From positions 1 through 34,063 of the forward strand of contig JAPSHM010000002.1 in the NCBI GenBank assembly GCA_031179845.1: a stretch of 34,063 nt of DNA. The letters run 5' to 3'. This document shows positions 1 to 34,063 of this stretch, in pieces. The DNA is from Pedobacter sp. (GTDB taxonomy: Bacteria > Bacteroidota > Bacteroidia > Sphingobacteriales > Sphingobacteriaceae). The notes below the pieces were generated by a model. That model worked only from the letters and a program-made list of their open reading frames with translations. It had not been told where the DNA came from and made no database searches. Position numbers and translations under genes: made by a program. Numbering within the stretch: position 1 is the stretch's first letter; each line of letters begins with the position of its first letter.

Positions 1-1659
1 AGTGTGCTCGACCTTAAACGTGTCGAAACGAGGAATTGGATCATCGAAAATACACTTACTTATGAGAACACCTTCGCTGAAGACCATAACCTGACGGTGT
101 TGCTTGGACAATCAGCGCAAAGCAATAAATCCTATACAATAAATGGTTCAGCACAAAATGTACCTTTTAACAGTGACGCAGATCTTTACCTGAGCCTGGG
201 TGATGATGCGACCAGACAGGTTAGAGACCAGGGCTCGTTGATTAAATTTGCATCTTACTTTGCAAGGGCCAGCTATTCCTTTAGAAGTAAATATATGCTG
301 AATGCTTCCCTTCGTACTGATGGTGCTTCGCAGTTCTTTGGCGGTGACGAAACATGGGGTTATTTCCCTTCAGTTGGTGCAGGCTGGGTCATCAGCAATG
401 AAGAATTCATGAAGGAGCAAACATTGTTTAGCTCCCTTAAATTAAGGGGAAGCTGGGGTATAATCGGTAATGCAAGTGTTCCCATTAACCCTTCTCAACA
501 ATTGATCGCTCAGTCGGCAAACCTCATTGCGATTTATAATAATTTGCCATATACCGGTAAAAGTATCAATACACTACTTCCACCTGCAATTGTTTGGGAA
601 AAAGGAATTGGAACCGATATTGGTCTTGAGGCCGCTTTTCTCACCAACCGGTTAACCGTTGAAGCCGATTTTTACAATAGAAAAACTTCAAGGGCAATCT
701 TCAAGATCCCAGTATTCGCTTCATTGGGAACGGTTGACAATCAGTTACTCGGAAACCAGGCAGATATCCAGAACAGAGGTGTTGAGCTTTCTGCAAACTG
801 GACAAATACGACGAGTGGTGGCTTAACCTATGCTGTCGGCGGTAATATCAGTTACAATGCCAATAAAGTGTTAAACGTACTGTCGGGTCAGATTCCTATC
901 TATGCAGGAAGCACCGGTATTCCAAATGGAGCTTCGGCAACCCGGACTGTAGCAGGAGATCCAATCGGCGTATTCTACGGTTACAAAGTTGCTGGTATTT
1001 TTCAGAATGCGGCAGACGTAGCCAATTGGCCTGAACAGTCAAACGCGGCACCTGGCGGGTTTAAATATGAGGACCTGAATGGCGATGGACGAATTAATTC
1101 GGCCGACAGAACTGTTTTGGGAAATCCAAATCCGAAATACACTTACGGTGTGAATACCAGTTTTGCTTACAAAAATTTCGACCTGGCTGTAGACTTTCAA
1201 GGTGTGGCGGGCGTAGACATCTACAATGCCAACCTGGCCTATCGCTACGGGAACGAGAACATCACTAAAGATCTTTTTGACAATAGATGGCATGGTGAGG
1301 GTACTTCAAATACTTACCCATCAGCAAATATTGGCGCTTCGGCAAACGCAGCACCCAATTCCTTTTACGTTTCCAGCGGATCGTATTTCAGAGTAAGAAA
1401 CGCACAACTTGGTTATACCCTTCCTAATGGGATTCTAGACAAATGGAAGATCAAGAAGGTAAGGATCTATGCGAACGCTCAAAATGCAATTAACATTTTT
1501 GGTTACAAAGGATTCAGTCCGGAAGTAGGTCCGGTGCCGGCAGACAATGCAGAGAAAATTCAAACTACATTGAGCAATACCACCCTGAATGCAGGATTGG
1601 ATGCCAATGTGTACCCTTTGTTTGCCACTTACAATTTCGGTATTAACCTTACTTTCTAA
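1..1659 (+). CDS. SusC/RagA-type TonB-linked outer membrane protein, 3' portion only (5' end outside window)
   Basis: Frame is open from base 1; beta-barrel C-terminus with typical SusC motifs (FRVRNAQLGYTLP, terminal aromatic ...YNFGINLTF); followed by susD. The listed start at 4 is an internal GTG, not a real start. Confidence 0.95.
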   Translation, partial: SVLDLKRVETRNWIIENTLTYENTFAEDHNLTVLLGQSAQSNKSYTINGSAQNVPFNSDADLYLSLGDDATRQVRDQGSLIKFASYFARASYSFRSKYMLNASLRTDGASQFFGGDETWGYFPSVGAGWVISNEEFMKEQTLFSSLKLRGSWGIIGNASVPINPSQQLIAQSANLIAIYNNLPYTGKSINTLLPPAIVWEKGIGTDIGLEAAFLTNRLTVEADFYNRKTSRAIFKIPVFASLGTVDNQLLGNQADIQNRGVELSANWTNTTSGGLTYAVGGNISYNANKVLNVLSGQIPIYAGSTGIPNGASATRTVAGDPIGVFYGYKVAGIFQNAADVANWPEQSNAAPGGFKYEDLNGDGRINSADRTVLGNPNPKYTYGVNTSFAYKNFDLAVDFQGVAGVDIYNANLAYRYGNENITKDLFDNRWHGEGTSNTYPSANIGASANAAPNSFYVSSGSYFRVRNAQLGYTLPNGILDKWKIKKVRIYANAQNAINIFGYKGFSPEVGPVPADNAEKIQTTLSNTTLNAGLDANVYPLFATYNFGINLTF

Positions 1660-1670
1660 TCTGCAACAAC

Positions 1671-3158
1671 ATGAAAAAACGTAATAATATATATAGAACA
1701 GCAGCTTTGGGTATCGGTTTAGCCCTTAGTACCAGCATGATCAGTTCCTGCAAGAAAGATTTTCTTAATGTGCCTGAACAAGGCAAACAGCAAAGCGAAG
1801 TGTTTTGGAAGACCGCGGATGATGCGGCGGCTGGAGTTAATGCAATTTATGGTCACCTCAGATCCTGGGAAAACACCGGCTTTCCGGCAATTTTGATTGA
1901 AAGCATCGGTTCAGATGATGCAGATAAAGGTAGCGCCGCATCTGATGCGAGTTACTTCCTCGAATTTGATCAATTCAAAGTAGACCCATTTCAGGGAAAC
2001 ATCTTAGGATTTTGGAGTGGGCAGTACCGAAACATCAATTATGCCAATCAGGTGTTAGACAATGTTCCGGGGATCACCATGGACGAGGGACTGAAGGCAA
2101 GATACCTGGCTGAAGCAAAATTTGTCCGGGCATTCTCTTATTTCAGATTGGTACGGGCATTTGGTGGAGTACCGTTACGTACTAAAGTTCCAACAGATCC
2201 GAATTCAGAATATAACCTGCCAAGGGCATCTGCTGCCGAAGTTTACGCACAGATAGAAAAAGACCTTACTGAAGCCGCAGCAGTTCTGCCGCCTACCTAC
2301 GATTTGGCAGACAAAGGCCGCGCCACTAAAGGTGCTGCATTGACGCTTCACGCTAAAGTTGCAATGTATCAAAAGAAGTGGAATGATGTGCTGAACTATA
2401 CCAATACCGTAATGGGCATGGGTTATGCATTACTTCCTGATTTTGAAAAAGTATTCAGGCTTGAAAACGAAAACAGCGTAGAGTCGATTTTTGAGATCCA
2501 ATGCGCGCTGTTACCAAATAACGCCGCCGCATCTAATTCACAATACTCGCAGGTGCAAGGTGTCCGGGGCATAACAGGTGGTGGATGGGGCTTCAACGTT
2601 CCTTCCGATGACCTGGCAGCTGGTTTTGAGCCGGGCGATCCAAGAAGAGATGCAACCATCATTTTCAGAGGAGAAACCACACCTTCGGGAGATTTTATTC
2701 CGCTGGTAGGCGACAACCCAATGTACAATCAGAAATCGTATGTTCCCTTTTCATTGTTTGTACCGAACTTTAACGAAGGCGCGCAGCAGAACGTAAGGTG
2801 GTTGCGTTATTCAGATGTACTGCTGATGAATGCTGAAGCTGCCAATGAATTGAATAACCCTACGCAGGCATTGTCTTCTTTGGAGAAAGTGAGAGAAAGA
2901 GCACGTGAAGGAAACGCTGGCATTCTGCCAGAGGTTACTACTACCGACCAGAATGAACTTAGAAAAGCAATTTACAAGGAAAGACGTGCAGAATTTGCAA
3001 TGGAATTTGACCGTTTCTTTGACGTGATCCGTCAGGGACGAGGCACAGAAGTATTCGGTCCCAAAGGCTGGAAAGCAGGCCGAAATGAAGTTTGGCCAAT
3101 TCCTCAAACTGAAATTGACCTAAGCGGGGGCTTACTTACCCAAAACCCTGGCTATTAA
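1671..3158 (+). CDS. SusD/RagB family nutrient-binding outer membrane lipoprotein
   Basis: Lipoprotein signal (SMISSCKKDFLNV), SusD-like N-terminus, C-terminal IYKERRAEFAMEFDRFFDVIRQGR motif; directly after SusC. Confidence 0.95.
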   Translation: MKKRNNIYRTAALGIGLALSTSMISSCKKDFLNVPEQGKQQSEVFWKTADDAAAGVNAIYGHLRSWENTGFPAILIESIGSDDADKGSAASDASYFLEFDQFKVDPFQGNILGFWSGQYRNINYANQVLDNVPGITMDEGLKARYLAEAKFVRAFSYFRLVRAFGGVPLRTKVPTDPNSEYNLPRASAAEVYAQIEKDLTEAAAVLPPTYDLADKGRATKGAALTLHAKVAMYQKKWNDVLNYTNTVMGMGYALLPDFEKVFRLENENSVESIFEIQCALLPNNAAASNSQYSQVQGVRGITGGGWGFNVPSDDLAAGFEPGDPRRDATIIFRGETTPSGDFIPLVGDNPMYNQKSYVPFSLFVPNFNEGAQQNVRWLRYSDVLLMNAEAANELNNPTQALSSLEKVRERAREGNAGILPEVTTTDQNELRKAIYKERRAEFAMEFDRFFDVIRQGRGTEVFGPKGWKAGRNEVWPIPQTEIDLSGGLLTQNPGY

Positions 3159-3170
3159 ATAGAATTGAAA

Positions 3171-3198
3171 GGCTGCTGATTAGTCAGCGGCCTTTTTT
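3171..3198 (+). terminator. Intrinsic terminator or intercistronic attenuator between susD and the GH144-type gene
   Basis: ggctgctga / tcagcggcc stem (one G-U pair) followed by T6. Confidence 0.7.
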
Positions 3199-3212
3199 AA
3201 TCCCAAATCCAT

Positions 3213-4580
3213 ATGAAAATGCCTAAACTAAGTACAATCTTTTTGCTGCTCATCAGCGGTTGGATATTTCCTCAGTTGCTTTTGGCACAAAAGAACAACT
3301 CACTTCCGGCGCAAAATAGAATTCAGAAGAACCTGAGTGATGAGCAGTTGCTCGATCTGGTACAAAAACAAACTTTCCGCTATTTCTGGAACTTCGGTCA
3401 TCCGGTTAGCGGTATGGCGCGCGAGCGTAGTAATGCTTCATTCGGCTATGGTGCTGAAGTGGTGACCACCGGCGGAACCGGATTTGGAATTATGGCGACT
3501 ATAGTTGCTGCCGACCGGAATTGGATCAGTCGTGACACTGCGTCCCGCTATTTGTTAAAGATGGTCAGATTTCTGGCAAAAGCAGATGCTTATCACGGTG
3601 TTTTTCCGCACTGGCTTGACGGCGGAACTGGAAAAACTATTCCGTTCAGTCGTAAGGACGATGGTGCAGACCTTGTAGAATCCTCTTTTCTATTTCAGGG
3701 ATTGCTAACCGCTAAACAATATTTTAACGCCGACAATCCGGTGGAAAATGAATTGAGAGGACAGATTACAACGCTATGGAATGAAATTGAGTGGGACTGG
3801 TTCACTAAAGGTGGCGAAGAAGTACTCTACTGGCATTGGAGTCCGAATAATGGTTGGGCAATGAACTTTCCTTTAAGAGGATACAATGAATGTCTAATTA
3901 CCTACGTGCTGGCAGCATCAGCAACAAGGTATCCTGTACCGGCGGCTGTTTATCACAGAGGCTGGGCACAAAGCAATTTCTTCTTAAATGGAAAGGAATT
4001 CTTTGGACATAAACTGCCCCTGGGTTTCGACAACGGTGGCCCTTTGTTTTTTTCGCATTACTCTTTCCTTGGTTTAGATCCACGGGGATTGAAAGACCGA
4101 TATGCCGATTACTGGGCGCAAAACAAAAACCACACTTTGGTGAACAGGGCCTACGTTCTAGCCAACCCGAAACAATATAAAGGTTACGGAGCGAACAGCT
4201 GGGGCTTAACAGCGAGCGACAGCTGGCAGGGTTATGCGGCACATTCTCCCAATGAGGATTTGGGCGTGATCAGTCCGACAGCTGCCTTGTCTGCTTTCCC
4301 CTATACACCCGAGTATTCTATGCAGGCACTTAGGTATTTTTATGAGAAACTGGGCGACAAAATTTGGAGCGAATATGGTTTTGTAGATGCCTTTAGCGAA
4401 CATCATAACTGGTATGCAAAATCACATCTGGCTATAGATCAGGGCCCCATCATCGTCATGATCGAAAATCACCGCAGCGGATTACTCTGGAAGCTGTTCA
4501 TGAGCAGTCCGGAGATTCAGAGCGGCTTGAAGAAACTGGGTTTCACCAGTCCTGCACTTAAGCCTTTAGCCGAAAACTAA
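3213..4580 (+). CDS. PF10091 glycoamylase-like protein, GH144-type (endo-beta-1,2-glucanase family), secreted
   Basis: Signal peptide; HPVSGMARERSN, NRAYVLANPKQYKGYGANSWGLTASD, SPTAALSAFPYTPEYS, LAIDQGPIIVMIENHRSGLLW are characteristic of this family. Confidence 0.88.
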   Translation: MKMPKLSTIFLLLISGWIFPQLLLAQKNNSLPAQNRIQKNLSDEQLLDLVQKQTFRYFWNFGHPVSGMARERSNASFGYGAEVVTTGGTGFGIMATIVAADRNWISRDTASRYLLKMVRFLAKADAYHGVFPHWLDGGTGKTIPFSRKDDGADLVESSFLFQGLLTAKQYFNADNPVENELRGQITTLWNEIEWDWFTKGGEEVLYWHWSPNNGWAMNFPLRGYNECLITYVLAASATRYPVPAAVYHRGWAQSNFFLNGKEFFGHKLPLGFDNGGPLFFSHYSFLGLDPRGLKDRYADYWAQNKNHTLVNRAYVLANPKQYKGYGANSWGLTASDSWQGYAAHSPNEDLGVISPTAALSAFPYTPEYSMQALRYFYEKLGDKIWSEYGFVDAFSEHHNWYAKSHLAIDQGPIIVMIENHRSGLLWKLFMSSPEIQSGLKKLGFTSPALKPLAEN

Positions 4581-4611
4581 TATAAATACGACATTAAAGA
4601 TCCTACATCAA

Positions 4612-6909
4612 ATGAAATTCTTACCCTTATTTTGCCTTACTTTGCTTTTGAGCTTCCAGATAGGTTCAGCTCAACTGAAAAAAGCCAGCACTCCGGCGAA
4701 CAAAAAAATGGACGTGTTTATCGATGACCTACTTTCCAAAATGACACTGGATGAAAAGATAGGTCAGCTGAATTTACTTACCGGAGGAGAAGCAACAACA
4801 GGATCGGTTGTAAGTAAAGATGTGGAAAATAAGATCAGGAACGGACAGGTTGGCGGTATTTTTAGTCTGACAACGCCTGCACGCATCCGTAAGGCACAGC
4901 ATACTGCTGTAACACAAAGCCGGTTAAAAATCCCTATTATTTTTGGTCAGGATGTCATTCATGGATACAAAACAACGTTCCCTATCCCCCTGGCCTTATC
5001 AGGGACCTGGGACATGGCTTTGATACAGGAGACAGCTCGAATTGCAGCCGTAGAAGCTACAGCAGATGGAATCAACTGGACCTTCTCCCCTATGGTTGAT
5101 ATCTCCAGGGATCCGCGTTGGGGAAGAATGTCTGAAGGCTCAGGAGAAGATACTTACCTGGGATCACAAATTGCGAGGGCAATGGTTAAAGGCTATCAGG
5201 GAGACAACTTGTCGAAATACAATACATTGATGGCATGTGTGAAGCACTTTGCATTGTATGGTGCTGCGGAAGCTGGAAGAGATTACAATACCACCGACAT
5301 GAGTTTAGATCGCATGTATAATGAGTACCTGCCACCCTATAAAGCAGCGCTTGATGCAGGTGCGGGTAGCGTCATGACCTCCTTCAACGACATCAATGGT
5401 GTCCCTGCGACAGCAAACAATTGGCTTATGACAGACCTTTTGCGCAAACAATGGGGATTTGATGGTTTAGTCGTAACCGATTATACCGCAGTAAACGAAT
5501 TGATCGATCATGGGTTGGGTGATTTGCAAACAGTTTCTGCACTATCCCTTAATGCTGGGGTAGACATGGATATGGTTGGCGAAGGATTTCTAACCACCCT
5601 GAAGAAGTCGGTGGAACAAGGTAAGGTGAAGCAGGGAAGGATTGATGACGCTTGTCGGCTTGTTTTAGAAGCGAAGTATAAACTTGGCCTGTTTGAAGAC
5701 CCTTTCCGTTATTGCAATGAGGAAAGGGCAAAAAAAGAAATCCTTAAACCAGAACATCTTGCTGTTGCACGTAAGGCAGCCACGGAGTCTTTTGTGTTGT
5801 TAAAAAATGCAGATCAGACTTTGCCCTTGACTAAGAAAGGCACCATCGCTTTAATTGGGCCACTTGCCAATAGTGGCGTGAATATGCCGGGAACATGGAG
5901 CGTGAACAGCGATCTTGCCAATACCAAATCCCTGTTACAAGGGATGCAGGCAGCTGCGGGAAAAGAAGTAAAAATCCTACACAGTCTTGGTTCAAATCTG
6001 CTTGCCGATGCACAATACCAGGAAAGGGCCACGATGTTCGGCCGCGAAATCCCACGTGATAACCGTCCGGAACAAGAGATCATTGCTGAAGCCGTAAAAT
6101 TGGCGGAGCAAGCTGATGTGGTAGTGGCCGCATTGGGGGAAAGTTCGGAAATGAGCGGAGAGTCATCTAGCAGAACTGACCTCGAGATTCCTAAAGTGCA
6201 AAGGAACTTGTTGGAGGCGTTGCTTAAAACGGGGAAACCGGTGGTACTTGTGCTGTTTACAGGAAGGCCGTTGGCCCTAACATGGGAAGCAGAGCATGTA
6301 CCGGCTATTTTGAATGTTTGGTTTGGCGGAACTGAAGCGGCTAATGCCATAGCTGATGTTTTGTTCGGCAAGGTTAATCCATCTGGAAAGCTAACTGCAA
6401 CCTTCCCTCAAAACGTCGGACAGGTGCCTTTATATTATGCGCATAAAAATACGGGAAGGCCATTAGCAGATGGCGCATGGTTTAGTAAATTCCGTTCTAA
6501 CTATCTGGATGTAAGTAACGATCCTTTATACCCTTTCGGCTATGGCTTAAGCTATACCACCTTTAGCTATTCCGATTTGAAGTTAAATACAGACAGCTTC
6601 AAAAGCGGAGAAACAATCACGGCGTCGATCACAGTTAAGAATACCGGCTTGGTTGAAGGAAAGGAAGTAGTGCAGTTGTACATCCGCGATCTGGTAGGTA
6701 GTTCTACCCGGCCGGTTAAAGAACTCAAAGGCTTTCAAAAAATTAACTTGAAACCAGGCGAAGTTAAAACTGTTAATTTTACGATTAAGGAAAGCGATTT
6801 GAAGTTCTATAATACCGCCCTGGAATTTCTCGCAGAACCTGGAGATTTCAAAGTGTTCATCGGAGGAAATTCCAGAGATGTAATGGAGACCGGATTTTCA
6901 TTCTATTAA
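4612..6909 (+). CDS. bglX: Glycoside hydrolase family 3 beta-glucosidase (BglX-like), exported
   Basis: Signal peptide; DPRWGRMSEGSGEDTYLG, KHFALYGAAEAGRDYN, VVTDYTAV nucleophile region, C-terminal fibronectin III-like domain. Confidence 0.93.
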   Translation: MKFLPLFCLTLLLSFQIGSAQLKKASTPANKKMDVFIDDLLSKMTLDEKIGQLNLLTGGEATTGSVVSKDVENKIRNGQVGGIFSLTTPARIRKAQHTAVTQSRLKIPIIFGQDVIHGYKTTFPIPLALSGTWDMALIQETARIAAVEATADGINWTFSPMVDISRDPRWGRMSEGSGEDTYLGSQIARAMVKGYQGDNLSKYNTLMACVKHFALYGAAEAGRDYNTTDMSLDRMYNEYLPPYKAALDAGAGSVMTSFNDINGVPATANNWLMTDLLRKQWGFDGLVVTDYTAVNELIDHGLGDLQTVSALSLNAGVDMDMVGEGFLTTLKKSVEQGKVKQGRIDDACRLVLEAKYKLGLFEDPFRYCNEERAKKEILKPEHLAVARKAATESFVLLKNADQTLPLTKKGTIALIGPLANSGVNMPGTWSVNSDLANTKSLLQGMQAAAGKEVKILHSLGSNLLADAQYQERATMFGREIPRDNRPEQEIIAEAVKLAEQADVVVAALGESSEMSGESSSRTDLEIPKVQRNLLEALLKTGKPVVLVLFTGRPLALTWEAEHVPAILNVWFGGTEAANAIADVLFGKVNPSGKLTATFPQNVGQVPLYYAHKNTGRPLADGAWFSKFRSNYLDVSNDPLYPFGYGLSYTTFSYSDLKLNTDSFKSGETITASITVKNTGLVEGKEVVQLYIRDLVGSSTRPVKELKGFQKINLKPGEVKTVNFTIKESDLKFYNTALEFLAEPGDFKVFIGGNSRDVMETGFSFY

Positions 6910-6914
6910 CCGGT

Positions 6915-7313
6915 TTACTTCTTAATTGAATCATTTTGTAGATCAAGCAGGTTGATTTGTTGCAAAGGCGTTTCGGCTAGTCCATTATAGTAGTTTAAAA
7001 CCAACTTCCCCTGGGCTACTCGCTGAACAAGATCACCCAATTGTACCACTGCTTTTACCGCAGGCGTATAACTAAGCGTTTGTTTTTTAATGAGTTTAAG
7101 AAATTCAGGCATGAAAAAGGTTGTATAGGCAGGGTACTCATTCATGATCTGTTTCAAATCCTGTGGCCGACTGATTACAAAATAGGGATCATGATCTTCG
7201 ATTCGGTCATTATGCAAGTCTCCAAGCGCAATAAAGCTTTCCTGTTGCCCAACTGCAAGTAGGGAACTGAAGAGAAATAGAAAAGTGAATATAGGTTTTA
7301 CGAGAAAGTCCAT
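6915..7313 (-). pseudogene. Truncated calcineurin-like metallophosphoesterase, N-terminal part only (possible remnant)
   Basis: 132 aa with signal peptide; has GDLHND and QLGD blocks aligning with the intact neighbour (7384-8511) but no GNHD, downstream His or GHxH motifs; ends 5 bp from the convergent GH3 stop. Confidence 0.6.
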
Positions 7314-7341
7314 TTTATAAGCAAAATGTGTTTTAGTGGAT

Positions 7342-7372
7342 AAAAAAAATGGAGGATATCGTATCCTCCATT
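7342..7372 (-). terminator. Intrinsic terminator downstream of the metallophosphoesterase gene
   Basis: Perfect 11-bp stem aatggaggata-TCG-tatcctccatt; on the minus strand followed by T8. Confidence 0.88.
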
Positions 7373-7383
7373 CATATAATTTA

Positions 7384-8511
7384 TTACTTCAATAACGCTG
7401 TAAGCGAAACAACAGCCCAGGGTTGTTTATCCACATTGACAAACAGAGATAATTTAACGTCATCGGCCTGATCTACTTCTACTGTTCCGTGGCCACAAAA
7501 ATCTGCGTACTCGTAATGGGTAATAAATGGAGCTTCGGTTGTTAAAATATCTCTCCTTTGTTGGATCGTTGATGGAGAAAAATTAGGTTCAAGGTTTACC
7601 AAATCCTGGTGATAATGCTGCACTCCTTTGAGATGATCCTTGACTGGTGCATCTGGAGCAGAGATCACACTGCCAAAGGAAACCTGTACAAAATTTCCTT
7701 CATTGGTTTTCCTGGCTAGAATATTAGTTTTATGAATGTGTCCACACAAAACTATAGCCTGATGTTTACCAAGAAGATCAATCAGATCCGCCCGGTACGC
7801 CTTTTCGCCTGGCTTCCCAAAGACAGTCCATGTTGACCTCGAATTGAACGGAACAACAGGATAGTGGACACAGAAAAAAAGCAGTCTTTCTTTGTGTATA
7901 GCAAGGACAGTTTTCAGCCATTCAAGGCTCTCCACAGGCGTGAAACAATCAAAGAAAACAAAACGCGCATTATTATGAACAAAAGTCGTATTGGCCGTAT
8001 TCTGTTTCTTTTTGTGTTCAACAGTTTGCCAACTCAAGACGGTGCTCTTAAAGGTTTCGGGAGCCCCTGTTCCAGTGATGTCATGATTTCCTTTGATCAC
8101 AAAAAAGGGACGCTTAAGTTTTTGCGCTGCGATAAGAGCGATAAATTCCTTAGTTTGTGTTTGAGCTAGCGCTTCTGAACCACACAACCCTTCTACAAAA
8201 TCACCAAGCTGAAGGTAAAAATCAGCATTCAATGCCCGACCTTTTTCTTTCGACTCCTTCAACAATAAAGGAAGGTTCTCTGCAGTGATTCTCGAATAAT
8301 TTTTGATTTGACCGATATCGTTCGGGTACCTCACCTTCAGGTATTCCGGATCATGATGTTCTAGCTTATCAAAGTGTAAATCCCCGAGTAAAATAAAGTT
8401 GAAGTCGCTGCCGGGTGATGGGATAAAGTCGAAAGCTGAGGCTCCAAGAGGTAAAACAGCTGCCAGCATACCCGCAGCAGCAATAAATTTTCTTCTGTTA
8501 AGTGTTTCCAT
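7384..8511 (-). CDS. Calcineurin-like metallophosphoesterase with Tat-type signal peptide
   Basis: GDLHFD, QLGDFVEG, IKGNHD, HYPV, GHIH motifs all present; NRRKFIAAAG signal. Start at METLNRRKF (8511) preferred over the ORF-track start at 8541. Confidence 0.9.
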   Translation of the reverse strand: METLNRRKFIAAAGMLAAVLPLGASAFDFIPSPGSDFNFILLGDLHFDKLEHHDPEYLKVRYPNDIGQIKNYSRITAENLPLLLKESKEKGRALNADFYLQLGDFVEGLCGSEALAQTQTKEFIALIAAQKLKRPFFVIKGNHDITGTGAPETFKSTVLSWQTVEHKKKQNTANTTFVHNNARFVFFDCFTPVESLEWLKTVLAIHKERLLFFCVHYPVVPFNSRSTWTVFGKPGEKAYRADLIDLLGKHQAIVLCGHIHKTNILARKTNEGNFVQVSFGSVISAPDAPVKDHLKGVQHYHQDLVNLEPNFSPSTIQQRRDILTTEAPFITHYEYADFCGHGTVEVDQADDVKLSLFVNVDKQPWAVVSLTALLK

Positions 8512-8574
8512 ATTGAAATGAGTTTTAAAGCTTCCGGGCATTCCCAGGATGCTTTCGAGCGTGGTTATCTTTCT

Positions 8575-9627
8575 TTAATTTCCGACTTTGAACTGTTCAC
8601 GGGTAATGTCAAGGTAGGTTGTACCATATTCCTGGGCCGGTTCTAATGAGGTTCCTACCTGGAAATTGTTCCAGGAGTTAACAAGGACAATGCGTTTTGA
8701 GCCCATATTTCGTTTAGCAACATTACAGTAATCGGCATAAAATTGCTCACTTCGTTCAAGCGTATATAATTTGCTTGTCGGGGACATCACTTTATCATTG
8801 AAGCCAGGAAAAACGCAGGGAACAAAATCAACACTCCAGGTAGAGGTGGAATCTTTCCAGTTCTTCCAGTTTAAATCACTGAAGGATGGAAAAAACACAG
8901 ACCTGTCGTAATTGTCGGTAGACCAGTTGTTCAAATCTATTGCATCCATTGTCTTGATATTGGCTGCGTAGCGTTGTGGGGGAAGCCAGCCTGAATTGAT
9001 ATCACCAATGATATAAAGATCTACTCCTACTTCATTCATCGCTTGCCGAAGGGCGGGTATGACAGCCGAAAAATCGATACTTGATGAAGCGTTCGCGCTG
9101 ATATTAAGGGGAGAAAACAGCACCACGACCCTACCATCAATTTTATAGTAATACTCTTTATTAAAATGTGTAGAAGCGAGCAATTTAAATTCATCGATCA
9201 TTGTAGTTAGCTTAGTTCCGGTAAGCGGAGCGGCACTACTGGCGGAAAGGTGAGCAGTATTGTAATTGACCACCATTTTAACTTTGCTATTCCGACCGTT
9301 TATAAAGCTGTTTAAAAGGGGATCACCGGAAACAGGACCATTCCAGTTGAAGATAAAAAAGTCAAGCCCGGCTTGATCAGCCCAAATGCGGTGTTGCTCC
9401 ATGATATCTGGAGCAAGCGCACTGTACACACCCTTTAAAGGTGTATAAGTATACTTTTTTGCCCAGTCGCCAGCAGAATAATTATAATAAAATGCGCCTA
9501 CGTTAACATTTTCAGTAATCGGGACGTCTGGTATTTCGTAATCGAAGTTGGGAAGTTGAGGATCGTCTTCTTTACTACACGCGCTTATCAGCAGTGCGAA
9601 AGCCAAAACATATACAAGTATTTTCAT
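8575..9627 (-). CDS. GH99/GH71-like (endo-mannosidase-like) lipoprotein glycoside hydrolase
   Basis: Lipoprotein signal (LLISACSKEDD); VGAFYYNY, HRIWADQAGLDFFIFNWNGP, YYKIDGRVVVLFSP, VNSWNNFQVGTSLEPAQEYG resemble GH99-like proteins. Confidence 0.7.
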   Translation of the reverse strand: MKILVYVLAFALLISACSKEDDPQLPNFDYEIPDVPITENVNVGAFYYNYSAGDWAKKYTYTPLKGVYSALAPDIMEQHRIWADQAGLDFFIFNWNGPVSGDPLLNSFINGRNSKVKMVVNYNTAHLSASSAAPLTGTKLTTMIDEFKLLASTHFNKEYYYKIDGRVVVLFSPLNISANASSSIDFSAVIPALRQAMNEVGVDLYIIGDINSGWLPPQRYAANIKTMDAIDLNNWSTDNYDRSVFFPSFSDLNWKNWKDSTSTWSVDFVPCVFPGFNDKVMSPTSKLYTLERSEQFYADYCNVAKRNMGSKRIVLVNSWNNFQVGTSLEPAQEYGTTYLDITREQFKVGN

Positions 9628-9644
9628 CGTTCGTTCTTATAAGT

Positions 9645-11246
9645 TTAATACGGTAAATTCGGGTTCTTCCTGGTTGGCAACGCAAACCAAAGCTTTGTAA
9701 AGATGTTGTCATCTCCATTGAGCCATGTTGCTGCCTTTTGAACTTCAGCGCTATTCGTCTGCCGTTCATCAGTTGGATATAGTATCCGCTGCGGCATGTA
9801 AGCATAATTTCCATCGTAAGTTCCAAACTGCGGCTGAAACTCCAGCACCTGCGTACGACGCAATAAAGTCCATGCGTCTATACCTTGCATCGGAATGGCA
9901 AGCCAGTGCTGCATGGTTAATCGCTTGAAATTATCGCCTGCCGGGATATAGCTGGAGCAGATCTGTAGCCAGTCCTGGAATGCTGCCTGGCGACCAACGG
10001 TATCAGAAGCTGTGCTCCACTTTATTCCTGGTGTTTCTTTGTACTTTGTGGCCTGAGTTGCGCTCAGTCCGTACCGATTAAATGAAGCGTCTATTCCTTC
10101 ATAATAATATTTTTCGGGATTAGGATCGCCCCACCAGCCCTTCATTGCAGCCTCAGCTTTAAGAAAGCAGGATTCTGCATAGGAAATAAAGACATATTCA
10201 GCATCCGGCTTAAGAAACCGTTCACCAATTTGGGAGTAGTCTTCCTGTTTCAGACCCGTGTGAGGATTGATCTTTCCATCAGCAAACTCACCACCTCCAC
10301 CATAAGACACATTCTGACCGAAGAACTCACCTTTTTTCGGTCCCTTCTTAGCAGGCTGAGCATAAACGGTTAATCGAGGATCCTGATAGGGCAAAGTATG
10401 ATAGACCAATGATTCGCCAAGGACTGGAATGGTTGCCAAATTGGCTTTATAATTATACACTGCACGATCATAAAGCGGGCTCCAGGTATCGCTGGTCAGG
10501 CCGAAAGTAGCCGCAGCGCTTTCATCTTGCGCTTTAATCGTATTCGCTTCATCCTGGAATATTTCCTGAACAACCTTTTTGGCTGTTACTGGGTCACCGT
10601 TAGGAGAAGAGTTGGCAATGCGCATTGCAAGACGAAGTCGGAGTGTGTTTGCAAATTTCTTCCATTTCTGTACATCTCCCTTATAAACCCTATCCGCAGT
10701 CGCTGAAAACGTATCACCTGTCGGATCCAATTCGGCTGCAAGCACTTTGAGTTCATCCAGCAAAGAATAATAGATCTCTTCTTCTTTTTCATAGGGTACA
10801 GCCGGCTCCCCGGTTAAAGCGGCAGATTTAGGAATACCTCCCCAAATAGCTACTGTGTTAGAAAAAATATAAGCTTTCCAAATACGGGCAATCGCTACCC
10901 TATTTTTGTATAAAGGGTTATTGCTATACTTCAACTCAATTTGATGTACCGGCTGTAAACAATCGATATAGGTATTTTTCCAGTAGGTATTGTTGGTTTG
11001 GTTGTTATAGGTAAATCGCTGGAATTCTCCCTGAAAGCCGGAAAAATGCTGCGTATAATTGAAGAAAATTTCCCGGTTCATTGTTCCACCATAGAGATTC
11101 ATACTTTGAAAGATCGAGGTAGTGAACAAAAAATCAGGTTCAACAACAGTAGGATTATTGGGATTAGAATTTATTTCTTCAAATTCCTTAGTACATGACA
11201 TGAATAGGCATGTACATATTAAAGTGATCATCAGTTTAAGTTTCAT
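9645..11246 (-). CDS. SusD-like outer membrane lipoprotein (SusD-like_2 type)
   Basis: Lipoprotein signal (CLFMSCTKEFEEINSNPNNP), helical SusD-like repeat architecture, follows a SusC gene. Confidence 0.92.
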   Translation of the reverse strand: MKLKLMITLICTCLFMSCTKEFEEINSNPNNPTVVEPDFLFTTSIFQSMNLYGGTMNREIFFNYTQHFSGFQGEFQRFTYNNQTNNTYWKNTYIDCLQPVHQIELKYSNNPLYKNRVAIARIWKAYIFSNTVAIWGGIPKSAALTGEPAVPYEKEEEIYYSLLDELKVLAAELDPTGDTFSATADRVYKGDVQKWKKFANTLRLRLAMRIANSSPNGDPVTAKKVVQEIFQDEANTIKAQDESAAATFGLTSDTWSPLYDRAVYNYKANLATIPVLGESLVYHTLPYQDPRLTVYAQPAKKGPKKGEFFGQNVSYGGGGEFADGKINPHTGLKQEDYSQIGERFLKPDAEYVFISYAESCFLKAEAAMKGWWGDPNPEKYYYEGIDASFNRYGLSATQATKYKETPGIKWSTASDTVGRQAAFQDWLQICSSYIPAGDNFKRLTMQHWLAIPMQGIDAWTLLRRTQVLEFQPQFGTYDGNYAYMPQRILYPTDERQTNSAEVQKAATWLNGDDNIFTKLWFALPTRKNPNLPY

Positions 11247-11256
11247 TATCTTGGAA

Positions 11257-14200
11257 TTAAAATGTTAGCCTTACATTGAACCCGTAAAGTCTGTTTGGAG
11301 GTAAAGCTCCATTTTCGATACCTTGCCCGTTTCCAGAAGTTGAAGTGGCTTCAGGATCGATACCCTGTGGGGTGTTTTTATGAAGGATAGCTAGATTACG
11401 ACCTGTAACCGATACCCTTGCACCTTTTAAAAATGTGTTCTTCAGGAGTGTAGCAGGCATAGTATAGCCCAAGGTTACTTCCCGCAGTTTTATAAAGGAA
11501 GCATCATACATGACAAACTCCGCATAATTCGGTCTGGTATATTCGTAATTCTGAGGTGAAACAAACTTTGTGTTCTTTGTTCCATCCGCATAATAGGCGT
11601 CCCATTTTGCTCCACCACTCAGCTCAGCATCCGTTTCACCAAAAATGACTCTACTTCGGTAATAGTCGTCACGTCCAACAAGTGTCTCTGCATGTACCCC
11701 GTTGACCAGCATTCTCGACATAGTTCCAGAGTAAAGAACTCCTCCCTGTTTCACGTCAATAAGGAAGCCCAGGTCAAATTGTTTATAGGAGAAAGTATTG
11801 CTGAAACCTCCAATCCAATCAGGAGTGGCAGAACCATAAGCTTTATCATTATCTTTCGCCAATAAACCGCCACCATCTTCCAGAAGCATATTCCCGTTGG
11901 CATCACGTTGGACACCTAAGCCTCGTAGATGCGCATATGGTTTTCCAACCTCTGCATATACATAGATAAAACTGGAATTGTTATTTAACTGAAATCGTGA
12001 TATTCCGTCGAGCAATTCGACCACCTCTGAATTATTTTTTGAAAAGTTAATCCGACTTTGCCAGTTGAAGTTCCTGTTTTCGATGATGCGACCACTCAGA
12101 CCTGTTTCAATTCCCCAGTTCCTAATTTTACCCGCATTGTATAATCGTTGTTTGTAACCACTTGAACTTGGCAGTTGAGCAGTGATGATTTGATTTGTAG
12201 TCGCAGCAGAATACTGGGTAACATCAATGCTGATCCTGTTCTTCAACAACTTCAGATCTACACCCCATTCATAAGAACTGGTCTTTTCAGGTTTAAGATC
12301 AGGGTTATTCATTGTGGTATTAAGTGAAGCTCGTGTTGCACCGTCGAAAAAGCCATCAAATGAATAGGTTGACTCAAGGCGATACGGGTCCGTATCATTA
12401 CCGACCATTGCATACGAGGCCCGTAACTTAGCGAAACTCAACACATCGCTTTTTATGTTGAAAATATCACTAAGCACCAATGATGTACCGATTGAGGGAT
12501 AAAAGTAAGCGTTGTTCCTGCTCGGCAATGTGGAAGACCAATCGTTTCGGGCTGTTATATCTACAAATGCATAATTACGGTACCCAAGGGATACAGAACT
12601 ATAAATTGAATTGATGCGTTTCCTCCGAATGGTTTGACTTACTGTAGGATATTCTTTTGCATTTGAGAGATTGATCAAGCCAGGTTGGAGCAGGGAATTA
12701 ATTCGCGACTCCCTCCTTTCGAACGTAGATCCAAAACTGTTGGCACCTAACAATCCGACAAAGGAGAAGTCATTAAATTTCCTGTTAACTGTAAAGAATC
12801 CTTCCAGGTTGTAATTCATTTGTTTTGAATTGAAGGTGCGCATAAACCCATCAGGGTTGCTGGCAATAACTGACCCTATGTTGTTGAATTCATATCCCTC
12901 CCACCAATACATATCTGCTCCTAACCGGGCATTGAATTTTATCCATGGAGTAAGGTTAATTTCTGGATTAAAGGATGCAAGTAATCTATCCTTCACATCG
13001 CGATTTGGGTTTTCATTTATTGCCCAATATGGATTACTAAAATTTCTATGGGTGCCGATCTCCTTACCAGTTTCTTCGTCTTTATAAGGCATCAACTCAT
13101 CGAGATCTGTACTTCTGGCCATATGTGTATATAGGTTCGTCGGGTTCCTGCCATTGGAATTTGAATACTGTCTGTTGTTAACAATATCATGAATAAAATT
13201 CACCTTAGTATCAAACTTCAGCCATTTCGCCGGGGTATTCAACATTCGAAAATTTAGGGAATGTTTGTTATTCTTATTGAAATTTTCTACTACGCTTGTG
13301 CCCGAATAGTTTGTATAGGATAGCCGATAGGAATTATGCTCATTTCCACCTTCAACAGCAAGTGCATTTGTGAGAAGCGCGGCAGTGGAGTAAAAATCCT
13401 TCACATTATTCGGCTGTGGCAGGTACGGCTTAACTTCGCCATTTATGGCTACATAAGGTTGTCCTAACATTGGCGACCCCCAACTTCTATAGTTCTTTAC
13501 AGCTTGGGGAATGGTGTTGGTATTGTCGATATAGGAGGAAGTTCCAACACCATAGGTGTTTTGATATTCAGGAAATTCTGTTAGTTCCTGAAACATCAGG
13601 CTGGAATTCAAGGATACTTTGAACTTCCCCGATCCCTTTTTAGTAGTAATCAGGACTACCCCGTTCGCAGCCCTCGAACCGTATAATGCCGATGCATTCG
13701 GGCCCTTCAATACCTGGATATTTTCTACGTCTTCGGTATTAATGTCGGCCGCATTATTACCATAATCCAGGCTTCCTTCATCACCAGACGTATTATCGAT
13801 CGGCACACCATCCACTACAAAAAGAGGCTGATTATTGCCTGTGATAGAGCTATTTCCGCGGATGACTATACGTGCTGAGCCAGTGTTGAATACCGGCGGC
13901 ACGATCTGCACACCAGACACTTTCCCAGAAAGGCCGCTTATAAAATTAGGGCTTTTAGCTTCATTGATGGCGTTAACATCAACGCCTTGCTGACTATAGC
14001 TTAACGCTCTTACGTCACGCTTGATATTTAAGGCAGTAACGACCACCTCCGAAAGACTACTTGAATTGGCTATCATTCGAACGTTCAGTGAAGTTTGCTT
14101 TCCTACCCGAATCTCCTGGGTATTGAATCCGATATAGGCAAATTGTAATACCGTACCAGGATCAGAAACGGTTATCTGATATTCGCCGGAAGCGTTGGTA

Positions 14201-14652
14201 ACGCTGCCAGTGGAAGAATCTTTTACTCTGATACTAACGCCCGGAAGTACATCTCCATTTTCATCAGTGACCCGACCTGAAACCCGGACCTGGGAAGAAC
14301 TTTTAAACAATATCAGACTGTTATAAACCTCTTTATAGGTGATCCCGGTACCCTTGAGTAGATAAGTTAAAACATCCCCTGCTTGTGCATTTTGAAACTT
14401 TTTTGGGGATACTTGAAACCGATCTACGCCCAGGTAGATTCCGTCATAGGCGACCTGAATTTTTGATACTTGACTAAAGGCAGCCAAAGCATCACTTAAT
14501 TTTCCATTGGTGAAATTAATATCAATTCTTTTGGCAACTACCTGTGCCTTGGTATCAGCAGCCAACAAAAAATTGCTGCAAATTAAAACTGAACTGATTG
14601 CGATAAGTGAAATGTGCATAATTTCCCTGAGTAGCAATGCGCTTTTCTTCAT
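11257..14652 (-). CDS. SusC/RagA TonB-dependent transporter with N-terminal STN (signal transduction) domain
   Basis: Signal peptide; STN domain (FTNGKLSDALAAFSQVSKIQVAYDG...); carboxypeptidase-like domain; plug (GVQIVPPVFNTGSARIVIRGNSS, ALYGSRAANGVVLITTKKG); barrel to C-terminal NVRLTF. Confidence 0.96.
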   Translation of the reverse strand: MKKSALLLREIMHISLIAISSVLICSNFLLAADTKAQVVAKRIDINFTNGKLSDALAAFSQVSKIQVAYDGIYLGVDRFQVSPKKFQNAQAGDVLTYLLKGTGITYKEVYNSLILFKSSSQVRVSGRVTDENGDVLPGVSIRVKDSSTGSVTNASGEYQITVSDPGTVLQFAYIGFNTQEIRVGKQTSLNVRMIANSSSLSEVVVTALNIKRDVRALSYSQQGVDVNAINEAKSPNFISGLSGKVSGVQIVPPVFNTGSARIVIRGNSSITGNNQPLFVVDGVPIDNTSGDEGSLDYGNNAADINTEDVENIQVLKGPNASALYGSRAANGVVLITTKKGSGKFKVSLNSSLMFQELTEFPEYQNTYGVGTSSYIDNTNTIPQAVKNYRSWGSPMLGQPYVAINGEVKPYLPQPNNVKDFYSTAALLTNALAVEGGNEHNSYRLSYTNYSGTSVVENFNKNNKHSLNFRMLNTPAKWLKFDTKVNFIHDIVNNRQYSNSNGRNPTNLYTHMARSTDLDELMPYKDEETGKEIGTHRNFSNPYWAINENPNRDVKDRLLASFNPEINLTPWIKFNARLGADMYWWEGYEFNNIGSVIASNPDGFMRTFNSKQMNYNLEGFFTVNRKFNDFSFVGLLGANSFGSTFERRESRINSLLQPGLINLSNAKEYPTVSQTIRRKRINSIYSSVSLGYRNYAFVDITARNDWSSTLPSRNNAYFYPSIGTSLVLSDIFNIKSDVLSFAKLRASYAMVGNDTDPYRLESTYSFDGFFDGATRASLNTTMNNPDLKPEKTSSYEWGVDLKLLKNRISIDVTQYSAATTNQIITAQLPSSSGYKQRLYNAGKIRNWGIETGLSGRIIENRNFNWQSRINFSKNNSEVVELLDGISRFQLNNNSSFIYVYAEVGKPYAHLRGLGVQRDANGNMLLEDGGGLLAKDNDKAYGSATPDWIGGFSNTFSYKQFDLGFLIDVKQGGVLYSGTMSRMLVNGVHAETLVGRDDYYRSRVIFGETDAELSGGAKWDAYYADGTKNTKFVSPQNYEYTRPNYAEFVMYDASFIKLREVTLGYTMPATLLKNTFLKGARVSVTGRNLAILHKNTPQGIDPEATSTSGNGQGIENGALPPNRLYGFNVRLTF

Positions 14653-14659
14653 AAATTTG
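14652..14659 (+). promoter_or_regulatory. Bacteroidetes-type -7 element TAnnTTTG (TAAATTTG), candidate antisense RNA promoter
   Basis: Exact match to TAnnTTTG on the + strand, overlapping the complement of the susC start codon; no clear TTTG -33 box (weak CCTG at 14626-14629). Confidence 0.45.
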
Positions 14660-14664
14660 AATTC

Positions 14665-14730
14665 CTGTTTAATTGTGAAAGATTATTGGGATTGCCGGAA
14701 AGGTTGCGTCAACAGCCTTCCGGTTTTTTT
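14665..14730 (+). ncRNA. Candidate cis-antisense small RNA opposite the susC leader (approximate 5' end)
   Basis: Lies between a TAnnTTTG element and a U7 intrinsic terminator, antisense to the fecR-susC intergenic region of an ECF sigma PUL. Confidence 0.45.
14695..14730 (+). terminator. Intrinsic terminator oriented antisense to the PUL operon
   Basis: ccggaa(a)gg...ccttccgg stem, possible inner TTG/CAA extension, T7 at 14724-14730 on the + strand. Confidence 0.7.
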
Positions 14731-14738
14731 ATTAATAG

Positions 14739-15692
14739 TTAAAATATAGTTATTTCATAGTTTTCCCTCCTATATTGGTTGTTATGTATAGCACTAATGA
14801 GTTTCAAATAATATTCGAGCGGCTTGTCCTGATGTATTGCAAGTGAATAATGGTGTGCTGCAACTAAAGAGTTGCCAGCCAATAGCCGAATACTGAAGCG
14901 GTTATACATCAGTAATGCAAGTTCCGTGAACGAAGCATTATTAATTATAGTTGTTCCACTAATCCAATAATCAGCGGTAAATACTGAAGTATCGATCCGC
15001 ACAAGGTTTTTAGCGCCTTTTGCATAGGAGACCGACTGATCAGCGGATAATAGCTCGCCAATGGTATCATTTGCTAAACTTACTTTTACCCGACCTGTTT
15101 TTACATGCACCGACGAATAGCTAAGTTCTTTGTAGGCCTTTACGTTGAAGGATGTACCGTATACCTGTGTCGTTACAGTTGGTGTGATGACTCTAAATGG
15201 ACTTTCTGTATTCTTAGTCACCTTAAAAAAAGCTTCTCCGTTATCGAGGAAGATATCTCTCTTTTTAGTAAACCCTTGTGCATTGAATCTAATCTCAGAA
15301 CCGGAATTTATCCAAACTTCAGAGCGGTCAGGAAGAATGACCTTTTTTAATTTCCCGTTCCCCGCTTTGATTTTTTGATAGGCTATTGCTGTTTTAGTTT
15401 CCTCAATTTGGGGAGCGTATAATAGATAACACACGAAAGGTACAATGATCAAACTAGCTGCTATGGCATATGACCACCATAGATTTCTGCTGGTATTCTT
15501 TTTTAAATGAAGATTTAAGTTCAGACGAAGCTCAGCATATATCTGTTCCTTTTTATCTTTATTCTTTAAAGGAGGTATATTTTCTGAATCTCCAAAAGAA
15601 TCATACCAGGAATCTAATAGGGTTTGTTCCTCTGAATTCAATCGATTGTTCAGGTATTTTCCAAAAAGCTTTTTTAAATATTTTTTATTCAC
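14739..15692 (-). CDS. FecR family anti-sigma factor
   Basis: Central TM segment; LPDRSEVWINSGSEIRF, DIFLDNGEAFFKVTKNTESPFRVITPTVTTQVYGTSFNVKAY FecR motifs; DUF4974-like C-terminus. Confidence 0.95.
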   Translation of the reverse strand: MNKKYLKKLFGKYLNNRLNSEEQTLLDSWYDSFGDSENIPPLKNKDKKEQIYAELRLNLNLHLKKNTSRNLWWSYAIAASLIIVPFVCYLLYAPQIEETKTAIAYQKIKAGNGKLKKVILPDRSEVWINSGSEIRFNAQGFTKKRDIFLDNGEAFFKVTKNTESPFRVITPTVTTQVYGTSFNVKAYKELSYSSVHVKTGRVKVSLANDTIGELLSADQSVSYAKGAKNLVRIDTSVFTADYWISGTTIINNASFTELALLMYNRFSIRLLAGNSLVAAHHYSLAIHQDKPLEYYLKLISAIHNNQYRRENYEITIF

Positions 15693-15773
15693 ATCGACAG
15701 GATCTACACCTTATATACAGCTGCGATCTCCCGAGGTACTTTAAGCTAACCTTAACGTTGTGTCAATTAATTG

Positions 15774-16367
15774 TTAATAGAAATAACAACTCAAAACCAA
15801 CAGCACATATTCCGCATTGAATTTTTTCTTAAGCGCCGTGCGTAAACGATGTGAAGCTTCAGTAATGTTGTTTTTTATGGTCTGCTCTGCAAGATTGAAA
15901 TGTTTGGCAATTTCTTTTATTGAATAATTATTTTCCTTCATCAGATAAATCCTTTTCATTGACGTTGGAAGTTCCTTAATCCTGGAGTTTACAAAAATTT
16001 CCATTTCCGGGTACCTTTCTTCAAATCCAGCAATACTCTCCAATTCACCTGCGAATGCTAAAGTTTCGGATAAAGCATGCTTTCTTACCTTCTCTTTGTA
16101 GTAGAAGTTAATCACCCGGTTCTTTACAGATCTTAATAAGTAAAATTCTAAAGTTTCGGACTTCAACGATAGGTGTTCCCGACGATCCCATATGTGGATG
16201 AAAACATCCTGAACTATATCCTGAGCTTGCTGTTCATCCTTAATGCGACTATACGCCGCTGCATAAAGCTTTTGCCAGTAAGTATCAAAGATTTCATTGA
16301 AGACTTTGCTATCTCCTTCCTTTAACGACTGGAGCTTTAACTCGCTTATTTGGAGTAATGGTAACAT
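15774..16367 (-). CDS. RNA polymerase ECF-type sigma factor
   Basis: Region 2 (AYSRIKDEQQAQDIVQDVFIHIWDRR) and region 4 (YLMKENNYSIKEIAKHFNLAEQTIKNNITEA) motifs; upstream of fecR. Confidence 0.95.
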   Translation of the reverse strand: MLPLLQISELKLQSLKEGDSKVFNEIFDTYWQKLYAAAYSRIKDEQQAQDIVQDVFIHIWDRREHLSLKSETLEFYLLRSVKNRVINFYYKEKVRKHALSETLAFAGELESIAGFEERYPEMEIFVNSRIKELPTSMKRIYLMKENNYSIKEIAKHFNLAEQTIKNNITEASHRLRTALKKKFNAEYVLLVLSCYFY

Positions 16368-16447
16368 GCCGCAAAGCTAAAGGGCTAGTATTAATTAGGT
16401 ATTAAGACACGTGTTTATTATTCCTTTGTTCAATGGATGAGTTGGCT

Positions 16448-16489
16448 TTAACAAAGAAAAGGGCACCGTGGTGCCCTTTTCTTTGTTAA
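16448..16489 (-). terminator. Rho-independent terminator downstream of yebC
   Basis: Perfect inverted repeat with 20-bp arms around a 2-nt centre (ttaacaaagaaaagggcacc-gt-ggtgcccttttctttgttaa); T-rich 3' arm. Confidence 0.85.
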
Positions 16490-16520
16490 TATTTTATCAA
16501 TCTCAGCTAATCGCTTACGC

Positions 16521-17246
16521 TTAATCAGCCATGTTGTGATAAACGGCTTGAACATCATCGTCCTCTTCCAATTTATCAATCAACTTAAACACGTCTGCAA
16601 CCTGGTCTTCCGACACGGCTGTATGCGATAGGGCAATGCGTTCTAACTTTGCGCTTTTCATTTCCAGACCAAGGTCTTCTAATGTTTTTTGCATCTTCCC
16701 AAAATCTTCAAACGCGGTTTGTACCACTGCAATATCCTGACCTTCTTCATCTGCCTCCAAATATAATTCTTCTAAACCGGCATCGATAAGTTCAAACTCC
16801 AGTTCTTCCAGATCTCTTTCTCCTGGCAGGAACCTGAAGATCGACTTCCGGTTGAAGATAAAATCCAATGATCCTGTCTTACCCAAAGTACCGCCAGTTT
16901 TATTGAAATAGCTTCGCACGTTGGCTACTGTTCTATTGGTATTATCGGTTGCAGTTTCAATCAGGATGGCCACTCCATGTTGGGCATATCCTTCATAGAC
17001 ATACTCCTCATAACCATTTTCATCCTTATTCGAAGCACGTTTAATAGCGGCATCAACCCGATCTTTGGGCATATTCACCGCTTTCGCGTTCTGTATAGCG
17101 GTACGTAAACGTGAGTTGGTATCAGGACTTGCTCCACCGTCCTTCACGGCCATTACAATCTCCTTACCTATCCTGGTAAACTGCACAGCCATTTTGGCCC
17201 ACCGCTTAAATTTTCTTTCTTTTCTAAATTCAAATGCTCTTCCCAT
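16521..17246 (-). CDS. yebC: YebC/PmpR family (TACO1-like) regulatory protein
   Basis: MGRAFEFRKERK...FTRIGKEI, NMPKDRVDAAIKRAS, EGYAQHGVAILIETATDNTNRTVANVR, GGTLGKTGSLDFIF motifs. Confidence 0.95.
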   Translation of the reverse strand: MGRAFEFRKERKFKRWAKMAVQFTRIGKEIVMAVKDGGASPDTNSRLRTAIQNAKAVNMPKDRVDAAIKRASNKDENGYEEYVYEGYAQHGVAILIETATDNTNRTVANVRSYFNKTGGTLGKTGSLDFIFNRKSIFRFLPGERDLEELEFELIDAGLEELYLEADEEGQDIAVVQTAFEDFGKMQKTLEDLGLEMKSAKLERIALSHTAVSEDQVADVFKLIDKLEEDDDVQAVYHNMAD

Positions 17247-17302
17247 TTTCTTTTTTTAGTATTTAGTAGCCAGCATCATTAGCCAGCAACAAAACTAAAT
17301 AT

Positions 17303-18253
17303 TTATTTCTTTAAATTCTTTAACATATCAGATGTGAGCTTAGTTAAATCATATTCAGGTTTCCAGGCCCAGTCGGTAGCTGCATAGCTGTCGTCTATTG
17401 ACCGGGGCCATCCATTGGCAATCTGCTGCCGCGGATCATTTTCAGTGTAGGTCAGCTTAAATCCCGGAACATGTTTACGGATCTCCTCTGCAAGCACTTC
17501 AGGGGTAAAGCTAACTCCTGCAAAGTTATAACTGGAACGAATGGAGATCTTGCCTGCCTCCGCATCCATCAACTCTATGGTTCCTCTGATCGCGTCATCC
17601 ATATACATCATGGGCAACTCTGTCTCCGCATTCAGGAAGGAAGCATAACTTCCCTTTTTAAGTGCGTCATGAAAGATATGAATGGCATAATCTGTTGTTC
17701 CACCACCTGGTGCCGCTTTCCAACTGATCAACCCCGGATAACGGATGCTACGCACGTCCAATCCATATTTTTGAAAATAATATTCACACCAGCGTTCACC
17801 AGCAAGTTTGCTTACTCCATAAACCGTGTTTGGGTCCATCACGCAATATTGAGGAGTCAGCACTTTAGGCGAATTTGGCCCAAAAACAGCAATTGAACTC
17901 GGCCAGTAAACCTTGGCGGTCTTATAAGTAATCGCCAGGTCCAGGATATTCAGCAAACCGTTCATATTGAGGTCCCATGCCAATTTCGGATTTTGCTCAC
18001 CAGTTGCAGAGAGCAAGGCCGCTAACAGATAAACCTGTGTGGGCTTATACTTCTGAAAGATATCATTCAAAGTATCCTTTTCCAACACGTTTACGAATTC
18101 AAACGGACCCGAGTTCTTGATGTCGTAATCTGGTCTGCGGATATCACAGGCAATTACATTATCTTCATTATAGGTTTTACGTAGAGCGGTGACCAGTTCT
18201 GTGCCAATCTGGCCATTAGAACCTAAAACGAGTATTTTTTCAGTCATAAACAA
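17303..18253 (-). CDS. tdh: NAD-dependent epimerase-family L-threonine 3-dehydrogenase-like protein
   Basis: GSNGQIGTEL Rossmann motif, LLSATGEQNPKLAWDLNMNGLLN, SSIAVFGP, YGVSKLAGERWCEYY, GGGTTDYA are typical of SDR-type threonine dehydrogenases. Start could be 18247. Confidence 0.82.
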   Translation of the reverse strand: MFMTEKILVLGSNGQIGTELVTALRKTYNEDNVIACDIRRPDYDIKNSGPFEFVNVLEKDTLNDIFQKYKPTQVYLLAALLSATGEQNPKLAWDLNMNGLLNILDLAITYKTAKVYWPSSIAVFGPNSPKVLTPQYCVMDPNTVYGVSKLAGERWCEYYFQKYGLDVRSIRYPGLISWKAAPGGGTTDYAIHIFHDALKKGSYASFLNAETELPMMYMDDAIRGTIELMDAEAGKISIRSSYNFAGVSFTPEVLAEEIRKHVPGFKLTYTENDPRQQIANGWPRSIDDSYAATDWAWKPEYDLTKLTSDMLKNLKK

Positions 18254-18287
18254 TTTATGGAATTTGGGGAAAAAGCTAATTAAAGGA

Positions 18288-18320
18288 CAAACCTATTCAA
18301 AAATGTTCATAGCAACCAAA
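18288..18320 (-). promoter_or_regulatory. Putative Bacteroidetes housekeeping promoter for the tdh-like/yebC unit
   Basis: On the minus strand TTTG-N21-TAGGTTTG, matching TTTG/TAnnTTTG, about 35-40 bp upstream of the start codon. Confidence 0.6.
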
Positions 18321-18392
18321 ATTCGCAGCTGATTATTTAGAATGACGATCAGGATTATTCTAAAAAATTACAATTGAGATAAATGTTAAAAA

Positions 18393-18424
18393 ATTGATTT
18401 AGTAACAAAAACATTATATATTTA
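18393..18424 (+). promoter_or_regulatory. Possible promoter for the GMC/Gfo-Idh-MocA operon
   Basis: ATTG-N20-TATATTTA, one mismatch in each box, in a 268-bp AT-rich divergent intergenic region. Confidence 0.3.
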
Positions 18425-18521
18425 CTTTACAGTGTATTTATAACACTAACATCTTTTTTTTTCTTATTATTACAAAACAAACCATAGTTTAAACACACAA
18501 TAACAACTTTAACAACCGAAT

Positions 18522-19211
18522 ATGAACAGAAGAGAAGCGGTAAGAAATGTTGCCTTTTTAATGGGAGGCGCGCTATCGGCAACTACAATCGGAGTATTTC
18601 TGGAGGGTTGCAATTCAACTCCCACTAAAGCTAAAGGCAGTTTATTCACCGAAGAACAACTAAAGCTGATCACGGAAGTAGCAGATATTATTATACCTAC
18701 AACAAAAACGCCGGGGGCGAAAGCCGCAGGTGTAGGACCATTCATTTCGATGATGGTTAAGGACTGCTATCCTGACGATGCACAGAAGGCATTCGTGAAG
18801 GGTCTTGATGATTTGGAAGCGCAATCGAAGGATCAATACAAGAAAAGCTTTTTGGAGCTTACGGTACCACAACGTCAGGAACTACTTGGCAAATTAAGGG
18901 AGGCTACAATTGCAGCAACAAAAGCAGAGCGTGAAAGCCTGAATAAGGTGGAACAGGCCGAACGGGATAAACAGAAGACCAATCCAGACGAAGAAGCAAA
19001 ATCGCAGGTAGAAAACACCGGCAACGTTTCTATATTGCCAAAGGAAAAAGCGAAGACGGAACCCCGCTTCTTTTTGATCATCAGAGACCTTACCTTACTT
19101 GGGTATTTCACCTCGGAAGTTGGCGCCACGCAGGCCTATGCTTACGTGGATATTCCTGGTCGTTATGATGGCTGTGTAGATTTGAAACCTGGTCAGAGAG
19201 TCTGGTCGTAA
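18522..19211 (+). CDS. Gluconate 2-dehydrogenase subunit 3 family protein (small subunit of a GMC dehydrogenase), Tat/lipoprotein-like signal
   Basis: NRREAVRNVAFLMGGALSATTIGVFLEGC signal; FTEEQLKLITEVADIIIPTTKTPGAKAAGVGPFI is typical of this family; next to a GMC gene. Confidence 0.88.
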   Translation: MNRREAVRNVAFLMGGALSATTIGVFLEGCNSTPTKAKGSLFTEEQLKLITEVADIIIPTTKTPGAKAAGVGPFISMMVKDCYPDDAQKAFVKGLDDLEAQSKDQYKKSFLELTVPQRQELLGKLREATIAATKAERESLNKVEQAERDKQKTNPDEEAKSQVENTGNVSILPKEKAKTEPRFFLIIRDLTLLGYFTSEVGATQAYAYVDIPGRYDGCVDLKPGQRVWS

Positions 19212-19230
19212 ACCTTTATATATTTTAAGA

Positions 19231-20934
19231 ATGAGCAATTTAAATGTTAAAGCAACAGCGCAGAATACTTATGACGCAATTGTTGTAGGATCTGGAATCA
19301 GTGGTGGCTGGGCAGCAAAGGAATTAACGGAAAAAGGTTTGAAAGTTTTACTTCTGGAAAGAGGCAGAAACGTTGAACATATAAAAGATTATACCACGGC
19401 CATGAAAAAGCCATGGGAATTCGAACATAGAGGTAAGCTAACGGAAGCACAAAAAGAAGCGCACCCGGTTCAGAAAAGGGATTATCCTTATTCTGAATTC
19501 AATGAAAGCTTTTGGGTGGATGACCATGATTGTCCTTATACCGAAGTGAAACGTTTTGACTGGTACCGCGGGTATCATGTTGGCGGTAAATCATTGATGT
19601 GGGGCAGACAGAGTTACCGTTTCAGCGACTTAAATTTTGAGGACAACCTGAAAGACGGACATGGTGTAGATTGGCCGATCAGATATAAGGACGTTGCCCC
19701 TTGGTATGACTATGTGGAGAAATTTGCAGGGATCAGCGGTAAAGCGGAGAACTGGCCAGCACTTCCCGACGGACAATTTCTTCCGCCGATGGAGTTGAAC
19801 TGTGTTGAAAAGGAAGTTAAGAAACGCATTGAGTCCAAATGGAACAAATCAAGGATCATGACCATTGGCCGTGTGGCCAACCTAACCGTTGAGCATGGTG
19901 GCCGTGGCAAATGTCAGTACCGTAACCTATGTAGCAGAGGATGTCCTTTTGGTGCTTATTTCAGTACGCAATCTTCTACCCTTCCTGCAGCTGTAGCAAC
20001 GGGTAATTTAACTTTACGCCCTTTTTCTATCGTGAACTCTGTCATTTATGATAAAGAAACTCAAAAAGCAAAAGGTGTAGTCGTGATCGATGCTGAAACA
20101 ATGGAAACTACAGAATACTATGCAAAAATCGTATTCGTAAACGGATCAACGTTGGGCACCACTTTCGTGCTGTTAAACTCTGTTTCAGAAGAGTTCCCTA
20201 ATGGACTTGGTAATGGTAGCGGACAGCTTGGACACAACCTGATGGATCACCATTTCCGTGCTGGTGCGAATGGCAGGATCGAAGGGTATGACGATAAATA
20301 TACTTACGGAAAACGAGCCAATGGAATTTATATCCCAAGATACCAAAACATGGGCAATGATAAGCGCGACTACCTGAGGGGCTTCGGTTATCAAGGTGGT
20401 GGAAGCCGTGGAAATTGGCATGCTGATGTTGCTGAACTTGCGTTTGGTGCAGACTTCAAAGACCAAATGACGGTTCCTGGTGCATGGAATATGGGATTAG
20501 GTGGTTTTGGTGAGTCACTTCCTTACTTTGAGAACAAAGTCTTTATTGACAAAAGCAAAAAAGACAAATGGGGACAGCCAGTATTAGCGATAGATTGTGA
20601 GTTTAAAGACAACGAACGTAAAATGCGTGTTGACATGATGAACGATGCAGCCGAAATGTTGGAAGCTTCCGGTGCTAAGGACATCACAACGTTTGACAAT
20701 GGATCTGCTCCGGGAATGGCCATTCATGAAATGGGTACCGCCAGAATGGGCCATGATCCGAAAACCTCTGTACTGAATAAATGGAACCAGATGCATGAAG
20801 TGAAAAATGTATTTGTCACAGATGGATCGTGCATGGGCTCTGCCGCTTGCCAAAATCCATCTTTAACGTATATGGCATTAACTGCCAGAGCGTGCGACTT
20901 TGCGGTAAGTGAATTAAAAAAAGGTAACCTCTAA
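19231..20934 (+). CDS. GMC family FAD-dependent oxidoreductase
   Basis: VVGSGISGGWAAKEL FAD motif, CQYRNLCSRGCPFGAYF cysteine block, C-terminal HEMGTARMGHDPKTSVLN...VTDGSCMGSAACQNPSLTYMALTARA. Confidence 0.95.
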   Translation: MSNLNVKATAQNTYDAIVVGSGISGGWAAKELTEKGLKVLLLERGRNVEHIKDYTTAMKKPWEFEHRGKLTEAQKEAHPVQKRDYPYSEFNESFWVDDHDCPYTEVKRFDWYRGYHVGGKSLMWGRQSYRFSDLNFEDNLKDGHGVDWPIRYKDVAPWYDYVEKFAGISGKAENWPALPDGQFLPPMELNCVEKEVKKRIESKWNKSRIMTIGRVANLTVEHGGRGKCQYRNLCSRGCPFGAYFSTQSSTLPAAVATGNLTLRPFSIVNSVIYDKETQKAKGVVVIDAETMETTEYYAKIVFVNGSTLGTTFVLLNSVSEEFPNGLGNGSGQLGHNLMDHHFRAGANGRIEGYDDKYTYGKRANGIYIPRYQNMGNDKRDYLRGFGYQGGGSRGNWHADVAELAFGADFKDQMTVPGAWNMGLGGFGESLPYFENKVFIDKSKKDKWGQPVLAIDCEFKDNERKMRVDMMNDAAEMLEASGAKDITTFDNGSAPGMAIHEMGTARMGHDPKTSVLNKWNQMHEVKNVFVTDGSCMGSAACQNPSLTYMALTARACDFAVSELKKGNL

Positions 20935-22094
20935 TGGAGAACAGAAAAATCAGAATGGGTATGATCGGCGGCGGCAAAGATGCTTTTATCGGCGCTGTTC
21001 ACCGCATAGCTGCAAATATTGACGGGCAGGTTGAATTCTGCTGCGGCGCATTAAGTATCAATCCGGAAGTTGCGATGGAATCAGGAAAGATTCTGTTCCT
21101 TCCTGAAGACAGGACTTATCTCAATTACGAAGAAATGATCACGCAGGAAAGCAAGTTGCCTGCGGATAAACGGATAGATTTCGTAACGATCGTGACTCCT
21201 AACTTCGCACATTTTGCCCCGGCAATGATGGCCCTGGATCATGGTTTCAATGTTGTGATTGAGAAACCGATTGCCTTATCACTTGAAGAAGCTAAACAGC
21301 TTCAGGAAAAAGTTAAGGAAACGGGTTTGCTTCTGTGCTTAACGCACACTTACTCGGGCTATCCGATGGTTAAACAAGCCAGGCAAATGGTTGCCGCAGG
21401 TCAGCTTGGTGCCATCAGAAAAATCATGGTCGAATATCCGCAAGGATGGTTGAGCACACTTACGGAACGGGAAGGCAACGCGGGTGCAGCCTGGCGTACC
21501 GACCCTGCTAAAAGTGGGAAAAGTGGTGCCATGGGTGATATCGGTACACATGCAGCTCAATTGGCAGAATACATCTCCGGATTAAAAATCACCAGGCTTT
21601 GCGCTGACCTGAACATTGTTGTTCCGGGCCGTGGACTTGACGATGACGGCAACGTCTTGCTTAAGTTCGACAATGGAGCAAATGGAGTTTTAGTCGCCTC
21701 TCAAATTGCTGCGGGTGAGGAGAATGCATTGAAGATCAAAGTATATGGTGAAAAAGGTGGTCTGGAATGGCACCAAATGGAACCAAACACTTTGATGGTA
21801 AAATGGTTGGATCAACCTGCGCAGGTATACCGTGCCGGGCAACCTTATTTGTCTGACATCGCCAAACACAATACGCGGGTACCAGGCGGTCACCCTGAAG
21901 GCTATCTTGAGGCCTTCGCCAATATCTATAGAAACTTTGTTCTGACTTTAAGAACGAAGTTACAGGGAGGAACGCCTACGGAAGCTATGCTTGATTTCCC
22001 AAATGTGGAAGACGGTGTTAGAGGAATGGCATTTATTGAGAACACAGTGGCTTCAAGCCAGTCGGACCAAAAATGGTTTGAATTTAAAATATAA
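20934..22094 (+). CDS. Gfo/Idh/MocA family oxidoreductase (no obvious signal peptide)
   Basis: GMIGGGKDAFIGAVHRIAA, VTIVTPNFAHFAPAMMALDHGFNVVIEKP motifs; ATG overlaps the preceding TAA by 1 nt. Confidence 0.93.
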   Translation: MENRKIRMGMIGGGKDAFIGAVHRIAANIDGQVEFCCGALSINPEVAMESGKILFLPEDRTYLNYEEMITQESKLPADKRIDFVTIVTPNFAHFAPAMMALDHGFNVVIEKPIALSLEEAKQLQEKVKETGLLLCLTHTYSGYPMVKQARQMVAAGQLGAIRKIMVEYPQGWLSTLTEREGNAGAAWRTDPAKSGKSGAMGDIGTHAAQLAEYISGLKITRLCADLNIVVPGRGLDDDGNVLLKFDNGANGVLVASQIAAGEENALKIKVYGEKGGLEWHQMEPNTLMVKWLDQPAQVYRAGQPYLSDIAKHNTRVPGGHPEGYLEAFANIYRNFVLTLRTKLQGGTPTEAMLDFPNVEDGVRGMAFIENTVASSQSDQKWFEFKI

Positions 22095-22100
22095 CGGAAC

Positions 22101-23159
22101 ATGACAACAATTAAAGGGCCTGGGGTCTTTTTAGCTCAATTTATCGGAGACGAAGCACCATTTAATTCCTTAGAAGCAATCTGTGAATGGGCAGCGGGAC
22201 TTGGATTTAAAGGTATTCAGATGCCTACGGTGGACGCGAGATTTATTGACTTGCAGAAAGCTGCAGAAAGCAAAACTTATGCAGATGAGTTAAAAGGAAT
22301 AGTAGCGTCATACGGGTTAGAGATCACTGAGCTTTCAACCCATTTACAAGGACAGCTGGTAGCAGTAAACCCGGCATACGACCTGGCTTTTGATGCTTTT
22401 GCTCCAGACGCTTATAGAAACAACCCTAAGGCAAGAACAGAATGGGCAGTTCAGCAATTGAAATATGCTGCTAAAGCTTCCCAGAACCTGGGATTGAATG
22501 CACATGCCACATTTAGCGGCTCATTATTATGGCACATGTTCCATCCATGGCCTCAGCGTCCGGAAGGATTGGTAGAGGCAGGATTCACTGAATTGGCCAA
22601 AAGATGGATGCCTATTTTGAACGAATTTGAAACCTATGGCGTAGACGTTTGTTATGAGATACATCCGGGAGAAGATCTGTTCGATGGCATCACTTACGAA
22701 ATGTTCCTTGAAAAAGTAAACAATCACCCAAGGGCATGTCTGCTTTACGACCCTTCACATTTTGTATTGCAACAGTTGGATTATATTCAATACATCGACT
22801 TTTACCATGAGCGCATTAAAGCGTTTCATGTGAAGGACTCGGAATTCAATCCTACCGGCAGGCAGGGAACTTTTGGCGGTTACCAGAGCTGGGCAAATCG
22901 GGCTGGAAGATACCGTTCGCCGGGAGATGGACAAGTAGATTTCAAAACCATTTTCAGTAAACTGGCTCAGTACGACTATAGTGGCTGGGCGGTAATGGAA
23001 TGGGAATGCTGCATAAAAGACGCGCAGGTTGGTGCGAAGGAAGGTGCAGAATTTATTACAAAGAACATCATTAAAGTAACAGACCGGGCTTTTGATGATT
23101 TCGCCGCTTCTGGTGGAAATGTCGATTTCAACAATAAGATCTTAGGTTTAACTCAATAA
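22101..23159 (+). CDS. Sugar phosphate isomerase/epimerase (TIM barrel)
   Basis: WAAGLGFKGIQMPTVDARFIDL, YEIHPGEDLFDG, LLYDPSHFVLQ, IKAFHVKDSEF, GDGQVDFKTIF motifs. Confidence 0.92.
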   Translation: MTTIKGPGVFLAQFIGDEAPFNSLEAICEWAAGLGFKGIQMPTVDARFIDLQKAAESKTYADELKGIVASYGLEITELSTHLQGQLVAVNPAYDLAFDAFAPDAYRNNPKARTEWAVQQLKYAAKASQNLGLNAHATFSGSLLWHMFHPWPQRPEGLVEAGFTELAKRWMPILNEFETYGVDVCYEIHPGEDLFDGITYEMFLEKVNNHPRACLLYDPSHFVLQQLDYIQYIDFYHERIKAFHVKDSEFNPTGRQGTFGGYQSWANRAGRYRSPGDGQVDFKTIFSKLAQYDYSGWAVMEWECCIKDAQVGAKEGAEFITKNIIKVTDRAFDDFAASGGNVDFNNKILGLTQ

Positions 23160-23169
23160 ACACACACTC

Positions 23170-23583
23170 ATGAAAAAAACACTAATCATTTTTGGCTGCG
23201 CCCTTTTGGCAATGGCCACCTCCTGCTCAAGCCCGGAAGAACGTAGTTCATCTACTTCTACCACTACGACCGAAACTACTCCAAGTGCAGAAGAAACTAC
23301 TACAGCAACACCGGCTCCTGCGGTTAAGGGAGAAGGAGAAAAACTAATCGCAAAATCTGACTGTATCGGCTGTCACAATAAAGTGCAGAAAGTAATTGGC
23401 CCTGCATATGTTGACATCGCTGCGAAATATCCATTGAATGACGAAAATGTAGATTACCTGGCCGACAAGATCATTAGCGGTGGTAAGGGTGTTTGGGGTG
23501 AAATTCCAATGACCCCACATGCATCTTTAAGCAAAGACGATGCAAAGAAAATGGCCAGCTATATTCTATCTCTTAAAAAATAA
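23170..23583 (+). CDS. Class I c-type cytochrome lipoprotein
   Basis: Lipoprotein signal (MATSCSS), Ser/Thr-rich linker, haem motif CIGCH, distal IPMTPH methionine. Confidence 0.92.
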   Translation: MKKTLIIFGCALLAMATSCSSPEERSSSTSTTTTETTPSAEETTTATPAPAVKGEGEKLIAKSDCIGCHNKVQKVIGPAYVDIAAKYPLNDENVDYLADKIISGGKGVWGEIPMTPHASLSKDDAKKMASYILSLKK

Positions 23584-23600
23584 CCAAACCTAAATAAACC

Positions 23601-25058
23601 ATGGAGGAGATCAACAAAAAACCGGATAGTACGTCCAGGCGTAATTTCCTGAAAAACACAGCTATTGCCGCTTCGGCCTTTATGATTGTACCTCGCCATG
23701 TTCTTGGCGGAAAAGGTTTCTTAGCGCCAAGCGATCGGCTGATCATAGCAGGAATAGGCGCTGGCGGTAAAGGCCAGTCGGACATTGCCATGTTCCACAA
23801 GAGTGGCAAGGCGGACATTGGATTCCTTTGCGATGTGCATGACAGCAGGGCTGCGAACAGTGTAAAAGCTTTCCCTAAAGCAAAATATTACAGAGATTAC
23901 CGCGAAATGTTGGATAAAGAATCCAAAAATTTCGATGCGGTATCGATTTCTACACCGGATCATGGACATGCCGTGCAGGCCATTGCCGCAATGCAATTGG
24001 GCAAGCATGTATATGTTCAAAAGCCGCTAACGCATGACATTTACGAGGCGCGCGCATTAACTGCTGCCGCAGCAAAATATAAGGTAGTTACACAAATGGG
24101 AAACCAGGGTGCATCTAATGATGGCCCGCGTCTCATGAAGGAATGGTACGACGCCGGGTTGATCGGTGATGTGCACACCATTTACGCATGGACCGACAGA
24201 CCGGTTTGGCCGCAAGGCATTCAGTGGTCGGACAATAAAGCTCCGGTTCCGGCTGATCTGGATTGGGATCTATGGCTTGGAACAGCTCCTTACAAAGATT
24301 ACGTGAACAAACTAGTTCCTTTCAACTGGCGCGGCTGGTGGGATTATGGAACAGGTGCATTGGGCGACATGGGCTGCCACCTATTAGAAGCTCCTTTCAG
24401 TGTTTTGAACTTAAAGTATGCTACTGAGGTTCAAGCCAGTGTTGGTTCTGTCTATGTAGATGAATTCAAACGTGGGTATTTCCCGGAAAGCTGTCCCCCA
24501 TCCAGCCATGTTACCCTAAAATTCCCGAAAACGGATAAAACTTTGGGCGACATTACCGTGCATTGGATGGACGGCGGTATTCAACCTGAAAGACCAGAAG
24601 AATTAGGTGCCAATGATGTTTTTGGTGACGGAGGCAATGGAACCTTGTTTGTAGGTACAAAAGGTAAAATGATGGCCGGAACTTACGGGCTCAATCCGCG
24701 TTTAATCCCGCTAAGCAGAAACGAGAACATCAAGGTAGCACAAAAATTTGCGCGAATTCCAAATGGCGCTGATGGGCACTATGCACAATGGGTTGAGGCC
24801 TGTATTGCTGGTTATGGCAAGAAAGAAGTGAGTTCTCCGTTTTCAATTGCAGGTCCGCTAACAGAATCACTATTGATGGCAAATCTTGCGATCAGAGGTA
24901 CAGATGTTCAACGCAAAAACGCGGAAGGAAAAATCAAATATCCTGGAAGGAACATCAAATTACTTTGGGACAATGCCAATATGAGGATCACCAATTTTGA
25001 TGAGGTAAACCAGTTTGTAAAACGTGATTATCGCAAAGGCTGGTCGCTCGGTAGCTAA
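23601..25058 (+). CDS. Gfo/Idh/MocA family oxidoreductase with Tat signal peptide
   Basis: SRRNFLKNTAIAASAFMIVPRHVLGG signal; AGIGAGGKGQSDIAM, VSISTPDHGHAVQAIAAMQLGKHVYVQKPLTHDIYEAR. Confidence 0.95.
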   Translation: MEEINKKPDSTSRRNFLKNTAIAASAFMIVPRHVLGGKGFLAPSDRLIIAGIGAGGKGQSDIAMFHKSGKADIGFLCDVHDSRAANSVKAFPKAKYYRDYREMLDKESKNFDAVSISTPDHGHAVQAIAAMQLGKHVYVQKPLTHDIYEARALTAAAAKYKVVTQMGNQGASNDGPRLMKEWYDAGLIGDVHTIYAWTDRPVWPQGIQWSDNKAPVPADLDWDLWLGTAPYKDYVNKLVPFNWRGWWDYGTGALGDMGCHLLEAPFSVLNLKYATEVQASVGSVYVDEFKRGYFPESCPPSSHVTLKFPKTDKTLGDITVHWMDGGIQPERPEELGANDVFGDGGNGTLFVGTKGKMMAGTYGLNPRLIPLSRNENIKVAQKFARIPNGADGHYAQWVEACIAGYGKKEVSSPFSIAGPLTESLLMANLAIRGTDVQRKNAEGKIKYPGRNIKLLWDNANMRITNFDEVNQFVKRDYRKGWSLGS

Positions 25059-25083
25059 ATAATAAATTAAAATAATGAACAAT

Positions 25084-25123
25084 GGTTAACGAACCAGCTG
25101 TATTTGCAGCTGGTTCGTTAACC
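25084..25123. repeat. Perfect 17-bp inverted repeat in the intergenic region upstream of the DUF1080 gene
   Basis: ggttaacgaaccagctg-TATTTG-cagctggttcgttaacc; no T tract on either side. Confidence 0.9.
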
Positions 25124-25137
25124 GTAATATACAACAT

Positions 25138-25833
25138 ATGAAACAATACATATTTTCAGCGATCATATTAACTGCTGTAATGGCCGGCTGCAATACAAGA
25201 GCCCAAACAGGTGATAAAGGGTTTACAAAGTTATTCGATGGCAAAACCACGGCTGGATGGCATAGTTACGGCAAAGCTGTCGCAGGGTCAAAATGGAAAG
25301 TTGAAGATGGCACCCTGCATTTTGATCCAAAAGGTGATAAAAATGGTGGTGGTGATCTGGTAACGGACAATGAGTACAGTAATTTCCATTTGAAGATCGA
25401 CTGGAAAGTTGCTCCTAAAGCAAATAGCGGAATAATCTATTATGTAAATGAAGATCCTGCTAAATATCAGCAAACCTACAGTACTGGTTTAGAGATGCAG
25501 GTATTGGACGATAAAGGTCATCCTGATGGCAAGATCACCAAACATAATTCCGGTGATTTATACGATATTATTAAAAGCAGCTCAGAAACTGTTAAACCAG
25601 TTGGTGAATGGAATACCGCAGAGATCATCAGTAAGGACGGAAAGCTGGAGCATTACCTCAACGGTGTGAAAGTAGTTTCTACCACGCTTTGGGACGAGAA
25701 CTGGAAAAGCCTTGTTGCAGGAAGCAAATTTGCTGGATGGAAAGATTGGGGTACATTTAAATCTGGTAAGATCGCGCTTCAGGATCATGGAGATGAAGTA
25801 TGGTACCGCAACATCATGATCAAACAGCTCTAA
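25138..25833 (+). CDS. DUF1080 / 3-keto-disaccharide hydrolase domain lipoprotein
   Basis: Lipoprotein signal (VMAGCNTRAQ); FTKLFDGKTTAGWHSYG, KIDWKVAPKANSGIIYYV, TGLEMQVLDDKGHPDG, EWNTAEIISKDGKLEHYLNGVKV. Confidence 0.94.
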   Translation: MKQYIFSAIILTAVMAGCNTRAQTGDKGFTKLFDGKTTAGWHSYGKAVAGSKWKVEDGTLHFDPKGDKNGGGDLVTDNEYSNFHLKIDWKVAPKANSGIIYYVNEDPAKYQQTYSTGLEMQVLDDKGHPDGKITKHNSGDLYDIIKSSSETVKPVGEWNTAEIISKDGKLEHYLNGVKVVSTTLWDENWKSLVAGSKFAGWKDWGTFKSGKIALQDHGDEVWYRNIMIKQL

Positions 25834-25861
25834 ATTACTCTACTCAAATAACTAACCAAAC

Positions 25862-27088
25862 ATGAATTTAAACAACCGCATCAAATTATCAACCATGATG
25901 TTCCTGGAATTTTTCATCTGGGGCGCATGGTTTGTTACGTTGGGCACTTTTCTCGGGAATAACCTGAGTGCAACGGGTGCACAATCTGCATCTGTGTTTT
26001 CAACACAGTCATGGGGCGCTATTATCGCTCCTTTTATTATTGGCTTGATTGCTGATAGGTATTTTAATGCGGAAAGAATCCTGGGTGTATTACATCTGGT
26101 AGGCGCCTTATTGATGTACCAAATGTACAATGCTACAGACATCACGGTATTTTACCCTTATGTTCTTGCCTATATGATTCTGTTTATGCCAACCCTTGCC
26201 TTAGTTAACTCCGTTTCTTTCAATCAGATGAAAGACCCGGAAAAGGAGTTCTCCACCATCAGGGTATGGGGAACTATTGGCTGGATCACTGCAGGTTTGC
26301 TGATCAGTTATGTATTCCACTGGGATAATGAAGGTGCTGTTAAGGAAGGAATGCTGAAAAACACCTTCATGATGGGTGCTGTTGTTTCATTAATATTAGG
26401 CTTATTTAGCTTTATGTTACCTAAAACGCCACCGAAAGTTTCGACTGGAGAAAAGGTAAAATTGTCTGAGATCATTGGCCTGGACGCCTTGAAATTATTG
26501 AAGGACAAAAACTTTGCAATATTCTTTGTTTCCTCAATTCTGATCTGTATTCCGTTGGCTTTTTACTATCAGAACGCCCACCCTTTCTTGTCAAATGTAG
26601 GTATGGACAATCCAACAGGAAAGATGACTATTGGACAGATATCAGAAGTATTGTTCTTGTTGTTACTTCCTTTGTTCTTTACCAAGTTCGGATTTAAGAA
26701 AACAATATTGGTCGGCATGTTAGCCTGGGGAGTGCGTTATGCCCTGTTTGCTTATGGAAATGCGAGCGATCTTAGTTTCATGTTGATCATCGGTATTGCG
26801 CTTCATGGTATCTGCTATGACTTTTTCTTTGTATCGGGACAGATCTATACCAATGCTGCGGCTGGCGAGAAATACAAAAGTTCTGCACAGGGATTGATCA
26901 CGCTTGCCACTTATGGTGTAGGTATGTTGATCGGCTTTGAAGTTGCAGGGATGATCACAGATACTTATAAATTAGCTGACGGCTCTTTCGACTGGAAAAT
27001 GGTTTGGATCATTCCATCGGGAATCGCACTGACAGTCTTCTTATTATTCGCGCTATTTTTTAACGATAAAAAGAAGGTCGAAGCTTAA
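25862..27088 (+). CDS. MFS transporter, nucleoside:H+ symporter-like family
   Basis: Multiple TM segments; MMFLEFFIWGAWFVTLGTFL, STIRVWGTIGWITAGLL motifs. Confidence 0.88.
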   Translation: MNLNNRIKLSTMMFLEFFIWGAWFVTLGTFLGNNLSATGAQSASVFSTQSWGAIIAPFIIGLIADRYFNAERILGVLHLVGALLMYQMYNATDITVFYPYVLAYMILFMPTLALVNSVSFNQMKDPEKEFSTIRVWGTIGWITAGLLISYVFHWDNEGAVKEGMLKNTFMMGAVVSLILGLFSFMLPKTPPKVSTGEKVKLSEIIGLDALKLLKDKNFAIFFVSSILICIPLAFYYQNAHPFLSNVGMDNPTGKMTIGQISEVLFLLLLPLFFTKFGFKKTILVGMLAWGVRYALFAYGNASDLSFMLIIGIALHGICYDFFFVSGQIYTNAAAGEKYKSSAQGLITLATYGVGMLIGFEVAGMITDTYKLADGSFDWKMVWIIPSGIALTVFLLFALFFNDKKKVEA

Positions 27089-27098
27089 TCAAACGAAC

Positions 27099-27980
27099 AT
27101 GAAAAACGAAGTAAGCAGAAGAACTGCACTTAAGAACCTTGTTGCAGGAACAGCCGTCTTGGGTGTATCGGCAGCTATTCCCACTTTCGCTTTGGAACAA
27201 CATACAGATAAAACACTGAAAGGAAATGTCAACCATGCGGTATGCAGGTGGTGTTTTGGTAAGATGGAACTGGATGAATTATGCATTGAAGCAAAAAAAA
27301 TAGGAATTAAAGCGATCGACCTGGTTGGGCCGAAAGACTGGCCAACGTTGAAGAAACACGGATTGGATTCGTCTATGTGCAATGGTGCAGAGATCAACTT
27401 AGTTGACGGTTGGAACGATCCACAATTTCATGCTACGTTGATCAAAAACTATACGGAAATGATCCCTAAAGTTGCAGCGGCTGGTTACAAACAGCTGATC
27501 TGCTTTAGCGGAAACAGACGTGGGAAAGATGATGAAACAGGATTGAAGAACTGTGTTGACGGATTGAAACAGATTATGCCACTTGCTGAAAAGCATGGTG
27601 TAGTATTGGTTATGGAATTGTTGAACAGTAAGATCAATCACAAGGACTATCAATGTGATCATACCGCCTGGGGTGCCGAACTAGCAAAACGTTTGGGCTC
27701 TGAAAACTTCAAATTGTTGTATGATATCTATCATATGCAGATTGATGAGGGCGATGTGATCAATACCATCAAAACCTATCACCAATATATTTCACATTAC
27801 CATACCGCTGGGGTACCCGGTCGGAATGAGATTGACGATACACAGGAACTATTTTATCCAGCCATCATCAAAGCGATCCTTGCTACCGGATTCAAAGGTT
27901 ATGTTGCGCAGGAATTTATTCCTAAATACGCAGACCAGATCAAATCACTAAGAGATGCCGTAAATATTTGCGATGTTTAA
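27099..27980 (+). CDS. Hydroxypyruvate isomerase-like TIM-barrel protein with Tat-type signal
   Basis: SRRTALKNLVAGTAVLGVSAAIPTFA; VCRWCFGKMELDELC, LVMELLNSKINHKDYQCD, LLYDIYHMQIDEGD, YHTAGVPGRNEID. Confidence 0.9.
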   Translation: MKNEVSRRTALKNLVAGTAVLGVSAAIPTFALEQHTDKTLKGNVNHAVCRWCFGKMELDELCIEAKKIGIKAIDLVGPKDWPTLKKHGLDSSMCNGAEINLVDGWNDPQFHATLIKNYTEMIPKVAAAGYKQLICFSGNRRGKDDETGLKNCVDGLKQIMPLAEKHGVVLVMELLNSKINHKDYQCDHTAWGAELAKRLGSENFKLLYDIYHMQIDEGDVINTIKTYHQYISHYHTAGVPGRNEIDDTQELFYPAIIKAILATGFKGYVAQEFIPKYADQIKSLRDAVNICDV

Positions 27981-28869
27981 TTCTAAATCTATGAACTCAA
28001 GAAGAACCTTCCTCAAGCACGCCGGCATCGCTGCCGCGGGCGCACTTTTTTTGCCAACCTATGCTTGCAGCAGCCCGGCAGACAAAAGGAATATTGGCCT
28101 CCAGTTGTATACCCTCAGAAATGAGATCGGTAAAGACGTTAAAGGCGTAATTGCAAAAGTTGCAGCTGCCGGATACAAAGAAGTTGAAACTTATGGGTTT
28201 TCAAAAGCAGGTGGCTTTTGGGGATTGGATGCAGCCTCATTTAAAAGTTTGCTGAAAGATAATGGGTTGACTTCACCGAGCGGCCACTATGGGATCGATG
28301 AATTTATTACCACAGGTAATAAGGAATTGTTGAAGCCACTGATCGAAGGTGCCGCGGCTATTGATAACCACTATTTTACAGTTCCTTATTTATCTGAGCC
28401 CATCCGAAAATCGCTTGACGATTACAAAAAGATCACCGCACGATTAAATGAAGCGGCAGAGCTGGTAAGTCAGTCGGGCTTAAAATTAGCCTATCATAAC
28501 CATGATTTCGAATTTAAAGCCTATGAAGGCGGCGCGACCGGTTATGAGATCATGCTTGCTGGAACAGATAAGGATAAGATCCAATTTGAATTGGACCTGT
28601 ACTGGGTTGTCCGTTCAGGAAATGACCCGGTTGCCTTGTTTAACAAATATCCGGGCCGTTTTGTAATGTGGCATGTAAAAGATATGGATAAAGCTAACAA
28701 CGGTATCAACACGGAAGTTGGTTCAGGTACCATAGACTTCAAAAACATTTACAAACATGCGAAACTATCAGGTCTTGAACACTTGATCGTGGAGCAGGAA
28801 AACTTTTCTAAGGATCCGTTCGTAAGCATAAAGCAAAGCTTCGATTACGTAAATAGTGAAGTGATTTAA
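27973..28869 (+). CDS. Sugar phosphate isomerase/epimerase (TIM barrel) with Tat/lipoprotein-like signal
   Basis: SRRTFLKHAGIAAAGALFLPTYACSS; IGLQLYTLRNEIGKDV, LAYHNHDFEF, FELDLYWVVRSGNDPV, MWHVKDMDK. Overlaps previous CDS by 8 bp. Confidence 0.92.
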   Translation: MFNSKSMNSRRTFLKHAGIAAAGALFLPTYACSSPADKRNIGLQLYTLRNEIGKDVKGVIAKVAAAGYKEVETYGFSKAGGFWGLDAASFKSLLKDNGLTSPSGHYGIDEFITTGNKELLKPLIEGAAAIDNHYFTVPYLSEPIRKSLDDYKKITARLNEAAELVSQSGLKLAYHNHDFEFKAYEGGATGYEIMLAGTDKDKIQFELDLYWVVRSGNDPVALFNKYPGRFVMWHVKDMDKANNGINTEVGSGTIDFKNIYKHAKLSGLEHLIVEQENFSKDPFVSIKQSFDYVNSEVI

Positions 28870-28892
28870 TAAGAATAACTCGACAACTTAAT

Positions 28893-28929
28893 AAAGGGAT
28901 CGGTTATCAATAACCAATCCCTTTTTTTT
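28893..28929 (+). terminator. Intrinsic terminator ending the GMC/Gfo-Idh-MocA operon
   Basis: aaagggatcggttat / ataaccaatcccttt stem with one mismatch, followed by T8. Confidence 0.85.
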
Positions 28930-29040
28930 ATGCGTAAAAAAATGCCCATATTTGAGGACTTATTATTTCACCATAAATAGAATTGACAATTAAAAACAAG
29001 TAGAACAACAAATTAAGAACAAAATCAATCTTTAAAGAAC

Positions 29041-30033
29041 ATGAAAATTGCAGTAGTTGGCGCCACCGGTTTGGTAGGCACCGTAATGTTAAAAGTATTA
29101 GAAGAGCGTAACTTCCCGCTGACCGAATTGATCCCTGTAGCCTCTGAAAAGAGTGTTGGTAAGGAAATCACTTTCAAGGGTAAGAAGTACGCTGTTGTAA
29201 ACATGGATACTGCGATTTCGATGAGACCTGATATTGCGTTGTTTTCTGCAGGTGGTGGGACCTCGTTAGCTGAAGCTCCGCGCTTTGCCGAAGTTGGTAC
29301 CACAGTGATCGACAATTCATCTGCATGGCGCATGGATCCATCGAAAAAGTTGATCGTGCCAGAAGTAAACGCAGCAGCGTTATCAGCTGATGATAAGATC
29401 ATCGCAAATCCAAACTGTTCAACGATCCAAATGGTGGTGGCATTGAAGCCACTTCATGATAAATATAAAATCAAGCGCGTGGTGGTATCCACCTACCAGT
29501 CTGTAACCGGAACTGGCGTAAAAGCGGTTGAACAACTGATGAACGAACGTAAAGGAATCACCGATGGGCCTATGGCTTACGCCTACCCTATCGATCTGAA
29601 CGTAATTCCTCAGATTGATGTTTTCCAGGACAACGGATACACAAAAGAAGAAATGAAAATGATTCTGGAAACCCAGAAGATCATGGGCGACGATAGCATT
29701 AAAGTGACCGCTACTACCGTTCGTATTCCAGTAATGGGTGGGCACTCGGAATCAGTAAACATTGAGTTTGAAAACGATTTTGATGTTACTGAAGTAAAAG
29801 AATTGATGGAAAATACAGCTGGTATCGTACTTGTTGATGATCCTGCTAACTTAAAATACCCAATGCCTAAGGATGCACATGAAAGGGATGAGGTATTTGT
29901 TGGAAGGATAAGACGCGACGAATCTTTACCAAACACATTAAACATGTGGATCGTGGCCGACAACCTTCGTAAAGGCGCTGCGACCAACGCTGTTCAGATC
30001 GCTGAATACCTGGTGAGCAACAAACTGGTATAA
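29041..30033 (+). CDS. asd: Aspartate-semialdehyde dehydrogenase
   Basis: VVGATGLVGTVMLKVLEER, FSAGGGTS, IDNSSAWRMD, ANPNCSTIQMV, GGHSESVN motifs. Confidence 0.97.
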   Translation: MKIAVVGATGLVGTVMLKVLEERNFPLTELIPVASEKSVGKEITFKGKKYAVVNMDTAISMRPDIALFSAGGGTSLAEAPRFAEVGTTVIDNSSAWRMDPSKKLIVPEVNAAALSADDKIIANPNCSTIQMVVALKPLHDKYKIKRVVVSTYQSVTGTGVKAVEQLMNERKGITDGPMAYAYPIDLNVIPQIDVFQDNGYTKEEMKMILETQKIMGDDSIKVTATTVRIPVMGGHSESVNIEFENDFDVTEVKELMENTAGIVLVDDPANLKYPMPKDAHERDEVFVGRIRRDESLPNTLNMWIVADNLRKGAATNAVQIAEYLVSNKLV

Positions 30034-30057
30034 TATTATTCGTTATATACGTTAATT

Positions 30058-30103
30058 GATGTATGAATAACTGTAACCGGTTATCATACATCATTTTTGT
30101 TTT
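30058..30103 (+). terminator. Intrinsic terminator downstream of asd
   Basis: gatgtatga(a)taac / gttatcatacatc stem followed by atttttgtttt. Confidence 0.75.
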
Positions 30104-30110
30104 AAAGCAT

Positions 30111-31523
30111 ATGATCAAAACGCTATTAGCAGCCCAGTTTTTATTTATCCTTTCAGTCGGTACTGCCTTTGCGCAAACAGCAATACAGAAACTGGAAAGC
30201 GCATATGAAACTTTCTTATCCGACCCCCAGGTGAAAAATGCCAGCGTGTCATTGAGTGTGCTGGATGCCAATACCGGGAAGATTCTATTTGCCCGTAATG
30301 AACATATTGGACTGGCACCTGCATCAACATTAAAAGTCATCACTGCTGCAACTGCGTTTAGCGTTTTGGGTAAGGACTTTCAATTCCAAACTACCTTGGC
30401 CTATACTGGCCATATCACTCCAGAGGGCGTTTTAAAAGGCGACTTGATGATCATTGGCAGCGGAGATCCTACGCTGGGTTCCGACCGGTATCAAAATAAG
30501 GAACAAACCGTGCTGACGGAATGGGTAAATGCTGCGAAAAAAGTTGGGATAAAGAAAATTGAAGGCGCGATAGTGGGTGATGACCGGGCTTTCGGTACGC
30601 AAACCACTCCCGAAGGTTGGATCTGGCAGGACATTGGCAATTATTTTGGCGCCGGAACGTCAGGATTATCCTGGCGGGAAAACCAGTTTGACATTCACCT
30701 AAGACCAGGATCGGTAGAAGGTGCGGAGGCTAAATTTATCAAAACAGTTCCGGAAACACCTTATTTGAAGATTGTAAATGAACTGAAAACGGGCTCCCCT
30801 GGCTCTGGAGACAGAGCTTATGCTTTTTTACCACCATATAGCCATGTTGCCTATTTGAGAGGGACCTGGGGGATTGGAATTGGCAAAGCAGCTATTTCAG
30901 TAGCGCTTCCTGATCCGGCATTTGATTGCGCTTATCGACTGGAGGAAAGCCTGAGACAATCAGGAATTACAACCACTCAATCTGCCACCACTGCAAGGTT
31001 GAAGGCACTAAATGAACAGCCCATTGCAAACATCACCCAAAAGATCAGCACGATAACTTCTCCCACTTTGTCAGAAATGATTCATTGGTTTCTGAAAAAA
31101 AGTATAAATTTATATGGAGAAACCTTGTTAAAGGTCATTGCGACAAGGTCGGGAATGGATGCGACAACGGACAACGGCACATCTGCAACAATTAAATTTT
31201 GGGCAAATAAAGGGATCGATAGAAGCGCTTTGAACATTATTGACGGCAGCGGCTTGTCGCCCGGCAACCGAATTACCTCGATGGCCATGGCAAAGGTGTT
31301 ATTTGAGGCGCAGAAAGAAAATTGGTTCGGCGACTACCGGAGAAGCTTCCCGGAGTATAACGGCATGACCATAAAGAGCGGCACTATAAATAACGTTTCA
31401 GCGTTTGCTGGCTACCATACCAGTGCTTCGGGCCACAGGTATATTGTAGTGATTGGTATTAATAATTATTCGGGTTCAGGCATCAACCGGAAACTATTTA
31501 CAGTTCTAAACGCATTGAAATAA
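30111..31523 (+). CDS. dacB: D-alanyl-D-alanine carboxypeptidase/endopeptidase, PBP4 type (S13)
   Basis: Signal peptide; PASTLK (SxxK), DGSGLSPGNR, KSGTINNVSAFAGY motifs. Start at MIKTLLAAQ preferred over 30063. Confidence 0.93.
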   Translation: MIKTLLAAQFLFILSVGTAFAQTAIQKLESAYETFLSDPQVKNASVSLSVLDANTGKILFARNEHIGLAPASTLKVITAATAFSVLGKDFQFQTTLAYTGHITPEGVLKGDLMIIGSGDPTLGSDRYQNKEQTVLTEWVNAAKKVGIKKIEGAIVGDDRAFGTQTTPEGWIWQDIGNYFGAGTSGLSWRENQFDIHLRPGSVEGAEAKFIKTVPETPYLKIVNELKTGSPGSGDRAYAFLPPYSHVAYLRGTWGIGIGKAAISVALPDPAFDCAYRLEESLRQSGITTTQSATTARLKALNEQPIANITQKISTITSPTLSEMIHWFLKKSINLYGETLLKVIATRSGMDATTDNGTSATIKFWANKGIDRSALNIIDGSGLSPGNRITSMAMAKVLFEAQKENWFGDYRRSFPEYNGMTIKSGTINNVSAFAGYHTSASGHRYIVVIGINNYSGSGINRKLFTVLNALK

Positions 31524-31568
31524 TTGGCAGGCTTCAATACCTGACAGCATTCATCAAAACCTAATTAA

Positions 31569-33533
31569 ATGAAGAACATCCTTGTTATACTTTGTATTTT
31601 TTTTGTGAGCTATTCCGCTAGTGGCCAGACTTCCGTTGCTACAGAGCCAATGCCTTCGGAACCGGTCCAGCCGATAGGTGTACCTCCTGAAATTGCCATT
31701 ATACCAGAGCCTGTAGCCCTCATCAAAGGTGAAGGTTATTTCATCTTACCAGCCAACGTCATCATTCAGTATCCGGCAACAGACGAAACACAGCAAACTC
31801 TTGCCTTTTTGCAGGAGCGGCTTTCTATTCCTACGGGCAGTTTTGTATCGACGATCAGCAGTAAGTCGGAAACGGCTCATATCAGATTGATCCTAAATGA
31901 TAAACAGAACCCTACCATTGGGAAGGAGGGTTACCAATTAACCGTGACTCCAAACCGCATTACCATACAGGCAAATAAAGCAGCTGGACTCTTTTACGGC
32001 GTGCAAAGTTTGATTCAATTGTTTCCAAAGGAGATTGAAGGTAAGGAGCCAATAAAGGATATCGAATGGAAAGCGCCTTGCGTTGAAATTACCGATTACC
32101 CGCGTTTGGGCTGGAGAGGATTAATGTTCGATGTTGCGCGTCACTTCTTCACAAAGGATGAAGTAAAACAATACATCGATGCGATGGTGCGCTACAAATA
32201 CAACCTTCTCCATTTACACCTGACAGATGATGAAGGCTGGCGAATAGAAATCAAGGGGCTTCCTAAACTCACTGAAGTAGGGGCATGGAATGTAAAGAAG
32301 GTAGGTGAATTTGGAAACTTTATACCTCCAACTGCTGATGAACCTCGTAATTACGGCGGCTTTTATACACAGGAAGACATCAAAGAACTGGTGGAATATG
32401 CGAAGGTCAGATTTGTAGATATATTACCCGAGATCGATGTACCTGGTCATAGTCTGGCCGCAATCAGCGCCTACCCGGAATTGTCCTGCACACCCGATGC
32501 GGTGAACTACAGGGTACGTTCAGGCGAGCGCATCATGGATTGGTCAAGGGGTGCCCCGCCAATCGCTTTGGTAGACAATACGCTTTGTCCTGCCAATGAA
32601 AAAGTATACACCTTTCTGGATACGGTAATTACGCAGGTAGCCCAACTCTTCCCATTTGAATACCTTCATATGGGTGGTGATGAAGCGCCTTTCAATTTCT
32701 GGGAAAAGAATGTGGCCATTAAAGACCTGATGCAGCGGGAAGGTTTAAAGAACATGCACCAGGTACAAGGTTATTTTGAAAAACGCGTGCAAAAGATCGT
32801 TGAATCCAAGGGAAAGAAATTCATGGGTTGGGATGAAATTTTGGATGGTGATCTTTCACCTTCTGCGGCAGTAATGGCCTGGAGGGGGATGAAATATGGC
32901 ATCGAGGCCGCCAAGAAGAAGCATGAAGTGGTGATGAGCCCTACCCAGTATGCGTACCTTGATTATATGCAGGCTGATGTCATTACGGAGCCCCGGGTGT
33001 ATGCTTCGCTTCGCTTAAGTAAAACCTACGAATTTAATCCAGTTCCTGCCGGTGTTGATCCGAAATATATTAAAGGCGGTCAGGCGAACTTATGGACTGA
33101 ACAGGTTTATAACATCCGACAAGCGGAATACATGACCTGGCCCCGGGGAATGGCGGTTGCAGAATCAGTTTGGTCGCCCAAAGAGAAAAAGAACTGGCCG
33201 AACTTTTTTGGCAGAGTTGAGCAACACTTCAAACGATTGGATGTTGCAGAGACAAAATATGCGCCAAGTGTTTACGATCCGATATTTAAAGTTAGCAGGT
33301 CGGCCGACCGACAAGTATTGATCGAATTAAGTACTGAGGTCGCTGGTCTGGATATTTATTATAGTTTTGACAACTCTTTCCCTGATCGCTTCTACCCGAA
33401 ATATACGGAGAAACTAAGTCCGCCGAAAGATGCAACTATGCTTAGAGTGATCACCTACAGAGGTAAAGATCCGGTAGGTAGAATGATGAACATGCCTATC
33501 GATGAACTGAATAAAAGAGCAGGAAAAAGATAA
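31569..33533 (+). CDS. Beta-N-acetylhexosaminidase, GH20
   Basis: Signal peptide; YPRLGWRGLMFDVARHF, LHLHLTDDEGWRIEIKG, LPEIDVPGHS, YLHMGGDEAPFNFW catalytic D-E pair. Confidence 0.96.
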   Translation: MKNILVILCIFFVSYSASGQTSVATEPMPSEPVQPIGVPPEIAIIPEPVALIKGEGYFILPANVIIQYPATDETQQTLAFLQERLSIPTGSFVSTISSKSETAHIRLILNDKQNPTIGKEGYQLTVTPNRITIQANKAAGLFYGVQSLIQLFPKEIEGKEPIKDIEWKAPCVEITDYPRLGWRGLMFDVARHFFTKDEVKQYIDAMVRYKYNLLHLHLTDDEGWRIEIKGLPKLTEVGAWNVKKVGEFGNFIPPTADEPRNYGGFYTQEDIKELVEYAKVRFVDILPEIDVPGHSLAAISAYPELSCTPDAVNYRVRSGERIMDWSRGAPPIALVDNTLCPANEKVYTFLDTVITQVAQLFPFEYLHMGGDEAPFNFWEKNVAIKDLMQREGLKNMHQVQGYFEKRVQKIVESKGKKFMGWDEILDGDLSPSAAVMAWRGMKYGIEAAKKKHEVVMSPTQYAYLDYMQADVITEPRVYASLRLSKTYEFNPVPAGVDPKYIKGGQANLWTEQVYNIRQAEYMTWPRGMAVAESVWSPKEKKNWPNFFGRVEQHFKRLDVAETKYAPSVYDPIFKVSRSADRQVLIELSTEVAGLDIYYSFDNSFPDRFYPKYTEKLSPPKDATMLRVITYRGKDPVGRMMNMPIDELNKRAGKR

Positions 33534-33551
33534 AACTAACAAGCAGAGAAA

Positions 33552-34063
33552 TTGAGGTATTTCGTTCACATAGGTTATAACGGATTAAATTACAATGGCT
33601 GGCAAAAGCAGCCCGGCGTGATGAATGTACAGGGGGTTTTGGAAAAGGCACTCAGTCAGGTCTTGAAAACAACAGTGTTTATCAATGGATGTGGCCGGAC
33701 AGACGCTCATGTGCATGCCAGTCAGTTCTTCTTCCACATGGATATTGAGCAGCCCTGGGATTTTGATCTGATGTTCAGGCTGAACAAACTGCTACCTGCT
33801 AACATTGCCATCTTTGACATTATTCCCATGGAAGGGCTACCACATGCTCGATTTGATGCGGTGCAACGCTCTTATGATTATTTCATTCACACGTACAAAA
33901 ACCCTTTCCTGAACGGATTGAGCTCATTTTACCTGGTCGACAACCTCGATTTTGACAAGATGAAACGTGCAGCAGCAATTTTACCTGAGTATAAAGATTA
34001 CCGGGCATTCTGCACCAGCCCTGACAAATATGAGCACACGATCTGTTATGTTAGGTCGGCCAG
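33552..34063 (+). CDS. truA: tRNA pseudouridine synthase A family protein, 5' portion (runs off the window)
   Basis: Manual translation from TTG at 33552: RYFVHIGYNGLNYNGWQKQPGVMNVQGVLEKALSQVL...GCGRTDAHVHASQFFFH...HARFDAVQRSYDYFIHTYKNPF, open to the window end; missing from the ORF track. Confidence 0.85.
   Translation, partial: MRYFVHIGYNGLNYNGWQKQPGVMNVQGVLEKALSQVLKTTVFINGCGRTDAHVHASQFFFHMDIEQPWDFDLMFRLNKLLPANIAIFDIIPMEGLPHARFDAVQRSYDYFIHTYKNPFLNGLSSFYLVDNLDFDKMKRAAAILPEYKDYRAFCTSPDKYEHTICYVRSA

Follow-up and report, generated by a model that had tools for sequence, protein, structure and literature searches.

Genetic context of the fecR–susC gap

The question raised by this locus is whether the short region between an anti-sigma factor gene and a susC homologue, which is the susC leader on one strand, also harbours a gene for a small antisense RNA on the other. 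In the window (the whole 34,063-nt stretch of Pedobacter sp. DNA that was analysed), four genes follow one another on the minus strand in the order sigma–fecR–susC–susD. The ECF sigma factor gene (15774..16367) and the SusD-like gene (9645-11246) were recognised by profile matches, the anti-sigma factor gene fecR (14739..15692) by PF04773, and the susC homologue (11257..14652), the presumed target of the RNA, by the SusC/RagA profile TIGR04056 with 641.7 bits, above the cut-off. These gene coordinates leave positions 14653..14738 as the fecR–susC gap, that is, the minus-strand susC leader with which the predicted RNA would pair. DonS, an antisense RNA of the Don PUL of B. fragilis, is said to lie in the same ECF sigma/anti-sigma/susC/susD context and to repress susC. 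The sequence-only reading had drawn this parallel, and it holds for the location, the promoter, the terminator and the regulatory context. Sequence homology to DonS is not to be expected, since cis-antisense RNAs follow the sequence of their targets; in Rfam, none of 4227 families matched anywhere in the window at the gathering threshold.

A clear set of glycoside hydrolases or other polysaccharide-degrading enzymes was not seen among the genes downstream of the SusD-like gene, which makes the label "PUL" uncertain for this locus. The segment at the end of the susCD cluster (7384-9627, minus strand) contains an ORF with a weak, C-terminal-only WbsX/GH99 match and a metallophosphoesterase. At the other side of the operon, the stretch that separates a yebC-like gene from the gene for the ECF sigma factor contains a perfect inverted repeat of 19 bp with a T-rich tail (16448-16489), which is probably the yebC terminator.

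Antisense promoter and terminator in the gap

The exact TAnnTTTG element that had been noticed on the + strand of the gap was found as TAAATTTG at 14652..14659, where this putative antisense −7 element overlaps the susC start codon in such a way that the A of the ATG pairs with the first T of the box. After 35 nt (about 36 had been read before), the box is followed by an inverted repeat (14695-14723; CCGGAA-A-GGTTG..CAACAGCCTTCCGG) and seven T residues (14724-14730), which together form an intrinsic terminator on the + strand (14695..14730). Folding of the + strand hairpin gave −17.3 kcal/mol (z = −4.1), a stability that none of 200 shuffled sequences reached. Read along the minus strand, the repeat comes after A7 and before CAATCCC; having no U tract, it cannot serve the operon mRNA as an intrinsic terminator, as had been argued from the strand of the T tract.

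In Flavobacterium johnsoniae, the −7 element has the geometry T−12 A−11 ... G−5 (PMC6847099). TAAATTTG fits TAHHTTTG, and by the same geometry transcription would begin at 14664, 12 nt ahead of the susC ATG. When the T tract is taken as its end, the predicted antisense RNA is about 67 nt long (14664..14730, + strand). The previously proposed RNA of about 65 nt complementary to the susC leader is therefore retained in its essentials, except that the complementarity extends from −12 upwards and does not include the bases immediately before the ATG. As + strand RNA, the 74-nt segment 14660-14733, which spans the whole predicted transcript, folds with −23 kcal/mol (z = −2.9). The weakness of the −33 box, which had been raised as a caveat, carries little weight because a −33 element is scarcely evident in F. 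johnsoniae promoters (PMC6847099); in agreement with this, TTTG was not enriched 20–30 nt upstream of the box across fecR–susC gaps. A generic consensus scan of positions 13000-17000 detected no excess of terminator-like sites (4 vs. 3.4 expected), and such sigma-70/terminator scans are uninformative for this phylum. Consequently, the case rests on the combination of promoter and terminator and on the comparison with other loci.

Recurrence in other fecR–susC gaps

The best FecR match reached 38% identity, and the searches gave no close orthologue of the locus with which it could be aligned. For comparison, both strands of 91 non-redundant fecR–susC gaps from the same genome, the family and named genomes, most of them retrieved by similarity to this FecR, were scanned for hairpins followed by a T tract; the counts take no account of relatedness. 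With a threshold of −12 kcal/mol, a terminator was present on the antisense strand in 72 of the 91 gaps (79%) and on the sense strand in three. Dinucleotide-shuffled gaps yielded terminators in 3%, equal-length windows from the interior of fecR in 7% and from the interior of susC in 5%. In the genome to which the window belongs (75% complete), 17 of the 24 fecR–susC gaps contained an antisense terminator. A chance hairpin was ruled out by the shuffle, strand and gene-interior controls. Conservation of TAnnTTTG and of a U-tract terminator had been named in the sequence-only reading as what its proposal would stand or fall by; box and terminator co-occur in equivalent gaps across Sphingobacteriaceae, Flavobacteriaceae and Bacteroidales, and they do so on the antisense strand only.

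A second recurrent element lies at the 3′ end of fecR. In the window and in many relatives, AGGAGG occurs there (loci L002, L011, L015, L018, L022, L030, L032-L060 and others), mostly 35–83 nt upstream of the antisense terminator, and it is usually followed within 3–12 nt by ATG-NNN-stop; the motif may or may not share the frame of fecR. GGAGG was found in 46 of the 91 gaps (9.5 expected) and in all three reading frames, showing that conservation is at the level of the nucleotides and not of the protein. In the same genome, at least eight of the 11 matches to AGGAGGN{3,9}ATGNNNTAR were located at fecR 3′ ends, and at one further locus (contig 348, L188), where the fecR frame has decayed, AGGAGG and the A tract plus hairpin persist upstream of susC. 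According to PMC9976891, the ribosomes of this class do not recognise Shine-Dalgarno sequences, which makes the motif striking. We consider the AGGAGG region a likely ECF promoter region; a Shine-Dalgarno sequence with a mini-ORF is the candidate alternative. In the window, GGAGG enrichment and comparison with the ECF-dependent susC 5′ end of a Bacteroides species (PMC11501099) point to AGGAGGGAAAACTATGAAATAA (14750..14771, minus strand) as the candidate start region for ECF-dependent transcription of susC. If it is indeed the promoter, almost all of the susC leader would be covered by the antisense RNA, whose terminator would shield the sense promoter from the antisense polymerase.

Proposed mode of action

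The reading that we regard as probable is that the + strand of the fecR–susC gap is a DonS-like cis-antisense RNA gene restraining leaky susC expression. The RNA gene itself is well supported; its expression in this organism and the repression of susC are inferred. The housekeeping sigma factor would start transcription at the −7 element overlapping the susC start codon, and RNA polymerase would then cross the susC leader backwards and stop about 67 nt further on at the intrinsic terminator, just short of the expected start region of ECF-sigma-dependent susC transcription. The antisense RNA would pair perfectly with the susC leader, and the expression of susC would most likely be lowered by the blocking of its translation initiation region and/or by cleavage of the duplex. 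Antisense transcription is assumed to be constitutive, by which basal susC transcripts would be silenced and a threshold would be set; upon import of the substrate, FecR would release the ECF sigma factor and enough sense RNA would be made to overrun the antisense RNA. Pairing of FopS-10 at the initiation region of a susC blocks its translation in vitro (PMC11697453), which makes a mechanism based on leader pairing plausible. On the other hand, repression is not certain, because some of the antisense RNA–susC pairs of B. thetaiotaomicron correlate positively (PMC10994844); given these correlations and the statement that the mechanism of DonS is unknown (PMC11697453), polymerase collision or other roles may also have a part.

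It is possible, though we think it unlikely, that the act of transcription is what matters, either through collision of convergent polymerases or because the sense polymerase is blocked by the antisense one, and that the RNA is a by-product. With an ECF start inside the fecR 3′ end (PMC11501099), the facing promoters would be about 100 nt apart, and the box overlaps the start codon regardless of the leader sequence, both of which agree with interference. However, the 67-nt unit leaves scant room for collision, and in the loci examined the terminator stands between the antisense and the presumed ECF promoters, keeping the antisense polymerase off the latter.

Position of the antisense promoter

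An exact TAnnTTTG box was present within 110 nt upstream of the terminator in 59 of the 75 gaps with an antisense terminator at least as stable as −10 kcal/mol, where 8.5 were expected, and it was nearly absent from the sense strand of the gaps. The 59 promoter–terminator pairs predict RNAs with a median length of 94 nt and a range of 64–128 nt, which is bounded by the search window. In 45 of these pairs, the box overlapped the susC start codon as it does in the window, which puts the predicted start at exactly −12 relative to the ATG. Viewed from the sense strand, CAAAnnTATG was located exactly at the susC start codon in 50 of the 91 gaps. These figures bear on the notion that the hairpin is a guard terminator, which would stop stray antisense transcription running from susC toward fecR and the sense promoter with no dedicated RNA being made. 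Such a guard would also lie on the antisense strand, and it could account for the 16 of 75 terminator-bearing gaps that have no exact box. Against it stands the −7 element fixed at the start codon, at an equal distance from the ATG in most pairs, and we hold it to be quite improbable.

In flavobacterial loci (L068 and L093-L120, alignment A1), a conserved TTAGTTAA-type stretch was seen shortly before the susC start, within the 5′ half of the RNA predicted on the antisense strand. It might enhance translation of the sense mRNA or serve as a seed for pairing.

Strand in which the hairpin is maintained

The strand served by the hairpin was assessed on 73 candidate hairpins chosen strand-symmetrically, with Watson–Crick pairs only and the mean of both strands. 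They contained 90 G-U pairs when read as antisense RNA and 25 when read as sense RNA, and the more stable fold was the antisense one in 58 hairpins and the sense one in seven (Wilcoxon p about 1e-9). Shuffled gaps showed an asymmetry in the same direction (312 antisense vs. 185 sense G-U pairs; more stable fold 185 vs. 112), so that base composition accounts for only part of the strand bias. The hairpin is thus maintained as antisense RNA. The sequence-only reading had also suggested aligning the gaps of related loci and looking for covariation in the hairpin: the anatomy recurred, but the flavobacterial stems failed to align reliably and column covariation in that alignment was not used. Two compensatory pairs in a three-sequence set were given no weight, as they were matched by 55 of 500 shuffles. 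That the repeat serves as a sense-leader structure, controlling the stability or translation of susC mRNA, with the T tract being the complement of an A-rich spacer, seems very improbable to us: the whole sense leader folds too (−13.7 kcal/mol, z = −1.8), but the antisense RNA is favoured more strongly than in shuffled gaps by both its G-U pairs and its stability, and a sense structure predicts no antisense promoter at the start codon.

The loop sequence TGTTNNNGCA was common to 11 of the 75 antisense terminator hairpins and is a minority feature (L012, L017, L047, L055, L065, L081, L087, L089, L091, L094 and others). Its looser N2-4 form was present in 12 hairpins from distant genera, where about 0.4 were expected. 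The loop might be a kissing or a protein-binding loop.

Specificity and reach of the arrangement

As a control, 50 susC-like receptor genes that have no fecR in front of them were collected from the same genome and five relatives. Antisense terminators were found at three of the 50 and CAAAnnTATG at the start codon of none, which means that the box is not general to susC translation starts. It is scarcely credible, then, that CAAAnnTATG is a translation-initiation signal merely resembling an antisense promoter, since, although adenines at −3 and −6 aid initiation in F. johnsoniae, the C at −7 and the T at −1 lie outside the initiation signal of that organism, and with TAAATTTG the base at −3 is U, which its highly translated genes carry there less often (PMC6847099).

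In a sample drawn from the phylum through the FecR_C family, the arrangement was present in six of 27 loci, less frequently than in the set retrieved by FecR similarity, and in a class sample chosen by FecR it was present in four of 21; the start-codon box was seen in none of the 27 and none of the 21 loci. One genome, G335, had the arrangement at none of six loci. In many loci of the two samples, fecR is followed by another type of gene or by a very short gap, and such loci mostly lack the arrangement. With a stricter subset (strong SusC, gap of at least 60 nt, antisense terminator of −10 kcal/mol or better), the counts were 11/15 for the same genome, 26/28 for the family, 40/46 for the named genomes, 8/12 for the phylum sample and 2/2 for the class sample; the single genomes G288, G325 and G335 gave 6/13, 3/3 and 0/1, respectively. 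In Bacteroides acidifaciens, taken as the positive control, the strict subset had terminators at eight of nine loci and boxes at six of nine. The computational signature is hence present in a genus with experimentally known RNAs, and the window carries the same signature. Universality in the phylum was rejected on the basis of the phylum and class samples; the arrangement is widespread and common in Bacteroidia, not universal.

We see about an even chance that many ECF sigma/FecR–susC cassettes throughout the class Bacteroidia (Bacteroidales, Flavobacteriales, Sphingobacteriales) have long included the antisense gene as an integral third component. A housekeeping-sigma antisense promoter fused to the susC start codon and a terminator at the distal end of the leader would then make up a constitutive gate, to be overrun by ECF-driven transcription. 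If so, Bacteroidia of soil, marine and freshwater habitats would share this control, possibly with many copies per genome. CAAAnnTATG at the start codon together with an antisense terminator in the fecR–susC gap would be a predictive signature that needs no RNA-seq, and it would make the DonS mechanism testable in cultured relatives.

Comparison with known antisense RNAs

As far as the literature searched goes, PUL-associated antisense RNAs have so far been described in Bacteroides. In B. fragilis they occur at 15 PULs, according to PMC9723704, which cites Cao et al. 2016; in B. thetaiotaomicron 10 and later 32 were reported from RNA-seq, several of them confirmed by Northern analysis (PMC7366714, PMC10994844). 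The search, to which Cao et al. 2016 itself did not belong, returned no description of the DonS-like class in Sphingobacteriaceae.

In its anatomy, the predicted RNA resembles the DonS-like PUL antisense RNAs, and it would probably work as they do. It lies opposite the susC leader, with a TAnnTTTG antisense promoter and an antisense intrinsic terminator in a sigma/anti-sigma/susC/susD context. As portrayed in PMC7366714, PMC9723704 and PMC10994844, DonS and the other PUL antisense RNAs are likewise short, cis-antisense to the 5′ region of susC, transcribed from their own promoter and ended by an intrinsic terminator. Unlike DonS, the RNA predicted here belongs to a member of Sphingobacteriaceae, not to Bacteroides; the family assignment of the window was based on relative G174, whose gap (L040) is identical to that of Mucilaginibacter straminoryzae (L061). 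Its 67 nt are slightly below the reported 78–128 nt (PMC7366714), whereas the comparable loci, with 64–128 nt and a median of 94 nt, agree with that range. DonS-like RNAs are associated with loci for mucosa-derived glycans, and here the genes further downstream give no clear picture of a host-glycan PUL.

The antisense RNAs of B. thetaiotaomicron have the DonS-like orientation opposite susC, and the same box and terminator were seen in the Bacteroides control genome. Their expression is documented, although not always anti-correlated with susC, whereas that of the present RNA is predicted. FopS and GibS of B. thetaiotaomicron (PMC11697453) offer a model for the proposed action, as FopS represses a susC mRNA by pairing with its translation initiation region; these RNAs are trans-encoded and pair partially with several targets, in contrast to the cis-encoded RNA of this locus, which would pair perfectly with a single leader.
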